The notes beneath the pieces are model-generated. The model was not told where the DNA came from. It worked only from the letters and a program-made list of their open reading frames with translations, and ran no database searches. Below, one piece after another: positions 1 to 64,000 of a stretch of DNA of 64,000 nt (positions within the stretch are counted from its first letter, which is position 1; the number at the start of each line of letters is the position of its first letter). The translations under genes and the position numbers were made by a program. Location: contig NZ_JAAGVY010000010.1 in NCBI RefSeq assembly GCF_010686655.1, positions 62,001 through 126,000 on the forward strand, in the 5' to 3' direction. The DNA is from Cryomorpha ignava. GTDB lineage: Bacteria > Bacteroidota > Bacteroidia > Flavobacteriales_D > Cryomorphaceae.

Positions 1-94
1 CGTGCTTGTTCTCCATGTATGGCGCGAGATAGCCTAATAATCTACTTCCCGCAATACCTGTAAGCTGAGTCATCTCAGTAGCAACGTGTATCAT
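1..94 (-). CDS. Partial N-terminus of a probable glycosyltransferase
   Basis: An ATG at 94-92 opens a minus-strand frame that stays open to the window edge (31 codons, beginning MIHVATEMTQLTGIAGSRLL). The Ile/Leu-rich first strand, the Thr-Gly-Ile-Ala-Gly loop and the following helix resemble the N-terminus of family 4 glycosyltransferases. The gene follows DUF354, toroid-fold and Gfo/Idh genes on the same strand, which is a usual polysaccharide-cluster setting. Only the N-terminus is in the window, so the function is an inference. Confidence 0.4.
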   Translation of the reverse strand, partial: MIHVATEMTQLTGIAGSRLLGYLAPYMENKH

Positions 95-180
95 CTATAA
101 GTTTTTGTGATCGTCGCATAAATTTAAGGGTGTTGACAAGGCATATTGATCCTTGTGCGAATAGTTTTTAACAAAAGAAA

Positions 181-1284
181 TTAACGATTTTTAAGGGCCA
201 TTTTTTCAAAAACTTCAACCCAAAACGGAGTTACCGAAATGTATTGGTTGAGCATCGCTTTACGACGGTCTAACCACGTTTGTTTCAGGTTTTTATCACC
301 AACCCACATTTTTAACATTTCGATTAATTTCTGGGGCTCGTTAGACCGTATTCCTTTGGTTAGCTGAAATTTATGTTCCAGCTCTTCAAGGTAGCTCAGT
401 TCGCCCACAAAATCGTTGAAGCGAATGGCGGGAACACCGAGAACGGCCGCCTCTGCCGCCATGGTTTGCGAATCGCCAATATAGATAGATGCGTGCGCCA
501 TAACCTGGTGCATTTTAGCGGGGTGCACTGGGAGCCTGTAGGGTTCCAGCCTTTCGGCAAATGGCCTTTCGGAAGTGATAAAAACGCGGCCATGCGGTTC
601 TAAAATCGCGATTATCTTTAAAGCCAGTTCATCACTAATACCGTTTCGCCCCTCGTCGTGGTGGGCGTGAAGTGAGGCAAATCGCAAGAGGTAATAGTTG
701 CCGCTTTCGCGGAAAACGGCGGGAAGCTCGCTTAAATCTTCCTTAAAAACATCGGGGTGAAGATAGGCCAGTTCGTGATTGCCTTCGTACCCTATTTTCT
801 TTGCATTTGCCGGCGACTGATCACAGCAATTTGGTGCAAGAATCGCCGTGGCATACGGAAACGCGTACTTCGCCATGAGCGGAATGGCAGCACTATCGTC
901 TTCATTCACCACAATAGATGGAATATTGAGCAGTTTTCCAACGTGTGTAATCACCAAATCTGTCCCGATCATTACATCTGGCTCAAATCGACGAGCAATT
1001 TTGAGCATTGAAAGCTCTCGCCTGGCAATAGCTGCTGCGATACCCAATTTGACTGTCAATGACCAAGCGGAACGCATGGACGGCTTACGCGCCGGAAATT
1101 TCACAATATCCCAGTCTTCAGATTCCAGAAGGTCGAATAAAACATCCTTTCCGCGGGCAACCACTTTTACGTCATGACCCTTGGCTTTCAATATGGAAAT
1201 AGCGTGTTTAAAATTATGATAATGAGCCGGATGCCCCATGTAGAAAAGAAATCTACGCGTATTTTCGTCCTGCTTTTCAGCCAT
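181..1284 (-). CDS. DUF354 family protein, glycosyltransferase-like
   Basis: About 367 residues. The N-terminus carries GHPAHYHNFKHAI, the signature of the DUF354 family, which has a GT-B-like fold related to UDP-N-acetylglucosamine epimerases and lipid A disaccharide synthase. A second conserved patch near residue 270 (GDSQTMAAEAAVLGVPAIRFND) looks like the GT-B nucleotide-sugar site. The family sits in exopolysaccharide and O-antigen loci, but its reaction is not established. I chose ATG 1284 over the TTG three bases upstream: it overlaps the stop of the preceding gene as TGATG, suggesting translational coupling. Confidence 0.8.
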   Translation of the reverse strand: MAEKQDENTRRFLFYMGHPAHYHNFKHAISILKAKGHDVKVVARGKDVLFDLLESEDWDIVKFPARKPSMRSAWSLTVKLGIAAAIARRELSMLKIARRFEPDVMIGTDLVITHVGKLLNIPSIVVNEDDSAAIPLMAKYAFPYATAILAPNCCDQSPANAKKIGYEGNHELAYLHPDVFKEDLSELPAVFRESGNYYLLRFASLHAHHDEGRNGISDELALKIIAILEPHGRVFITSERPFAERLEPYRLPVHPAKMHQVMAHASIYIGDSQTMAAEAAVLGVPAIRFNDFVGELSYLEELEHKFQLTKGIRSNEPQKLIEMLKMWVGDKNLKQTWLDRRKAMLNQYISVTPFWVEVFEKMALKNR

Positions 1285-2522
1285 CAATTCGGGGTCTTTT
1301 CGCGCCCCAGCGGACTGTGAACATTCTTGTCTAATTTCTGCAATTCTGCGGCGTGAATCATTGACGCCAGGGCGAGAAACATCCAGGCATTTCCCCAGCG
1401 CATATAGCTCGTTCGGTCTGTAAAATTCTTGTGCTTTCGGTAATAGAAAAAACCACGCTTATCCTGAAAATTAGCAATTGTATATTTCAGCACATTTTTG
1501 CCCAGCTCAACCCCTCTCCTGCTTCGGCTGTAATGGTGATATCTAACCGCTGTGATAATGCCCTGCGCCTGATGGTGAATATCGGCAGGGAAATCGCCCG
1601 GGAGGCGCCACACAGCGCGTCCATCGCGCTTAAATTGGTAGTCGCGGTAAAACTCAAACCCTTCCTGAAGAGATCTTTCAACCGGTTCGGGACAATAATC
1701 GAGGGCTTCGCAAATAGCCAGACAAGAATCTATAATAAACCCCTGGTGAAAATCAATCTGAACCCTTTGTTTTCCCGATTCCATGTTCTCACTGTAATTC
1801 CAGCTTCCATCGCTTTTCTGTCTCGAAAGCACGGTTTCCATTGATTTTCGGGCGATTTCGTAGTACGAGCGATCTTGGGTATGTGCATAAGTAAGCGCAT
1901 AAACCTGCGCGGCCAGAAGCGACGCATTATAGCAAAAATCGGGTTTTACAGTGCTGTAACTTATCATGTAATCGGCATCACGCTCGGTGTGGTGAAGCGA
2001 TTCGGAAAGGAATACACAGACTTTTTTCATGGCTTCAAGGGCGCGCTTATCTCCGTATTTTTTGTAATAAGCATCGAGTCCCTGCACAATAAAACCGCTT
2101 ACTACAGATGTTGGCGACCAGGCTTCCAGAAATTTTTCAGGACTTGCCCATGGAAAGGGATAGCCCCAGGCAAGACCCGGCACATCTGGCGTTTTTAGCT
2201 CCATAAGCTTATCAAAAAGCCATTCGCATTTCTCCTTATTATCTTCAGATGGTGGCAAAAGGCTGTAACCGTGCAAAAACAATCCCAGCGCTTTTGGATT
2301 CCACATTTTTGGAATTCCAAACACCTTTCTTAGATTTAAAGGATTGCGTTTAAACACCTGAATAGCAAGGATTGGTGGCCATTTTCCAAAATTCCGAAAC
2401 GGGAATTTGCTCGTGAGTACATCATAAGGATCGTAGCCCTTGTATCTGCGGCGCGAAACGTAGTGCTCCAGATTAACGAACGCCTTGCGCAGCATAATTA
2501 ATTCACGTTCCGAGAAATCCAT
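1284..2522 (-). CDS. Polysaccharide-cluster protein with probable alpha/alpha-toroid fold
   Basis: 412 residues, no signal peptide or membrane segment. Helical repeats with aromatic and Gly-rich turns (GLAWGYPFPW near residue 120, KSDGSWNYSE near 240, WGNAWMFLALA near the C-terminus) resemble six-hairpin glycosidase or lyase-like folds. Similar proteins beside DUF354 genes are sometimes annotated as delta-aminolevulinic acid dehydratase, which the sequence does not support. It lies between the DUF354 gene (1-nt overlap) and the bi-domain oxidoreductase (25-nt overlap), so the three genes are probably one transcript. Specific activity is unknown; a role in polysaccharide maturation is inferred from context. 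Confidence 0.55.
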   Translation of the reverse strand: MDFSERELIMLRKAFVNLEHYVSRRRYKGYDPYDVLTSKFPFRNFGKWPPILAIQVFKRNPLNLRKVFGIPKMWNPKALGLFLHGYSLLPPSEDNKEKCEWLFDKLMELKTPDVPGLAWGYPFPWASPEKFLEAWSPTSVVSGFIVQGLDAYYKKYGDKRALEAMKKVCVFLSESLHHTERDADYMISYSTVKPDFCYNASLLAAQVYALTYAHTQDRSYYEIARKSMETVLSRQKSDGSWNYSENMESGKQRVQIDFHQGFIIDSCLAICEALDYCPEPVERSLQEGFEFYRDYQFKRDGRAVWRLPGDFPADIHHQAQGIITAVRYHHYSRSRRGVELGKNVLKYTIANFQDKRGFFYYRKHKNFTDRTSYMRWGNAWMFLALASMIHAAELQKLDKNVHSPLGREKTPN

Positions 2523-4660
2523 TGCGATTCAAATTCTGAAATATTAATTTTCTCGCCCTTGTTTTGAATAGATTCCAAAAGCGCAAAAGTGGCGATTGTG
2601 GCGTGGAGCACGTCATTTACCGATATCGGAAATGGAGCCCCTGATTTTACCGCTTCCGCGAAAGCGGACACCTCGGCTGCATGACCCTTATCTTGTTTCG
2701 ATAATTTATGCGATTCTAATTTGGCGCCGTAAATTTTCATTGATTTAAAATCATCTACAATTGCTGTGAGGCCGCCGCCAAACACTTCAAGATACTCTTT
2801 GCTCAATGCTTTATTGCCATTGCTAAAGTAGGCGATACTGGTCACTGAGCCATTTTCAAAATGGAGCGAAGCCGTAAAAGTATCGTGATTTTGCGGGAGC
2901 ACCTCAAGCGCCGTTGCTGAAACAGACTGAAGTTTGCTATCTGTCAAAAAACAGCAGAGATCAATAAAGTGGCACACTTCGCCAATGATTCGTCCTCCGC
3001 CCACTTCGGGGTCGTGCACCCAATGATCTGCAGGTACTGCTCCTGCATTAATCCGGTAGTTGATTGCCAGCGGAATTCCACCAAGCTTTTTCTTAGTCTC
3101 TATAATCTGAGGTGCAAAGCGCCGGTTAAATCCCACCATTAAATCGGGAGTGCCCGGAGCGAGCAAGAGATTTTTCAACTCAAAATATTCATCGATATTC
3201 AGGCAAAGCGGTTTTTCGAGAAATACCCGTTTTCCGTTTTTAAGTGCTTTTATGGCAAGCGGCGCGTGAGAGTTGTGCCGGGTGGCAATTACACAAGCCG
3301 CTGCATTGTCATTGGCGAGCATTTCGTCTGCATCGGCATAAGCTTTTTCAAATTCAAATTTACGCGCGGCATTTTCGGCGGTGTGTGGTCGTGCCGTGGT
3401 AATACCGGCAAGGGTGAGCTTGTCTTTTAAATTGGGAAGCAGAAAATTGGTAGCAAAAGATCCGGCACCGATTAGCGAAATACGATCACCCGCTGTTTGG
3501 TTTTCTTTTTTGGGTTGAGGCTTTTGTTCCAGAGATTTCTGGGTATCATACTCCAACAAAATTCCCATTTTGTCAGCTTCGCGGTTTACCACCAAATCAA
3601 AGGCTTCGCGGGCATTTTCGAAGGGGAATCTATGCGAAATCAGATCGCTTAAATCAATAGATTTATTACCGAGTAATTCGGCGAAAGCCAGCATATTCCG
3701 GTTTTCCGTCCATCGCACCTGCCCAATGGGATAGTCGAGGCCTTTCTCTTCGTAGTTGCTGTCGTATCGGCCAGGGCCGTATGATGTACTCATTCTTAAA
3801 TCGAGCTCCTTGCGGTAATAATTTTTTCGGCTAAAGCCAGTTGGCACACTTCCCACAATTACCACTTTTCCGTGTGTGCGGCAGAGAATGCCGGCGAGCT
3901 CTACGGGATCTAATGAAGCAGATGCGGCTGTAATAATCACCGCGTCAACTCCGTGGCCGTGAGAGAATTCTGCCACTTCTGCTTCGAGCAATTCATCGCT
4001 TCGCAGACTTGCATTTTCGGCACCCGACTGAATGGCGAGGTCAACAAGTTCATTTTTCAAATCAATTCCAAAAGCTTTTACACCGGCAGCTTTTAGCAGG
4101 CGCAAAGTAATCTGGCCGATTATTCCCAAGCCGATTACAACGCAATTTTCGCCCAGATTGAGCTCTGCCCGACGGATACCCTGCATGGCTATTGCGCCAA
4201 TTGTGGTAAAAGCAGCTTCATCGATATTTGCCGTTTCGGGAATGCGGACGCAAAGATTTTCAGGAACACAAACCAGCTCGGCGTGCGACGCTGAAGCGCC
4301 ACCGCAAGCCACGCGGTCGCCTGGTTTGAAATGGGTAATATTGCTCCCCACTGCTTCTACAAGTCCAGAAAGGCTATAACCAAGCGGCTGCAAAGCTTCG
4401 AGCTTGTTCATCACCATTTTATAGGTATCGGCAATTCCGTGAGAGCGGGCGGCTTTTACCACCTTGCCCACTTCTTCCTTTCGCGATTTGGCTTTGGCAA
4501 TATAACCTTTGCGCGCATCGCTCACCGTTTTTCCTTCGGTACCTGTGCTAATAGCAGAAAAATGGGTACGCACCAGCACCTCGCCCTTACCCGGAATGGG
4601 GTTTGGAAGCGATACAATTTCCATATCACCGGCCTTTAGGCTTTGAAGCAATTGTTCCAA
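2498..4660 (-). CDS. Bi-domain oxidoreductase: Zn-type alcohol dehydrogenase fused to Gfo/Idh/MocA
   Basis: 720 residues. Residues 1 to about 370 are a medium-chain dehydrogenase with a Rossmann motif (GLGIIGQ, near residue 178). From about 390 a second Rossmann motif (LIGAGSFATNF) begins a Gfo/Idh/MocA oxidoreductase with the EKPLCLN motif and GGRIIGEVCHFIDL, the usual catalytic region. A lysine/glutamine-rich linker near residue 375 joins the halves. Such fusions occur in surface-polysaccharide loci and may act on nucleotide-sugar or linked sugar intermediates, though the substrate is not known. The start is a TTG at 4660; no in-frame ATG lies upstream. First gene of the minus-strand cluster. 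Confidence 0.8.
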   Translation of the reverse strand: MEQLLQSLKAGDMEIVSLPNPIPGKGEVLVRTHFSAISTGTEGKTVSDARKGYIAKAKSRKEEVGKVVKAARSHGIADTYKMVMNKLEALQPLGYSLSGLVEAVGSNITHFKPGDRVACGGASASHAELVCVPENLCVRIPETANIDEAAFTTIGAIAMQGIRRAELNLGENCVVIGLGIIGQITLRLLKAAGVKAFGIDLKNELVDLAIQSGAENASLRSDELLEAEVAEFSHGHGVDAVIITAASASLDPVELAGILCRTHGKVVIVGSVPTGFSRKNYYRKELDLRMSTSYGPGRYDSNYEEKGLDYPIGQVRWTENRNMLAFAELLGNKSIDLSDLISHRFPFENAREAFDLVVNREADKMGILLEYDTQKSLEQKPQPKKENQTAGDRISLIGAGSFATNFLLPNLKDKLTLAGITTARPHTAENAARKFEFEKAYADADEMLANDNAAACVIATRHNSHAPLAIKALKNGKRVFLEKPLCLNIDEYFELKNLLLAPGTPDLMVGFNRRFAPQIIETKKKLGGIPLAINYRINAGAVPADHWVHDPEVGGGRIIGEVCHFIDLCCFLTDSKLQSVSATALEVLPQNHDTFTASLHFENGSVTSIAYFSNGNKALSKEYLEVFGGGLTAIVDDFKSMKIYGAKLESHKLSKQDKGHAAEVSAFAEAVKSGAPFPISVNDVLHATIATFALLESIQNKGEKINISEFESQWISRNVN

Positions 4661-4682
4661 ATCTGATTTTTGATTTATCCAT

Positions 4683-4718
4683 CAAAAGTAAAAAGACTGA
4701 ATAGGTATTGTAGCAAAA
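4683..4718 (-). promoter_or_regulatory. Possible Bacteroidota-type promoter for the polysaccharide cluster
   Basis: On the minus strand TACTTTTG (4690-4683) matches the -7 consensus TAnnTTTG, and TTTTG lies upstream (4718-4714). The 23-nt spacing is at the long end for this promoter class, so the call is weak. It lies 23 bp before the TTG start at 4660. Confidence 0.3.
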
Positions 4719-5174
4719 GTGTAAGTGTTTATTCACAAAGTTTAAACCGCTTGAAATGCAATGCTATTATACTTCTTTTAAAGCTCGTAAAAGGGTAAAA
4801 AGAGATTGAGTAATCAATTGATTTCATCTTTCGGAGCAGCGGCTGCGTTGATTTAAACCCTATCGGACTGCCGTAATTCGTGCTTTCAAAAATCGCCTAC
4901 TCAATTTTTACTAAAGTAATCTACAAAATCTGCATCAGCACCTTTTCTACAAACCTTACACAAATTTTATCAATTCCCACATCTGATAATCAGCTAATTA
5001 CCCCACCGCCTTGTTAAAACAAATTAACAAAAAGTTAGGATAACAAAATCATAACCATTAATTTCAGAGCCACATTAAGAAAGAGTAAGCATTCGCAGCA
5101 GACGGCACCCAAAGATTGAAAAATTAGTTTCAACCAGTGGTTTATTTGACCGGCAGGAACTACGAGAAAAGAAT
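4719..5174. other. AT-rich intergenic region, nothing recognised
   Basis: Between the minus-strand polysaccharide cluster and the accessory patch I see no convincing ORF, RNA gene or repeat. It separates two divergent transcription units and may hold promoters I cannot assign. Confidence 0.5.
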
Positions 5175-5180
5175 AAAAAA

Positions 5181-5203
5181 ACCCCAACGGACAAGGTTGG
5201 GGT
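5181..5203. promoter_or_regulatory. Stable stem-loop preceding the SD-led mini-ORF
   Basis: ACCCCAAC (5181-5188) pairs perfectly with GTTGGGGT (5196-5203) around a 7-nt loop. No T tract follows on the plus strand. A run of A precedes it, so on the minus strand it would look like an intrinsic terminator, but there is no nearby minus-strand gene to end. It lies 22 nt upstream of the Shine-Dalgarno sequence of the five-codon ORF and may be part of the same leader RNA. Confidence 0.5.
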
Positions 5204-5224
5204 CATCAAAACCACCAGATCGAT

Positions 5225-5256
5225 AAAAGGAGGTGATTATGAAAAAACAAAAGTAG
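5225..5256 (+). CDS. Five-codon mini-ORF (MKKQK) with a near-perfect Shine-Dalgarno sequence
   Basis: AAAGGAGGTGAT (about 5226-5237) is complementary over 12 nt to the canonical 16S rRNA 3' tail. It is followed immediately by ATG at 5239 and a frame coding M-K-K-Q-K, stop at 5254-5256. Bacteroidota genes rarely carry SD sequences because bS21, bS18 and bS6 hold the anti-SD, so this stands out. The frame could be a leader peptide, a translational sensor or a decoy; it ends 49 bp before the GTG of the type IX cargo gene. Coding is inferred from the signal, not from conservation. Confidence 0.45.
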
Positions 5257-5305
5257 TACATTTATTCAGTAACTTCTTCAATAGGAACTATGAGGACCTT
5301 AAGAG

Positions 5306-6441
5306 GTGAAGAATTATTTCTACTTTAATATTGCCGCTATAAGCGAAGCTGCGTACTTCAGAATTACAACGTACTTAAACAACAAATTAATTTTTTTAAA
5401 AATTCCTATTTTGATTTACCGTTTTATATTTTTTGCGATGAGTATTTTGACTTGGCATACAAGTTTTGCTCAGTCACCTAACCTTGTTCCAAACGGAAGT
5501 TTTGAAACACGAATTGAATGTATATACAATGATGGCTTTATTGCAGATGCACCACCCTGGTTTAACCCAACACGAGCTACACCAGATTTATTTCATCAAT
5601 GTGCTGTAGTAAATACAGACCCTTGTCCATGGCCAGATCAATACTATCTCGACCCTTGGCTTTATGGCATACCAACCAACTTCATGGGTTGCGAACATCC
5701 TTATGATGGCGATGGTTATGCAGGATTATTCGTGGCTGGTAATAATATCAATGGATATGATGGCTATAAAGAAAATTTAGGTGTTCGTTTAGTTAATCCA
5801 TTAGTTGCCGGAAATCAATATACACTCAAATTTGCTGTATCACTGCCTGAAAGGGTCGGGTATGCCATTTGGAATATCCAAGTTTTTTTGGTCCGGATAG
5901 TATTTTCCAACCGGATAGTATTATAGCACCGTATGATAGTTATGTTGAGGTCAATCCTCAACTTTCTGGAACAATTGGTGAATTTATTACCAACTACGAT
6001 GGTTGGCACGAAATAGCTTGGGACTATACCGCCAATGGTGATGAAACCTTTATGTATATTGGAAACTTTCAACCAGATTCAGAAACGGATACTTTGTATG
6101 TGTTGCAAGAAGACCCTAGCTCAAACTATTCCCTGTTTTCGTATTATTATATTGATAAAATAGAACTAAGAGAAGGCACTTTAAGCACTATAGATATTCC
6201 GTTGGAACAACTCTTTAAAATATATCCAAACCCCGGAACAAACGGGCTAAAGATTGAGTCAAGTTCTAATATAGATAATATTCAGATTTTCAATCTTGAA
6301 GGTCGAAATATACAAAATGTAAACTTTGTTTCAAATGAAATTTACGATGTTGATATTTCTCCGCTTTCAAGTGGAATGTATATTATCAAGATTGTATTTG
6401 AAAATGGATTGGTTGAAAACAGCAAATTTATAAAACGGTAA
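5306..6441 (+). pseudogene. Frameshifted secreted protein with type IX sorting domain
   Basis: Two overlapping frames form one protein. Frame one (5306-5926) has a hydrophobic export signal ending TSFAQ and then PNLVPNGSFE, a common start of mature type IX cargo. Frame two continues through 6441 with FFGPDSIFQPDS, a beta-rich region, and a C-terminal sorting domain (IYPNPGTNGLKIES ... GMYIIKIVFENGLVENSKFI). The frames join at a run of seven T at about 5883-5889; one more T would restore a single frame. It may be a real loss, a slippage switch or a sequencing error. The GTG at 5306 is uncertain; the signal could begin at internal starts near 5430. Confidence 0.75.
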
Positions 6442-6467
6442 ATTGAAAAGGACAAACCTTTTCAATT
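6441..6467 (+). terminator. Stem-loop after the type IX cargo gene
   Basis: AATTGAAAAGG (6441-6451) pairs perfectly with CCTTTTCAATT (6457-6467) around ACAAA. The stem begins at the last base of the stop codon. The next bases are an ATG and then T-rich sequence, so it could end the cargo transcript or control the truncated gene that follows. Confidence 0.5.
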
Positions 6468-6590
6468 ATGAAAATTTTTACACTTTTTTTTACATTCTTA
6501 TTAACTTATGTTCTAACAATCAGTATAACACAAGTGTCCCGATTCCAGAGTGGATTCTTTCTTTGTTATAAAAAAGTTCCCACCGGCTGA
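6468..6590 (+). pseudogene. Secreted-protein gene truncated by the IS3 element
   Basis: The ATG at 6468 opens a frame whose first 20 or so residues (MKIFTLFFTFLLTYVLTISI) are a good signal peptide. After about residue 21 it enters the end of the IS3 element and stops at 6588-6590. The remainder of the gene is not recognisable beyond the other side of the element. This looks like the start of a second secreted protein downstream of the type IX cargo gene, cut off by transposition. Confidence 0.5.
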
Positions 6591-7380
6591 ATACTTCAGT
6601 TGCATTGGCAAGAGATTCGAACTCGAACCGCCTACATACTGCCCTAGCAATGATGCTGTGGTACGACTCTATATGGGCGTTCTGCTCTGGTGTGGCAGGT
6701 TTGGTAAACTCTTGGTTGATACCTTTTGATTGAAAATACGCTCTTACGATTCCGCTTTCAAACTGCGAACCATTGTCGCAACGCACATAAATTTCATTCG
6801 GCATCTTATAATCCTGGAGCAATGCATCAAAAAATCCTACCACGTCTTCTTTCTTGATGCTCCACTGCATCATCCACCCTATCAGATACCGACTGTATAC
6901 GTGCACCACACTCAACATAGGCGCATACCTACCTAAGTGATGTATGTATATGAATTTTATGTCGAACTCCCAATAGGTAAAGGCTGCTGTAGGTTTTGGT
7001 ACCAGTTCTTTCACCCATTGCTTTTTGTTTTTTGGTTTTGGCCTAACGACATTTAGCAGGCGGGCATCCTTCATCAGCCGGTACACCTTCTTGTGGTTGA
7101 TCTGGTATCCGAGTTCATCCTGCAAGTAATAGGTGACCTTTAGGTAGCCATAGTCCACAAATTCTTGGGCAAGAAGTGCTTTTATTTCTGCCACGACCAC
7201 AGTGTTTTCCACCCGTGATCCATCCGTCTTGCATGTATGTCCGCTTGGAATGATTCCTTTGCGACTCTGCTCTGCCAAAGGCTTGGGCTTATGGAAGTAC
7301 GTACTTCTGGGTACCCCGCAGATTCTAAGCACTAATTGGGTACAAAACCCTGATTCTATATACAACCGGGCTACCATCAT
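6520..7380 (-). CDS. IS3-family transposase OrfB (DDE integrase domain)
   Basis: 286 residues. The rve integrase core has its three acidic residues in order: WEFDIKFIYIH (first Asp), VRCDNGSQFES (second Asp) and NAHIESYH (Glu), with spacing typical of DD35E IS3 transposases. An HTH_21-like segment (QINHKKVYRLMKDARLL) precedes the core. The frame is open upstream of the ATG and joins OrfA by a probable -1 frameshift at an A8 run, giving an OrfAB fusion. It catalyses transposition of the element. Confidence 0.92.
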   Translation of the reverse strand: MMVARLYIESGFCTQLVLRICGVPRSTYFHKPKPLAEQSRKGIIPSGHTCKTDGSRVENTVVVAEIKALLAQEFVDYGYLKVTYYLQDELGYQINHKKVYRLMKDARLLNVVRPKPKNKKQWVKELVPKPTAAFTYWEFDIKFIYIHHLGRYAPMLSVVHVYSRYLIGWMMQWSIKKEDVVGFFDALLQDYKMPNEIYVRCDNGSQFESGIVRAYFQSKGINQEFTKPATPEQNAHIESYHSIIARAVCRRFEFESLANATEVFSRWELFYNKERIHSGIGTLVLY

Positions 7381-7384
7381 CCTT

Positions 7385-7684
7385 TCAGCGGCAGTAACTT
7401 CTTTTTTTTAAGAGCTCGTCTTTGATCCTGATCTCAAGTTCCTTCTCTGCCACCAATTCTTTTAACTTTTGGTTTTCTCGCATGAGCTTTTTGAGTTCAC
7501 CGCTGCTGATGTCCAGCTTGCCAGAAAGTGCTGTTTCACCGCCTGACTCAAAGCGAAGCTTCCAAGATTGAAGCGTAGGGTATGAGATGTCGTGCTTGCG
7601 CGCCGTCTCAACCCAACCATTGTCTCGAGCCTCTTTAATGATGGTGATTTTTTCCTGTGTGGTTTTTCGTTTTTTGTTTTTCAT
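7385..7684 (-). CDS. IS3-family transposase OrfA (helix-turn-helix)
   Basis: 99 residues from ATG 7684, which I chose over the 7732 start because the latter would lie in the terminal repeat. An HTH of the transposase_8 type (ETARKHDISYPTLQSWKLRF) is followed by a leucine-zipper-like helix (LKKLMRENQKLKELVAEKEL). It binds the element ends and regulates transposition. The 3' end has TTAAAAAAAAG (minus strand, about 7411-7401), an A8 slippery run where a -1 shift would lead into OrfB. Confidence 0.9.
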   Translation of the reverse strand: MKNKKRKTTQEKITIIKEARDNGWVETARKHDISYPTLQSWKLRFESGGETALSGKLDISSGELKKLMRENQKLKELVAEKELEIRIKDELLKKRSYCR

Positions 7685-7853
7685 TGGTTCTAAATTAAAG
7701 CTTTTTTCAAACTTTAATCGGAGTCCAATCATTTAGGGGGCTGGTGAGCAAGAATAGCTTTTGTTTGCACGCTGTTTTCTTGTAGCGCACGCTTCACATC
7801 GTTAATCTAAATTCAAACGAAATTTTTACTAAATTTGAAAGAAAGAAATCGAA

Positions 7854-8072
7854 ATGGACATTCAAAAGTCAAAAATAGAATTAGTCAAAATAATATTGAA
7901 TAGTGAGAACGATTCTTTCATCAAAAAAGTGACTGATTTTATAAAGAATGAAGCCTCTGATTTCTGGAACGATCTTAGCTCAGTAGAAAAAGCGGAGATA
8001 AAAAAAGGGATAGATCAGTTGAATAAAGGTCAGCGGACTTCATATAAAGAAGTTCTAAAAAAGATTTCTTGA
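7854..8072 (+). CDS. Small antitoxin-like protein, orphaned
   Basis: 72 residues: MDIQKSKIELVKIILN, then a helical region ending WNDLSSVEKAEIKKGIDQLN and YKEVLKKIS. This is the layout of short Bacteroidota antitoxins paired with ParE/RelE toxins, with helical dimerisation and a KGxxxLxxGxxxxYxEVxKK-type tail. The stop overlaps an ATG (TGATG at 8070-8074) that begins a toxin-like frame of only ten codons, so the partner appears lost. Confidence 0.65.
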   Translation: MDIQKSKIELVKIILNSENDSFIKKVTDFIKNEASDFWNDLSSVEKAEIKKGIDQLNKGQRTSYKEVLKKIS

Positions 8073-8104
8073 TGGAAGTTTTCTTTTCCGATCTTGCAGA
8101 GTAA
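8072..8104 (+). pseudogene. Truncated ParE/RelE toxin start
   Basis: ATG at 8072 overlaps the antitoxin stop and codes MEVFFSDLAE before a TAA. That is the usual N-terminus of ParE/RelE-type toxins (beta strand, then an Ala-rich helix). Nothing toxin-like follows in any frame before the terminator at 8179. The module therefore keeps its antitoxin but seems to have lost its toxin. Confidence 0.5.
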
Positions 8105-8178
8105 ACCTCGACGAAAAAGCACAGCGAGTAAGTCCAGGAAAATCCGGAGATTCACTGCTTCAAAACTGAAAATCCAAA

Positions 8179-8213
8179 GCGAATGCAAACCCTTTTGCAT
8201 TCGCCTTTTTTTA
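8179..8213 (+). terminator. Intrinsic terminator
   Basis: GCGAATGCAAA (8179-8189) pairs exactly with TTTGCATTCGC (8194-8204) around a 4-nt loop, followed by C and a run of seven T. It ends the antitoxin transcript before the aminotransferase. Confidence 0.85.
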
Positions 8214-8263
8214 TCGCTTAAAAATGCAGATTTTTGCGGTCTTAAAATCAAGCTAGTTATATT

Positions 8264-9463
8264 ATGCCGCATCTATCGCGAAAAGCCGCAGAAATGCCTG
8301 CTTCGCCCATTCGAAAATTAATGCCTTACGCAAACATTGCGCGAGCTGCAGGTAAAAACATTCTTCACCTCAATATCGGCCAACCCGACATCAAGACACC
8401 CGAAGTGGTGCTGGAGCGCATGAAAAATATCAAGCGTGAGGTTATTGAGTACAGCAGTTCTGAAGGCTTTCCAGAATACCGCACTAAGCTGTCGGCATAC
8501 TACAAAAAACATGGCATTCCGGTAGAAACTGAGCATATTATGATCACCACAGGTGGTTCTGAAGCGCTTACTTTTACCATGATGACTTGCTTTGATCCGG
8601 GCGACGAGGTTATTATCCCCGAGCCGTATTATGCCAACTACAGTGGTTTTTCTACTATGGCAGGTGTAACGGTTCAGCCGATTACAGCTACAATCAAAAA
8701 TGGTTTTGCGCTGCCAAAAGCAGAAGCTTTTGAAAGGCTTATCAACGAAAAAACAAAAGGGATTCTTATTTGTAATCCGGGAAATCCTACGGGATACTTA
8801 TACTCCAAAGAAGAAATTCAGGCGATTGCCGATTTGTGCAGAACCCACGACCTCTACCTGATTGCCGATGAGGTTTATCGCGAGTTTTGCTACGACGGAG
8901 CGCAACCTTTCAGCGCATTCAACCTGAAAGACATGGACGAGAACACGATTTTGATCGATTCTGTTTCAAAAAGATACTCTATGTGCGGCGCGAGAATAGG
9001 TGCTTTGATTACACGCAACAAAGCCGTATACAATGCGGCAATGAAGTTTGCACAAGCCCGCCTTAGCCCACCTACTTTCGGACAAATTGCAGCTGAAGCA
9101 GCACTTGAAACACCACAATCGTATTTTGACGACGTGATTACAGAATATTCGGGTCGCCGCGACTTTTTGGTTGACGGACTCAATAAAATACCAGGCGTTT
9201 TTTGCCCAAAACCAAGCGGAGCATTTTATTGCATGGCGCAGTTGCCAATAGACAGCTCTGATAAATTTTGCCAATGGCTACTTGAAGATTTCAGTTTTGA
9301 AAATGAAACGGTTATGCTCGCTCCGGGAAGTGGCTTTTACATTACCAAAGGACAGGGAGAACAGGAAGTGAGGTTGGCTTACGTGCTAAACAAAGAAGAT
9401 TTGCGCCGGGCACTTATTATACTTGAAAAAGCTTTGGAGGCTTATTCGGGAAGGACTATTTAG
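8264..9463 (+). CDS. Pyridoxal-phosphate aminotransferase, class I
   Basis: 399 residues, fold type I. Visible motifs: LNIGQPDIKTP near the N-terminus, TTGGSEAL (cofactor phosphate loop), ICNPGNPTGYLY, IADEVYREFCYDG (the Asp binding the pyridine nitrogen) and DSVSKRYSMCGARIG with the Schiff-base Lys. It transfers amino groups between amino acids and 2-oxo acids; the sequence resembles aspartate-type enzymes of COG0436, but the substrate is not decided. The start is ATG 8264, or possibly ATG 8294. The next gene but for a repeat array is a second aminotransferase of the same class. Confidence 0.9.
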   Translation: MPHLSRKAAEMPASPIRKLMPYANIARAAGKNILHLNIGQPDIKTPEVVLERMKNIKREVIEYSSSEGFPEYRTKLSAYYKKHGIPVETEHIMITTGGSEALTFTMMTCFDPGDEVIIPEPYYANYSGFSTMAGVTVQPITATIKNGFALPKAEAFERLINEKTKGILICNPGNPTGYLYSKEEIQAIADLCRTHDLYLIADEVYREFCYDGAQPFSAFNLKDMDENTILIDSVSKRYSMCGARIGALITRNKAVYNAAMKFAQARLSPPTFGQIAAEAALETPQSYFDDVITEYSGRRDFLVDGLNKIPGVFCPKPSGAFYCMAQLPIDSSDKFCQWLLEDFSFENETVMLAPGSGFYITKGQGEQEVRLAYVLNKEDLRRALIILEKALEAYSGRTI

Positions 9464-9510
9464 TTTTTGGTTTTTGGTTTTTGGTGATTGGTGATTGGTG
9501 ATTGGTTTTT
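9462..9510 (+). repeat. TTTTTGG / GTGATTG short tandem tract
   Basis: TTTTTGG units (three) followed by three GTGATTG units directly after the aminotransferase stop. A related tract lies at 10297-10337, at the other side of the 149-bp array, and longer TTTTTGG runs occur in the array after tmRNA. Confidence 0.7.
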
Positions 9511-9550
9511 AGATGAGGGAATAATTTTTAATTCTTTGAGTTAATCACAA

Positions 9551-10241
9551 TGTGGCCAAAAAGTTGGCTCAAAATAAAGAGTATGGAAAGATTAATAATG
9601 AATATAATTAACCCTTGAAACACCAAATTGTGCGGCGGACTCCCTTTAGGGCGGGGGCGGGGGAAGCATTTAGATTTTAATTACGGAGTCAATAATCATT
9701 GTGGCCAAAAAGTTGGCTCAAAATAAAGAGTATGGAAAGATTAATAATGAATATAATTAACCCTTGAAACACCAAATTGTGCGGTGGACTCCCTTTAGGG
9801 CGGGGGCGGGGGAAGCATTTAGATTTTAATTACGGAGTCAATAATCATTGTGGCCAAAAAGTTGGCTCAAAACAAAGAGTACGGAAAGATTAATAATGAA
9901 TATAATTAACTCTGGAAACACCAAGTTGTGCGGTGGACTCCCTTTAGGGCGGGGGCGGGGGAAGCATTTAGATTTTAATTACGGAGTCAATAATCATTGT
10001 GGCCAAAAAGTTGGCTCAAAATAAAGAGTATGGAAAGATTAATAATGAATATAATTAACCCTTGAAACACCAAATTGTGCGGTGGACTCCCTTTAGGGCG
10101 GGGGCGGGGGAAGCATTTAGATTTTAATTACGGAGTCAATAATCATTGTGGCCAAAAAGTTGGCTCAAAACAAAGAGTACGGAAAGATTAATAATGAATA
10201 TAATTAACTCTGGAAACACCAAGTTGTGCGGTGGACTCCCT
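9551..10241 (+). repeat. 149-bp tandem repeat, four full copies plus a partial
   Basis: TGTGGCCAAAAAGTTGGCTC recurs at 9551, 9700, 9849, 9998 and 10147, exactly 149 bp apart; the last copy breaks off after about 95 bp. Each unit has a CCCTTTAGGG mini-hairpin followed by GGGCGGGGGCGGGGG. Copies 3 and 5 share variants (AACAAAGAGTACGG, AACTCTGG, AAGTTG) while 1, 2 and 4 share others. The pattern suggests a late duplication of a 298-bp dimer. No unit encodes a continuous protein of note. Confidence 0.95.
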
Positions 10242-10296
10242 GCCTGCATCCGCCTAGGCACTTTGGCGAGAGGAATGCACCGGGGTGCGGGAAGGT

Positions 10297-10337
10297 TTTT
10301 GGTTTTTGGTGATTTGTTCTTGGTGTTTGGTTTTTAG
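10297..10337 (+). repeat. Second TTTTTGG tract flanking the 149-bp array
   Basis: TTTTTGGTTTTTGGTGATTTG and further GTTTGG units close the repeat region, ending in TTTTTAGATGAG, which is also present at 9508-9517. The shared right-hand edges suggest that the array and its flanks were rearranged together. Confidence 0.6.
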
Positions 10338-10428
10338 ATGAGTGAAGAGGTATTATCCTTCATCTTACAGCTTGAAGCTTAAGGCTTAAAGCTTAAAAAA
10401 GACAGTTTTTAATAAAAAAATATTGACA

Positions 10429-11625
10429 ATGGAAAATAACGTTTCAGAACTCTTAAACAGACTTAGCGAATCTGCTACCCTGGCGATGTCGCGGAAAAGC
10501 CGCGAGCTGCAGGAAAAAGGTGTAAATGTGGTAAACCTAAGTTTGGGTGAACCAGATTTTAACACTCCTATCTTTGTTAAACAAGCTGCAAAACAAGCGG
10601 TTGACGACAACTATAGCTACTATATGCCTGTAAATGGCTACGCCGATTTTAGAGAGTCGATTGCTAAAAAATTTAAGCGCGATAATAATTTGAGTTTCAC
10701 TGCCGATCAGATTGTGGTTTCTACCGGCGCCAAGCAATCAATTATAAATGTGTTGCTAAGCGTTCTCAATCCGGGCGATGAGGTTTTGCTTCCGGCTCCT
10801 TACTGGGTGTCGTATGTGGAAATGGTGAAAATGACCGGCGCAACGCCGATTGTAATTCCGAGTAGCATTGACAACGATTACAAAGTTTCTGCCGTGGATT
10901 TAGAAAAGCACATTACCGACAAAACGCGGATTTTGATGTACAGCTCGCCCTGCAACCCAAGCGGTTCGGTATTTAGCGAGACAGAATTGCGCGCTATTGC
11001 GAAAGTTGTTGAAGCAAATCCAAAGCTGATTGTAATCAGTGATGAGATTTATGAGCATATCAATTACACCAAAAATCACTTTAGCATTGGTTCAATCGAT
11101 GCGATTAAAGAACAGGTAGTAACGGTAAATGGAGTTTCAAAAGCGTATGCCATGACCGGTTACCGCATTGGTTTTATGGGTGCTCCGCTTTGGATTGCCA
11201 AGGCTTGTACAAAACTTCAGGGACAGTTTACTTCCGGTGCTTCGAGCATTTCGCAGCGCGCCGCAAAAGCGGCTATTGAGGCAAATCCTGATGATGTATC
11301 GTACATGCGCGAGAAGTTTGAGGAGCGTCGTGCCCTTGTTGGGAAAATGCTAAACGAAATAGACGGTGTGGAAATAAACAAGCCGCAAGGAGCATTCTAT
11401 ATGTTTCCAAAAGTTTCTTCGTTTTTCGGAAAGTCTTTTGGCGATACCACAATCAACAACAGCGACGATCTGGCCGAGTATATTCTGGCAGAAGGTCACG
11501 TGGCAACGGTGAGCGGTGCAGCTTTTGGTTCGCCCGAATGTCTCCGCATTTCGTATGCCGCATCTGAAGAAAACCTGATTGAAGCCGGAAAACGTCTAAA
11601 ATCTGCTTTGAATAAATTGAAATAA
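10429..11625 (+). CDS. Pyridoxal-phosphate aminotransferase, class I
   Basis: 398 residues from ATG 10429; the frame is open from a TTG six bases upstream, but ATG gives the usual N-terminus. Motifs: VNLSLGEPDFNTP, STGAKQSIINVL, SSPCNPSGSVFSE, VISDEIYEHINY and TVNGVSKAYAMTGYRIGF with the cofactor Lys. It resembles bacterial class I aspartate aminotransferases, and aspartate is the likely amino donor. Its stop TAA is followed directly by the heptose-kinase-like ATG at 11626, so the two are probably co-transcribed. Confidence 0.9.
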   Translation: MENNVSELLNRLSESATLAMSRKSRELQEKGVNVVNLSLGEPDFNTPIFVKQAAKQAVDDNYSYYMPVNGYADFRESIAKKFKRDNNLSFTADQIVVSTGAKQSIINVLLSVLNPGDEVLLPAPYWVSYVEMVKMTGATPIVIPSSIDNDYKVSAVDLEKHITDKTRILMYSSPCNPSGSVFSETELRAIAKVVEANPKLIVISDEIYEHINYTKNHFSIGSIDAIKEQVVTVNGVSKAYAMTGYRIGFMGAPLWIAKACTKLQGQFTSGASSISQRAAKAAIEANPDDVSYMREKFEERRALVGKMLNEIDGVEINKPQGAFYMFPKVSSFFGKSFGDTTINNSDDLAEYILAEGHVATVSGAAFGSPECLRISYAASEENLIEAGKRLKSALNKLK

Positions 11626-12627
11626 ATGAATGAATCGTCGCTGAAACAGCTTTTTGATGGTTTTAATCAAGTAACCGCTTTGATTATAGGCGATGTAATG
11701 ATCGACTCGTACCTCTGGGGGCGCGTAGATCGCATATCGCCCGAAGCTCCTGTGCCGGTGGTGCAGGTTACCAAAAAAGAAAACCGCCTGGGAGGCGCTG
11801 CCAACGTGGCTCTAAACGTGGCTTCGCTTGGTGCCAAACCCATTATCTGCGCCGTAGTTGGCGATGATTTAAACGGTGGCATTTTTGAAGATTTACTCAG
11901 TGAAGGCAACATGAGCACCGCCGGAATTGTACATTCTACGGCGCGACCAACCACCGTCAAAACAAGGGTTATCAGCAGCCAACAGCATATAGTGCGTGTT
12001 GATGAAGAATCGCTAAATCCGCTCAACAGTGCGGAAGAAACCGAGTTTATCACACGGATTACTTCGCTGATAGAAAACGAAAAGCCGAGCGTTGTAATTT
12101 TTGAAGATTACAATAAAGGGGTGCTTACACCGCGGGTTATCGAAGAAGTAATTGCTGTGGCTAAAGCCAATAATATTCCAACAGCGGTAGACCCAAAAAA
12201 AGACAATTTCTTTGCTTACAAAGGAGTGACTCTGTTTAAGCCAAACCTAAAGGAATTGGTGGAAGGGCTGAAAGTTGATATCGACAAGAAAGACCGCGCC
12301 TCACTGGAATCTGCGGTTGAAAAGCTGGAAGAGATTCTCAACAACCGAATCTCGCTAATTACCCTTAGCGAGCAGGGTGTTTATGTAAAAGACAATGGTG
12401 GCAATCATCACCTTCCGGCGCATATTCGAAATATTTCGGATGTATCTGGCGCAGGAGATACGGTGATTAGTGTGGCGGCACTTTGCTTAGCTCAAAATTT
12501 AAAAAGCGAAACCATGGCTACTTTGGCCAATCTGGCGGGTGGCCTCGTTTGCGAAGAGGTTGGCGTAGTGCCTATTGACAAGCAACGGCTATTTGAAGAA
12601 TCGCGTAAGCTGATAGTGAAAGATTGA
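11626..12627 (+). CDS. RfaE1-type D-beta-D-heptose 7-phosphate kinase (PfkB family)
   Basis: 333 residues, PfkB carbohydrate-kinase fold. The N-terminus VTALIIGDVMIDSYLWGRVDRISPEAPVPVV and the sugar-binding LGGAANVALNVASLG are typical of RfaE domain I, and ISDVSGAGDTVISVAAL near residue 270 is the PfkB anion hole with the catalytic Asp. The C-terminal nucleotidyltransferase half found in E. coli HldE is absent, so this is the stand-alone kinase form used in ADP-heptose synthesis. A different sugar substrate is possible. Confidence 0.85.
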   Translation: MNESSLKQLFDGFNQVTALIIGDVMIDSYLWGRVDRISPEAPVPVVQVTKKENRLGGAANVALNVASLGAKPIICAVVGDDLNGGIFEDLLSEGNMSTAGIVHSTARPTTVKTRVISSQQHIVRVDEESLNPLNSAEETEFITRITSLIENEKPSVVIFEDYNKGVLTPRVIEEVIAVAKANNIPTAVDPKKDNFFAYKGVTLFKPNLKELVEGLKVDIDKKDRASLESAVEKLEEILNNRISLITLSEQGVYVKDNGGNHHLPAHIRNISDVSGAGDTVISVAALCLAQNLKSETMATLANLAGGLVCEEVGVVPIDKQRLFEESRKLIVKD

Positions 12628-12669
12628 TTTACAATAAAAAGGATGGACACCGCAACAATTTAGGCCAAA

Positions 12670-13425
12670 ATGACTTCTACTACCGAAGATCGAAAAATGA
12701 AGCACGATAAAATAACCCCTTACAATACAGACCAATCTAAAAAAGAGCAGGTCGCGAAAATGTTTGACAACATTTCGGGTAAGTACGACTTTCTGAATCA
12801 TTTTTTCTCGGTGGGTATTGACAAAAGATGGCGCAAAAAGGCAATTAAGGAGCTCGCGGAACTACAGCCGAAAAAGATTTTGGATGTGGCTACCGGCACC
12901 GGCGATTTTGCCTTTGAGGCCATGAAGCTAAATCCTGAAAAACTTGTGGGTATTGATATCTCTGACGGAATGCTTGAAGTAGGCCGGAAGAAAATAAAAG
13001 AGCGCGGACTAGAAGGAAAAATGGAATTTAAAAATGCTGATAGTGAAGCATTGCCATTTTCTGACAATCAATTTGATGCAGTAACAGTGAGTTTTGGCGT
13101 AAGAAATTTTCAAAACCTAATTCCGGGATTGAGCGAAATTTACCGGGTATTAAAACCCGGAGGGAAAGCTGTGATATTAGAGTTCAGTAAGCCGAAAGGA
13201 TTTCCACTTAAGCAAGTCTACTTCGCTTATTTTAAGCTTATTATGCCAACGATTGGCAAAATAATCTCGAAAGATAAATCGGCATATAGTTACTTACCGC
13301 AATCTGTTCTCGCATTCCCCGAAGGGAAAGAATTTGAAGACATTCTTCAAAAAGTGGGATTTAAATCGCAAAAAACGATGCCTGTAACCGGTGGAATAGC
13401 TTCCATTTATACAGCTCAAAAATAA
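12670..13425 (+). CDS. ubiE: Demethylmenaquinone methyltransferase
   Basis: 251 residues. The class I SAM motif ILDVATGTGDFAFEA lies near residue 72. The UbiE/MenG signatures are KYDFLNHFFSVGIDKRWR at the N-terminus and a C-terminal half with RNFQNLIPGLSEIYRVLKPGG and SYLPQSVLAFP. It methylates demethylmenaquinone in menaquinone synthesis; Bacteroidota usually have only menaquinone, so menG would be an equally fitting symbol. Start is ATG 12670, or the ATG at 12700. The PorT-like gene follows 44 bp later, an order common in this phylum. Confidence 0.93.
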   Translation: MTSTTEDRKMKHDKITPYNTDQSKKEQVAKMFDNISGKYDFLNHFFSVGIDKRWRKKAIKELAELQPKKILDVATGTGDFAFEAMKLNPEKLVGIDISDGMLEVGRKKIKERGLEGKMEFKNADSEALPFSDNQFDAVTVSFGVRNFQNLIPGLSEIYRVLKPGGKAVILEFSKPKGFPLKQVYFAYFKLIMPTIGKIISKDKSAYSYLPQSVLAFPEGKEFEDILQKVGFKSQKTMPVTGGIASIYTAQK

Positions 13426-13469
13426 ATCTTTCGTAAATTCGTTCTACAAGCGATCAAAATAAACCATCC

Positions 13470-14183
13470 TTGCGAAAAATACTCATCATAGGCGTTTTAA
13501 TTCTTACATCAACTGCGGCATTTTCACAGGGAGCCTATAAACCTATAAATCTGGGTACTTTCGACAGAAAGGTTTACCATTTTGGCTTTTTACTCGGCTT
13601 CAATTCTGCCGATGTTTATATAGACCGCAAGAGCGATTTTGCCTCGCAAGATTCGCTGCTGAGTTTAAATTCCAAAAACCAATCTGGTTTTAATCTCGGA
13701 ATTGTCGCAGCATATCACTTTAACAAAAATATTTCAGTTCGGTTTTTACCCACATTGAGCTTTGAAGACAGAGTGCTCAACTATGTTTTTTACGCCGGGC
13801 CAGATAGCACTACGCGATATGAGAAGCGGATAGAATCTACGTATATTGACTTTCCAATAAACTTTAAATTCAGGACAGACCGCCTTCGGAATTCGGCTTT
13901 TTACGCACTTGCCGGCGGGCGGTACCGCATTAATATGCAGAGTGAGAAAGATGTAAAAAACGAAGTTGCTGACAAGATTTTGGTAAAGACTGATAATAAT
14001 GATTTTGCTGTGGAGTTTGGCGGTGGTGTTGATCTCTACTTGCAGTATTTCAAATTTGGTATCGAATTAAAAATGGTCGTTGGAGTCAAAAATCTACTGA
14101 TTCCGGAAGCTACGCAATTCTCAAATCCTTTGGAATCTTTGCGCAGTCGTACACTTTTGATCAGCTTCACTTTTGAAGGATAA
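13470..14183 (+). CDS. porT: PorT-like outer membrane beta-barrel protein of the type IX system
   Basis: 237 residues with a signal peptide (MRKILIIGVLILTSTAAFSQ). The rest is an 8-strand-like barrel with alternating hydrophobic strands (HFGFLLGFNSADVYI, FNLGIVAAYHFNKNISVRFLP, FAVEFGGGVDLYLQYFKFGI) ending in a terminal aromatic strand (LLISFTFEG). Length and location after ubiE match PorT of the type IX secretion system, which exports proteins with the C-terminal sorting domain seen at 6200-6441. The start is a TTG at 13470; there is no ATG before the signal peptide. Confidence 0.75.
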   Translation: MRKILIIGVLILTSTAAFSQGAYKPINLGTFDRKVYHFGFLLGFNSADVYIDRKSDFASQDSLLSLNSKNQSGFNLGIVAAYHFNKNISVRFLPTLSFEDRVLNYVFYAGPDSTTRYEKRIESTYIDFPINFKFRTDRLRNSAFYALAGGRYRINMQSEKDVKNEVADKILVKTDNNDFAVEFGGGVDLYLQYFKFGIELKMVVGVKNLLIPEATQFSNPLESLRSRTLLISFTFEG

Positions 14184-14186
14184 TTT

Positions 14187-15734
14187 ATGTCAGATTTTAT
14201 TGATATAACTATAAGTCCCGAGTGGGCTCAAGACCCCATTGAGATTGAAAAAGCACTGCGCCAAAAAGGAAAGAAGCCCGATTTCGGATTTGAAGTAATC
14301 AAACGATCAATTGACGCAAGGCGCAAACCGGTGGTTTTTCAGCTGCGGTGCGCCATTTTCCCGAAAGGAAAACCAACAAAAAGCCAAATACCGGAATTAC
14401 ATATTCATAATGTTTCAAACGCAACAGAGGTTTTTATAGTTGGCAGCGGTCCTTGCGGACTTTTTGCAGCTGTAGAACTTATTGAGCTGGGCTATAAACC
14501 GATTATTATGGAGCGCGGCAAAGATGTGCGTTCACGTCGCCGCGACTTAGCTTCTCTAAATCGCGAAGGCATCGTTAACCCCGAATCGAATTACTGCTTT
14601 GGCGAAGGCGGCGCCGGAACCTACAGCGACGGAAAACTTTATACCCGCTCAAAAAAGCGTGGAAGTGTAGACCGTATTCTCAATTACCTGGTTGCTTTTG
14701 GCGCTCCTCCTGACATCTTGATCGACGCCCACCCTCATATTGGCACCAACAAACTGCCCAAGCTTATTGAAGCAGTGCGCCAGTACATCATCGATTGCGG
14801 CGGCGAGGTGCGTTTTGATACCAAACTTACAGATATTAAAATTGCCGATAATGCGATTTCGAAAATTGAGATAAACGGCAATGAGTGGCACGATTGCAAG
14901 GCATTGATACTCGCTACGGGCCACTCGGCGCGTGATATTTTTTATATGCTTTATGGCAGAAATGTGCTTATTGAAGCAAAACCTTTTGCGCTCGGCGTTC
15001 GTGTAGAGCATCCGCAGGAAGTTATTGACAGCATTCAGTACAAATGCGAAACCCGTGGAGAATATTTGCCGCCTGCTTCATACAGCCTTGTGCATCAGAT
15101 TGAAAACAAAGGTGTTTATTCGTTTTGCATGTGCCCGGGTGGCATTATTGCTCCATGCGCCACCGCTCCCGGCGAGGTGGTAACCAATGGTTGGTCGCCT
15201 TCAAAGCGTAATAATCCCTACGCCAATTCCGGGATGGTTGTAGCTATCGATCCCGAATCTTACGACCCCAAAAACACGGGAAATCCGCTTAAAGCTTTGG
15301 AATATCAAAAGCAGGTTGAAAAAGCTGCTTTCATAATGGGCGGCGGCTTACAGACAGCTCCGGCGCAGCGGCTTGTAGATTTCACTCGCGATAAGGTGAG
15401 TACTGATCTTCCCAAATGCAGCTATCAGCCGGGCGTAAACTCTGTAGATTTGGCAGAATGTCTTCCTTATGAAGTCCATTTCAGACTCAAGGAAGCACTT
15501 CAAGTTTTTGGCAAGAAAATGCACGGCTACTATACCAATGAAGCGATTTTGGTTGCCACCGAATCGCGCACTTCATCGCCCATCCGCATTCCGCGAAATG
15601 AAAATTTGGAGCATCCGCAGGTACGTGGTTTATTCCCTTCCGGGGAAGGTGCCGGATACGCTGGCGGAATTGTTTCTGCTGCCATTGATGGCCAGAAATC
15701 TGCGGAAGCTGTGGCTGTTAGGTTGAAGAGATGA
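14187..15734 (+). CDS. FAD-dependent dehydrogenase of the COG2509 type
   Basis: 515 residues. An N-terminal domain of about 80 residues precedes the FAD dinucleotide motif FIVGSGPCGLFAAVELIELG (near residue 88). Further signatures are NYCFGEGGAGTYSDGKLYTR, LILATGHSARDIF and a C-terminal GLFPSGEGAGYAGGIVSAAID that closes the FAD site. The family is widespread and uncharacterised, sometimes annotated as NAD(P)/FAD-dependent oxidoreductase. It begins three bases after the PorT stop, suggesting a shared transcript, although a functional tie is unclear. Confidence 0.85.
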   Translation: MSDFIDITISPEWAQDPIEIEKALRQKGKKPDFGFEVIKRSIDARRKPVVFQLRCAIFPKGKPTKSQIPELHIHNVSNATEVFIVGSGPCGLFAAVELIELGYKPIIMERGKDVRSRRRDLASLNREGIVNPESNYCFGEGGAGTYSDGKLYTRSKKRGSVDRILNYLVAFGAPPDILIDAHPHIGTNKLPKLIEAVRQYIIDCGGEVRFDTKLTDIKIADNAISKIEINGNEWHDCKALILATGHSARDIFYMLYGRNVLIEAKPFALGVRVEHPQEVIDSIQYKCETRGEYLPPASYSLVHQIENKGVYSFCMCPGGIIAPCATAPGEVVTNGWSPSKRNNPYANSGMVVAIDPESYDPKNTGNPLKALEYQKQVEKAAFIMGGGLQTAPAQRLVDFTRDKVSTDLPKCSYQPGVNSVDLAECLPYEVHFRLKEALQVFGKKMHGYYTNEAILVATESRTSSPIRIPRNENLEHPQVRGLFPSGEGAGYAGGIVSAAIDGQKSAEAVAVRLKR

Positions 15735-16022
15735 TTTACGATTTACACTGTGCTTCAACATTTTTATCAATGTGGAAAACGTATTACTTGAAAAATCAAA
15801 TACAAGTGGAACCTTCAAAAACAAAACCCAAATCGAAAAATATCGTCTTCAGACTTTATAAAAAATAGCTCGTTTTGAGATTACCATAATTCACTACATT
15901 TATTTATTTTAAAATGTGAAACACTGTCTGACAAATTCTCGAACATGGATTCTTACCGAGATGCAAGAGGCGAAAAGCTTTACTAAAAATGAATATCTCA
16001 CTATATTTCGTAAATTCATAAA
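15735..16022. other. Intergenic region before the PIN toxin
   Basis: No ORF or RNA gene is visible in these 288 bp. TATATTTC at about 16008-16015 resembles a Bacteroidota -7 box and lies 8 bp upstream of the toxin ATG, a plausible promoter for that module. Confidence 0.4.
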
Positions 16023-16487
16023 ATGAAAAAGCTGCGAATATATCTGGACACTTCAGTTTTCGGAGGGTATTTCGATAAAGAATTTAGCGAATTTACAAAG
16101 CCACTATTCAAGCGAATAATAAATGGTGAATTTACGATACTATTGTCTACAATGTTGGACGAGGAATTGGAATTTGCACCTGCACGGATGAAGCAACTTA
16201 TTTTAAAAGTAGAAAATGTTTACACCGAATTTCTGGAAGATAAGGACGAGGCAATTAACTTGGCAACTGAATATATCGTAGAAAAAGTAGTTGGAGAAAC
16301 CAGTTATGCAGATTGTTTGCATATAGTGCTCGCGACAATATACCAAGCGGATTTGCTTTTAAGCTGGAATTTTAAGCATGTCGTAAACATCGAGCGGATA
16401 CGTGGCTACAATTCTATAAATATTAAAAATGGGTATAAACAATTGGAAATCCGCTCACCAAGAGATATAATGAATTATGGAAACTAA
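16023..16487 (+). CDS. PIN-domain protein, probable toxin (VapC-like)
   Basis: 154 residues. The N-terminal LRIYLDTSVFGGYFD holds the first PIN-domain Asp; further acidic positions lie in LLSTMLDEELE and TSYADCLHIVLATI, and the C-terminal LLSWNFKHVVNIERIRGYN is the final strand with the last acidic/polar site of this PIN subgroup. It is predicted to cleave RNA. A small gene overlaps its end by 11 nt in the plus direction, giving a toxin-first module. No transmembrane segment or signal is seen. Confidence 0.8.
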   Translation: MKKLRIYLDTSVFGGYFDKEFSEFTKPLFKRIINGEFTILLSTMLDEELEFAPARMKQLILKVENVYTEFLEDKDEAINLATEYIVEKVVGETSYADCLHIVLATIYQADLLLSWNFKHVVNIERIRGYNSINIKNGYKQLEIRSPRDIMNYGN

Positions 16488-16641
16488 AACAGAAAAAGAC
16501 TTTGATGCAGTTAAATTTGCAAGAATGCAAAAAGACAGATTGAGCGCGATGTTTGCCAAAATGACGAAAGAAGAAATTTTGGAGTATTTAAAGCGAAAAA
16601 GCTTAGAAAGAGGTCGTATAGAATCCTCTACCAAAAGCTGA
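16477..16641 (+). CDS. Small probable antitoxin partner of the PIN protein
   Basis: 54 residues from ATG 16477, overlapping the PIN gene by 11 nt. The sequence METKTEKDFDAVKFARMQKD followed by RLSAMFAKMTKEEILEYL is a highly charged helix pair; MxKxEIxEYLK tails are common in short antitoxins that follow PIN genes of this subgroup. It is too short to identify by family, so the antitoxin call rests on overlap, size and charge. It probably binds and blocks the toxin. Confidence 0.6.
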   Translation: METKTEKDFDAVKFARMQKDRLSAMFAKMTKEEILEYLKRKSLERGRIESSTKS

Positions 16642-16791
16642 TCCAGTTGCGATAGCGAACTCATCAGTAACAAAGGTATCACATTTACTCTCACAGAAAT
16701 ACCTGCGCAGCCGCCCCTACTTTGCCCATTGTTGATTATTTTGAGCATACCGCTTAGAAGCACAGAGACATAATTTTGAAAAACAAGTATA

Positions 16792-17004
16792 ATGACTACT
16801 AAACTTACGCTGACACTTGAAAAGCCCGTTGTCGAGCGAGCCAAATAATACGCTAAAAACACAGGTAGAAGTTTGTCTGCCATAATTGAAAACTATCTTG
16901 ATAGTCTCACGCAAGAAACCAACGTTGCTGAACTATCACCAAAGTTGAAAAAAATCGTTGGAGTTGCAAATTTTCCAAAAGATTTTGACGAAAAAAAGCA
17001 CTAA
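16792..17004 (+). pseudogene. DUF6364-type RHH antitoxin gene with an internal stop
   Basis: The frame reads MTTKLTLTLEKPVVERAK, then TAA at 16846-16848, then YAKNTGRSLSAIIENYLDSL and a tail with LKKIVGVANFPKDF. The whole matches a ribbon-helix-helix antitoxin of DUF6364 type, which normally has a Lys or Tyr at the stop position. The PIN toxin that usually follows is absent: the next gene is a minus-strand methylase. The unit is a decayed toxin-antitoxin module, unless the stop is a sequence error. Confidence 0.75.
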
Positions 17005-17084
17005 GATTAGTCCTATAACAGAAACGCTTATAACCTTTGAAGTTTGGATCAGCCTTTTCAAACGCACTAATAAAACCATTGAAA

Positions 17085-17855
17085 CTACCCCAACTTCCTA
17101 CAAAACTCCGATAAAATAATCCCGGTAGAAACCGCCACATTAAGCGATTCGCCACCACCAAATTGCGGAATGGAAATAACTGATGGGACTAGCTTGCGAA
17201 TTTCTGCGCTCACTCCATGCCCTTCAGAACCCATAACCAGAATAAAAGGACTGCTCACTTCAGCAGTATATAGATTCTCGCCTTCCATATCGGCTAAATA
17301 AGCTTTCATTTCTGACGGTGCCGAGTCTATTAAATCTACAAGTGGCATTGTTTGCACGTTTACTCGAAAAATGGCGCCCATAGTAGCTTGCACCACTTTC
17401 GGATTAAAAACATCAACACTACCGGGAGCACAAACAATCTGCTTTATTCCAAACCAATCGGCAAGCCGTAAAATAGTTCCTAAATTTCCAGGATCCGAAA
17501 TTTCATCGAGAGCAATTATTGATTTACTGAAGTCTAATTGGCCGAACACTCGCGCTCTTTTGCTATCGAAAGGTAAGCCCTGATTGCAAACAGCCAGAAT
17601 TTTATTAGGCGTTTTTAGAGACGAAATCATAGCCAATTCCTTTGGCGATGTGTGGAATGCCCTTTCGGGAAATGCAAAAGCATAGTCCTCATTATCACCT
17701 GTATAAACCAGATAATCTACAATACCACTATGATTTAGTAGGTCGCGAACCAGCTTTACACCTTCTACCACAAATTGCTTATTTAAATCGCGGACCTTTT
17801 TTTGTTGAAGCGATTTGATATATTTCGACTGGCTTTTGGTTAATTTCCCCGTCAT
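17085..17855 (-). CDS. TrmH/SpoU-family RNA methyltransferase
   Basis: 256 residues. The N-terminal substrate-binding domain (SKYIKSLQQKKVRDLNKQFVVEGVKLV) is followed by a SPOUT fold with all three motifs: LDEISDPGNLGTILRLADWFG near residue 120, LVMGSEGHGVS near 205 and IPQFGGGESLNVAVSTGIIL near 230. It 2'-O-methylates ribose in tRNA or rRNA; the target is not determined. It is divergent from the BamA-like gene with only 20 bp between starts. Confidence 0.9.
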   Translation of the reverse strand: MTGKLTKSQSKYIKSLQQKKVRDLNKQFVVEGVKLVRDLLNHSGIVDYLVYTGDNEDYAFAFPERAFHTSPKELAMISSLKTPNKILAVCNQGLPFDSKRARVFGQLDFSKSIIALDEISDPGNLGTILRLADWFGIKQIVCAPGSVDVFNPKVVQATMGAIFRVNVQTMPLVDLIDSAPSEMKAYLADMEGENLYTAEVSSPFILVMGSEGHGVSAEIRKLVPSVISIPQFGGGESLNVAVSTGIILSEFCRKLG

Positions 17856-17875
17856 TTGCGGCTTTAAATTTAAAA

Positions 17876-20383
17876 TTGCGTAAAAAAATCAATATTCGAC
17901 ATCACTTCTTGGTAACAGTATGCCTTGCGGCAATTCTGTTGCCTTCATGCAATCCGACAAAGCGGTTGCAAAGTGACGAATATTTACTGCAAAAGAATGA
18001 AATCAAATTTAAAGATGATATAAAAGCCGACAAAGATGATCTTACTGAGACTCTAAGGCAGCGGCCAAACCGAAAAATATTAGGCATTTTTCCGTTTTAT
18101 GTTTGGGCTTACAATGTTCCAAATCCGGATAAGTTTGAAAAGCGAAATGAAAAGCGGCGCAAGAAACTGGAGAAAAAGAATGCCAAACGTGCAGAAAAGG
18201 GGAAGGATCCGCTAAATCTTCAACCCTTTGGTTCATGGTGGCGCGAAACGGTTGGTGAGGCTCCTGTAGTTTACGATTCATCGGCCACACGCAGAAGTGA
18301 AAAGCAACTTGAGACGTATCTCATAAAACACGGCTGGTTTAATGCCAAGGTTGAATCAGAAGTTGATATACGACCTTCGCGACAGCGGGTAGAAGTAACT
18401 TACAAAATAACAGGGAATGAACCTTATGTAATCAATAGTTTGGCTTATGAAATACCCGATACAAATCTATTGGTGTACACCAAAACATCGCGGGCTACCC
18501 GCAATAATCTCAAGCCCGGCGACCAGTTTAATATTGAAGTGCTGGATGAGGAGCGGCAAACGCTAAATGAATATTTTCGCAATTTGGGCTATTACAATTT
18601 TAATAAAGAGCTTATTTATTTTGATGTTGACAGCAGCCTGAATAAGCATACAGTTGATTTAACCCTTGGGATTATACCCAGGAAAATCCCGTACTCAGGC
18701 GATCCGGATTCACTTCTCATAGTTCCTTACAGAACATATAAACTCAATGAAATTACGATTATTGACCGGCCTGCTTCGAGAAGTAATCCAATTGCTCAAG
18801 TAGATACCATTTTGTTAAATGACTATGTGATTATAGATCAGAATCAACTAAAAGTACATCCCAAAACGCTTTCCCAAAATGTTCTTTTTAAGCAGGGAGA
18901 GTTTTATAAATTAGATCAGGTAACCCGCACCTATCGCAGGTTGAGCTCTTTGCCTATTGTACGCGCTACGAGTATTCAATTTACCCCTGTAAGCGACGAT
19001 GTAAATAACAGGCTTCTCAATTGCGTGATTGCCCTTACCCCATCTGAAAAGCAAAATGTAGCTTTGGAATGGCAGGGCACTAACCGAGGTGGATTTTTGG
19101 GTATATCTGGCAAAGTACGGTACCAAAACAAGAATATTTTTGGCGGCGCAGAGACCTTTGAAGTAAACATATTTGGCGGTGCAGAAGCTCAGCAGCTGCT
19201 CACAGAATCGCAAAATACAGGTAGCTCTGATGGGGATATCAAGAGTAATCTTAACCTGAACACCATTGAATTTGGGCCGGAAATATCGCTCACCTTTCCT
19301 AAGTTTTTATTGCCGGTAAAGGTAGATCGCTTCTCAAAATCTGCCGATCCCAAAACAAGGCTCACAGCAAACTTATCGTATCAACGCAGACCCGACTATG
19401 AGCGCACCCGGTCGTTTGGATCTATTTCATACCAATGGAGCGAAACCGAACAAAAAAAGTGGAATATCAATCCACTGGAAATCAGTTTGATAAAAATAGC
19501 ACGATCGCCTGAGTTTGACGCCCAGCTTGCCGAAATTGGTGATCCGTTTTTGATAAACAGCTTTCAGGATCACTTTATAGTTGATAGTAAAGTAGGTTTT
19601 ACTTTTAGCACATATCAATCAAATATCCGGTTAAAAAATTATTATTTCTACCACGGCGAGATAGAGAGTGCAGGGAATGCCCTGCGGGGATTGTACGATC
19701 TGAGCAGTGCTAAAAAAAATGAAAATGGGAGTTATGAAATTCTAAATATTCCGTTTGCGCAATACTTAAAAACGCTGCACGACGGGCGCTATTACCGTAT
19801 TCACAATGAAAAAATGAGCACTGCATATCGCGTTTCCGGTGGAATTGGAATTCCGCTGAAAAACTTGAATGTTCTGCCTTTTGAAAAAAGCTTTTTCGGT
19901 GGTGGAGCCAATGACATTAGGGCATGGCAGGCGCGTACACTAGGTCCGGGGTCATACCGCGATCCTGAGAGAAATTTTGATAAAATAGGCGACATTTTGC
20001 TCGAAGCCAATGTGGAATACCGTTTTGATTTGATAAAAGTTGTTGAAGGCGCCTTTTTTATTGATGCCGGAAATATATGGACTATAAATGCAGATGCAGC
20101 CAGGCCGGGAGCTAATTTTGATACCGACCGGTTTTTGAGTGAAATAGCTTTTGGAGCCGGAACCGGATTGCGTCTTAATTTTGATTTCTTCCTGATTCGT
20201 TTTGACTTGGCGCTACAAATGAAAGATCCCTCTCTAGATCGTGGAGAGCGATGGCTTTTTCAGCCAAAGAAAGAATACAACTCATATATTGACAATTTAA
20301 ATGGAGACCGGCCGGCTAATCAGCAATTGGCATATTATAACTGGCGATGGAATTTTAATATTGGTATTGGGTATCCTTTCTAA
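17876..20383 (+). CDS. BamA/TamA-family outer membrane protein
   Basis: 835 residues starting with TTG 17876. A lipoprotein-like signal (VCLAAILLPSCNPTKRL) gives a lipobox Cys near residue 26. POTRA-like segments follow (for example VEVTYKITGNEPYVINSLAYEIPD and LNEITIIDRPAS), then a C-terminal Omp85 barrel with the FFGGGANDIRAWQARTLGPG motif near residue 675 and terminal strand NFNIGIGYPF. The family inserts or translocates outer membrane proteins; in Bacteroidota a lipid-anchored variant is common. The partner TamB was not seen. Divergent from the TrmH-type gene. Confidence 0.88.
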   Translation: MRKKINIRHHFLVTVCLAAILLPSCNPTKRLQSDEYLLQKNEIKFKDDIKADKDDLTETLRQRPNRKILGIFPFYVWAYNVPNPDKFEKRNEKRRKKLEKKNAKRAEKGKDPLNLQPFGSWWRETVGEAPVVYDSSATRRSEKQLETYLIKHGWFNAKVESEVDIRPSRQRVEVTYKITGNEPYVINSLAYEIPDTNLLVYTKTSRATRNNLKPGDQFNIEVLDEERQTLNEYFRNLGYYNFNKELIYFDVDSSLNKHTVDLTLGIIPRKIPYSGDPDSLLIVPYRTYKLNEITIIDRPASRSNPIAQVDTILLNDYVIIDQNQLKVHPKTLSQNVLFKQGEFYKLDQVTRTYRRLSSLPIVRATSIQFTPVSDDVNNRLLNCVIALTPSEKQNVALEWQGTNRGGFLGISGKVRYQNKNIFGGAETFEVNIFGGAEAQQLLTESQNTGSSDGDIKSNLNLNTIEFGPEISLTFPKFLLPVKVDRFSKSADPKTRLTANLSYQRRPDYERTRSFGSISYQWSETEQKKWNINPLEISLIKIARSPEFDAQLAEIGDPFLINSFQDHFIVDSKVGFTFSTYQSNIRLKNYYFYHGEIESAGNALRGLYDLSSAKKNENGSYEILNIPFAQYLKTLHDGRYYRIHNEKMSTAYRVSGGIGIPLKNLNVLPFEKSFFGGGANDIRAWQARTLGPGSYRDPERNFDKIGDILLEANVEYRFDLIKVVEGAFFIDAGNIWTINADAARPGANFDTDRFLSEIAFGAGTGLRLNFDFFLIRFDLALQMKDPSLDRGERWLFQPKKEYNSYIDNLNGDRPANQQLAYYNWRWNFNIGIGYPF

Positions 20384-20414
20384 TCAATCCGCAGCTATCG
20401 ACTAAAAGATTTTG

Positions 20415-20422
20415 TACTTTTG
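20415..20422 (+). promoter_or_regulatory. -7 promoter element before accD
   Basis: TACTTTTG matches TAnnTTTG and lies 18 bp before the accD ATG. I see no clear TTG at the right spacing upstream, so the call is tentative. Confidence 0.35.
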
Positions 20423-20439
20423 GCGCATATTAATTTTAT

Positions 20440-21303
20440 ATGGGTTGGTTTAAACGTATAAAGGAAGGGATTACTACTTCCACAAAAGACAAAAAGGAAA
20501 CTCCGGAAGGTCTGTGGTATAAGTGCCCCGAATGCAATACGGTGGTAAGTACAGATGAGCACAAGAAAAACCTTTGGGTATGTGGCGAGTGTAACTACCA
20601 TAGCAGAGTAGGTAGTGCCGAATATTTTGAGATTCTTTTTGACGGTGGCAAGTTTACCGAGTTTAACAAGGCTATGTCATCAGGCGACCCCTTAAAATTT
20701 GAAGACACCAAAAAATATCCGGACCGAATAAAATCCAGTCAGAAAAAGACAGGGTTAAAAGATGCCATTAAAACAGGCCAGGGAAAGCTTAACGGCAGAA
20801 ACCTGGTAATCTGTGCTATGGATTTTAAATTTATTGGCGGCTCTATGGGATCTGTAGTGGGCGAGAAAATTTCGCGTGCCATAGATGTGGCTGTTAAAGA
20901 AAAATGCCCGTTGATAATCATTTCAAAATCGGGTGGAGCGCGAATGATGGAGGCCGGCTTTTCGCTTATGCAAATGGCTAAAACTTCAGCCAAGCTTACC
21001 CTTTTAGCGGAAGCTAAACTGCCCTATGTATCTATACTAACTGACCCTACCACGGGCGGAGTTACAGCAAGTTTTGCCATGCTTGGCGATATAAACATTG
21101 CAGAACCGGGAGCACTTATTGGTTTTGCTGGGCCACGAGTTGTAAAGGAAACCATTGGTAAGGATTTGCCGGAAGGCTTCCAAACCAGTGAGTTTGTGCT
21201 TGAGCACGGATTTCTTGATTTCATTGTGCACCGCCATCAACTCAAAGAAAAACTTGCAGAAAGTTTCGACTTCTTTGCAATTACTTCGAAAACCAAAAAA
21301 TAA
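20440..21303 (+). CDS. accD: Acetyl-CoA carboxylase carboxyltransferase subunit beta
   Basis: 287 residues. A zinc ribbon with four Cys (CPECNTV ... CGECNYH, residues 28-50) precedes the crotonase-fold carboxyltransferase domain, with [20 protein letters not shown] and [19 protein letters not shown], the motifs that form the biotin and acetyl-CoA sites. It transfers CO2 from carboxybiotin to acetyl-CoA with the alpha subunit, which is not in this window. It is followed by rpsO, which has its own promoter. Confidence 0.97.
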
Positions 21304-21306
21304 ACG

Positions 21307-21314
21307 TATATTTG
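21307..21314 (+). promoter_or_regulatory. Promoter -7 element of rpsO
   Basis: TATATTTG followed by CACTC fits the Bacteroidota -7 box and its usual downstream bases. It begins just after the accD stop and lies 47 bp before the rpsO ATG. A matching -33 element is not obvious. Confidence 0.55.
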
Positions 21315-21361
21315 CACTCGATTTTTAGATCGCATCACAAACATTCCTAACAATTTTGACA

Positions 21362-21631
21362 ATGTATCTAACACCAGAAAAGAAAGCAGAAATTTTTAAA
21401 GAACACGGTAAATCAGCTACTGATACCGGTTCGTCAGAAGGGCAAATCGCTCTTTTTACGTATAGAATTAACCACCTTACAGGGCACCTTAAAAACAATC
21501 ATAAAGATTATAATACGGAGCGCTCGCTGGTAAGATTGGTAGGTAAAAGAAGAAGGCTTCTTGATTACCTTAAGAATACAGAAATTGATAGATACCGAAA
21601 TATTATTAAAGAACTCGGTATTAGAAAATAA
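21362..21631 (+). CDS. rpsO: 30S ribosomal protein S15
   Basis: 89 residues from ATG 21362; the frame is open from a TTG six bases earlier. The sequence MYLTPEKKAEIFKEHG, TGSSEGQIALFTYRINHLTGHL and SLVRLVGKRRRLLDYLKN are S15 signatures. S15 binds the central domain of 16S rRNA. It lies before pnp, the classic rpsO-pnp order, with a terminator between. Confidence 0.98.
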   Translation: MYLTPEKKAEIFKEHGKSATDTGSSEGQIALFTYRINHLTGHLKNNHKDYNTERSLVRLVGKRRRLLDYLKNTEIDRYRNIIKELGIRK

Positions 21632-21660
21632 GCGAAAGTCGCTTAAACCCGTATTAAAGA

Positions 21661-21694
21661 GAGGCAACTGGTTGGAATACCGTTGCCTCTTTTT
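21661..21694 (+). terminator. Intrinsic terminator after rpsO
   Basis: GAGGCAAC (21661-21668) pairs with GTTGCCTC (21682-21689) around a 13-nt loop and is followed by five T. It would limit read-through from rpsO into pnp. Confidence 0.8.
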
Positions 21695-21741
21695 GTTTAA
21701 AAAAAAGAATACACTATTTACAAGTACAATAAATAACAACA

Positions 21742-23880
21742 ATGAACTACGAATTAAAAAGCAAAACAATAGACCTGGGCGATGGTAAGGTAATAACGCT
21801 CGAAACGGGCAAATTAGCCAAGCAAGCCAATGGATCTGTAATGTTGCGCATTGGCGACACCATGATACTCTGTACCGTGGTTTCAAATAAGGAAGCAAAA
21901 GAAGGAATAGACTTTTTACCACTTACGGTAGATTACCGCGAAAAATACGCTTCAACAGGACGTTTTCCTGGCGGATTTTTCAAGCGTGAAGCACGACCAA
22001 GCACAGATGAAATTTTGACTATGCGATTGGTTGACCGTGCATTGCGTCCACTTTTTCCGGATGATTACCATTCAGAAACACAGGTTATGATCGCGCTTAT
22101 GTCGTCTGATCATGAAAACATGCCCGACGCTCTGGTTTGTTTGGCAGCATCTGCAGCCATCGCTGTTTCTGATATCCCTTTTAACGGCCCGGTATCTGAA
22201 GTACGCGTGGTGCGCAAAGACGGCAAGTTTATTGTCAATCCTACATTTTCTGAAAAAGAAGGATCTGATATTGACATGATAGTAGCCGGTACCGAAAGCA
22301 GCATTGTAATGGTAGAAGGCGAACTGTCTGAAATAAGCGAAGATGAAATGGTGGAAACCATTGAAATAGCACACAAAGCAATAAAAGTGCAGTGTAAAGC
22401 TATAAATGAATTTGCTGCGATGGTTGCCACTTCGCAACCCAAGCGTACGTACGAGCACGAGGCAAGCGACAAAGAACTTGAGAAAAAAGTGATGGATGGT
22501 TGCTATCAGGGTTGCAAAGATGTAGCCTTGAAGCAACTGGGCAAAGATGAGCGCAGTGCAGGATTTAAAGAAGTTAAGGAACAATTTGAATCACAATTTT
22601 CAGAAGAAGAACTTGCTGAAAAAGGTGAATTGATTAAGAAATATTATAAATCGGCACAGAAAAAAGCCATACGCGATATGGTATTGGAGAATGGCGTGAG
22701 ACTGGATGGTAGAAAAACCACCGATATTCGCCCAATCTGGAGCGAGGTTGATTATTTGCCGGGTACGCATGGTTCTTCCATCTTTACACGTGGTGAAACA
22801 CAATCGCTCACTACGCTTACTTTGGGATCTAAAAGAGATGAGCAAACGATAGACGGAGCCCTTTATCAGGGAACTGAAAATTTCTTGCTTCACTATAATT
22901 TCCCTCCATTTTCTACAGGAGAAGCCTACCCAATACGCGGTACTTCACGTCGTGAAATAGGACATGGAAACTTGGCATTGCGCGCATTAAAGCCCGTTAT
23001 TCCAACCGGAACTGATAATCCCTATACCATTCGTATTGTCAGCGATATTCTTGAATCAAACGGTTCTTCGAGTATGGCTACAGTATGTGCAGGTACGCTT
23101 GCGCTGATGGATGGTGGTGTACAAATTACAGCACCTGTTTCTGGTATTGCAATGGGTCTTATTTCTGATGGAGATAAGTTTGCCGTTCTTTCAGATATAC
23201 TCGGAGACGAGGATCACCTGGGCGATATGGACTTTAAAATTACCGGTACTGCAAAAGGTATTACTGCCTGCCAAATGGATATTAAAGTAGAGGGACTTAG
23301 TTTCGAGATTTTGAAAAAAGCCCTTTATCAGGCAAGAGATGGTAGAGCGCATATTCTTAACGAGATGCTCAAAACTCTTGACAAGCCTCGTGAAGATTAC
23401 AAACCACATGCTCCGCGCATTGTCTCTTTCATTATTCCGAAAGAAATGATTGGCGCAATTATAGGGCCTGGTGGAAAAATCATTCAGGAAATTCAGGCTT
23501 CGACCAATACAGACATCGTTATTGAAGAAGTACCAGAAGGTGGTAAAGTTGATATTGTATCTGCTAATAAGGAAGATATTGATGCAGCCACAAAACGAAT
23601 TAAAGGCATTGCTTTCCCTCCATCAGCTGAAATTGGTGAAGAATATGAGGGTAAAGTAAAATCTATTATGCCTTATGGAGCGTTTGTAGAAGTAGTTCCA
23701 GGTGTGGACGGACTTCTTCACATTTCAGAATTGGAATGGAGAAAGGTTGATAAGGTAGAAGATGTGCTTAAAGAGGGTGACTCGGTTAAGTTTAAGGTAA
23801 TTGGTAAAGATCCAAAAACCGGGAAGCTAAAACTATCACGCAAGGTTTTAATGCCAAAACCAGAGCGAGAGCCTTCATAA
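21742..23880 (+). CDS. pnp: Polynucleotide phosphorylase
   Basis: 712 residues with the full domain order: RNase PH-like domain 1 (residues about 1-220), the helical domain, RNase PH-like domain 2 ([22 protein letters not shown] near 345, [19 protein letters not shown] and [17 protein letters not shown] for the active site), a KH domain ([20 protein letters not shown] near 570) and an S1 domain ([24 protein letters not shown] near 635). It degrades RNA 3' to 5' with phosphate. It follows rpsO as in most bacteria. Confidence 0.98.
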
Positions 23881-23940
23881 AAATAAATTCTGCTTAGTTT
23901 TAACTGCTCATAGTTAGCAGGTAAAGCAGCCAAAATAGAA

Positions 23941-23982
23941 GATACCCGTCTTGCATAGTGTAACTATATGCAGACGGGTATC
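23941..23982 (+). promoter_or_regulatory. Long stem-loop between pnp and rpoD
   Basis: GATACCCGTCTTGCATA (23941-23957) pairs with TATGCAGACGGGTATC (about 23967-23982), giving about 16 pairs with one bulge. No T run follows, so it is a poor intrinsic terminator. It lies about 50 bp before the rpoD ATG and is either a stabilising 3' end of pnp mRNA or part of the rpoD leader. Confidence 0.6.
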
Positions 23983-24031
23983 GTTATATACAGGCAGTTT
24001 TTACCTACACAAAACATGTAGCAAAATATCT

Positions 24032-24898
24032 ATGAGACAGTTAAAAATAATAAAACAGGTTACCAATCGCGAAACGGCTTCGCTGGACAAATACCTGCAA
24101 GAAATTGGCCGTGTTGAACTCATTACCGCAGAGGAGGAGGTTGAGCTTGCGAGACGAATCAAGCTCGGCGATCATGATGCACTTGAGAAACTAACGAAGG
24201 CCAACTTAAGGTTTGTGGTATCAGTTTCCAAGCAATATCAAAATCAAGGGCTTACGCTTCCTGATTTGATAAATGAGGGAAACCTTGGATTAATTAAAGC
24301 CGCACAGCGATTTGATGAAACGCGCGGTTTTAAGTTTATTTCGTATGCCGTATGGTGGATCAGACAATCTATATTACAGGCACTTGCCGAGCAATCGCGT
24401 ATTGTAAGGCTACCGCTTAATAAGATTGGTTCCATTAATAAAATTAACAGGGCTTTCGCCAAACTTGAACAGCAATACGAGCGCCCTCCTACCCCTGGCG
24501 AGCTTGCCGAATGTCTGGAAATGACATTGGAAGAAGTACAACAATCACTGTCTAATTCTGCCCGACACGTATCTATGGATGCACCGCTGGGCAATGACGA
24601 TGACAGCAACAATATGTATGAAGTTTATTCTGCCGAAGGAAATCCTTCGCCAGATGATAATCTGCTAAGTAAATCGCTTCTTATGGAAATAGAGCGTTCT
24701 CTGCATACACTTACCACTCGAGAGGCCGATGTAATAAGACTCTATTTTGGATTAAGTGGCGAGCATCCGCTTACGCTGGAAGAAATAGGTGGAACATTTG
24801 ACTTAACGCGCGAGAGGGTAAGACAGATTAAAGAAAAAGCTTTGCGCCGTATGAAGCACGCGTCGAGAAGTAAAATTCTAAGATCGTATCTCGGCTAG
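24032..24898 (+). CDS. rpoD: RNA polymerase primary sigma factor
   Basis: 288 residues from ATG 24032, which matches the short primary sigma of Bacteroidota; the frame extends upstream but without sigma sequence. Region 1.2/2 holds [25 protein letters not shown] and [37 protein letters not shown]; region 3 follows; region 4 ends in [28 protein letters not shown]. The very short N-terminus (no region 1.1) is typical of this phylum, whose primary sigma reads TTG/TAnnTTTG promoters like those marked here. Confidence 0.97.
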
Positions 24899-24946
24899 TA
24901 CCAAATAAAAGTAAAGACATTTATAATCTTTGAAACAGAAAAACAG

Positions 24947-24974
24947 AAAGGGGCTCGATTACGGGTCCTTTTTT
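24947..24974 (+). terminator. Intrinsic terminator after rpoD
   Basis: AAAGGGGCTC (24947-24956) pairs with GGGTCCTTTT (24963-24972), allowing G-U pairs, around GATTAC; T-rich sequence follows. It separates rpoD from rpe. Confidence 0.6.
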
Positions 24975-25001
24975 GTTTTCTTTGCAGAAAGAAAATATAC
25001 T

Positions 25002-25652
25002 ATGTCACATCTTATTGCTCCATCCATTCTATCGGGCGATTTCGCCAATCTGATAAAAGATATCGAAATGCTCAACAACAGCGATGCTGACTGGTTTCAC
25101 ATTGATGTGATGGACGGCGTGTTTGTTCCCAATATTTCTTTTGGGTTTCCGGTTCTTGAGGCGATAAACCGACATACATTAAAGCCACTTGATGTGCATT
25201 TAATGATCGTAGAACCCGATAAATATATCAAGCAATTCAAAAAGGCCGGTGCAAATATTTTAACAGTTCATGCCGAAGCTTGCACGCATTTACACCGCAC
25301 TATTCAGGCAATAAAACAAGAAGACATGAGTGCAGGAGTTTCGCTCAATCCGCATACTGCTGTAAACGATCTGGAAGACATTATACAAGACATCGACCTG
25401 GTGCTTATTATGTCAGTTAATCCCGGTTATGGCGGACAGAAGTTTATTGAAAACACGTATCGCAAAATCGAACGCACCCGTAATTTAATTGAGAAAAACG
25501 GCTCAAAAGCAAAAATTGAAGTCGATGGTGGAGTAAACCTCACCAATGCTCCAAAGCTTATTGAAGCTGGAGCAGATGTATTGGTAGCAGGCAGCTTTGT
25601 TTTTGGATCAGACGATCCGGAAGCAACAATAAGAGCCTTAAAAAACGTTTAA
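25002..25652 (+). CDS. rpe: Ribulose-phosphate 3-epimerase
   Basis: 216 residues from ATG 25002; the upstream extension of the frame lies in the terminator. A TIM barrel with APSILSGDFANL, WFHIDVMDGVFVPNISFG, PLDVHLMI, ILTVHAEA, MSVNPGYGGQKFI and IEVDGGVN carries the metal ligands and catalytic Asp residues of the family. It interconverts ribulose 5-phosphate and xylulose 5-phosphate in the pentose phosphate pathway. Confidence 0.97.
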   Translation: MSHLIAPSILSGDFANLIKDIEMLNNSDADWFHIDVMDGVFVPNISFGFPVLEAINRHTLKPLDVHLMIVEPDKYIKQFKKAGANILTVHAEACTHLHRTIQAIKQEDMSAGVSLNPHTAVNDLEDIIQDIDLVLIMSVNPGYGGQKFIENTYRKIERTRNLIEKNGSKAKIEVDGGVNLTNAPKLIEAGADVLVAGSFVFGSDDPEATIRALKNV

Positions 25653-25653
25653 C

Positions 25654-26865
25654 CTAGCTCCCCGTTACGTAGTCGTTTAAGTATTTATAGTCTTCAGCGA
25701 GTTCACCTTCAAGTGTAGTTTGTGTGGCACGTTGTATTACCGCCGATTTCTTTTTACCGATTAATTCGGGGAAAATATTCTTTATAAGTTCCCTTCCGAA
25801 ATCTTCCGATGCATCTTTTGGCAATTCGCAGGGCAGGTTATCTACTGCCATTACGCCTATGGCTCGCGGATTCATAAAGCCTGTTTCAGACTCGGCAACC
25901 GGATCATATCCGTAAAGTGGATTTGAAATGGTAGAAGGGCGCAGAGTGCTCGCCACGGGTCCATCTATATCGCATGAAATATCGGCTACAACTTTAATTC
26001 TGAACCAGATATCTTTTGCATCTTCGCGAGAGAAGAGAAAAGGTGCGTCCTGATCCCAGTAATGGCAAGGAATAAATAAGTCACTTTCTTTTGCAAAGCG
26101 CATAAAATTAGATTCATAAGGAGTAGGGTCATTATAAAAGTCGTTTGTCACTAACTTGCTTCCATCTTTTGTTTTCACATAGTCAGAAACAGACAATTGT
26201 GTAAAAACCGGATCGACAAATTTCTCTTTCAGGTATTTTTCAGGGCTAACTTTTTTAATTGGTAGAAGATTGAGAATTTCAAGTGCTCCATGAGCTACTC
26301 GGCCATTGCCGGTAATCACAATTTTAAAATCAGATGGCAATTTCACTTTTTTTAGTTCCTCCTCAACTTCTTTTCTGTTGTGGCATTTATGAGCGGGTTT
26401 CAGATCAAACAAACCATACTTTTTACCCACTGCGAGCATGGCGTTGTAGCAACCTACAACACCCGCATAGCGACCAAAACCTACAAGTCTTTTTCCAGAA
26501 GAGCTTGTAAGCACTTCATAATCTATGAGGCTAATGTTCTTTTCAAGTATTGCTTTTAAAAGATTTCTGTTATACGGTTGCTCCTTAAAGGTATGCGAAA
26601 AAAACATGTATTTTTTACTGGGAATAAGCATGTGAAGCGGCACTTCCTTCACACCCATTAGAATATCGCAGTTAGAAAGGTCTTCTCGGAGCTGAATCCC
26701 TTCCTTTTCATATTCCGAATCGGGAAAAGCCCTGATTGGACTCGGCTGCACATAAATTTCGAGGTTGGAATAGGTGTCCAAAAGTTCCCTGCATTGCTTC
26801 GGGGTTAGCGGCACACGTTTATCCGGTGGAGTTTTGCCCTCTCTAATAATTCCAAGTTTTGTCAT
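25654..26865 (-). CDS. Saccharopine/alanine dehydrogenase-like protein (LYS1-type)
   Basis: 403 residues. The N-terminal LGIIREGKTPPDKRVPLTP and the later YFxSHTF-type motif (MFFSHTFKEQPYNRNLL) belong to the alanine dehydrogenase/PNT N-terminal fold as found in lysine-ketoglutarate reductase/saccharopine dehydrogenase. A Rossmann-like segment VITGNGRVAHGALEILNLL lies near residue 190. The C-terminal half has ADISCDIDGPVASTLRPSTI, common in LYS1-type proteins. The reaction (saccharopine to lysine, or reverse) is a family inference. It converges on rpe with one base between the genes. Confidence 0.75.
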   Translation of the reverse strand: MTKLGIIREGKTPPDKRVPLTPKQCRELLDTYSNLEIYVQPSPIRAFPDSEYEKEGIQLREDLSNCDILMGVKEVPLHMLIPSKKYMFFSHTFKEQPYNRNLLKAILEKNISLIDYEVLTSSSGKRLVGFGRYAGVVGCYNAMLAVGKKYGLFDLKPAHKCHNRKEVEEELKKVKLPSDFKIVITGNGRVAHGALEILNLLPIKKVSPEKYLKEKFVDPVFTQLSVSDYVKTKDGSKLVTNDFYNDPTPYESNFMRFAKESDLFIPCHYWDQDAPFLFSREDAKDIWFRIKVVADISCDIDGPVASTLRPSTISNPLYGYDPVAESETGFMNPRAIGVMAVDNLPCELPKDASEDFGRELIKNIFPELIGKKKSAVIQRATQTTLEGELAEDYKYLNDYVTGS

Positions 26866-26925
26866 TTTATGCGACTTGATGTTCGCGCGAAAGTAGTGAA
26901 TTTGCCATGATAATATGTGAAACGC

Positions 26926-27675
26926 CTAAGATTTTAGGGTAATGTAGCCGAGAATAATAACCATGGAAAGAGATATGAAAACACTATAAATGCTCACTAC
27001 TACCAAAAATCGCCAAATAGTACTAAACCATGGCATAATGTATATTCGCTTTAAGCTCAACAGCAAATAAAGCAGAGCCCAAATAATGGTTAAGGAGAAT
27101 AAAATGTTGTTTAGAACAAAATAACCAGTTGATGCAAGCGCCATGCTCAACAAGAGGTATATTGAAAAGAGAAAAAAGAGAAACGCGTGATAGTGAGTGG
27201 CTATAATTAGATTGAATACATAGCCGGTTTTTAACTTTTTAAAAAGCAACATTAAAATTGCTGCAAATAAAGGGAGGAAAAGAAAAAATACTTTAGGAAG
27301 ATAATTGTGAAAGAAGTTATTCCAAAGCCGCTCATCGTCGGTAGTGCTCCTAGTAATATTTTGATTTCCACTCCAGTTGAGAATAATAAAAAAGAGTATG
27401 CTGATAAATATATACAGTCTAACTGGTGGAATATAACGTACCCTTCTTCCCTTTTTATACTCAATTGATAGGAAACCGGGATTAAAAAGGAGTGGACCCA
27501 AGCTTAACGAGAGCTTTGAGTCAAAAGCAAAATAATCTCCGAGAAAATTGCGCCATACGTCTACTACAGTTTCTTTTTGTTTTATCTTTTGTTGCCCGCA
27601 TGTGGGGCAATACTCAAACTCTTCCCTCATAGGGTTTTGACATTGCGGACATCTGTTAATTTGAATATTAGCCAT
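26926..27675 (-). CDS. DUF3667 membrane protein with N-terminal zinc ribbon
   Basis: 249 residues from ATG 27675. A short zinc ribbon (CPQCQNPMREEFEYCPTCGQQ) precedes VVDVWRNFLGDYFAFDSKLSLSLGPLLFNPGFLSIEYKKGRRVRYIPPVRLYIFI, the DUF3667 signature. Four or so transmembrane segments follow. The family is restricted mainly to Bacteroidota; no function is known. It is divergent from the small secreted protein that starts at 27745. Confidence 0.85.
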   Translation of the reverse strand: MANIQINRCPQCQNPMREEFEYCPTCGQQKIKQKETVVDVWRNFLGDYFAFDSKLSLSLGPLLFNPGFLSIEYKKGRRVRYIPPVRLYIFISILFFIILNWSGNQNITRSTTDDERLWNNFFHNYLPKVFFLFLPLFAAILMLLFKKLKTGYVFNLIIATHYHAFLFFLFSIYLLLSMALASTGYFVLNNILFSLTIIWALLYLLLSLKRIYIMPWFSTIWRFLVVVSIYSVFISLSMVIILGYITLKS

Positions 27676-27744
27676 ACTATTTTTAAAGATTTGAGTAACT
27701 TTAGATAGAGTTAAGCGTCTTACACGCGACCACCTTTTTAGCCT

Positions 27745-28050
27745 ATGCAAATTAAAAAGATATTTCTGTTTATTTTATTGCTTTCCGCGAATGTCTGTGT
27801 ATTTGGACAAACTACAGATAAAGGTGTGGTACCTTCTACCAAAACTATCACTCCCAAAGCGGAAACTGTTGTGGAAGAAACCATTGATGGTGTTTGGGAA
27901 CTGACGGGTTATCTCGGAAAAAAATTAATGAATGAAATGGGCAACCGAATGAATTTAGGTGAGTCTAACCCCTCGGAAAACAAAAAAACCAAACGTGTAA
28001 CAATAAAGGTAGGCCCTTTCAAAATTGAACGTATTGAATCTGGTACATAA
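27745..28050 (+). CDS. Small secreted protein of unknown function
   Basis: 101 residues with a clear signal peptide (MQIKKIFLFILLLSANVCVFGQ). The mature part of about 79 residues contains VVEETIDGVWELTGYLGKKLMNEMGNR, an amphipathic stretch, and a Lys-rich tail with VTIKVGPFKIERIE. I do not recognise a family. It precedes the tmRNA gene without an obvious link. Confidence 0.6.
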   Translation: MQIKKIFLFILLLSANVCVFGQTTDKGVVPSTKTITPKAETVVEETIDGVWELTGYLGKKLMNEMGNRMNLGESNPSENKKTKRVTIKVGPFKIERIESGT

Positions 28051-28052
28051 TA

Positions 28053-28085
28053 TTTTGGTGCATGTCAAATTGTCGCGTATCTTTG
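28053..28085 (+). promoter_or_regulatory. Promoter of the tmRNA gene
   Basis: TTTTG (28053-28057) and TATCTTTG (28078-28085) are 20 bp apart, an exact fit to the Bacteroidota consensus. Initiation would occur some 70 bp before the mature tmRNA 5' end at 28161, leaving a leader for RNase P to remove. Confidence 0.75.
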
Positions 28086-28160
28086 TATATTCTTAATCAA
28101 ATCGACTCCCACGATTTTTGGGATGGTTTTTGCTGTTAAGTGTTTATTCTTTGAAATATT

Positions 28161-28566
28161 GGGGCCGACTGGTTTCGACAACATGAAGTGGTTGTTTAGT
28201 AAGCGTGTCGAGCGTTGGAAGTATTGCTCGTAAATATCAATTTCCAAGCCTATAAATGGCGAAAACAATTACGCTCTCGCAGCCTAATTAGTCACAGACT
28301 AAAACAAGGCTTAATTCTGGGTGAAGCACAGTAACCCGGAGCGAGTGCCCGGCAGCTTATCTGTTCTTTATAGGTTGCCATACGGGTATCAAACTTTAGA
28401 ACTCAGGAGGTTAAGTGTCTTGATTAACATCCGAAATTGAATTAAGACTAAGCTTTAGGTAGGCTGTTCGATGTCAGCTTAAAGTCGAAAAACAATATTG
28501 AACTACACACGTAGAAGGCTGGATAGTCCCATGCTTGCACGAGGGTTCGAATCCCTCCGGCTCCAC
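28161..28566 (+). ncRNA. ssrA: Transfer-messenger RNA
   Basis: The 5' GGGGCCG pairs with 3' CGGCTCC to form the acceptor stem, the 5' end continues CUGGUUUCGAC, and the 3' end has the T arm GAGGGTTCGAATCCCTC, the tRNA-like half. The tag frame at 28258-28287 reads G-E-N-N-Y-A-L-A-A then TAA, where the final LAA is the usual protease signal. It rescues stalled ribosomes with SmpB. The repeat array lies directly downstream of its terminator. Confidence 0.97.
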
Positions 28567-28575
28567 TTGATGATC

Positions 28576-28614
28576 AAAACCCATAACCGGCGAAAGCTGG
28601 TTATGGGTTTTTTA
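28576..28614 (+). terminator. Intrinsic terminator of tmRNA
   Basis: AAACCCATAACCGGC (28577-28591) pairs with GCTGGTTATGGGTTT (28596-28610) around GAAA, with a G-U pair, followed by a T run. Confidence 0.92.
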
Positions 28615-28668
28615 TTGAAAATAGCGTCAAGAAAGCGAGCTTTCTTGTAAGCTATTTTCAATAAAAAA

Positions 28669-29275
28669 CACACCACGCGCTGGCGGGGTGTAGGTTTTGA
28701 TTCCCTGCACGGGAAAGGATGGAACGCCGAAGGCAATCCCGACGTGGTTCTTTGTTTTTGGTTTTTGGTTTTTGGTTTTTGGTTTTTGGACAATTATGAG
28801 AACAGACCATTTTCAATAGAAAACACACCACGCGCAAACGGGGTGTAGGTTTTGATTCCCTGCACGGGAAAGGATGGAACGCCGAAGGCAATCCCGACGT
28901 GGTTCTTTGTTTTTGGTTTTTGGTTTTTGGACAATTAGAGACACACCACGCGCTAGCGGGGTGTAGGTTTTGATTCCCTGCACTGGAAAGGATGGAACGC
29001 CGAAGGCAATCCCGACGTGGTTCTTTGTTTTTGGTTTTTGGTTTTTGGACAATTATGAGAACAGACCATTTTCAATAAAAAACACACCACGCGCTAGCGG
29101 GGTGTAGGTTTTGATTCCCTGCACGGGAAAGGATGGAACGCCGAAGGCAATCCCGACGTGGTTCTTTGTTTTTGGTTTTTGGTTTTTGGACAATTAGAGA
29201 CACACCACGCGCTAGCGGGGTGTAGGTTTTGATTCCCTGCACTGGAAAGGATGGAACGCCGAAGGCAATCCCTGC
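28669..29275 (+). repeat. Five-copy composite repeat array with TTTTTGG spacers
   Basis: Units beginning CACACCACGCGC start at 28669, 28824, 28942, 29083 and 29201; spacings are 155, 118, 141 and 118 bp. Each shares a core with GGGTGTAGGTTTTGATTCCC and AAGGATGGAACGCCGAAGGC, and ends in a variable number of TTTTTGG units, with or without a segment carrying AACAGACCATTTTCAATA. The alternating long and short spacings suggest duplication of pairs. Minus-strand frames through the array are artefacts of the repeat. Confidence 0.92.
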
Positions 29276-29282
29276 TTTCAAC

Positions 29283-29322
29283 AGGCAATTGGCAATAGAC
29301 AATAAGCAATAGACAATAAGCA
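29283..29322 (+). repeat. Short CAATAGACAATAAG tandem
   Basis: CAATAGACAATAAG occurs twice in tandem, preceded by CAATTGGCAATAGA. A related GGCAATAGGCAA sequence lies at 30151-30168, after HicB. Confidence 0.6.
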
Positions 29323-29469
29323 AGGAGAAATTAGCGGATAGAAATTTATCAGCGGACAACGCAGCGATGCGATTTCGTGATTAACAAAATCAGTAATTGG
29401 ATTAATAATCTCTTAAATGGTATATCCATCTAAGAAATTACCAGGCACTGATCCAGCGCATAACAATTT

Positions 29470-29481
29470 TGTTATATAACA
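29470..29481. promoter_or_regulatory. Palindrome before hicA, possible operator
   Basis: TGTTATATAACA is a perfect 12-bp palindrome, and TTTTTGTTATATA (29483-29495) repeats half of it. It lies directly upstream of the HicA frame. HicB proteins with a C-terminal DNA-binding domain usually repress such sites, so an operator role is likely but inferred. Confidence 0.5.
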
Positions 29482-29484
29482 TTT

Positions 29485-29685
29485 TTGTTATATATTCGTT
29501 TAATAAAATCCAGCGCGCTGATTAAATTGATCAAAAAAGATGGCTGGCGCATTGTGAGAACAAAAGGGAGTCATCATCATTTTAAACACCCCATAAAGAG
29601 GGGTATCGTAACTATACCACATCCAAAAAAGGATATTCCTATTGGAACAGCTAAATCTATATTAACCCAAGCCGGCTTAATATAA
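29485..29685 (+). CDS. hicA: HicA-family mRNA interferase toxin
   Basis: Up to 66 residues. KSSALIKLIKKDGWRIVRTKGSHHHFKHP includes the GSHHHF motif with the catalytic His, and the tail VTIPHPKKDIPIGTAKSILTQAGL is typical. It cleaves mRNA as a toxin and is neutralised by HicB. The usual first codon before Lys-Ser-Ser reads ATA (29503-29505) rather than ATG, so translation would need the TTG at 29485 or an ATT start; expression may be weak. The operator palindrome is just upstream. Confidence 0.85.
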   Translation: MLYIRLIKSSALIKLIKKDGWRIVRTKGSHHHFKHPIKRGIVTIPHPKKDIPIGTAKSILTQAGLI

Positions 29686-29717
29686 AATGAACAGTAAATA
29701 ATAGATAAGTTTAAATC

Positions 29718-30128
29718 ATGACAAATTCGGTTCAAATATTCATAGAGAAAGCAGAAGATGGAATGTATTGGGGCACTTCTCAAAATATTCCTGGTGTGGT
29801 ATCCGCTTTTGGTAGCACCTTAGAAGAATTGAAAAACAACTTAAAGGTTGCTTTTCAGGATTACCTTGAAGTAGCTAAAGATGAGCAAGAAGACTGGGTA
29901 GATGAAGTGGGAAAAATGAACAAATGGGATTATAAGATGAATTTACAAGCCTTCTTTTCTTTAATTCCCGAAGTTAAAATCTCTGCAATTGGTAAAAAAG
30001 CTAAAATCAATGAATCCTTAATGCGCCAATATGTTACCGGAAAAGCTACTGCATCGGAAGAAAGAGTAAAGCTGATTGAAAAGGCTATTCATGAATTGGG
30101 AAAAGAGTTGCAATCGGTTTCTTTTTAA
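29718..30128 (+). CDS. hicB: HicB-family antitoxin
   Basis: 136 residues. The N-terminal partially degraded RNase H-like fold (VQIFIEKAEDGMYWGTSQNIPGVVSAFGSTLEEL) binds HicA. The C-terminal XRE-type helix-turn-helix (ISAIGKKAKINESLMRQYVTGKATASEERVKLIEKAIHELG) should bind the palindrome at 29470. It starts 32 bp after HicA, so the two form one operon. Confidence 0.9.
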   Translation: MTNSVQIFIEKAEDGMYWGTSQNIPGVVSAFGSTLEELKNNLKVAFQDYLEVAKDEQEDWVDEVGKMNKWDYKMNLQAFFSLIPEVKISAIGKKAKINESLMRQYVTGKATASEERVKLIEKAIHELGKELQSVSF

Positions 30129-30200
30129 GAAAGATGGCGATATCAATAGGCAACTGGCAATAGGCAATACTCACTACCCAATCCGCTATTCTCAACAACA

Positions 30201-30935
30201 CTAATACCCATCCGTAAAATTCTGAAACTCGGCATCATCTTCATAGATAGAGGCTACGGCATCGATATAAGGCTGTGCATTGGCTTTTGTACCTGCTTCC
30301 GCCATGAGTTTAGCGTATTCCATTACGGCGTAGAGATAAGCATCTTTGCTATCAAGACTTACATCTGATGCCGTAAAATTTTTCAATGCTTCTTTCGCTT
30401 CTTCAAATGTTGTTTTTGCCTGGTAGGTATTTCGCCCCTTTACTTCGGCAACACCTTTCAGCAGTAAAGCGCTAATATCTTCCGGATCGATTCTGGTGAC
30501 GTATTTTGAATAAGTTATGCTCTTCCGCCAGTTTTCAGATTGATACTGAAACGTAGCCTCGCGCATAATTTCTGCCTTTAGCTCGCCTATGTAATTGGTG
30601 AACTGCGGCATATACGCATTCTCTTTATCATAGCGCTTTGCCTTGTACGCATTTTTAATGGCATCGCGGAAGGCTCGAGGATAATCTTCTTGAAACTCTT
30701 CTTTTTTAGACATTTCAAAATAGGCCATTGATGCATAGATGTATGGCACCGGCTCGCGGTGCGTTTTATCTTTATCTGTAATTTTTTCGGCCTTTGATAC
30801 AGCTTTTTCATAATCTCCATCTATAATCATAAAGAGAATATCTTTATACGGATCCTCTTCCTGTGCATCGATATGAGACACATTACCAATTATTAAAAAA
30901 GCAGTTAGAAGTGTAATCAAGTAGCTGGTTTTCAT
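30201..30935 (-). CDS. Secreted helical-repeat protein of unknown function
   Basis: 244 residues with a signal peptide (ITLLTAFLIIGNVSHIDAQ). The mature part has TPR-like helices (GDYEKAVSKAEKITDKD, YIYASMAYFEMSKK, WRKSITYSKYVTRIDPEDISALLLKGVAEVKG) and ends near the tail with MEYAKLMAEAGTKANAQPYIDAV. It lies five bases after the racemase-fold gene, so it is probably the last gene of that operon. A periplasmic partner role is a guess. Confidence 0.6.
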   Translation of the reverse strand: MKTSYLITLLTAFLIIGNVSHIDAQEEDPYKDILFMIIDGDYEKAVSKAEKITDKDKTHREPVPYIYASMAYFEMSKKEEFQEDYPRAFRDAIKNAYKAKRYDKENAYMPQFTNYIGELKAEIMREATFQYQSENWRKSITYSKYVTRIDPEDISALLLKGVAEVKGRNTYQAKTTFEEAKEALKNFTASDVSLDSKDAYLYAVMEYAKLMAEAGTKANAQPYIDAVASIYEDDAEFQNFTDGY

Positions 30936-30940
30936 AACAT

Positions 30941-32014
30941 TTAGTTTATTAGTCTTTTTTCTATATAATTCGAATTCATAATAGCAAGTGCACCCATATA
31001 TTTTAGCTTAAAGCTAATCAGGTCGCCTACTTTGTAATCTTTTTCAGAACTTCCCAAATTGAGAATAAGCATATCTGAACTTGCACCCACCACTTCAATA
31101 TCTTCATCATCGGGAATCAGATAATCGGGTGAAATATCAAGTAAACCCACATCTATTATCGCTCTTAGAGATGTTTTTCCGTAAAGGCTTTCGTCGATTT
31201 CGAGCATTTCGCCACTTGGGTTTTCAGCGAGCTGACCCACAGGCAACATGGGTTTCTCGGTAAGCTCTATAATTTCGGTGCGCAATTTAAAAACGTCATT
31301 GTGCATCCCTTCAAAGGTGTTTTGTTCTTCAATATTCAGGCCAAAATATAAAGCCTCACCAATTCTGAAGTGATTTACTGCCGGTGGAAGCTGATTTTTG
31401 AAAAACATAGGGAGCACCACTGAAGTCCCTCCTGAAATCCATTCAATCTCAACATCAAAATAAGCCTTAATCAGCTCTCTATAAAGGCTTAGCTGAATGT
31501 ATTTATCTTCGCTGGGCATTACACCGTACAGGCAATTGAGGTTTGCCCCAATACCCACCACGCTAATATTTGGTAGCTTGAAAACCTCACGGTAAAAATC
31601 GACAAACGCCTCACCCATTACGCCTTCACGCAAGTCGCCGAGCTCTATCATAATTATGATTTTATGCGTTTTATTTTGACGCATAGCTTCTTCGCTTAGC
31701 ATTTTTATTGTGATGTATTCTGTATTAAAACTCACATCGGCATAAGTTACAACATCTTTGATGCTTCGCTTTGCGGGAGGCTTAATGTAAACGGTTTGCA
31801 CCTTTGGATCAAGACTTTTTACCACCCGGAGATTGCTAATACGCGAATCGTGTATCTCGCGAATTCCGAGATTGAGAACTTCTTGTATAAAAAGTTCATT
31901 GCCACAGAGCATTTTCACCACTATTCCCCAATCGATATCGCGTTTTTGAAATCGCTCATCGAGTAAGTCAAAATTGGTTTTAAGCTTTTTTCTATCTAGT
32001 TCTATAAATGCCAT
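30941..32014 (-). CDS. Alanine/ornithine racemase-family PLP enzyme
   Basis: 357 residues. The N-terminus AFIELDRKKLKTNFDLL with WGIVVKMLCGNELFIQ is the N-terminal TIM-barrel start of the alanine racemase fold, where the Lys in VKML would hold the cofactor. The region LNIEEQNTFEGMHNDVFKLRTEIIEL resembles the joint to the small C-terminal domain, as in ornithine and YhfX-type racemases. ISGGTSVVLPMFF supplies phosphate-binding residues. Its substrate is unknown. ATG overlaps the alr stop as TAATG, so the two are coupled. Confidence 0.75.
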   Translation of the reverse strand: MAFIELDRKKLKTNFDLLDERFQKRDIDWGIVVKMLCGNELFIQEVLNLGIREIHDSRISNLRVVKSLDPKVQTVYIKPPAKRSIKDVVTYADVSFNTEYITIKMLSEEAMRQNKTHKIIIMIELGDLREGVMGEAFVDFYREVFKLPNISVVGIGANLNCLYGVMPSEDKYIQLSLYRELIKAYFDVEIEWISGGTSVVLPMFFKNQLPPAVNHFRIGEALYFGLNIEEQNTFEGMHNDVFKLRTEIIELTEKPMLPVGQLAENPSGEMLEIDESLYGKTSLRAIIDVGLLDISPDYLIPDDEDIEVVGASSDMLILNLGSSEKDYKVGDLISFKLKYMGALAIMNSNYIEKRLIN

Positions 32015-33171
32015 TACTTTACAATTCGGGGAATATTATGTGGCAATCTCGCCAGCAATTCATAGTTCAATTGTGAACTGGCCTCTCCAAACGAGGCAAC
32101 CGTAATTCGGTTATCTCCTTGAAAACCTATAACAACCGCCTCGTCATCGTGTTTAATATCTTGTATTTCGGTTACATCTACGGCAAGCATATTCATATTT
32201 ACCGTACCTATTACGGTAACACGCTTGCCGTGAATAAGTAAATGCCCATGATTGCTCAATGAACGCGCGTAACCGTATGCATAACCCACCGGCACAATGG
32301 CCACCACTGTTTTTCTGTTTGCCAAAAAGCAAGTTCCATACCCAACGTATTCGCCTGGTTCAACATGCTTTATAGTCATCACTTTCGATTTCCATGAAAG
32401 AATAGATGTGAGCGGATCGTCGATTACCAAGTTTTTGGTCATATAGCTTATCAGCGTTTCTCTATTGGGCCAAAATCCATAGAGTAGAATGCCTACGCGC
32501 ACCATATCAAACTGGGTATGGGGATAACGCATAAGTGCAGCCGAACAAGCAATATGCTTCTTATCAAATGAAATTCCGGCCGAATCAAATTGCCTCAAAT
32601 ATTTCTTAAAGCGAATTATTTGTTGTTCAATCCTGGAATAATTACTAATACTTTCAGAGCCTGCTAAATGCGTGCAGCAGCCGCTTAAGTGAAGATGATC
32701 AGATTCGCGTCGCAACAGATCTATAAGGTCGACAAAGCAATTTTCTTCAATTCCGGTGCGATTCATTCCAGTTTCCACTTCGATATGCACCTTTGCGGAC
32801 ATACCACATTCTTTTGCAACCTCTATAGCTTCTTTGAGCTGAAATAGATCATAAATAAAAAAAGAATATCCGTTTACGATTATCCATTCCAGATTTTCGC
32901 GTGCGATATAACCCATTATCATCAATTCGCTTTCAACAGATGCTACATCGTGAAAAGCAAGCGCTTCTTCAATTCCATAAACGGAAAAGTGTTTTATCCC
33001 TTCACTTTCTGCAAGCGGGACAAATTGCTCAATACCGTGCCCATAGGCATTTCCCTTAATAACTGCAGAAAGCTCAACGCCCTCATTTAGCTGCCTCCTG
33101 ATAAACCCGAGATTCTTTTTAAACAGGACAGAGTCAATCTCAATATGCGATGATTTAGACAGTGGATTCAA
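32014..33171 (-). CDS. alr: Alanine racemase
   Basis: 385 residues. The cofactor Lys is in LSAVIKGNAYGHGIEQF near residue 40; the family motifs HIEVETGMNRTGI, MVRVGILLYGFWP and VEPGEYVGYGTCFLANRKTVVAIVPVGYAYGY follow, the last holding the C-terminal domain catalytic Tyr. It makes D-alanine for the cell wall. The TTG start overlaps the M20 stop (TTGA). With a second racemase-fold gene behind it, this copy may be specialised rather than the main alr. Confidence 0.93.
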   Translation of the reverse strand: MNPLSKSSHIEIDSVLFKKNLGFIRRQLNEGVELSAVIKGNAYGHGIEQFVPLAESEGIKHFSVYGIEEALAFHDVASVESELMIMGYIARENLEWIIVNGYSFFIYDLFQLKEAIEVAKECGMSAKVHIEVETGMNRTGIEENCFVDLIDLLRRESDHLHLSGCCTHLAGSESISNYSRIEQQIIRFKKYLRQFDSAGISFDKKHIACSAALMRYPHTQFDMVRVGILLYGFWPNRETLISYMTKNLVIDDPLTSILSWKSKVMTIKHVEPGEYVGYGTCFLANRKTVVAIVPVGYAYGYARSLSNHGHLLIHGKRVTVIGTVNMNMLAVDVTEIQDIKHDDEAVVIGFQGDNRITVASFGEASSQLNYELLARLPHNIPRIVK

Positions 33172-34298
33172 AACGGAGACCTGAGTTTATAGAGTTCGAA
33201 GAATACCGATTTTCCATTTTCAATGATTTCTTCCGGAAAGTCAAAATCCGGTGCGTGAAGAGCGGGTTGATGAACGCCACTTCCGAGCCCAAACATCAAA
33301 ATAGGGAAGCGTTTTGAGAAGTGTGCAAAATCTTCTGACCAGCGAAATGGTTTTTTCATTTCCTGGAAAGGCAATTCTGCATGGCTGCATGCTTTTTTCA
33401 GGCCTTCAATGAGGTCAGCGTTTTCCGTTGCCGAGAAATATTCGTGAAAATTGACTTTTAAATCAGCATCGTATTTCACGGTCAAAGAGGCAGCAGCAGC
33501 AGCACAGGCTTCTTTCATAAGTTCGAGATCGGCAGTACGAGCCGCGCGCATTGTAACCATCAATTCTGCTTCCGCTGGGCTCGTGCCAAAATTTCTGTCG
33601 CCCGAGTGAAGACCAATTGACGTAACCAAGGCAAAATCTGCTATGTTTTCATTATCGGGCAATTCACTAATTTGCTTCCACATTTCTATGGCAATTTCAA
33701 GGGGATTCACTGCGTCTTCGGGATGGGCGGCATGAGCAGTTTTTCCTGTAATATTAATGACAACACCAACACTAGCGCAGGCAAAACTTCCAACTTTAGA
33801 ATGAACCGATCCCATTTTAAGACCCGGAATATTGTGAAGCGCGTAGCATTCGTCAATGCCCAAATTCGAAAATTCAGCACTCTCAATCATAGCGGCTGCC
33901 CCTTCGCCGGTTTCCTCTGCCGATTGAAAAATAAAACAAACTGTGCCGTGGGCAGGGGGATTGTCATTTAAATCTTTTGCAAGCGCGAGCAAAATACTCA
34001 TGTGGCCATCGTGACCACAAACATGGCTAACTCCTTCCTTTTCAGAACCATAATCTTCCCTTGAATTTTCGAGAATGGGTAATGCATCGAGCTCAGCCCG
34101 AAAAGCAATTGTTTTTCCTTCCCCGAATTTTCTGGAAGCCACTAAACCGTGATAGCCCACGTTGCGGAGAATTGAAAAATCTTTAAGATGAGAAAAGTAC
34201 TCTGAAATAATATCGGCTGTTTGCGACTCTTCCCTGCTGACTTCGGGATGTTGGTGTAATATTTTTCGAATGGTTGGTATCGGCTTGCCGACGAGCAT
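33168..34298 (-). CDS. M20-family metallo-amidohydrolase
   Basis: 376 residues from ATG 34298. I prefer this over the TTG at 34370, which would run into the GNAT gene. Motifs: SHVCGHDGHMSILLALAKDL (metal ligands), FQSAEETGEGAAAMIE with the catalytic Glu, and GTSPAEAELMVTMRAAR. The C-terminal EDFAHFSKRFPILMFGLGSG contains the last ligands. The family removes acyl groups from amino acids or hydrolyses N-acyl peptides; the neighbours suggest an N-acetyl amino acid, as an inference. Confidence 0.9.
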   Translation of the reverse strand: MLVGKPIPTIRKILHQHPEVSREESQTADIISEYFSHLKDFSILRNVGYHGLVASRKFGEGKTIAFRAELDALPILENSREDYGSEKEGVSHVCGHDGHMSILLALAKDLNDNPPAHGTVCFIFQSAEETGEGAAAMIESAEFSNLGIDECYALHNIPGLKMGSVHSKVGSFACASVGVVINITGKTAHAAHPEDAVNPLEIAIEMWKQISELPDNENIADFALVTSIGLHSGDRNFGTSPAEAELMVTMRAARTADLELMKEACAAAAASLTVKYDADLKVNFHEYFSATENADLIEGLKKACSHAELPFQEMKKPFRWSEDFAHFSKRFPILMFGLGSGVHQPALHAPDFDFPEEIIENGKSVFFELYKLRSPF

Positions 34299-34326
34299 AG
34301 GTATAGAGATTTCTGAATCTTTCAGT

Positions 34327-34797
34327 TTACTTTTTAAACCGCATTTCGAGATATTTATTTGTGAAGCCAAGTCGCTCGTAAAGTTTTTTTGCCGGATTAT
34401 CTGCTTCTACGTGGAGCGCAATATCACCTTTCGCCAGATCAATGGTTTGATCCATAAGTTGTTTGCCGATTCCCATTCCGCGCACTGCGCCATCTACCGC
34501 AATGTACACCAGTATATTTTCGGGAATATATCCGGTCATACCAGTTTGATTTATGACTACGGCTCCGACAATTTCACCTTTGAGCCTTCCTATTACTACA
34601 AATCCACCTTTTCCTTTATGGCTACTGCAGGCATAATCTATCGCCATTTGAATGTGAGGCTTGGGATCGCCGTATTTTTCCAAATGTTTAAAAAGAAAAT
34701 CTACAACCTCTTTTTCTTGAAGAAAAGTTGGAGTATTTATTGAGTTTAAATAAGTAATTTCAATTTTCGGCTTTGTATCCGATTTAATTTCTGACAT
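34327..34797 (-). CDS. GNAT-family N-acetyltransferase
   Basis: 156 residues. The acetyl-CoA motif region reads ILVYIAVDGAVRGMGIGKQLMDQTIDLAKG, where RGMGIG is the pyrophosphate loop, and the C-terminal HVEADNPAKKLYERLGF is the usual motif B. Acceptor substrate unknown. It is the first gene of the minus-strand racemase operon, 28 bp before the M20 start; acetylation followed by deacylation in one operon suggests a cycle on an amino group. Confidence 0.85.
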   Translation of the reverse strand: MSEIKSDTKPKIEITYLNSINTPTFLQEKEVVDFLFKHLEKYGDPKPHIQMAIDYACSSHKGKGGFVVIGRLKGEIVGAVVINQTGMTGYIPENILVYIAVDGAVRGMGIGKQLMDQTIDLAKGDIALHVEADNPAKKLYERLGFTNKYLEMRFKK

Positions 34798-34891
34798 CCT
34801 TTATTGTTTTTGACTTCCGGCTTATTATAAAAGTTTTGATCTGATCATTCTAAATTTGGAATACTCCAGAACCATACTCCACAAAGAGTAA

Positions 34892-35278
34892 CTACCTCGT
34901 AATCCTTATGAGACCGGGTTCGATATCCATATGCGCTACACGTTCATTTACCTCATCTACTGTGTCGCTATAAACGATTAAGTAAAACCTACCCTTCTTG
35001 CGTTTAGCATATTCGTCAAATACCTTCCACTTCTCAACTTTAGTATCCCAATCTGTCATAGCCTGCTCATCAAGAATTTCAAAAAGATAAGAGCCAAAGT
35101 CTTTTTCAGCAATCATATCGGGAGCGAAACCGGGCTCACTCGCTAATCTAAAAACCGCTCTGGGTGCTTTAAAACTTTCGTGCGTAGCTCTAATTTGATG
35201 GTAACCCTTAACGCGCAAATAAGCAACAGCGCTATTTATCATTTGCACTCTTTCCTTAGAAACTTTTTGCTTTTTCAT
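34892..35278 (-). CDS. Uncharacterised 128-residue protein, possible PD-(D/E)XK-like fold
   Basis: 128 residues, no signal. I do not recognise the family. PDMIAEKDFGSYLFEILDEQ followed by KVEKWKVFDEYAKRKKGRFYLIVYSD is the order of a PD-(D/E)XK nuclease core (acidic strand, acidic strand, helix, strand), but the key Lys after the second acidic strand is unclear. The Lys-rich N-terminus (MKKQKVSKERV) could contact nucleic acid. It has its own promoter at 35294-35324. Function is left open. Confidence 0.45.
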   Translation of the reverse strand: MKKQKVSKERVQMINSAVAYLRVKGYHQIRATHESFKAPRAVFRLASEPGFAPDMIAEKDFGSYLFEILDEQAMTDWDTKVEKWKVFDEYAKRKKGRFYLIVYSDTVDEVNERVAHMDIEPGLIRITR

Positions 35279-35293
35279 GGTTTACCTTTTTTA

Positions 35294-35324
35294 CAAATAT
35301 AAGCCCAATTGTTCGGCTTGCCAA
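35294..35324 (-). promoter_or_regulatory. Promoter of the 128-residue protein
   Basis: On the minus strand TTG (35324-35322) and TATATTTG (35301-35294) are 20 bp apart, an exact match to the Bacteroidota consensus. The -7 box ends 15 bp before the ATG at 35278, leaving an unusually short leader. Confidence 0.7.
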
Positions 35325-35495
35325 TTAAGACAACATACACAGCCTGATTGCGGGGAGCAATTTTGAAAAAATAACAAAGCTTGTCAAAGAATTGTTCCAA
35401 ATCAAGATGTTTTCATTCGCATTACAAAATCATAAAATGTGATGCACAATTACTTAATATTAGGAATCGACATTTGTATATATATAAAATAGAAA

Positions 35496-35891
35496 ATGAA
35501 TAAACTTAAAATTGCGGTAATAGACGATATCAGCGATGTTTTGGAACTGGTAGAGTATAATTTGAGAAAAGAGGGTATGGAGGTTGTAACCTATGAGAGC
35601 AGCATTACAGCCCTAGATGAAATTGCCAAAAACATTCCCGATTTGGTGATTAGCGACTGGATGATGCCTGAACCCGATGGGCTTGAGCTTTGTCGCCTGC
35701 TCAAAAATGACGAGCGCACAAAAAATATTCCACTTATGATGTTAACTTGTAAAGGTGGTATTCACGACTACCGCGAAGCAATTCGTGCAGGAGCTCAAGA
35801 CTATGTGGTAAAACCCGTGAGAATGGAAGAGCTGATAAGGCGTATAAAACTGCTTGTACCTATTGATCGCGTGAAATACAAATTTGCCTAA
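35496..35891 (+). CDS. Stand-alone response regulator (receiver domain only)
   Basis: 131 residues, almost all receiver domain. The acidic pair is in IAVIDDISDVL, the phosphoacceptor Asp in LVISDWMMPEPDG near residue 56, the Thr in LMMLTCKGG and the Lys in DYVVKPVRM. No output domain is present, so it acts through protein contacts or as a phosphate sink. No histidine kinase is in the window. The glycerophosphodiesterase follows directly. Confidence 0.92.
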   Translation: MNKLKIAVIDDISDVLELVEYNLRKEGMEVVTYESSITALDEIAKNIPDLVISDWMMPEPDGLELCRLLKNDERTKNIPLMMLTCKGGIHDYREAIRAGAQDYVVKPVRMEELIRRIKLLVPIDRVKYKFA

Positions 35892-36815
35892 TTGCTAATT
35901 ATTCCTCATTTGCAACGTGTTTTCTGTCTATTTTTGGCTTACATTATAATTAATGCCCAAACCAAAAATTCAACATTGGACAGCAATCAAATCGTTCAGA
36001 AAAACGCAGATTTTCAAGGTCATAGAGGCTGTCGCGGCCTGATGCCCGAAAATACGATTCCCGGATTTCTTCGTGCGCTCGATTTAGGTGTTACCACCCT
36101 CGAAATGGATGTGGTGGTTACCAAAGATCATAGGGTTATCTGTTCGCACGAGCCTTGGTTTTCGCACGACATAGCCCTTGACCCGAGCGGTATTGAGATA
36201 AAAGAAGAAAACGAAAAAAATCATAGAATATACGCTATGGATTACACCAACACGCAGAATTACGACGTTGGTTTAAAGCTACACCCGCGATTTCCAGATC
36301 AGCAAAAATTACCCGCTCACAAACCACTTCTTGAAGATGTAATTGATAGCGCAGAATACCATGCCGGAGAAAAAAAACGCGAACTGCCTTACTATAACAT
36401 CGAAACAAAAACGACCCCTGAGGGAGATGGGATTTTTCATCCATCGCCCGAAGTGTTTGTTGACCTTTTATTAGAAATTATTTATGAAAAAGGAATTGCA
36501 GAGCGCACTATCATTCAGTCGTTTGATACCCGAACTCTGCAGTACATTCATATAAAACATCCGGATATAAAACTTGCTTTACTTATAGAAAACGATAAAA
36601 GCATTGAACATAATATTCAAGCCCTCGGTTTTATACCAGATATTTACAGTCCCGATTTTACTTTGGTAAATGCAAATTTAATCGCATTTTGCCACCGCAA
36701 GAAAATAGAAGTTATACCCTGGACAGTAAACGAATTAAGCGATATGAAAGTGCTTATTCTGCTGGGTGTAGATGGACTCATAAGCGATTATCCCGATAGG
36801 TTTAAAAGCTTATAA
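35892..36815 (+). CDS. Glycerophosphodiester phosphodiesterase, exported
   Basis: 307 residues. An export signal (VFCLFLAYIIINAQ) precedes FQGHRGCRGLMPENTIPGF, TTLEMDVVVTKDHRVICSHEP (the metal ligands and the catalytic His), a middle insert, and IIQSFDTRTLQYIHIKHPDIKLALLIE. It hydrolyses glycerophosphodiesters to glycerol 3-phosphate. The frame starts with a TTG directly after the regulator stop; the true start may be the TTG at 35910. It precedes ppk. Confidence 0.88.
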   Translation: MLIIPHLQRVFCLFLAYIIINAQTKNSTLDSNQIVQKNADFQGHRGCRGLMPENTIPGFLRALDLGVTTLEMDVVVTKDHRVICSHEPWFSHDIALDPSGIEIKEENEKNHRIYAMDYTNTQNYDVGLKLHPRFPDQQKLPAHKPLLEDVIDSAEYHAGEKKRELPYYNIETKTTPEGDGIFHPSPEVFVDLLLEIIYEKGIAERTIIQSFDTRTLQYIHIKHPDIKLALLIENDKSIEHNIQALGFIPDIYSPDFTLVNANLIAFCHRKKIEVIPWTVNELSDMKVLILLGVDGLISDYPDRFKSL

Positions 36816-36837
36816 TCACTAAATTAGAATCAATTTT

Positions 36838-38910
36838 ATGTCAATAAGTTTAAAAAATCGCACTATAAATCGCGAAATTAGCTGGCTGTCATTTAATAGC
36901 CGTGTACTTCAGGAAGCGCAAGATTCAAATGTACCTCTGCTTGAAAGGCTGCGCTTTTTGGGAATCTTTTCGAATAATCTCGATGAGTTTTTCAGAGTTC
37001 GCGTAGCTACGATGAAGCGCATTGAAACGGTGAGCAAGAAAAAAGAGCTTATTGGAGACAAAACTGCTCAGGAAGTATTAGACGATATACACGCAGAGGT
37101 AATTAGGCAGAAAGAAGTTTTCAGCGAAAGCTATAACCAGATTCTAAAGGAGTTAGAGGCTCACGATATCTATTTTGTAAATGAGACAGAATTAACCGAA
37201 GATCAAAAAGTTTATGCTGTTGAATATTACAGAGAGAATGTAGCTCCCCTGCTTATTCCTATTATGCTCAAAAAAGCACCTGAATTTCCATATCTGCGCG
37301 ATAAGTCGATTTATTTAGGTGTTAAACTAATCTCTAAACGTATTGGTTTTAAAAAACAGTACGCCCTTATTGAGGTGCCTACCGAAGAGCGCCCGCGGTT
37401 TATTGTGTTTCCCGAAAAGGAAGGGAAAAGGTACGTCATGTTTATTGATGATGTAATACGCTTTAATCTGGATAAGATTTTTGGGTTATTTGAGTACGAA
37501 AACATTGAGGCTTACACCATAAAAATAACGCGTGATGCCGAGCTTGATTTAGATGATGACGTTTCGAAAGGATTTTACGATAGAATGAAAAAAAGCCTTA
37601 AGCAGCGCACCACTGGGCAGCCGGTAAGGTTTATTTACGATCAGAATATGCCAAAAGATATTTTAAGATATCTAACTAAAAAACTCGACATAGATGAAGA
37701 CGATAATATAATAGCTGGTGGACGATACCACAATTCTAAAGATTTTATGAAATTCCCCATTCTCGATCCGAATCTGGAATGGGAAAAGCTTGTGCAAACA
37801 GATCATATTCTTTTTTCGAAAAGCAAGAGCATTTTAACCGCTATTGAGAAAAACGACATTCTCTTAAACTATCCCTATCAACACTTTAGAGCCTTTGTAT
37901 TGTTTTTGCGCGAGGCGGCGATTCACCCTGACGTAAAGGAAATAAAAATCTCACTTTACAGGGTGGCGCGACAGAGCCGAGTAATAAACGCATTGATTTC
38001 TGCCGCAAAAAACGGAAAACAGGTTACCGTAATGGTAGAATTGCGCGCACGGTTTGACGAAAGCAATAATCTTGATTACAGTAAAAAGCTGCAGGAAGCC
38101 GGTGTAAAGGTTATTTTTGGAATACCCGACATGAAAGTACATTGCAAACTTGCGGTTGTAACCAAAGTTATAGACGGAAAGATAACGTATCACGCTGTGA
38201 TTGCTACAGGAAATTTTCATGAATATACAGCCAAAGTTTATAGCGATATGGCGCTATTTACAGCGAATCAGGAGATTTGTGAAGAAGCCTTGAAAGTATT
38301 TAGTTTTATCGAAAAACCATACCTCAACTTTCGGTTTAAGCATTTGCTCGTAGCGCCTGCTGCCATGCGCAACCAGTACATTCGCAAACTAAACCGGGAG
38401 ATTAAAAATTCTAAAGAGGGGAAAAAGGCCTATGTATTTTTAAAAATGAACAGTCTGGTAGATGAAACACTGATTCGAAAATTATATCAGGCGAGCCGGA
38501 GCGGAGTAAAAATAAGGTTGATTGTTCGTGGAATTTGTGCGCTTATTCCCGGAATAAAGAACCTGAGTGAAAACATTCAAATTCACAGCATTATTGATCG
38601 CTTTTTAGAACATGCCCGCGTCTTTATTTTTGCAAATGGTGGCGATGAAGAAATATATATCTCTTCTGCCGACTGGATGGAGCGCAACCTTGACTACCGC
38701 GTAGAAGTGAGTTGTGCGATATATGATGAACAAATTCGTTCAGAAATTCGCGACTTTATGGAACTACAATGGGCTGATAATACAAAAGCACGCCTTATTG
38801 ACGGAAGTCTTGAAAACAATTATGTGGTGCAAAAGCCCAATGCTCCAAAAATTAGAGCACAGGTAGATTTTTATGATGTTATTGAAAGACATCAAAAAGC
38901 ATTAAAATAA
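36838..38910 (+). CDS. ppk1: Polyphosphate kinase 1
   Basis: 690 residues. The N-terminal domain starts INREISWLSFNSRVLQEAQD and contains LFSNNLDEFFRVRV-like sequence (GIFSNNLDEFFRVRV). The middle domain follows, and two phospholipase D-like halves each hold a catalytic His: IPDMKVHCKLAVV near residue 430 and RFLEHARVFIF near 595. It reversibly polymerises phosphate from ATP. The upstream glycerophosphodiesterase would supply phosphate-related metabolites, but a link is inferred only. Confidence 0.97.
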   Translation: MSISLKNRTINREISWLSFNSRVLQEAQDSNVPLLERLRFLGIFSNNLDEFFRVRVATMKRIETVSKKKELIGDKTAQEVLDDIHAEVIRQKEVFSESYNQILKELEAHDIYFVNETELTEDQKVYAVEYYRENVAPLLIPIMLKKAPEFPYLRDKSIYLGVKLISKRIGFKKQYALIEVPTEERPRFIVFPEKEGKRYVMFIDDVIRFNLDKIFGLFEYENIEAYTIKITRDAELDLDDDVSKGFYDRMKKSLKQRTTGQPVRFIYDQNMPKDILRYLTKKLDIDEDDNIIAGGRYHNSKDFMKFPILDPNLEWEKLVQTDHILFSKSKSILTAIEKNDILLNYPYQHFRAFVLFLREAAIHPDVKEIKISLYRVARQSRVINALISAAKNGKQVTVMVELRARFDESNNLDYSKKLQEAGVKVIFGIPDMKVHCKLAVVTKVIDGKITYHAVIATGNFHEYTAKVYSDMALFTANQEICEEALKVFSFIEKPYLNFRFKHLLVAPAAMRNQYIRKLNREIKNSKEGKKAYVFLKMNSLVDETLIRKLYQASRSGVKIRLIVRGICALIPGIKNLSENIQIHSIIDRFLEHARVFIFANGGDEEIYISSADWMERNLDYRVEVSCAIYDEQIRSEIRDFMELQWADNTKARLIDGSLENNYVVQKPNAPKIRAQVDFYDVIERHQKALK

Positions 38911-38969
38911 TTGAGGGAGTGTTTTAAAAAACTAGCATTTAGCACTATAATTTGTTCTATGTAAATAAA

Positions 38970-39725
38970 TTAAGCTAACTTATCTTTTAGTGTTTTCATA
39001 AATTCTGAAGCGTAAACAAAATCGTTAATTTCCTGATTTTTTGTGCTTAAAATTTCTTTGCTCGTACCTTCCCACCAGTTTTCTCCTTTGTAAATAAACA
39101 TAATATAATCACCGATTTCGATTACAGAATTCATATCGTGCGAAATAACCACCGTAGTAATATCCATTTCTTCGGTAATATCTCTAATTAAGTTGTCAAT
39201 TACAATGGACGTTTGGGGGTCGAGTCCCGAATTTGGCTCATCACAAAACAGATACTTTGGCTTCATAGAGATTGCGCGGGCAATGGCGATTCTTTTCTGC
39301 ATACCGCCGCTCGTTTCGGCTGGGTAGAGATCATTCTTCCCGGCAAGATTAACACGCTCCAGGCATTCATTTGCGCGATCTCGCATTTCCGACTTTTTCA
39401 TGTCAGTAAACATGGTAAGCGGAAACATTATATTCTCTTCTACCGTCATAGAATCAAAAAGAGCACCACCCTGAAAAAGCATTCCGATGTTTTTTCTCAC
39501 TTCTATCTTTTCATCGAGATCCATCGCAATAAAATCCTGATTGTCATATTCCACTTCACCAGAATCGGGCTTTAACAGACCCACAACGCATTTAGCCAAA
39601 ACAGACTTACCACTTCCACTTTGCCCAATAATCATATTGACCTTACCGCGCTGAAATTTAACCGATATGTTTTTAAGCACATGATTATCTCCAAATGACT
39701 TTGAAAGATTCTTAATTTCTATCAA
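38970..39725 (-). CDS. MlaF-type ABC transporter ATP-binding protein
   Basis: 251 residues. Walker A is IIGQSGSGKSVLAKCVVG, the Q-loop is in IGMLFQGGALFD, the signature is ETSGGMQKRIAIARAI and Walker B is YLFCDEPNSGLDPQT. The ALFDSMTVEENIMFPL pattern places it in the MlaF/Mkl group, which energises phospholipid transport. It overlaps the MlaE-type permease by four bases (ATGA). No substrate-binding MCE gene is in the window. Confidence 0.9.
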   Translation of the reverse strand: MIEIKNLSKSFGDNHVLKNISVKFQRGKVNMIIGQSGSGKSVLAKCVVGLLKPDSGEVEYDNQDFIAMDLDEKIEVRKNIGMLFQGGALFDSMTVEENIMFPLTMFTDMKKSEMRDRANECLERVNLAGKNDLYPAETSGGMQKRIAIARAISMKPKYLFCDEPNSGLDPQTSIVIDNLIRDITEEMDITTVVISHDMNSVIEIGDYIMFIYKGENWWEGTSKEILSTKNQEINDFVYASEFMKTLKDKLA

Positions 39726-40465
39726 ATCAGTATTAGTTGAGTTAGTATCAAATTGAGAAGAAGAATAAAAACGCTACTGTAAACTACCGCGGCGGTGCTG
39801 CTACGTCCTACTTCCAATGCGCTACCTTTCGAAAAATAACCAAAATAGGATGATATGGTGGTTATTACAAAAGCGAAAACAACGGTTTTGATCATGGCAT
39901 ATACAATAGAGAAAGGTTTAAAGTCGTATTGAATACCATAAATATAATCATTCACAGTAACGATTCCGGTGATCCACGAAATCAACATTCCGCCAAAAAT
40001 GCCCAGAAACATACTGATTATAATCAGAAAAGGAAATATGAATATGGCCGCCAATATTTTAGGCAAGATGAGATAAGCTGCAGAATTCACACCCATAATA
40101 TCCAGTGCATCAATCTGCTCTGTTACCCGCATAGTTCCAATTTCAGATGCAATATTGCTCCCCACTTTTCCCGCAAGGATGAGCGCAATAATAGTAGGCG
40201 AAAACTCAAGAATAATAGATTGCCGTACAGTAAAACCAACAGTATAAGCAGGCAATAGCGGGCTGTCAATATTTGAGGCGGTTTGCAGGGCAATGACTAC
40301 ACCTATAAAAGTAGACATAAGCGATACAATACCGATGGAACTCAATCCGATTTTGTCAATCTCCTGAACAAAATTCTTTCTGTAAATTGAAAATTTTTCA
40401 GGTTTTGAAAAAACCCGAAAGATTAACATAGAATAGCGACCGATATGATAATAGATTTCTCCCAA
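39722..40465 (-). CDS. MlaE-type ABC transporter permease
   Basis: 247 residues with five or so membrane segments. The conserved permease region LALILAGKVGSNIASEIGTMRVTEQIDALDIMG and the tail RSSTAAVVYSSVFILLLNLILTQL are MlaE signatures. It pairs with the ATPase downstream to move phospholipids between membranes. The first gene of this minus-strand unit. Confidence 0.92.
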   Translation of the reverse strand: MGEIYYHIGRYSMLIFRVFSKPEKFSIYRKNFVQEIDKIGLSSIGIVSLMSTFIGVVIALQTASNIDSPLLPAYTVGFTVRQSIILEFSPTIIALILAGKVGSNIASEIGTMRVTEQIDALDIMGVNSAAYLILPKILAAIFIFPFLIIISMFLGIFGGMLISWITGIVTVNDYIYGIQYDFKPFSIVYAMIKTVVFAFVITTISSYFGYFSKGSALEVGRSSTAAVVYSSVFILLLNLILTQLILI

Positions 40466-40557
40466 TCTCGTTTTTTTGTAAATGTAGCTGTCTTGTTTAA
40501 ACTAACGAGCCTCTTAAAAATAATTTTTTCACAGTTAGTCTTCGTTTTGTAGTTTTG

Positions 40558-40722
40558 ATGTCTATGAAGTACTTTAAGAAACTCTCTCTTGTCGCTTTTG
40601 TTCTGTTTACTCCACTTCTTTTTGGAAGTTGCGCCGTAAATAAAAAGAAAAAATGTGACACCTGCCCAAAATGGAATCGCATGGAGCAGATAGACATCCC
40701 TTTTCTGGAAAGAATACCATGA
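40558..40722 (+). CDS. Tiny lipoprotein coupled to the SprT-like gene
   Basis: About 52-54 residues. A signal peptide (KLSLVAFVLFTPLLFGSC) with a lipobox Cys is followed by a Lys run, then CDTCPKWNRMEQIDIPF with a CxxC-P motif. Starts at ATG 40558 or ATG 40564; a TAGTTTTG -7-like box at 40550-40557 favours the second. It overlaps the SprT-like start by four bases (ATGA), so the two are coupled. Too short for common gene callers; function unknown. Confidence 0.7.
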   Translation: MSMKYFKKLSLVAFVLFTPLLFGSCAVNKKKKCDTCPKWNRMEQIDIPFLERIP

Positions 40723-41351
40723 ATAGAGAAGCGGCTATTGCACACTGGACCAAGCGACTGGTGCATAAGATGCCTCCGAGCGCGGCTCCACTAATAGCGA
40801 GATGGATAGTAGATTTAAAAGTTCATTTTGTTATTTCTAAACCGCGGAAAACCAAGCTGGGAGATTTTATGGCCGCGCACAATGGCAAGCCTCCGCGCAT
40901 TTCGGTTAATTCTGATTTAAATCCGTATAACTTTCTTATTACCAGCATACATGAGTTTGCTCATCTTGGCTGTTATTTAAAACATGCAAACAAGGTAAAT
41001 CCGCACGGCAATGAATGGAAAAAAATCTACACCGATATGCTGAAGCCTTTTGTTTCTAAAAGCATATTTCCTGAAGAATTGATTCCGGTTTTGGTCTATC
41101 ATGTATCAAATCCGCTCGCATCGAGCTGTACTTGTCCCAAACTTTCCAGAGCTCTAGCTCTATACGACAACAATCCCGGTACATTTTTGAGCGATATATC
41201 TGCAAAAGTGATCTTTACATTTCATGAAGTAGAATATCTCAAACTCGAAAAGCGCCGAACTCGCTATATCTGCAAGCGTATGAGCGATGGAAAAAAATTC
41301 CTCATCTCCGGAAGAGCCCTTGTTGAAACGCCTGAATTAAAACTAACATAG
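40719..41351 (+). CDS. SprT-like zinc protein
   Basis: 210 residues from ATG 40719. The zinc motif ITSIHEFAHLGCYLKHANKVNPHGNEWKKIY has HEFAH with the catalytic Glu, and a third His ligand nearby in NPHGNEWK. The C-terminal half has SCTCPKLS, then KRRTRYICKRMSDGKKFLISGRALVE, a likely zinc-ribbon or RNA/DNA-binding tail. SprT/SPRTN proteins are metalloprotease-like. Role in Bacteroidota is not established. Confidence 0.8.
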   Translation: MNREAAIAHWTKRLVHKMPPSAAPLIARWIVDLKVHFVISKPRKTKLGDFMAAHNGKPPRISVNSDLNPYNFLITSIHEFAHLGCYLKHANKVNPHGNEWKKIYTDMLKPFVSKSIFPEELIPVLVYHVSNPLASSCTCPKLSRALALYDNNPGTFLSDISAKVIFTFHEVEYLKLEKRRTRYICKRMSDGKKFLISGRALVETPELKLT

Positions 41352-41389
41352 CCCCTTTTTACTACATTTGCAGGGCTTACATCAAAAAT

Positions 41390-42676
41390 ATGGATAACAC
41401 AACTACCGGGATTGAAATGAGAAAGGCGAGCCTGCTGGCTACTGAGCTGAAAGGATCTGAAATAATTAAGCTTGCCGGCGAAATAAAAGACAAGATTAAA
41501 GCCGGACAAACCATATACAATTTTACAATTGGTGATTTTGATCCTAAAATATTTCCCATTCCACAGGTTTTGGAAGATGAAATTATCAATGCTTACAAAG
41601 CAAAGCAGACTAATTATCCCCCGTCGAATGGAATTTTGGAATTGCGCCAAAGTTTATCTGCATTTATTGAAAAGAAGCAAGGTTTAAAATATTCACCGTT
41701 AGAGTTTTTGATTGCAGGAGGCGGACGACCTTTAATTTATGCCGCATTTCAGGCCATTTTAGATCCGGAAGAGAACGCTCTATTTCCTGTGCCGAGCTGG
41801 AACAACAATCACTACACTACCTTAAGTCGTGGCAAGCAAGTGTCGGTAGTAGCTTCCGCCAAAAATAACTTTATGCCCTCTGCTGCAGATTTAAAACCGC
41901 ATATAGCCGATGCGGGAATTATTGCGCTTTGTTCTCCGCTAAATCCTACAGGTACCGTTTTTCCGAAAGAACAATTAAAAGATATTTGCGAATTAGTAAT
42001 TGCTGAAAATCAACGCAGAGCCGGTATTCGGAAACCGCTTTATGTGATTTACGACCAAATATACTGGCAGCTATGCTTTGGTGATACAAAACACCACGAT
42101 CCTGTAAGCCTTGTACCCGAAATGCGTGATTACACCATTTATATTGATGGAATAAGTAAAGCGTATGGCGCTACCGGAGTTCGCGTTGGTTGGTCATTTG
42201 GGCCGCCAACTATCATAGATAAAATGAAATCTATTTTGGGTCATTTGGGTGCTTGGGCACCTAAGCCTGAACAAGTCGCTACTGCCAAGTTTCTAAATAA
42301 TGAAGTAGAGGTTGACAAATATCTTCATAATTTTAAAGCTGAACTAAACGATCGCTTACAAGCATTTTACGAAAGCTTTAAAACCATGCACAACGATGGA
42401 CTTCCGGTTGACGTAATAGCACCACAAGCAGCGATATACCTCACTGTAAAAATAGATTTAGTGGGTCGTAAAACAGACTCTGGTCACGAAATAAAAACAG
42501 TACAAGATACCACGGCCTATTTGCTTGACGAAGCCGGAATTGCTCTGGTTCCATTTACAGCATTTGGAGCCGAAGCCGGAAACCCATGGTACAGACTGAG
42601 TGTGGGAACCAGTAAAAAGGAAGAAATTAAGCTGGTGACTGATAAACTAAGAAACGCTATAAACAGATTAACTTAA
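41390..42676 (+). CDS. Pyridoxal-phosphate aminotransferase, class I/II
   Basis: 428 residues. Motifs: YNFTIGDFDPKIFPIP, LIAGGGRPLIYAAFQAI (cofactor loop), LCSPLNPTGTVFPKE, YVIYDQIYWQLCFG (pyridine Asp) and IDGISKAYGATGVRVGWSFG with the cofactor Lys. Its substrate cannot be told from sequence. This is the third aminotransferase in the window, more distant than the two at 8264 and 10429. The manC-like gene starts three bases after its stop. Confidence 0.88.
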   Translation: MDNTTTGIEMRKASLLATELKGSEIIKLAGEIKDKIKAGQTIYNFTIGDFDPKIFPIPQVLEDEIINAYKAKQTNYPPSNGILELRQSLSAFIEKKQGLKYSPLEFLIAGGGRPLIYAAFQAILDPEENALFPVPSWNNNHYTTLSRGKQVSVVASAKNNFMPSAADLKPHIADAGIIALCSPLNPTGTVFPKEQLKDICELVIAENQRRAGIRKPLYVIYDQIYWQLCFGDTKHHDPVSLVPEMRDYTIYIDGISKAYGATGVRVGWSFGPPTIIDKMKSILGHLGAWAPKPEQVATAKFLNNEVEVDKYLHNFKAELNDRLQAFYESFKTMHNDGLPVDVIAPQAAIYLTVKIDLVGRKTDSGHEIKTVQDTTAYLLDEAGIALVPFTAFGAEAGNPWYRLSVGTSKKEEIKLVTDKLRNAINRLT

Positions 42677-42679
42677 ATA

Positions 42680-43771
42680 ATGGACAATAAAAATGTGTAT
42701 TGTGTAATCATGGCCGGAGGAATCGGCAGCCGGTTCTGGCCCATGAGTCGCACCTCATTTCCAAAACAATTTCACGATATTCTCGGTACGGGAACCACGC
42801 TTATTCAACAAACCTTTGAGCGTTTTTTGAATATTTGCCCGAAGGAAAATATTTATATTGTAACAAGCAGTATTTATAAAGACTTGGTTTCAAGCCAATT
42901 AGAAGGCATAGACGATGCCAATATTTTACTTGAACCCAGCAGGCGGAATACAGCACCTTGCATAGCCTATGCCGCTCACCGCATACGTAAAGAAAATAAG
43001 GACGCGGTAATGATCGTTGCACCTTCAGATCATTTGGTGCTTAAAGAATCTGCATTTAACAAAACGATTGACTGCGCACTAACACAGGCTAAAAATTCAG
43101 GAAATCTGGTTACTCTCGGAATAAAACCATCTCGCCCCGATACCGGTTACGGATACATACAGTTTGAAGAAGATCCCGATTCTGATCTCGAGCAAGTAAG
43201 AAAAGTAAAAACCTTTACAGAGAAACCCGATATTGAACTTGCCCGTGAATTTATTCACAGTGGTGATTTTTATTGGAATTCGGGAATTTTTATTTGGACA
43301 ATTGATTCGATTTTAGATGCTTTCGCGAAATACCTCCCGGAAGTGAATGATCTTTTTGTTGATATTGAATCTGCGCTGGGAACAGATAAAGAAGCGGCAG
43401 CCATTTCGAAAGTTTACTCTATGAGCGAGAGTATATCAGTAGATTACGGAATTCTTGAAAAAGCTAAAAATGTTAATGTCGTTTTAAGCGATTTTGGCTG
43501 GAGCGATTTGGGCACATGGGGTTCACTTTTTACTCAAATTAAAAAGGACAAAGAGCATAATGCCGTAGTAGGCAAAAATGTGGTTTTAAGCAATTGCTCT
43601 GACAATATGATTAGTGTACCTGAAGAAAAACTCGTTGTTATTCAAGGCCTTAATGATTTCATATTGGTTGATACAAATGATGTACTACTTGTTTGTCCAA
43701 AAGCTGATGAGCAAAAAATAAAGCAGATTGTAAATGATTTGAAAATGAATAAAAACGGACATTTCGTATAG
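42680..43771 (+). CDS. manC: Mannose-1-phosphate guanylyltransferase
   Basis: 363 residues. The N-terminal nucleotidyltransferase motif VIMAGGIGSRFWPMSRTSFPKQF, the sugar-phosphate region LLEPSRRNTAPCIAYAA, TGYGYIQFE and VKTFTEKPD, and WNSGIFIWTIDSIL and FGWSDLGTWGSL are typical. It makes GDP-mannose from mannose 1-phosphate for surface glycans. The isomerase domain found in some type II enzymes is missing, so this is the short form. Confidence 0.93.
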   Translation: MDNKNVYCVIMAGGIGSRFWPMSRTSFPKQFHDILGTGTTLIQQTFERFLNICPKENIYIVTSSIYKDLVSSQLEGIDDANILLEPSRRNTAPCIAYAAHRIRKENKDAVMIVAPSDHLVLKESAFNKTIDCALTQAKNSGNLVTLGIKPSRPDTGYGYIQFEEDPDSDLEQVRKVKTFTEKPDIELAREFIHSGDFYWNSGIFIWTIDSILDAFAKYLPEVNDLFVDIESALGTDKEAAAISKVYSMSESISVDYGILEKAKNVNVVLSDFGWSDLGTWGSLFTQIKKDKEHNAVVGKNVVLSNCSDNMISVPEEKLVVIQGLNDFILVDTNDVLLVCPKADEQKIKQIVNDLKMNKNGHFV

Positions 43772-43834
43772 ATTAGGATTGATAGTTTTATCACACTTGG
43801 CTGTCGCAGATTGACCAACCATCAAATTGATATA

Positions 43835-43864
43835 AAAAAAGGGCAGAAAATTCTGCCCTTTTTT
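43835..43864. terminator. Bidirectional intrinsic terminator between manC and fumC
   Basis: AAAAAAGGGCAG pairs with CTGCCCTTTTTT around AAAATT. T runs occur on both strands, so it can end both convergent transcripts. Confidence 0.9.
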
Positions 43865-43884
43865 AATTTTAATCCTCTTCGTTT

Positions 43885-45276
43885 TTACAAACCGGTCATT
43901 TCCATAGGGTTTACCCATTCATCAAACTGCTCTGCCGTGAGGAAACCCAGATTTACGGCTTCTTCTTTTAGGGTAGTTCCATTTTGGTGAGCTGTTTTGG
44001 CAATTTTTGCAGACTTATCATAACCGATGTGCGTATTAAGTGCGGTAACGAGCATGAGCGAATTATCTAAATGACGTTTTATCACTTCCCTGTTTGGCTC
44101 TATTCCCTGAGCGCAGTGCACATCAAAAGACACACAAGCATCGGCGATTAAAGTAGCCGATTGAAGCACGTTTGCAGCCATTACGGGTTTAAACACGTTA
44201 AGCTCATATTGGCCTTGAGCCGCACCAAAACCTATTGTAGAATCGTTTCCAAAAACCTGTGCTGCTACCATAGTAAGCGCCTCGCATTGGGTAGGATTCA
44301 CTTTTCCGGGCATAATTGAAGATCCAGGTTCATTGGCGGGAATAAGAATTTCGCCTATTCCGCTGCGCGGGCCAGATGCCAGCATCCGAATATCGTTAGC
44401 AATTTTATTTAGTGAGATGGCAATTTGTTTCAATGCGCCGTGCGTTTCTACAAGTGCATCGTGCGCGGCAAGTGCCTCAAATTTGTTTTCTGCCGTTATA
44501 AAAGGAAGACCTGTAAGATTTGCTATTTCTTCGGCCACATTCACGGCATACCCTTCGGGAGTATTAAGCCCCGTTCCAACAGCGGTGCCACCAAGAGCAA
44601 GCTCGCTCAGGTGAGCTAAAGTATTGTTGAGTGCGCGAAGGCCGTGATCTAATTGAGACACATACCCTGAAAACTCCTGACCAAGAGTAAGCGGCGTAGC
44701 ATCCATCAAGTGCGTTCGTCCAATTTTAACTACATCGAGGTAGGCATTTGACTTGGCCTGTAGGGTGGTTTTAAGCTGAGTAACCCCCGGAATAGTTTGC
44801 TCTACTACTTTTTTGTAAATAGCAATATGCATAGCTGTAGGAAAAGTATCGTTGCTCGATTGCGACTTATTTACATCGTCATTTGGATGGATGTATTTAT
44901 TTTCGTCGCCTAGCTTGCCGCCATTTTTCACGAAGGCACGGTTTGCAATTACTTCATTCACATTCATATTGCTTTGTGTACCCGATCCTGTTTGCCAGAT
45001 AACCAGTGGGAATTGGTCGTCAAGGTCGCCGGTTAAAATTTCGTCGCATACCGCTGCTATGGCATTTTTCTTTTCCTCGGCAAGTACGCCCAGTTCGAAA
45101 TTTGTGATGGCAGCAGCTTTCTTCAAGTAGGCAAAACCGTGAATAATTTCTACGGGCATACTCGCGGCGGGGCCGATTTTAAAATTTTCTTTTGAACGCT
45201 CTGTTTGGGCTCCCCAATACACATCAGCGGGAACTTTAATCTCGCCCATTGTATCTTTCTCTATTCGGTAATTCAT
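43885..45276 (-). CDS. fumC: Fumarate hydratase, class II
   Basis: 463 residues. The superfamily signature is [20 protein letters not shown] near residue 315. The N-terminal [59 protein letters not shown] and [16 protein letters not shown] are class II fumarase patches with the catalytic His and Ser residues. It interconverts fumarate and malate in the citric acid cycle. An ArsC-like gene lies six bases upstream. Confidence 0.96.
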
Positions 45277-45282
45277 AATTAT

Positions 45283-45633
45283 TTAAAATAATTTGATAAC
45301 GTTATCGGGTGGGCGACCAATTACACCCGTATTTCCTTTCAGCACAATAGGTCGCTCAATAAGTATTGGATTTTCTACCATAATGTCGATCCATTCGGCA
45401 TCGGTGAAACTCATATTTTTGAATTGGTTTTTGTAAATCTGTTCACCGGTTCTTAATATGTCTTTCGGTTTTAAATGCAGCTTTGTCAAAATCTTTTTTA
45501 GCTCCTTTGCAGTTGGCGTATCTTTAAGATACTCAATAATAGTCGGTTCCACGCCATTATCGCGCAAGATTTGCAAAGTTTGCCGACTCTTGCTGCATCG
45601 CGGATTGTGATAAATCTGGTATTCTTCTGGCAT
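45283..45633 (-). CDS. ArsC/Spx-family arsenate reductase-like protein
   Basis: 116 residues from ATG 45633. The thioredoxin-like N-terminus YQIYHNPRCSKSRQTLQIL holds the single reactive Cys, and the tail PILIERPIVLKGNTGVIGRPPDNVIKLF is the usual ArsC end with the Arg that binds oxyanion. It would reduce arsenate with glutathione or a similar thiol; many such genes are not tied to arsenic resistance, and no ars operon is here. Confidence 0.85.
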   Translation of the reverse strand: MPEEYQIYHNPRCSKSRQTLQILRDNGVEPTIIEYLKDTPTAKELKKILTKLHLKPKDILRTGEQIYKNQFKNMSFTDAEWIDIMVENPILIERPIVLKGNTGVIGRPPDNVIKLF

Positions 45634-45724
45634 ATTATCGTTTGATCGTGCCGTTAGCACGTCATTTTATGTGTCCAAATTAACACCTCTTTTGTGCAAA
45701 TTGGCAGTATTCATATTCTAAAAA

Positions 45725-46814
45725 TCAGGACTTTCCATGTTCCATTAAGTAGGCCTTCAGAAACTCGTCAATATCTCCATTCAGCACATCGTCCACAGCC
45801 GAAGTTTCCATTCCCGTTCTTACATCTTTCACCATTTGGTACGGCTGCAATACGTAATTTCTAATCTGCGAGCCCCACTCTATTTTCTTCTTTCCAGCTT
45901 CTATCTCACTTCGCGCTTCAAGCTTTTTATTCATTTCTATTTCGTAAAGCTGAGATTTTAAAAGCTGCATGGCTTTTTCCTTGTTGCCAAGCTGCGAGCG
46001 CGATTCAGTATTTTCTATGACAATACCTGTAGGCTTGTGGTGCAATCTTACTCCAGTTTCCACCTTGTTTACATTCTGTCCACCGGCTCCGCCAGATCTA
46101 AAAGTATCCCATGATATCTCAGACGGATTGATATCAATCTCTATCGTGTCGTCAACAAGCGGATATACATAGACTGACACAAATGAGGTGTGCCGTTTGG
46201 CATTTGAGTCAAACGGGCTAATGCGTACAAGGCGGTGCACGCCATTTTCGCCTTTGAGATAGCCAAAGCCAAACTCGCCGTCAAATTCAAGCGTTACGGT
46301 TTTTACTCCTGCTACATCACCTTCTTGCATATCGAGCTCTTTTACCTTCATGCCCGATTTCTCGCCCCACATAATGTACATGCGCATAAGCATCGATGCC
46401 CAGTCGCAACTCTCTGTACCTCCTGCACCTGCAGTTATTTGCATCACCGCACTTAGCGCATCCTCCTCAGATGACAACATATTTTTAAATTCCAGATCAT
46501 CAAGTGCCTTCTCTGCAATTTTATATTGTTCCATCACATCAGATTCGTCTGCTTCACCCTCCTTATAGAAGTCGAATAGAACCCGTAAATCTTCAAGTTG
46601 TGTTTTTACATCAGCAAAAGCATCCGTCCAAATCTTTTTATTTCGGATTTGTTTAACCACTTTTTCCGCTTCCTTTGGTCTGTCCCAAAAGCTTGGATTA
46701 AGCGTATGCTTCTCTTCTTCAGCTATTTCAATAAGTTTACCGGAGATGTCAAAGATACCCCCTTAACGCTTCCAGGCGCCCGACAAAGTCGTTGAGTTGT
46801 TCTGCTTTTATCAT
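45725..46814 (-). CDS. prfB: Peptide chain release factor 2 with programmed +1 frameshift
   Basis: The ATG at 46814 begins [21 protein letters not shown], then UGA at 46751-46749. A +1 shift at CUU-U-GAC leads into the main frame, [25 protein letters not shown], through the tail at 45725. RF2 motifs: [19 protein letters not shown], the GGQ loop ([15 protein letters not shown]) and the domain that reads stop codons. It ends translation at UGA and UAA; the shift senses RF2 level. The site keeps the AGGGGG-UAU-CUU-UGA-C order known from E. coli. Confidence 0.96.
46746..46765 (-). promoter_or_regulatory. prfB programmed frameshift site
   Basis: On the minus strand AGGGGGTATCTTTGAC contains an SD-like AGGGGG three bases before the CUU-UGA shift codons. 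An internal SD helps the shift in other bacteria; here ribosomes are expected to hide the anti-SD, so conservation of the motif is notable. Confidence 0.9.
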
Positions 46815-46878
46815 GGCGCAAAAGTAGGAAGAATTACTGATTGTTTGATGTCGTGATTTGCCAATGTTATAGAAGTAT

Positions 46879-47346
46879 TTAGAAGTCTCCCATCACTTTT
46901 TGAACATCTTCGTAAGAATAGCCTTTGCCCAATGCAAACCGAATTAACTTCTGGTTTAATTCCCAGTCTGAATTGGCTTTTACAAAATTCCGTTTTTTTT
47001 CTATAATTTCTTTTAACGTTCCCAGATAGTCTTCGTCATCTAATTCTTGGTTTGCCAGTGCAATGCTGTATTTGCTTACTTTTTTTCGCTTTAGCTCCAT
47101 TTCAATTTTCTTCCAGCCCCATTTCTTTATCCGGAATTTGCCTCTGGCGAAAGCTCTGGCAAAGCGTTCTTCATTTAAGTAATTATCAGAAATAAGCTCC
47201 ACAATAATCTGGTCTATTTCATCGCTGTAAACACCCCAGCTATAAAGCTTTTTTGCCACGTCAGAATGTGCGCGCTCTTGCAAATCGCACCATTTGCGAA
47301 TGCGATCGCGGGTTTCGAAAGGCGGATATTTTCTTTCCTCGCCCAT
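46879..47346 (-). CDS. recX: RecX regulatory protein
   Basis: 155 residues. Helical repeats with the RecX pattern LYSWGVYSDEIDQIIVELISDNYLNEERFARAFARGKFRIKKWGWKKIEMELKRKKVSKYSI are plain to see, with a tail that includes GKGYSYEDVQKVM. It would modulate RecA filaments. It starts directly after the RDD gene stop, suggesting one transcript. Confidence 0.93.
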   Translation of the reverse strand: MGEERKYPPFETRDRIRKWCDLQERAHSDVAKKLYSWGVYSDEIDQIIVELISDNYLNEERFARAFARGKFRIKKWGWKKIEMELKRKKVSKYSIALANQELDDEDYLGTLKEIIEKKRNFVKANSDWELNQKLIRFALGKGYSYEDVQKVMGDF

Positions 47347-48060
47347 TTAGCTCCGCGTAAGTACGATATAATCTCTTAAAACCGTTTTGAGAAAATCAAA
47401 CTTATTGTCGGGTACCTTTTTAATACCCAAAACATCTGCACAACGCTGCGCCGCCACCTCTATTAAATTTTTATGAGCCGTATTGTGGTACGTACTATAC
47501 CGATCTAAAACCGATTTTAGTGTTAGCATTTCATCTTCGCTAAAGCGATATGCATCAGTGTATTGTGGCTCATATCTCGAACGATCTTCTATACGTAAAA
47601 TATCATTTAGCGAAAGCTCCATCTCGCTGGTCAGGCTAACTACCAGCGTATTGCTCAAGATACCGCCCAATCGCTGTCCTCTGCCGGTTGTGCTGATAAA
47701 AATAACCGCGAGTGACCCCACTGTAAAATAAATATCGATAAGCCTGAACGACCATCTGATTAGAAAATCCAGAACGGTTGGCTCCTTTCCATTTACATTT
47801 ACAACCCGGGTGCGCATGGCTCTTTTTCCGAAAGTCTGTCCATTCATAGTCATCTCCGATACAGGTGTATAGAAAATGAAGACAATTGGTAAAAAATAGA
47901 CGAAATAGGCATCGATTGAAAGCAAAAAAATCGCCAAAAGACCTGTGGCAGCAGCGATAATAATTATATCTATCAGGAAGGCCAAAATGCGGTGACTTAG
48001 AGGTGCGACTTGAAAGTCAATTAAAATATTTTGTGCTGTTCGAATACTTATTTTCTTCAT
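47347..48060 (-). CDS. RDD-family membrane protein
   Basis: 237 residues. An RDD domain with about three membrane segments covers residues 20-150 (APLSHRILAFLIDIIIIAAATGLLA, NGQTFGKRAMRTRVVNVNG, DFLIRWSFRLIDIYFTVGSLAVIFI). The C-terminal 90 residues are soluble and helical. It is divergent from the SpoIIM gene; RDD genes often sit by SpoIIM/MoxR/DUF58 operons in Bacteroidota, so a shared role is likely. Confidence 0.85.
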   Translation of the reverse strand: MKKISIRTAQNILIDFQVAPLSHRILAFLIDIIIIAAATGLLAIFLLSIDAYFVYFLPIVFIFYTPVSEMTMNGQTFGKRAMRTRVVNVNGKEPTVLDFLIRWSFRLIDIYFTVGSLAVIFISTTGRGQRLGGILSNTLVVSLTSEMELSLNDILRIEDRSRYEPQYTDAYRFSEDEMLTLKSVLDRYSTYHNTAHKNLIEVAAQRCADVLGIKKVPDNKFDFLKTVLRDYIVLTRS

Positions 48061-48099
48061 CTCTATAAATTAAATACTTTAGCAGTTCTTGTAAACGCT

Positions 48100-49947
48100 A
48101 TGCGCGAGAAAGATTTCGTAGAACAAAATAAAGAAAATTGGAGTCGGTTTGAACGATTAATTTCGGGAGAAGTGAAATCGAACCCAGACGAGCTGAGTGA
48201 ATTGTACAATCAAATCACCAGTGACTTGTCGTATGCACGTACGTATTATAACAAGCGAAGCATCAGGGTTTACCTCAACCAGCTTGCTAAAACGGTTTAT
48301 TTGGGCTTGTACAAACACCGCCGCGGCCGCTGGAAAAGTTTCGCCTCTTTTTGGACAGACAGTCTTCCGCTTGCGCTATATCGTGCACGAAAAGAACTGA
48401 ATGTTTCGCTCTTGTTTTTTCTCGCATCTATGATGATTGGGGTATTATCGAGCGTGCATGAGCCTGATTTTGCTCAGGTAATTCTCGGCGAGCGGTATGT
48501 AAATATGACCGAAGACAATATTAAAAACGGCGAACCGATGGCTGTTTACGAATCTTCGGGCGAGATTGATATGTTCTTTTCTATTACCTACAATAATTTG
48601 CTCGTCGCCTTCCGAACTTATATTCTAGGAGCATTTTTTGGTGTAGGCACACTTATTATTCTGCTTTACAATGGCATAATGGTAGGTACCTTTCAGTATT
48701 TTTTTATTGAAAGATCGCTTTTTCAAGAAAGCTTTTTAACCATCTGGATGCACGGCGCTCTCGAAATATCTGCTATTGTAATAGCTGGGGGCGCAGGATT
48801 GACCATTGGGAGGGGAATTTTATTTCCGGGTACTTTGCCGCGGTTACAGTCCTTTCAGATTGGTGCCAGGCGATCTATTAAAATTATGCTCGGCCTTATT
48901 CCTGTATTTATGGTCGCCGCATTTATTGAAGGCTTTTTCACCAGACTCACAGAGCTTCCAGATTTTTTTAGAGCCGCATTTATTATCCTCTGCTTTGCCT
49001 TTATCGCCCTCTATTTTTGGTGGTATCCCTGGCGTAAATTTCACAATGCCAATGTATTGCCCTACGATACTGATCAACTTATTCCTGAGTTGGAGCAACC
49101 TCTCGACATTCGAATCTTGCGCAAAACGCGCGAAATTTTTACCGCTTCTTTCGTGGTCTTCAGAAAATTATTCTTTAAACTGCTCATTGCCGCGGTGGGA
49201 TTGTCTTTTCTCTACACTGCTGTGTTTTGGGCGCTGGGTGGAAGCCAGGAAACCGATAAGATAGCTTTTGACTCCTTTTCGCTGTATAATCTCTATCAGT
49301 TTCACAGTTATAACCGCTTTCCGCAAATATTCTTTCCCAACCTCATTCTTGTTTCTGCGGTGCTTTGGCTTAGTTTTTTGGCATTTAAAAAAAGTATGGC
49401 AGACAAGCTGGGCGATCGACTCGCGGTTAATTTTACGCTATTTTTAAAAATCGCTTTTATTGTCGCACTCTTTGAGTTAACCCTCCTTTCGGGAAATGCA
49501 CTGGCAGCATCGCTCGGAATAATCGCTATTCCATTTTTGAGCTTTTGGATGACCGTTTCAGCCATTGAAGGAAGCTCACTTCCAAAAGCGTTTAGCAGAA
49601 TGCTCGCCCTTTTGAACGGCACAAAGCGGCATATTTTTATCACTTTCGCATCGCTTGCCCTGATATCGGTATTACTGATATTTTTACTCGACTCTCCATT
49701 TACCTGGTTTTATGTAGAAATCATTCAATGGAATATTGAAGCCGACGCTTATATCAAGCAGCAACTCGCCATGTTGTCTTTGCTTTTTATCAATCAACTT
49801 GGATTGGCGCTAGTTATTCCCCTTATTTTATCGGGTCAAATTATGGAATACTTCTCGGCGGTAGAGGCGCGTGAGGCAGAAGAGCTGGCTGAAAGAGTGA
49901 TGCAAATAGGCGTAAAACGCAGTGCTTATGGTATGGAGCGTGAGTAG
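48100..49947 (+). CDS. SpoIIM-family membrane protein
   Basis: 615 residues from ATG 48100. The first 310 residues are the stage II sporulation protein M-like domain (FEESNKENW-like start, FFSITYNNLLVAFRTYILGAFFGVGTLIILLYNGIMVGTF, WMHGALEISAIVIAGGAGLTIGRGILFPG). About 300 further residues with more membrane segments follow, unlike the short SpoIIM of spore formers. The role outside sporulation is not known. First gene of the plus-strand MoxR operon, overlapping the next by 26 nt. Confidence 0.85.
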   Translation: MREKDFVEQNKENWSRFERLISGEVKSNPDELSELYNQITSDLSYARTYYNKRSIRVYLNQLAKTVYLGLYKHRRGRWKSFASFWTDSLPLALYRARKELNVSLLFFLASMMIGVLSSVHEPDFAQVILGERYVNMTEDNIKNGEPMAVYESSGEIDMFFSITYNNLLVAFRTYILGAFFGVGTLIILLYNGIMVGTFQYFFIERSLFQESFLTIWMHGALEISAIVIAGGAGLTIGRGILFPGTLPRLQSFQIGARRSIKIMLGLIPVFMVAAFIEGFFTRLTELPDFFRAAFIILCFAFIALYFWWYPWRKFHNANVLPYDTDQLIPELEQPLDIRILRKTREIFTASFVVFRKLFFKLLIAAVGLSFLYTAVFWALGGSQETDKIAFDSFSLYNLYQFHSYNRFPQIFFPNLILVSAVLWLSFLAFKKSMADKLGDRLAVNFTLFLKIAFIVALFELTLLSGNALAASLGIIAIPFLSFWMTVSAIEGSSLPKAFSRMLALLNGTKRHIFITFASLALISVLLIFLLDSPFTWFYVEIIQWNIEADAYIKQQLAMLSLLFINQLGLALVIPLILSGQIMEYFSAVEAREAEELAERVMQIGVKRSAYGMERE

Positions 49948-50611
49948 TATTCTTTTCCATATCGCTTTTGCCATTCATAATTTCGCTACATGCTGCGGAA
50001 GCAAAATTCTGCTGAACATGAAACTCGATCCCGAAAAATGGGACGACCTACGTAAAGGACTGGATTACAATGAGGCACCCGTGCAACAATCCGATCAGCT
50101 CAACGCACCACCGGTTGCTCCGTTGGGACTTGGCGTATGGGCAGAAATGCTCAAAATTACCGGGTTAATTCTTTTGGTAATCATTTTAATCGTTTTGATT
50201 GTAAAACTGATTTTGAAAACCAAAGCCCCGAAAAAGTCTGATAAAAAAGATCAAAGCATCTCAAGTCCGAATGAAAAAATACCCACCGCCCTTTCGCCGC
50301 TTGAATTGCTTTGGGATCATTTTCAAAAGGCCAAAGAAGTCGGCGATTACAGAGAGTGTCTGCGTATTTTATACCAGATTTCGCTTAAAAAATTAGGAGA
50401 AAACGGATGGGTAAAAACCAAGGTCGATAAAACCAATAGAGAATATTTAGATGAAATTGAAACAGGGTCAATTGCAAATGATTTTGCCCACCTCACCCTT
50501 ATTCACGAGTATAGCTGGTATGGCGATACAACGGTAAAGGCTTCCGAGTTTCAAGCCTACGAGCCGCAGTTTATAAACTTCATAAACAACGAAGGCCTTG
50601 AGAAGAGATAG
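49922..50611 (+). CDS. DUF4129-type membrane protein
   Basis: 229 residues. Possible starts are GTG 49922, ATG 49928 and GTG 49940. An N-terminal hydrophobic signal precedes KLDPEKWDDLRKGLDYNE; a membrane segment (MLKITGLILLVIILIVLIVKLIL) and a C-terminal cytoplasmic domain (ALSPLELLWDHFQKAKEVGDYRECLRILYQISLKKLG, then REYLDEIETGS) follow. This is the DUF4129 pattern. It lies between SpoIIM and DUF4350 genes, the usual order, with unknown function. Confidence 0.8.
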   Translation: MLMVWSVSSILFHIAFAIHNFATCCGSKILLNMKLDPEKWDDLRKGLDYNEAPVQQSDQLNAPPVAPLGLGVWAEMLKITGLILLVIILIVLIVKLILKTKAPKKSDKKDQSISSPNEKIPTALSPLELLWDHFQKAKEVGDYRECLRILYQISLKKLGENGWVKTKVDKTNREYLDEIETGSIANDFAHLTLIHEYSWYGDTTVKASEFQAYEPQFINFINNEGLEKR

Positions 50612-51833
50612 CAGCGCCCCTCTCGCATTCGGTATTATAGCCGTAGTAGTCGCATTGATCGCTTTACTGATTTACACTCAGGAAGATCGCTATAACTGGA
50701 ATCCATCATTTCAGCAAGACGGCGTAAACCCATATGACTTAAGCCTTTTTAAGAAAACTGTTGCCGCGTCGTACCTGCCCGCCAACTTCCACGAAATAAA
50801 AAACCTCTATTCAGATTCTACATTTCTGGAGCTACAAAACGGCTTGGTGGTGTCTATTGACCCTTATTTTGAAATCGATTCAATAGAAATCTCTAAACTT
50901 CTGGAAACCGCACGCAATGGAAACCAAGTTTTTATCAGCACCATAAAACCGGCAAAAATGCTGGAAGCTTTGCGTCCGTCGTGCGTTACCGAGAATTTTA
51001 ATTCAGCGAATGAAAAGCGTGCGAAAACTATTCTTCCCAGCGTAAATGGCGAAGAGAAAAGTCCCGGTATTTCTTATATGATCAGAGAAGATAAGGAGCG
51101 ATTTGCATGGACATATTTTGATTTTGAAAACTGTCCCGACGAAGAATTTGAAATCCTTGGATCTTTTGAGGCAATTGGAGAAAATTACACCAATTTTGTA
51201 AAATTTGATTATGGCGATGGAGCGATTTATCTGCATACCACGCCTCTAATTTTCACCAATTTCCACTTCAAAAATAAGGATGTCTTCGCACATAGCCAAA
51301 ATATTTTTGATCTTATTCCACATCAAAAAATGTTTTATCTCGACCCGGAATACTCAGAGCCTGATTACAGCAAAAAACCTCCGGTTTCAGAGAGTCCATT
51401 GCGCTTTATCCTTTCAAACCCACCGCTTAAATGGGCATGGTATCTCATTATTGCGCTTACAATCATTTACGTTTTTAACGCCGTTCGCCGCTCTCAAAAG
51501 TCCATTCCGGTTTTTACCCTTCCCGAAAATGAAACAGCCAATTACCTCGACGTGGTGTCCCGGCTTTATCAAAAAGAAGGAAACCACAAGCACATCATCG
51601 GCATTCAGGAAAAATTGCTTAAGCGGCATTTGCGAAACAAGTACAGGCTTCATTTCAACAATCCTGATCAAGGTTTTTACATTGATGCGGCACAGCGTTT
51701 ACAAATGACTCCAGAGTACCTCAAGCAAACACTGGTCATGCTTGAGCGCGCAAAAAATAACAGTACCTTGAGCGATGAAGAGTTCAAGAATATTATAGAT
51801 CAAATCAAAGAATTTTATCAGAAATGTCCTTAG
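50598..51833 (+). CDS. DUF4350-type membrane protein
   Basis: 411 residues from TTG 50598, overlapping the previous gene. A membrane segment near the start (FGIIAVVVALIALLIYTQED) and NPYDLSLFKKTVAASY, QVFISTIKPAKMLEAL follow; a second segment lies near residue 280 (KWAWYLIIALTIIYVFNAVRRS). The soluble part between resembles a GATase-like fold seen in DUF4350. The C-terminal helical region includes YLDVVSRLYQKEGNHKHI. It is a conserved part of MoxR operons. Confidence 0.8.
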   Translation: MRRDSSAPLAFGIIAVVVALIALLIYTQEDRYNWNPSFQQDGVNPYDLSLFKKTVAASYLPANFHEIKNLYSDSTFLELQNGLVVSIDPYFEIDSIEISKLLETARNGNQVFISTIKPAKMLEALRPSCVTENFNSANEKRAKTILPSVNGEEKSPGISYMIREDKERFAWTYFDFENCPDEEFEILGSFEAIGENYTNFVKFDYGDGAIYLHTTPLIFTNFHFKNKDVFAHSQNIFDLIPHQKMFYLDPEYSEPDYSKKPPVSESPLRFILSNPPLKWAWYLIIALTIIYVFNAVRRSQKSIPVFTLPENETANYLDVVSRLYQKEGNHKHIIGIQEKLLKRHLRNKYRLHFNNPDQGFYIDAAQRLQMTPEYLKQTLVMLERAKNNSTLSDEEFKNIIDQIKEFYQKCP

Positions 51834-52918
51834 AAAACGAAGAGAATAAAACACCGAAGCCGGAATCTGAAACCATTGAAAATCAGCCGATAAATACAAA
51901 TATTGAAACAGATGAATCTATCGGCACGGTTGATACTGAAAAGTTTAGTCCTCCCGATTCCCTATCGGCGGAAGCCATAGAAATCCGCGAATCAATCCAG
52001 AAAATAAAAGCAGAGATTGGAAAAGTGATTATTGGTCAGACCGAAACCATTGAGCTGATGATAGCCGCCATGATTACAAACGGCCACGTGCTGCTTGAGG
52101 GCGTTCCTGGAATTGCCAAAACGCTCATGTCCAAACTATTGGCTCGCTGCATTGCCGCTGATTTTACCCGGATTCAATTCACGCCCGATTTGATGCCTAC
52201 CGATATTGTAGGAACGACGATTTTTGATATGAAACGCTCTGAATTTTACTTCAAAAAAGGGCCTATTTTCAGCAATGTGGTGCTTATTGACGAGATAAAC
52301 CGAGCCCCTGCAAAAACCCAGGCTGCCCTAATGGAAGTTATGGAAGAAGAGCAGGTTACCATTGATGGCGAAACGTATAAAATGCCTCCACCATTCTTTG
52401 TGGTTGCAACGCAAAACCCTGTAGAGCAAGAGGGCACCTACAAACTTCCCGAAGCGCAGCTCGATAGGTTTATGTTTAAACTTATCGCCGTGTATCCCGA
52501 TGTAAACGAAGAGGAGGCCATGTTAAAACGCTTTAGCACTGATTTTTATGGCGAACACGAAAGCCATGTAGTCCCTGTAATCGATGCTGCCACGCTGGTG
52601 CGCTATCGAAAGACGGTAGAAGCCGTTTTTATTAAAGATGAGTTGCTCCGCTACATTGCTGAAATTGTTTCGCATACGCGAAATAACAGCGACTTATACC
52701 TGGGTGCATCGCCGCGAGCCTCTATAAATATTATGAAAGCCTCAAAAGCACTTGCACTATTGGCAGGTCGCGGCTTTGTAACACCCGATGATATTAAGCG
52801 GGCTGCATATCCTGTGCTCAACCACAGGCTTATACTTAGTTATGAGCGCGAAATTGAAGGCGTTTCTGTAAAGGAAATTGTGGAAGGTTTGCTGCGTAAA
52901 GTAGAAGTGCCGCGATGA
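51824..52918 (+). CDS. MoxR-family AAA ATPase
   Basis: 364 residues. About 65 acidic N-terminal residues precede the AAA core: Walker A LLEGVPGIAKTLMSKLLARC (a GxxGIAKT variant), TPDLMPTDIVGTTIF, Walker B VVLIDEINRAPAKTQAALMEVMEEEQVTIDG and sensor I FFVVATQNPVEQEGTY. The winged tail ASPRASINIMKASKALALLAGRGFVTPDDI is the AAA lid. MoxR proteins act as chaperones with VWA-type partners; the partner is the DUF58 gene, which overlaps it by four bases. Confidence 0.95.
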   Translation: MSLENEENKTPKPESETIENQPINTNIETDESIGTVDTEKFSPPDSLSAEAIEIRESIQKIKAEIGKVIIGQTETIELMIAAMITNGHVLLEGVPGIAKTLMSKLLARCIAADFTRIQFTPDLMPTDIVGTTIFDMKRSEFYFKKGPIFSNVVLIDEINRAPAKTQAALMEVMEEEQVTIDGETYKMPPPFFVVATQNPVEQEGTYKLPEAQLDRFMFKLIAVYPDVNEEEAMLKRFSTDFYGEHESHVVPVIDAATLVRYRKTVEAVFIKDELLRYIAEIVSHTRNNSDLYLGASPRASINIMKASKALALLAGRGFVTPDDIKRAAYPVLNHRLILSYEREIEGVSVKEIVEGLLRKVEVPR

Positions 52919-54249
52919 ATAAAGGATTTCTCTCGTCCTTCTTTTTTACTCCGCAGCTTTTTTCTTCAGTAGTTGCAGTGATATTGCTGTTTGCATTTGG
53001 CTTTAGCTTTCCTGTGCTTTTCCTTATTGCAAAACTGGCTCTCTTTCTCATAATCGCCACACTCATTGCCGACGCTATTTTACTTTACAGCAGTATTAAA
53101 AAACTTTTTGCCGACAGGAAAACAGGAAGAATTCTCGGACTTGGCGATCAATCAACCGTTCATTTGCGCATTGTCTATCGCGGCACCATACCCATTGACG
53201 CGCAGGTAATTGATGAACTACCTGTGCAACTTCAGGAGAGAAGCTTTAAAATCAAAACCCGGCTCAATCCGGGAATCAATAACCTTTCGTACTCCATAAA
53301 ACCCATAAACAGGGGAGTTTACGCTTTTGGCAATTTAAATTTATTGGTAGAAAGCCCGATTCACTTTGTGCGCCGGAAAATAGTTCTTCCCATTGCTCAA
53401 GAAATTCCGGTATACCCCAGCATTGCGCAAATGCACGAACTCGAGCTGCTGGCCTTTAGCCGAATTTCGACACAACAAGGTGCGAAAAGGTACAAGCGCA
53501 TTGGCCAAAGCTATGAATTTGAGCAAATTGCACCGTTCGTAGAGGGCGACGATTATCGAAATATAAACTGGAAAGCCACCGGAAAGACGCGTGAGCTTAT
53601 GGTAAATCAATACCAGGAAGAGCGCAGCCAGAATATGTACTGCATCATCAGCAAAGGGCGTGCAATGAAAATGTCTTTTGGCAATATGTCTTATCTCGAT
53701 TATGCCATTAACAGTAGTTTGGCGATAGCCAATGTAGCCCTTAAAAAGTACGACCGGGTAGGCCTTATTACCTTTTCAGATAAAATAGGTACTGCTCTCA
53801 GGGCTGAAAACCGCACCGGCCAGGTTCAAAAAGTTTTGGAATCGCTCTACCACGAAAAAGAGCGCGAGATGGAGCCGAGCTATGAATTGCTATACCGCTC
53901 TATTCAGCGCATTATCAAAAGCAGAAGCCTTTTATTGCTTTACGCCAATTTTGAAAATATAAATATGCTCGACAGAGCCTTGCCAATATTGCGCAAAATA
54001 AACAAATCGCATTTACTGGTTATGATTCTTTTTAAAGACGAAGAGCTAGAAATACGTGCAAAAAATACGGGCAGTTCGGTAACTGAAATCTATCAATCTA
54101 CCTTAGCCACCCAGCACTTGAGTGAGAAACAGGAAATCTCATTAAAGTTGATTCGACACGGTATCCAAACTGTGGTAAGTACCCCGCGTGAACTATCGCT
54201 CGATGTAATAAATAAGTACCTTGAGCTTAAGTCTCGCGGAATCATCTAA
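52915..54249 (+). CDS. DUF58 (VWA-like) protein
   Basis: 444 residues. Two N-terminal membrane segments (SVVAVILLFAFGFSFPVLFLIAKLALFLIIA) are followed by the DUF58 core with FEQIAPFVEGDDYRNINWKATGKTRELMVNQYQEERSQ near residue 205 and a VWA-like domain (DYAINSSLAIANVALKKYDRVGLITFSD). It is the MoxR partner. The ATGA overlap with the ATPase supports coupling. Exact cellular role is unknown. Confidence 0.93.
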   Translation: MNKGFLSSFFFTPQLFSSVVAVILLFAFGFSFPVLFLIAKLALFLIIATLIADAILLYSSIKKLFADRKTGRILGLGDQSTVHLRIVYRGTIPIDAQVIDELPVQLQERSFKIKTRLNPGINNLSYSIKPINRGVYAFGNLNLLVESPIHFVRRKIVLPIAQEIPVYPSIAQMHELELLAFSRISTQQGAKRYKRIGQSYEFEQIAPFVEGDDYRNINWKATGKTRELMVNQYQEERSQNMYCIISKGRAMKMSFGNMSYLDYAINSSLAIANVALKKYDRVGLITFSDKIGTALRAENRTGQVQKVLESLYHEKEREMEPSYELLYRSIQRIIKSRSLLLLYANFENINMLDRALPILRKINKSHLLVMILFKDEELEIRAKNTGSSVTEIYQSTLATQHLSEKQEISLKLIRHGIQTVVSTPRELSLDVINKYLELKSRGII

Positions 54250-54272
54250 ATTAGACCACAAAAAAATAAGTT

Positions 54273-54950
54273 ATGGAAATTGTAGATCAAAAGAGTAGGA
54301 TTGAAAAAATCGGTGATACAGGTTATGAATTTCATTTCGAACAATACCTTTCTCAAGGTTGGGATCTTTTTCGCAAGGCTCCCATGCAATTGGTCTTATA
54401 CACGCTTATCGTGCTGGGCGTATCGATTGTTATTGGTTTGATTCCAATTGTGGGAACTATAGGCGGAGTGATAGTAGGACCTGTCCTGATGGCTGGATAT
54501 TATATTGGAATCAAAAAATTGGATGAAACGAATGCTGTGGAAATTGGAGATTTCTTTAAATCTTTTGATTATTGGCTTCAGCTCTTTCTGTATGAATTAG
54601 TAAGTGGTCTGCTCGTAGGTTTAGCTTTCTTGCTTCTTGTTTTGCCGGGTATATGGTTGGTGGTAGCCCTTAGTTTTGGTTCAGCATTTATTGTTTTCGC
54701 AAAGTTTGAATTTTGGGATTCTATCAAAACCAGTGCGGAAATCGTCAATAAAAAGTGGTTTAGTTTTTTCGGGTTAATAATTGTACTCGGTTTTATTAAT
54801 CTTGTTGGTGCACTCTTTTTGGGCTTAGGTTTATTTATTACTATTCCATTTACATATGGAGTAATTTATTCATGTTATAAAGACATCGTGGGATTTGGTG
54901 CAACTCAAGAGCGCGATGTAATTGATCACCTTGTTGATGATAAGTTTTAA
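54273..54950 (+). CDS. Multi-pass membrane protein of unknown function
   Basis: 225 residues with five or six membrane segments (LYTLIVLGVSIVIGLIPIVGTIGGVIVGPVLMAGYYIGI, LVSGLLVGLAFLLLVLPGIWLVVALSFGSAFIVFA, FFGLIIVLGFINLVGALFLGLGLFITIPFTYGVIY). The pattern resembles DUF975- and glycerophosphoryl-type membrane domains, but I cannot name it. It follows the MoxR operon by 23 bp and may be co-transcribed. Confidence 0.55.
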   Translation: MEIVDQKSRIEKIGDTGYEFHFEQYLSQGWDLFRKAPMQLVLYTLIVLGVSIVIGLIPIVGTIGGVIVGPVLMAGYYIGIKKLDETNAVEIGDFFKSFDYWLQLFLYELVSGLLVGLAFLLLVLPGIWLVVALSFGSAFIVFAKFEFWDSIKTSAEIVNKKWFSFFGLIIVLGFINLVGALFLGLGLFITIPFTYGVIYSCYKDIVGFGATQERDVIDHLVDDKF

Positions 54951-55010
54951 TAGGCTTATTAATTCCCGGAACAATCAAGCACTAGAGAAAAATTTGGCCA
55001 CGAGTGCTGC

Positions 55011-55121
55011 TCGAATGGCTTTTTTTTAATAGGGAGATTTAAAATCTGATTGACCATGATGAGGTGCATGAAAGGAATTAAATCACTTACTAATTCTATT
55101 TTATTCGTGCATTGGTGGCAA
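55011..55121 (+). repeat. Inverted-repeat-bounded intergenic element, copy 1
   Basis: CGAATGGC near the left and ATTCGTGCAT to the right bound a block with GATTGACCATGATGA and GTGCATGAAAGGAATTAAAT. The outer sequence TTGGCCACGAGTGC resembles the reverse complement of the right end, so the element is a degenerate inverted repeat. Nothing in it is coding. Confidence 0.8.
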
Positions 55122-55170
55122 TCTTATTCTTTTTTGCCACGCACTTAGCGCAGCGTTCTCACCGGAGGTA

Positions 55171-55290
55171 ATGCACGAATGGCCCTTTTTTTAATATGAA
55201 GATTTAGAATCTGATTGACCATGATGATGTGCATGAAAGGAATTAAATCACTTACTAATTCTATTTTATTCGTGCATTAGTGGCAACCTT
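55171..55290 (+). repeat. Inverted-repeat-bounded intergenic element, copy 2
   Basis: ATGCACGAAT (55171-55180) is the exact reverse complement of ATTCGTGCAT (55268-55277). The interior repeats copy 1 with a few changes, 165 bp later. The region between and around the copies (54951-55330) has no gene. Confidence 0.8.
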
Positions 55291-55330
55291 TTTCAACAAG
55301 TAAAGCGCAGTAAATCAGTGAAATCCTCCC

Positions 55331-55367
55331 AAAAAAAAAGCTCCGCAACATAAACATGTAGCGGAGC
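55331..55367 (-). terminator. Intrinsic terminator of rng
   Basis: On the minus strand GCTCCGC pairs with GCGGAGC, with extra pairing inside the loop (ACATG/TATGT region), followed by nine T. It ends the rng transcript 25 bp after its stop. Confidence 0.9.
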
Positions 55368-55391
55368 CCGATATTTTTTTAATTGCAAACC

Positions 55392-56936
55392 CTAATCGAT
55401 AGGTTCGCCTTTTTCATTGAAAAATTTGAAGTTCAGGTATGAAGAATCCTGATCTTCCTGTACTTTGAGATTAACTTTATATTTCATGCTCCATCTTCTG
55501 CGTGTAGAGATGAGACCTGCCTTGAGATAAGCCGCAATAAAAGGATGGGTTTTAAGTACGATCCGTTTCGTTTTAAACTCTTCTACGATGTAGCGAAGAT
55601 TATTTTCTATCTGATCTGTAATAAGTACAGATGCTTGAATAGATCCGGAACCCTCACAGCAAGGACATTTCTCTTCGGTAGAGATATCAGTTACCTCGCG
55701 CACACGTTGCCTGGTTATTTCTACAACCCCAAATCTGCTCGGAGGCAATACATTGTGCTTTGCTTTGTCGTCTTTAAGGCACTCACGTAGTTTTTCGTAG
55801 AGCTGCTTTTGATGACTTCGCTGACCCATATCAATAAAGTCAACTGCGATAATACCACCCATGTCGCGCAGGCGCAATACCCGAGCTATTTCCTCAGCGC
55901 ACTCAAGGTTAGTTTCAAGGGCATTTTGTTCCTGCCCGCGTTCTCCACCTTTCCTACTTCCGCTATTTACGTCTATAACGTGCATAGCTTCTGTGTGCTC
56001 TATAATCAGATAAGCACCGCTTTTCAGGTTAACCTGTTTACCAAAGGCTGATTTAATTTGCCGGTTTACACCAAATGTTTCAAAGAGATCTTCTTTATTG
56101 TGAAGTTTCACAATATTCTCCTGTGTGGGCGCAACCTTTCTGAGGTAATCCTTAATTTCTTCAGCGATTTGATTGTCGTTTACATGTATGCTGGTAAAGC
56201 TGGCACTAAGCAAATCGCGGAGCACCGTAGATGTCTTATTCAACTCACCGAGCACGCGTTTCGGCGGCTTGGCAGTTTTCAAATTTTCGTGGATTTTTTT
56301 CCATCTATTGTGCAGGTCGCGGAGGTCGGCATCCAGTTCAGCCACCTTTTTATTTTCCGCAACGGTGCGTACTATCACGCCAAAATTCTTAGGCTTAATG
56401 CTTTGCAGCAGCCTTCTAAGACGTGTTCTTTCTTCTACGTTTTTAATACGTTGAGAAAGTGAAATTTTATCACCAAAAGGCACGAGTACTATGTACCGGC
56501 CTGCCAGGGTGATTTCGGATGTTAACCGAGGGCCTTTGGAAGATATGGGTTCTTTGGCAACCTGCACAAGAATGTGCTGGCTACCTGAAACCACATCGTT
56601 GATTTTACCGTTTTTATCTATGTCATCTTCAGTCGGAAATTTGGTCAGATCGGCAGATTCCTGCTTTCCGGCCAAAGTTCGCTTCACAAATTTATTCATC
56701 GACCGGTATTGAGGACCGAGATCGAGATAATGAAGAAAGGCATCTTTTTCGTAACCTACATCAACAAATGCTGCGTTGAGGCTGGGTATTACACGATGTA
56801 CTTTACCAAGATACACATCGCCTACGGCGAAATCCTGGCTTCCTTTTTCTTTGTGAAGTTCCGTTAGGACTTTATCCTTCAGATAGGCAATATCAACTTC
56901 GTTGGCCTTGGCATTAATTACAAGCTCAAGATTCAC
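55392..56936 (-). CDS. rng: Ribonuclease E/G
   Basis: 514 residues. The N-terminal S1 domain (VGDVYLGKVHRVIPSLNAAFVDVGYEKDAFLHYLDLG) and the catalytic core (GPRLTSEITLAGRYIVLVPFG, AMHVIDVNSGSRKG, RLRDMGGIIAVDFIDM with the acidic metal ligands) precede a zinc link (EKCPCCEGSG). It cleaves single-stranded RNA and processes rRNA. Its length suits the RNase G class rather than full RNase E, lacking the long C-terminal scaffold. Confidence 0.95.
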   Translation of the reverse strand: MNLELVINAKANEVDIAYLKDKVLTELHKEKGSQDFAVGDVYLGKVHRVIPSLNAAFVDVGYEKDAFLHYLDLGPQYRSMNKFVKRTLAGKQESADLTKFPTEDDIDKNGKINDVVSGSQHILVQVAKEPISSKGPRLTSEITLAGRYIVLVPFGDKISLSQRIKNVEERTRLRRLLQSIKPKNFGVIVRTVAENKKVAELDADLRDLHNRWKKIHENLKTAKPPKRVLGELNKTSTVLRDLLSASFTSIHVNDNQIAEEIKDYLRKVAPTQENIVKLHNKEDLFETFGVNRQIKSAFGKQVNLKSGAYLIIEHTEAMHVIDVNSGSRKGGERGQEQNALETNLECAEEIARVLRLRDMGGIIAVDFIDMGQRSHQKQLYEKLRECLKDDKAKHNVLPPSRFGVVEITRQRVREVTDISTEEKCPCCEGSGSIQASVLITDQIENNLRYIVEEFKTKRIVLKTHPFIAAYLKAGLISTRRRWSMKYKVNLKVQEDQDSSYLNFKFFNEKGEPID

Positions 56937-57018
56937 GATAAATGTGTTAAGTACCTAAAACCACGAAACAGCCAATTGTGGGCTGTTTCACTAAAAAAAT
57001 AGAAAATGCTTCTAAAGC

Positions 57019-57111
57019 TTATTTCTTTTTCTTGTGGCGATTCTTACGGAGTCGCTTTTTGCGCTTGTGCGTAGCCATTTTATGGCGTTTGCGTTTTTTA
57101 CCGCTTGGCAT
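57019..57111 (-). CDS. AURKAIP1/COX24-type basic mini-protein
   Basis: 30 residues from ATG 57111: MPSGKKRKRHKMATHKRKKR followed by LRKNRHKKKK. Two-thirds of residues are Lys, Arg or His. The PSGKKRKRHKMATHKRKKRLRK core is the COX24 C-terminal motif of Bacteroidota mini-proteins, the relatives of mitochondrial ribosomal protein mS38. A ribosome-bound role is likely by homology. Too short for most gene callers. It lies between rng and a TPR gene. Confidence 0.85.
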   Translation of the reverse strand: MPSGKKRKRHKMATHKRKKRLRKNRHKKKK

Positions 57112-57131
57112 AATTCGTTATTTAAATTTCG

Positions 57132-57626
57132 TTAATGTATATCCTGCTTTAACTTTTCCAGCATTTGTGCCACACCATTTATGACTACTGTATCGGTTTC
57201 CAGGGTTAAATATTTTTCGAGAAGCACAATAGCTTCTTCTTTATGATCAAGTTCCAATTCAGTTTGTGCCAACCAAAAATATGCCTGAGGATATTTTTGT
57301 TCAGAGTCAAACTCAATGACCTTCGAAAAACGAAAGGCCGCGTTCTCAATTTGGCGCGAAGTTAATGAAAATTGTGCAAGTTGCCAATGAACATCCACAT
57401 TTGTTGAATCTTCTTCAAGAATTTCGCGCATCATGGCTATACCCTGCATAGGGTTTTCACCATTTTGAACCATGGCTGCGGCTTGTTGCAACTTTAAATT
57501 TACCGGGTTGATTTCGGCTTGCAACTGCTTTTCAGCAGGGATGCGTGGAGCCAAAACCAACCCGGTAATTAGGATAAGTGCACCCAAAACCAGAATAATC
57601 TGGGTCGTTCGGATACCGAATTTCAT
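57132..57626 (-). CDS. TPR protein with N-terminal membrane anchor
   Basis: 164 residues. A single membrane segment (TTQIILVLGALILITGLVL) precedes TPR-like helices (VDVHWQLAQFSLTSRQIENAAFRFSKVIEFDSEQKYPQAYFWLAQTELELDHKEEAIVLLEKYLTL). Such single-anchor TPR proteins commonly follow HU-type genes in this phylum, though no function is known. It starts two bases after the HU gene stop, so they are co-transcribed. Confidence 0.7.
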   Translation of the reverse strand: MKFGIRTTQIILVLGALILITGLVLAPRIPAEKQLQAEINPVNLKLQQAAAMVQNGENPMQGIAMMREILEEDSTNVDVHWQLAQFSLTSRQIENAAFRFSKVIEFDSEQKYPQAYFWLAQTELELDHKEEAIVLLEKYLTLETDTVVINGVAQMLEKLKQDIH

Positions 57627-57628
57627 TC

Positions 57629-57928
57629 TTATTTTTTCTTACCAACTTTCACATTCTTCTTTACTTTCTCTACAAAAGTTTTTGAAGGCTTGAAAGCAGG
57701 AATATTGTGTGCTGGAATAACGATTGGTTCTTTGGCAGAAATATTTCGTCCAATTTTTTCTGCTCTTTCTTTTACAATGAAACTTCCGAAACCGCGTAGG
57801 TAAACATTGTCACCAGAAGTTAGTGATTTTTTTACTGAATTCATAAATGCTTCCACAGTGGTTTGCACTGCAACTTTCTCTATACCAGTTTGCTCGGCAA
57901 TTTCGGAAACGATATCTGCTTTTGTCAT
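57629..57928 (-). CDS. HU/IHF-family DNA-binding protein
   Basis: 99 residues. MTKADIVSEIAEQTGIEKVAV, VEAFMNSVKKSLTSGDNVYLRGFGSFIVKERAEKIGRN and IPAHNIPAFKPSKTFVEKVK are HU/IHF signatures; the arm carries PAHNIPAFKPSK. It bends and compacts DNA. The promoter (57977-57984) and a 16-bp palindrome lie between it and mutY. Confidence 0.95.
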   Translation of the reverse strand: MTKADIVSEIAEQTGIEKVAVQTTVEAFMNSVKKSLTSGDNVYLRGFGSFIVKERAEKIGRNISAKEPIVIPAHNIPAFKPSKTFVEKVKKNVKVGKKK

Positions 57929-57976
57929 AGTTTTTTAAGCTTAACGTGAATTTGTAATTATTTGATTTTTACGGTG

Positions 57977-57984
57977 CAAAGATA
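57977..57984 (-). promoter_or_regulatory. -7 promoter element of the HU gene
   Basis: On the minus strand TATCTTTG followed by CACCG is a strong match to the Bacteroidota -7 box, 48 bp before the ATG. Confidence 0.6.
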
Positions 57985-57999
57985 TAGGTTTAAACCTAT
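57984..57999. promoter_or_regulatory. 16-bp perfect palindrome between HU and mutY
   Basis: ATAGGTTTAAACCTAT reads the same on both strands and touches the HU -7 box, filling the region between -7 and -33. It is a good operator candidate, but the regulator is unknown. Confidence 0.55.
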
Positions 58000-58060
58000 G
58001 TATAAAAGGCAATTTCGCTAAATTCGCCTTTTTAATCTATGAGTTATAGAGTCTTACACG

Positions 58061-59113
58061 ATGGAATTAGATGAACGCTTGATTTTGTGGTACTTAGAAA
58101 ATGGTAGAGATCTACCCTGGAGAAATACACGCAACCCTTATCAAATATGGCTATCAGAGATTATTTTGCAGCAAACACGTGTAGATCAGGGTATGGCTTA
58201 TTACCTGAAGTTTATCGAAACATTTCCAAATGTTAAAGTTTTAGCAAAAGCCGACGAAGACACTGTTTTGAAAATGTGGCAGGGATTGGGCTACTACTCC
58301 CGAGCCCGAAACTTGCACGCTACGGCGAAATATATTGCCGACGAGCTGAATGGAAAATTCCCCAACACTTATAAGGATATCTTAGAGCTTAAAGGTGTGG
58401 GGCCTTATACCGCTGCTGCCATTTCAAGCTTTGCCTTTAAATTGCCACACGCAGTGGTAGATGGTAATGTGAGCAGGGTTCTATCGCGGGTATTTGATAT
58501 AGGCACTCCTATTAATAGCAGCGAGGGACAAAAGGAATTTCAGCAAATTGCAGATGAATGCCTGAGCAAATCACAACCCGACATTTACAATCAGGCGATA
58601 ATGGAATTGGGCGCTACGGTGTGCAAACCTTCCAATCCCGATTGCGAAAGATGCCCGCTGGCGTATAATTGCCTGAGTCGGCTCCGAAAAAACATCGCCG
58701 AAAGGCCGGTAAAACTAAAAGCCAAAAAGGCGGTCGTAAGACATATCGATTATGCTGTGTTGGAATCTGAAAACGATTTTATTTTCAAGAAACGAACCGG
58801 AAAAGATATTTGGCAGGGGTTACACGATTTTACATCAATAGAAGGTATGGAAGAACCGGTAGAAAAATATTTAACTAAACATGTAAAAGAAAATTTTCCA
58901 AACATTACCCTAAAATCGCTTCCGGCGCAGCCCGCCAAACAATACACACACCTACTTTCACATCAGCGCATCATAGCGCGTTTTTGGAATTACAAATTTT
59001 CTGGTAATTTAGATGAGAAATCCGTATATTTCAGCGTGGCAAAACAAGGGGTAGATTCAATTGCGGTTCCAAGGCTTATCCATAAATATCTTGAGGATAT
59101 AGATTTGGTGTAA
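58061..59113 (+). CDS. mutY: A/G-specific adenine glycosylase
   Basis: 350 residues. RDLPWRNTRNPYQIWLSEIILQQTRVDQG at the N-terminus, the HhH motif LELKGVGPYTAAAISSFAFK, the catalytic Asp in AVVDGNVSRVLSR, and the iron-sulfur Cys cluster CKPSNPDCERCPLAYNC near residue 200. The C-terminal NUDIX-like domain (RHIDYAVLESENDFIFKKRTGKDIWQGLHDF) recognises 8-oxoG. It removes adenine from A:8-oxoG pairs. It lies before ssb and gldE, a Bacteroidota order. Confidence 0.96.
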   Translation: MELDERLILWYLENGRDLPWRNTRNPYQIWLSEIILQQTRVDQGMAYYLKFIETFPNVKVLAKADEDTVLKMWQGLGYYSRARNLHATAKYIADELNGKFPNTYKDILELKGVGPYTAAAISSFAFKLPHAVVDGNVSRVLSRVFDIGTPINSSEGQKEFQQIADECLSKSQPDIYNQAIMELGATVCKPSNPDCERCPLAYNCLSRLRKNIAERPVKLKAKKAVVRHIDYAVLESENDFIFKKRTGKDIWQGLHDFTSIEGMEEPVEKYLTKHVKENFPNITLKSLPAQPAKQYTHLLSHQRIIARFWNYKFSGNLDEKSVYFSVAKQGVDSIAVPRLIHKYLEDIDLV

Positions 59114-59131
59114 TTGCCCTTAATTTTGCAT

Positions 59132-59139
59132 TATATTTG
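59132..59139 (+). promoter_or_regulatory. -7 promoter element of ssb
   Basis: TATATTTG followed by CATTC is a good -7 box, 22 bp before the ssb ATG; the -33 element is unclear. Confidence 0.5.
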
Positions 59140-59161
59140 CATTCTTTTTTTAAATGATATT

Positions 59162-59605
59162 ATGGCAGGAGTTAACAAAGTAATTTTAATCGGAAATCTG
59201 GGTATCGACCCTGAAGTGAGAACGTTGGAAAGTGGCGTAAAAGTCTGTCGCTTAAGCCTTGCCACTTCAGAATCTTATACCAATAAAGAAGGAAACCGTG
59301 TAGAACAAACCGAGTGGCACAGCATAACTTTATGGAGACAACTTGCCGAAATAGCCGAAAAATATCTTACCAAAGGCAATAAAGTTTACATAGAGGGAAA
59401 ATTGCGCACGCGGTCTTACAAAGATAAAGAAGGAGTAGAAAAATACTCAACCGAAATAGTGGCGGACAATATGCAAATGCTTGGAGGAAGCTCTTCCGGT
59501 GATTCATCTTCGGCAACGCGAAGCAATCCGCAAAGCCAGCCACAGCAGCAAGCTTCATCGGGAAACGCCGACTCTGATAATTCTGACGATGATCTACCCT
59601 TCTAA
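59162..59605 (+). CDS. ssb: Single-stranded DNA-binding protein
   Basis: 147 residues from ATG 59162, chosen because the SSB fold begins there (VNKVILIGNLGIDPEVRTL). TEWHSITLWRQLAEIAEKYLTKGNKVYIEGKL follows; the Ser/Gln-rich linker and the acidic tip DSDNSDDDLPF that recruits partners close it. It coats single-stranded DNA in replication and repair. Confidence 0.97.
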   Translation: MAGVNKVILIGNLGIDPEVRTLESGVKVCRLSLATSESYTNKEGNRVEQTEWHSITLWRQLAEIAEKYLTKGNKVYIEGKLRTRSYKDKEGVEKYSTEIVADNMQMLGGSSSGDSSSATRSNPQSQPQQQASSGNADSDNSDDDLPF

Positions 59606-59633
59606 TAAATTAGTGCGAACCAACTAAAGCCTA

Positions 59634-60986
59634 TTGGAACCTCCCAGTTTTAACTTTGCAATAACCCTTCTTGCGGTTTTTAAGCCGCTAAGCATCGAAA
59701 TAGGAATAGCGATTCTGGCATCGGTGATTTTACTGATTTGCTCTGCCCTCATTTCTGGTTCAGAAGTAGCCTATTTTTCTTTAAGCCCTACAGATATGGA
59801 CGGCTTAGAGAATGAAAAATCGGGCTCTGCAGATAGAGCAATGGCGCTACTCCACCGACCGCACAGATTGCTTGCTACAATACTTATTGCCAACAATTTT
59901 GTAAACATTGCCATCGTAATTTTATCTTCCTTTATTCTTATTGGTGGGTTTAATTTTGATGCATATCCTCCTTGGGTCGCTGTGGCTATTCAGGTGGGCG
60001 TAGTTACCTTTTTGCTTCTCCTTTTGGGCGAGGTAATTCCAAAAGTATATGCCACTTCAAATGCCATGAGGCTAATTATGCTTATGGCTCTTCCGCTCAC
60101 GGTTATGCTCAAAGTTTTTTATCCGATAAGTTCTCTACTTATTTCCAGCACCAATTTGATAAACAAACGGATTAAAAAACGTCAGAGCGATTACTCTGTA
60201 GATGAACTGGAGCACGCACTGGAGCTTACAAAAGATGAGCAAACTACTCCCGATGAAGAAAAAATCTTAAAAGGAATTGTACGTTTTGGAAATACGGATG
60301 TAAAGCAGATTATGAAACCGCGTACAGAGATGGTTTCGTTTGATTTTACCACATCTTACGCTGAACTGATGGACGAACTCCTTGATGAAGGATTTTCCCG
60401 TGTTCCTGTTTATAAAGAATCGCTTGATCAAGTGGTAGGAATTCTATATCTCAAAGATTTACTCCCCTATTCTGAAAGCACCGATTTAGACTGGCAAACC
60501 CTCTTACGTGCGCCTTACTTTGTTCCCGAAAACAAGAAGCTCGACGACCTGCTCAAGGAATTTCAATCTCGTAAAGTCCACATGGCTGTAGTGGTAGATG
60601 AGTATGGCGGCACATCTGGAATTGTAACCCTCGAAGATATTATTGAAGAAATTGTAGGTGATATTACTGATGAATTTGACGATGAAGATATTTTCTACTC
60701 AAAGCTCGACGAGCAGAATTACATTTTTGAAGGAAAGACGCCACTCGTAGATTTATATAAGATTCTGGATATTTCTGGCGAAAATTTTGAAGAAGCCAAA
60801 GGAGAATCTGATACTCTTGCCGGTTTTATGCTTGAATTATCGGGTCGACTTTTGGTGAAAAACGAAAAGGTGAATTTCGAGAATTATGTTCTAACGGTAG
60901 AAGCTGCCGACAAAAGACGGATTAAGCGTGTAAAGCTTACCTTGCTTCAAACCGAAGAAACGGAGGAAAAGGAGAAGAATAGGTAA
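59634..60986 (+). CDS. gldE: Gliding-motility protein GldE (CBS/CNNM family)
   Basis: 450 residues from TTG 59634. DUF21 membrane domain (ASVILLICSALISGSEVAYFSLSPTDMDGLENE), CBS pair (IMKPRTEMVSFDFTTSYAELMDELLDEGFSRVPVYKESLDQVVGILYLKDLL and VHMAVVVDEYGGTSGIVTLEDIIEEIVGDITDEFDDE) and a CorC/HlyC tail. Place after mutY and ssb is the GldE position. Needed for gliding/type IX function in relatives. No gldD follows within the window, where it often does. Confidence 0.85.
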   Translation: MEPPSFNFAITLLAVFKPLSIEIGIAILASVILLICSALISGSEVAYFSLSPTDMDGLENEKSGSADRAMALLHRPHRLLATILIANNFVNIAIVILSSFILIGGFNFDAYPPWVAVAIQVGVVTFLLLLLGEVIPKVYATSNAMRLIMLMALPLTVMLKVFYPISSLLISSTNLINKRIKKRQSDYSVDELEHALELTKDEQTTPDEEKILKGIVRFGNTDVKQIMKPRTEMVSFDFTTSYAELMDELLDEGFSRVPVYKESLDQVVGILYLKDLLPYSESTDLDWQTLLRAPYFVPENKKLDDLLKEFQSRKVHMAVVVDEYGGTSGIVTLEDIIEEIVGDITDEFDDEDIFYSKLDEQNYIFEGKTPLVDLYKILDISGENFEEAKGESDTLAGFMLELSGRLLVKNEKVNFENYVLTVEAADKRRIKRVKLTLLQTEETEEKEKNR

Positions 60987-61261
60987 TTACAAGCTTCCTA
61001 TTTCAAAAACTCATAAAAAAAAAAAAAAACGGTTTAATTGATTTTTAGTAGCATTAATTTTAATTTTTTTATACTGTTAGCACTTCAATAGTAAAATAAT
61101 TATTCTACCTTGAGACGTTAAGTAGGATTACGTATTTTGGAAACAATGCGACGGTTCTTAAAGTAATTAAAAACTCTTTAACATTTCATTCTATAGGATA
61201 TTTTAGTTCTCCATAAATAAATTATCCCAATTATATTGCCGCTCACTTTAACCTGATCGTC
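60987..61261. other. Intergenic region with a 15-A run
   Basis: A run of 15 A lies at 61015-61029. AT-rich sequence follows with no clear ORF. The usual gldD gene is not here. Confidence 0.6.
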
Positions 61262-62209
61262 ATGAAAAAAGTTTTCCTTTCCAGTATTATCCTGATTTTT
61301 CCCTTATTTCTATGCGCACAAACACCAGCTGAGCTTTACACCCAGGGTCAAGCTATATATTCCATAACAGGTGGTTATGGTATTGGAATAGATGTAGACC
61401 AACCGGATGCACGCCTGCACATCAACGATAAAAGCGAGGATAAAACAGCACTTCGTATTGATATGCAACGACATTTACTACCTAACGGTGGTGGTGGAAA
61501 CACTTATGGGATCTCTTTATTTGCAATAGAGGCAAACAGCGTAGATGAGACTGGCACAAAAATACAAACTGTATTTACGGTAGATAAGTCAGGGAAGGTT
61601 AGTTCTGGTTTGGCGGCAACCCTTAATTCGGATCAGGTTTCTGTTCAGGGACCATTAACTGTATATCAAACCCAGAATTATTCTGTGGGGTTAGCAGTAC
61701 CAACTTCAAGTCTTCAGCCTGAAATGAACTGGCGAGGACACGGTAATAAAAATTTCAGATTTCGAAATATAAACACCAACACGACGGTAATGACTTTAAC
61801 GCAAAACGGTCGTGTTGGAATCAATACAGAGAACTTTTTTGATAACCATCAACTCTATGTTGAAGGTTCGATTTATATTAGTGAAAATACGGACGAAACG
61901 CATTCCTTATATATTGAAGGGACTTCGATTGCAGAAGAAATGTATGTTAAACTAAAAGCCGATTGGCCGGATTATGTATTTACAGATCATTATGAGTTGA
62001 TGCCATTAAATGAACTTGGTAATTTTATTAATAAAAACGGACACCTACCTAAAATGCCTATAGCAGATAAGGTAAAAGAAGAAGGTCTAGCCACAGGAGA
62101 AACGATACGACTTCTTACTGAAAAAGTGGAGGAACTTACACTGTATCTCCTACAACAGCAGACCGAAATTGAGGAATTAAAAGCCAAATTGGCCAAATTG
62201 GCCAAATAA
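61262..62209 (+). CDS. Secreted surface protein with C-terminal coiled coil
   Basis: 315 residues with a signal peptide (VFLSSIILIFPLFLCAQ). A beta-rich region with GGYGIGIDVDQPDARLHINDKS and RVGINTENFFDNHQLYVEGSIYIS is of the kind seen in tail-fibre-like surface proteins; the C-terminal LMPLNELGNFINKNGHLPKMPIADKVKEEGLATGETIRLLTEKVEELTLYLLQQQTEIEEL is a conserved tail ending in a coiled coil. I do not know a function. First gene of a three-gene module. Confidence 0.65.
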   Translation: MKKVFLSSIILIFPLFLCAQTPAELYTQGQAIYSITGGYGIGIDVDQPDARLHINDKSEDKTALRIDMQRHLLPNGGGGNTYGISLFAIEANSVDETGTKIQTVFTVDKSGKVSSGLAATLNSDQVSVQGPLTVYQTQNYSVGLAVPTSSLQPEMNWRGHGNKNFRFRNINTNTTVMTLTQNGRVGINTENFFDNHQLYVEGSIYISENTDETHSLYIEGTSIAEEMYVKLKADWPDYVFTDHYELMPLNELGNFINKNGHLPKMPIADKVKEEGLATGETIRLLTEKVEELTLYLLQQQTEIEELKAKLAKLAK

Positions 62210-62218
62210 AATACGGTT

Positions 62219-63019
62219 ATGAAATATTTAAATGAAATATTTAAATTTGGATTGGCGTGCTGTCTCATTCTTGGATTTTCTTCATGCAACCCTGATGACG
62301 ATCAAGAAGCACCTTGTTGTGATGCTGCAAATCCCGCTTGCCCTAATTACGATCCCTGTACTTCAATCACCGAACCTACCGCTGATTTTGCAATGCAGGA
62401 AGGTGTGCTGACAAGTAATGGAATTATATTTGGGAGAGACGACTCTGTTTTTTATAAAGATGTAAGATATTCAGCTCTGCACGATAGCTCCATCTACACA
62501 CATACATGGTCTCTCGGAGCAGAGGTAATATCCGATCCGGTTTTTTCACGCACGCACAATATTCCCGCCAATCAGAGACCAGTGTATATCACCGTGAGTC
62601 ATGTAATTGAATTCCCGGTAGATTCGACCTGTTTTACGAACCTTACAGGACGTGATTCATTGGCGAGAACTTACTACTTAATCAAATACGTAAATGAACT
62701 AGCTGTCTATGGAAATTTTCGAGGTGTTTTTGAAAATGAAACCGATTCATTTGATTTTAGTTTCGGTCTCTACGATACCGAAGGCAATGATGCTTTGGTT
62801 TATGAGTCGAGTTCTATATTTATAGAAGTGAACTTTCACAATTTGGGAGAGACAACTCATTACGGACTTATTGGCGTGAACAGTATTGGGTATATGAATG
62901 GATCTGCTTCTGCCGACCCACGAGGCTTCATTTTACCTCAAGATTCTCCTGATGTTTACAAGATTGAATATAGATTATACCTAATTGACTTTGTAGTTAA
63001 TGCCAGAAAACTCAACTAA
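62219..63019 (+). CDS. Lipoprotein of unknown function
   Basis: 266 residues. The signal FGLACCLILGFSSC ends in a lipobox Cys, followed by an acidic stretch (NPDDDQEAPCCDAANPAC). The rest is beta-rich with YTHTWSLGAEVISDPVF and FDFSFGLYDTEGNDALVYESSSIFIEV. I do not recognise it. It begins nine bases after the tail-fibre-like gene and three before the next, so the three form a module. Confidence 0.6.
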   Translation: MKYLNEIFKFGLACCLILGFSSCNPDDDQEAPCCDAANPACPNYDPCTSITEPTADFAMQEGVLTSNGIIFGRDDSVFYKDVRYSALHDSSIYTHTWSLGAEVISDPVFSRTHNIPANQRPVYITVSHVIEFPVDSTCFTNLTGRDSLARTYYLIKYVNELAVYGNFRGVFENETDSFDFSFGLYDTEGNDALVYESSSIFIEVNFHNLGETTHYGLIGVNSIGYMNGSASADPRGFILPQDSPDVYKIEYRLYLIDFVVNARKLN

Positions 63020-63021
63020 CC

Positions 63022-64000
63022 ATGCCCCACACCAACCGAACTTCCTTATTATTATTGATTCTATTAATTAGCAATACTGATCTGTTTTCCCAATGTGAGA
63101 AGGAGATTTCAACAAATCCCCTCAACCCAGTTAATAATGAATTTATGAATCTAGCAAATGAGTGGTATGGAGCCAATGCACCATATAGCATAAATCCATA
63201 CCTCAACGCATTTAACTGGTATCCTCCTGGGAATCTGCAATATCTAATAAATCTCGATGAAGGTTGGGAACATAATTTAGTGACATCAAGCACCCTGCCA
63301 ATGAATAATCCTTTTGTCCAATCTGGTGATTACACTTTTATCCATGCCCAAAGTGCGATTACTAACAACCGAGATTTTCATTGGGAAGACGGTTGGGAAT
63401 TATTATGGATGAATCTAGGTAAATATCCTAATGGCTCCAGTGCAGTGGGTCTAGCGTCAGGATCCGTTTTTGGTGAAAATAATATACTTCACAATCCAAA
63501 CCCAACAAATATACCATATTTTGTGCTGTACAATAGATACAGAGGGGTACTTAGACTATTTGCAAATGTTTGGAAAAACAACTTGCAGCCGAATTATCAG
63601 GAAGTATTAATAGGCCTTCAATTTGATCAAATATCAATTACTACTGGAGTTTCAGGAATCTTAAGAAGTATTTTAAATTATGACACTCCTTTAGACCAAG
63701 TAACTTCTGGAATTGTCCACTGGTCTCCTCGCCTGCAACCTACTTCCTCTCCAAACTGGCTTGTTGCCGATTTTCAGATGGCTTTTGATCCATGTATTTG
63801 CATGCGCGAAACCAATTCAAGTCAAGCAGACTCAAACAATATTGCAACTCCAGGCAAATTACAATTCGTTTTCTCGACAATTCAAACTTTAAACATTGAT
63901 TTACAGTCGCGAGGTATTTCTGTAGATCAGCCAATTACATCTGCAAGTTTAACCGAAGATTTTTTCAACATGTCTGAAGTTAATACTGACAATTACGAGC
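63022..64000 (+). CDS. Secreted protein, C-terminus outside the window
   Basis: ATG at 63022 opens a frame that stays open to the edge (326 codons). The signal peptide SLLLLLILLISNTDLFSQC precedes NPLNPVNNEFMNLANEWYGANAPYSINPYLNAFNWYP, a start seen in Bacteroidota surface proteins, and the body has VLYNRYRGVLRLFANVWKN. Likely a large cell-surface protein, but no domain can be named. Three bases follow the preceding stop. Confidence 0.75.
   Translation, partial: MPHTNRTSLLLLILLISNTDLFSQCEKEISTNPLNPVNNEFMNLANEWYGANAPYSINPYLNAFNWYPPGNLQYLINLDEGWEHNLVTSSTLPMNNPFVQSGDYTFIHAQSAITNNRDFHWEDGWELLWMNLGKYPNGSSAVGLASGSVFGENNILHNPNPTNIPYFVLYNRYRGVLRLFANVWKNNLQPNYQEVLIGLQFDQISITTGVSGILRSILNYDTPLDQVTSGIVHWSPRLQPTSSPNWLVADFQMAFDPCICMRETNSSQADSNNIATPGKLQFVFSTIQTLNIDLQSRGISVDQPITSASLTEDFFNMSEVNTDNYE

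Follow-up and report, generated by a model that had tools for sequence, protein, structure and literature searches.

The window, a stretch of 64,000 nucleotides from Cryomorpha ignava, probably carries a small RNA (sRNA) gene of about 69 nt on its minus strand at positions 5175–5243, and it is this gene that appears to form the conserved unit of the locus. The five-codon ORF reported on the opposite strand is most likely the complement of the sRNA gene. The gene likely belongs to a real multicopy family with 17 copies in total, of which three are in the own genome (G000) and 14 in relatives (six in G003, two in G007, three in G004, and three in G091). The sequence shows conserved promoter elements, a covarying structure, a terminator, an invariant anti-SD core, and a link to one family of type IX surface operons.

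Features of the predicted small RNA gene

On the plus strand, positions 5226–5241 carry AAAGGAGGTGATTATG as the original prediction had it, with the 12-nt motif AAAGGAGGTGAT exact at 5226–5237 and the mini-ORF ATG AAA AAA CAA AAG TAG at 5239–5256, 1 base past the motif. The stem described upstream of the mini-ORF is also present (5180–5204). The motif has no other exact match in the 64-kb window, and its eight window matches with two or fewer mismatches are at chance level (mean 5.75). We take the 12-nt motif to match the 16S rRNA 3' tail, going by the commonly known 16S sequence. The other basis for this match is the CCUCC core of the anti-SD (PMC9976891).

Read on the minus strand, the same stretch has the order promoter, CATAATCACCTCCTTTT, hairpin, GC-rich hairpin, and Ts. 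The putative -7 promoter box TACTTTTG lies at 5248–5255, 6 nt ahead of CAT, and a possible -33 TTG is located at 5279–5281 with a gap of 23 nt; the consensus of the Bacteroidota -7 box is TAnnTTTG (PMC9723704). The predicted 5' end at about 5243 assumes that the box spans -12 to -5, the placement given for Flavobacterium psychrophilum in the same source, and the 3' end would fall in the T run. The mini-ORF is the complement of the spacer and the -7 box. The element CATAATCACCTCCTTTT (5225–5241), which resembles the anti-SD or 16S tail and is identical in 10 of the 17 copies, lies within hairpin 1 (5207–5241), where 5241–5232 pairs with 5216–5207 and UCCUUUUAUCGAUCU forms the loop. Hairpin 2 and its T run (5175–5204) have the GC stem followed by Ts of a predicted intrinsic terminator, with one found against 0.4 expected in shuffles. 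The window copy folds with a z of -3.57. It scored 42.4 bits with covariance model R1, which was built without this copy, and 68.7 bits (E 7.5e-14) with model R2, which has this copy among its 13 source copies. An Rfam covariance search, as had been suggested for the site, was run, and no family reached threshold for the sRNA site. The only Rfam match at the gathering threshold in the window is a tmRNA at 28161–28568 on the plus strand.

Copies in the own genome and in relatives

Model R1 was built from seven copies of G003 and G007, and R2 from 13 copies. R1 recovered the three own-genome copies, all outside its build, along with further G003 copies, new copies in G004, and, at a weak score, one copy in G091, which belongs to another family of the order. 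The original prediction, which was to fall if related genomes lacked copies, stands on this point because the element recurs in relatives. In an order sample, R2 gave matches better than E 1e-5 in at least 5 of 399 genomes and matches at E 0.1 in at least 22, and in a class sample of 395 the own genome alone was better than E 1e-5, with at least 23 at E 0.1; these counts are lower bounds, the large scans having covered 10 or 17 candidates in each genome. The weakest accepted copy, G091_C70b, has 29.1 bits and was accepted for CAT-N7-CCTCC, box, and position, and dismissed matches reach 33.2 bits. Weak covariance matches outside the accepted 17 include G002:C164 (26.2 bits) and L208 of G005 (24.6 bits). 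Eight alignments of the weaker matches were viewed by eye; none had CAU-N-CCUCC, most matched the terminator, and they were set aside as chance-like. Contigs of named genomes yielded two distant cargo homologues and no RNA match better than E 0.93.

Across the 249 genomes searched, exact matches to the minus-strand 17-mer CATAATCACCTCCTTTT number three in the own genome, five in G003, two in G007, and one in G064. The G064 match and the one-mismatch 17-mers of other genera were rejected as copies of the sRNA unit: of the 27 loci checked (seven more listed matches came without a locus), one has the -7 box ahead of the 17-mer and six have a T run behind it, but none combines the box with a run of six T. 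Within the own genome, a pattern search found a second motif site with ATG-TAA in place of ATG-AAA, and a DNA search returned three long matches with 100% (the window itself), 80%, and 81% identity. Viral contigs searched with one 30-nt pattern had no exact match, and a plasmid search gave two short matches only, covering 8–10% of the query.

CAT and CCTCC are found in all 17 copies (CAU-N5/7-CCUCC in RNA form); what varies is the stretch of 5–7 bases that separates them, together with loop and terminator. The -7 box is an exact TAnnTTTG in 13 copies and a one-base variant in four, with its putative place at -12 to -5 depending on the predicted start site. It stands 6 nt from CAT in 16 of the 17 copies and 1 nt in G091_C70a. 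A TTG occurs 20–21 nt upstream of the box in 11 of 16 assessable copies and at no other gap in more than three; the gap is 23 in two (the window included) and 17 in one, another copy has TTG at both 18 and 29, and one has none. The T run has 6–7 residues in 14 copies and 3–4 in G004_C1, G004_C8, and G091_C70b. In G091 (L184:1041–1425), two tandem sRNA copies precede one cargo gene; in one the promoter spacer is 1 nt long rather than 6 nt, and in the other the T run has only 4 residues. An inverted repeat with non-conserved arms was also observed about 12–36 nt upstream of the -7 box, around the -33 region, in 14 of 15 copies (5281–5291 in the window, where it is weak).

The plus-strand reading of most copies is GGAGGTGATTATG-NNN-TAG/TGA-CAAAGATA, or near it; the -7 box is TATCTTTG, and its reverse complement forms the last part of this conserved string. 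CTA is the commonest triplet after the -7 box in the sRNA copies and follows none of 49 other promoter-like sites (probably mostly chance matches), so these sites do not show a general promoter preference for CTA. The mini-ORF frame is ATG-(NNN)-stop in 14 of the 17 copies, with the stop after one or two codons and TAG, TGA, and TAA all represented; the frame has 5 codons in the window and 23 and 45 in two other copies. The products seen are MKKQK, MN, M, MT, MS, MM, MK, MR, and MD, besides the two long frames. The five-codon Lys/Gln ORF of the original prediction is not supported by these frames. A five-codon leader peptide or a leader-peptide attenuator with conserved codons was rejected for the variation in length and codons.

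Structure and strand

Two main hairpins are predicted in each of nine copies examined (z between -2.86 and -5.73). In a 17-row alignment fitted to the structure, on which the following covariation statistics are based, pairing is retained in 93.4% of 317 cells, compared with 74.3% for shuffled sequences, and falls to 41–46% in slid-structure controls. Both-side changes were present in 53 cells (shuffle mean 15.1, reached by 0 of 500 shuffles) and in 12 of the 19 pairs (7.8 on average in shuffles, with 12 reached by 1 of 500), including all seven pairs of helix 4, the terminator hairpin. Further pair types numbered 28 against a shuffle mean of 21.9 (5 of 500). The consensus energy of the fitted alignment is -21.4 on the minus strand and -12.9 on the plus strand; the fitting matters because the unconstrained alignment A8 has almost no consensus fold (-0.78 on the minus strand and 0 on the plus strand).

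As single sequences, all 17 copies fold better on the minus strand, and 35 paired cells are G-U pairs, which the plus-strand reading would turn into mismatches. The minus strand is favored by the promoter, the terminator, and the covarying stems with their G-U pairs, and the conserved sense-strand stops favor an additional plus-strand role. The constancy of CAT and CCTCC alone cannot pick the strand because a seed complementary to a ribosome site and a true ribosome site share the same constraint. No copy has lost the T of CAT, even though it is unpaired in four of the 17.

Neighboring type IX surface operons

Fourteen of the 17 copies lie directly head-to-head with a gene of the cargo family, which bears out the proposed tie to a type IX cargo gene. 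A fifteenth, G091_C70a, is at one remove, behind another sRNA copy ahead of the same cargo gene. Of the other two, G003_C222b sits at the end of a contig, and the gene opposite G004_C1 is a different one, with a signal-peptide-like start. The cargo products share a conserved N-terminal domain (NLVPNxSFE...CP in an alignment of eight), and a type IX sorting tail is present in three of four products scanned and absent from the truncated frame of the window. Products of the second gene contain Peptidase_S74 in three of five scanned, and no match was obtained in two, one of them cut by a contig end. Of 30 fetched loci of the cargo protein family, 11 have the sRNA, the nine best-scoring included, an association that is partly built in because the query came from eight carrier genes.

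The window copy adjoins a broken operon. Its head-to-head cargo gene (5306–6441, plus strand, start codon uncertain) is split by a frameshift at or near the T7 tract 5883–5889, and the start of the second gene (6468–6519, plus strand) is cut off by a pair of transposase genes (HTH_Tnp_1; HTH_21 + rve) inserted in it at 6520–7732 on the minus strand. An intact paralogue of the cargo gene is located on contig C28 (L062:15388–16524). In several copies, a C tract lies roughly 110–175 nt ahead of the terminator of the sRNA (C10 in G004_C2, G007_C406, and G003_C222b, and C9 in C28B), and the window is C-rich at 5001–5010 upstream of the terminator. Such tracts could make the surface operons phase-variable.

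Proposed mechanism and candidate targets

We infer the transcription of the sRNA, the extent of the facing leader, the target, and the direction of the effect as follows. A housekeeping-type Bacteroidota promoter would start an RNA of about 69 nt with two hairpins, the first bearing the anti-SD stretch CCUCCUUU, part in the stem and part in the loop, after CAU, the complement of the start codon, and the second serving as the terminator. Most likely, the sRNA would block translation by base-pairing with the SD core and AUG of ribosome-binding sites. The first candidate target would be the 5' leader of the facing surface operon, which would be fully complementary if it extends across the sRNA, and the shared seed would also reach leaders of paralogous operons. 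Translational repression is proposed on the basis of this anatomy, which known anti-SD double-hairpin RNAs share and which is similar to FopS (PMC5688073, PMC4603805, PMC11697453, and PMC3927594).

Among 153 own-genome start regions, a mechanical selection based on ATG-started frames with 100 codons or more, those of the operons were not unusually complementary to the seed (C28 operons rank 23, 55, and 117, and window fragments 41 and 73). The full 17-nt complement occurs in the own genome only opposite the sRNA copies, and two more AAAGGAGG-ATG sites, which head ORFs of 414 and 501 codons, are within control counts. SDs are rare in Bacteroidota mRNAs, and the binding partner of a free anti-SD is therefore puzzling.

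No convincing sense promoter was recognized for a leader transcript running across the sRNA. In the interval between element and gene, an exact TAnnTTTG was found only in G003_C50, without TTG at -33 spacing. An upstream TTG with a one-mismatch box at 19–21 nt was found for the G003 copies except C221 (about 58 nt before the terminator) and for C28A and C28B (about 225 nt before it). The fold z of eight sense leaders ranges from 0.21 to -2.87. The inverted repeat noted above, whose arms vary but whose place in the leader is nearly constant, has a summed score of 75 against a mean of 57.2 and a maximum of 68 in 300 shuffles (2 of 15 copies singly at p < 0.05), and hints that the sense strand is transcribed there.

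A link to bS21 and rpsU, also part of the original prediction, was not borne out. A strong SD before rpsU has been described for many Flavobacteriales (PMC9976891). Pairing of the rpsU leader with the anti-SD is weak in the four carriers read (-4.8, -5.9, -0.9, and -4.3 kcal/mol in G000, G003, G004, and G091, respectively), and bS21 sensing is therefore unsupported; no rpsU was found in G007. The own rpsU leader has AAGGA only, and rpsU as the target, or autoregulation of the rpsU type, was rejected for the own genome, where the strong SD is absent. An opposition between presence of the sRNA and a strong rpsU SD was also dropped, because 23 of 27 rpsU loci are weaker than -8 kcal/mol (32 loci minus 2 unparsed and 3 read from an upstream TTG in G005, G025, and G085). 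The rpsU leader of G005 contains AAAAGGAG.

Alternative explanations

The main rival is a corrected form of the original idea, in which the cargo leader would carry a perfect SD, an ATG, and an immediate stop on the sense strand, where ribosomes park and stabilize the mRNA or sense ribosomes with a free anti-SD. We consider it unlikely, although an sRNA needs neither the sense ATG found in all 17 copies nor the immediate stop found in 14. The spacing of 5 or 7 nt between SD core and ATG, the T of CAT that is kept even where unpaired, the lack of CTA after other promoter-like sites, and the inverted repeat in the leader of most of 15 copies, as a transcribed sense leader might have, are all consistent with such a site. 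It has no clear sense promoter, however, and it leaves the minus-strand -7/-33 spacing, the T run, and the G-U pairs unexplained; the frame has 5, 23, and 45 codons in three copies, and the conserved stop falls at minus-strand positions -4 to -2, where promoter constraint could act too. Because the SD core and ATG stand at start-codon spacing in every copy, the locus may combine a sense-strand site and the sRNA in one sense/antisense pair. A more elaborate version, which we hold to be quite improbable, is a one-locus switch in which only ribosomes with a free 16S tail could use the perfect SD and start-stop of the leader, and the facing sRNA, as a detachable copy of the tail, would compete for the leader site. 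If so, paralogous surface operons would read the state of the ribosomes (bS21-free ribosomes) and each other.

A decoy of the 16S tail, or a global anti-SD regulator unrelated to its neighbors, would bind either the platform-pocket proteins of the 30S subunit or SD-bearing mRNAs encoded far away; we hold it to be very unlikely. The core matches the CCUCC anti-SD that Bacteroidia ribosomes hold in the bS21/bS18/bS6 pocket (PMC9976891), the motif is more constant than the stems, and G004_C1 faces a different gene; against this, the sRNA is tightly linked to one operon family. The rpsU gene, the known SD gene, is weak or SD-less in the four carriers read, which also speaks against a decoy, but most other relatives read have the same. 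Least of all do we expect a non-functional repeat spread by operon duplication. The broken window operon with its frameshift and transposase genes, the decayed look of the two C70 copies of G091, and the copies in tandem arrays would suit such a repeat, but compensatory changes and an invariant core are seen across genera and across two families of the order.

Comparison with known systems

In literature listings and abstract openings, most subscription papers being outside the search, no description of such an sRNA family was met, and as far as this literature goes the family is unnamed. The Betaproteobacteria toxic sRNA family RF02278, or Burkholderia double-hairpin RNAs, is with FopS the nearest in design, although it is from another phylum. 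By analogy of predicted structure, the window sRNA shares with RF02278 two hairpins, the second a terminator, and a CU-rich unpaired stretch. The window sRNA scored 18.7 bits with RF02278 (gathering threshold 50), with no sequence-level match, and this weak match is no evidence of kinship because unrelated sRNA families score as high (Hrs12 21.9 and RybB 19.0). With RF02837 (anti-hemB), the score was 18.8 bits against a gathering threshold of 49.5. The Burkholderia RNAs, as far as their descriptions go, are not tied to one operon family, unlike the window sRNA.

Sok/mok, CopA, and Inc/repY are small terminated antisense RNAs that face a leader with a translated short ORF. The antisense layout is the same here, but the leader transcript is putative. 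Rhizobial RNAs with CCUCCUCCC in their loops are known as cuckoo RNAs. SmelA075 and SmelA099 of rhizobia, like the window sRNA, present an anti-SD motif (CCUCCUCCC) in hairpin loops, with a constant loop and variable stems; they differ in having three or four such hairpins and another motif, and in belonging to the alphaproteobacteria (PMC3927594). The extended SD of Flavobacteriales rpsU resembles the window motif in its long complementarity to the 16S tail (PMC9976891). It starts a real ribosomal-protein gene, whereas no gene follows the window motif, for which the complement is the better reading.

FopS/GibS of Bacteroides thetaiotaomicron are also multicopy Bacteroidota RNAs of about 65–70 nt with a canonical promoter, and they use a conserved 5' seed to pair with a surface operon at its start region (PMC11697453). 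In the same source, they are not found one per target operon (nine are intergenic, four antisense, and one from a 3' UTR), and the printed FopS query (GTGTTTTTCATAG...) is without CCUCC, unlike the window sRNA. By eye, only CATA is shared with the FopS/GibS 5' seed as printed in PMC11697453. Overall, sRNAs with anti-SD loops are already known in bacteria outside Bacteroidota. A conserved anti-SD sRNA in Bacteroidota, where the anti-SD is hidden and mRNAs are mostly without SD, would raise the question of what purpose a free anti-SD has, and it would be an sRNA coupled to type IX surface proteins one operon at a time.
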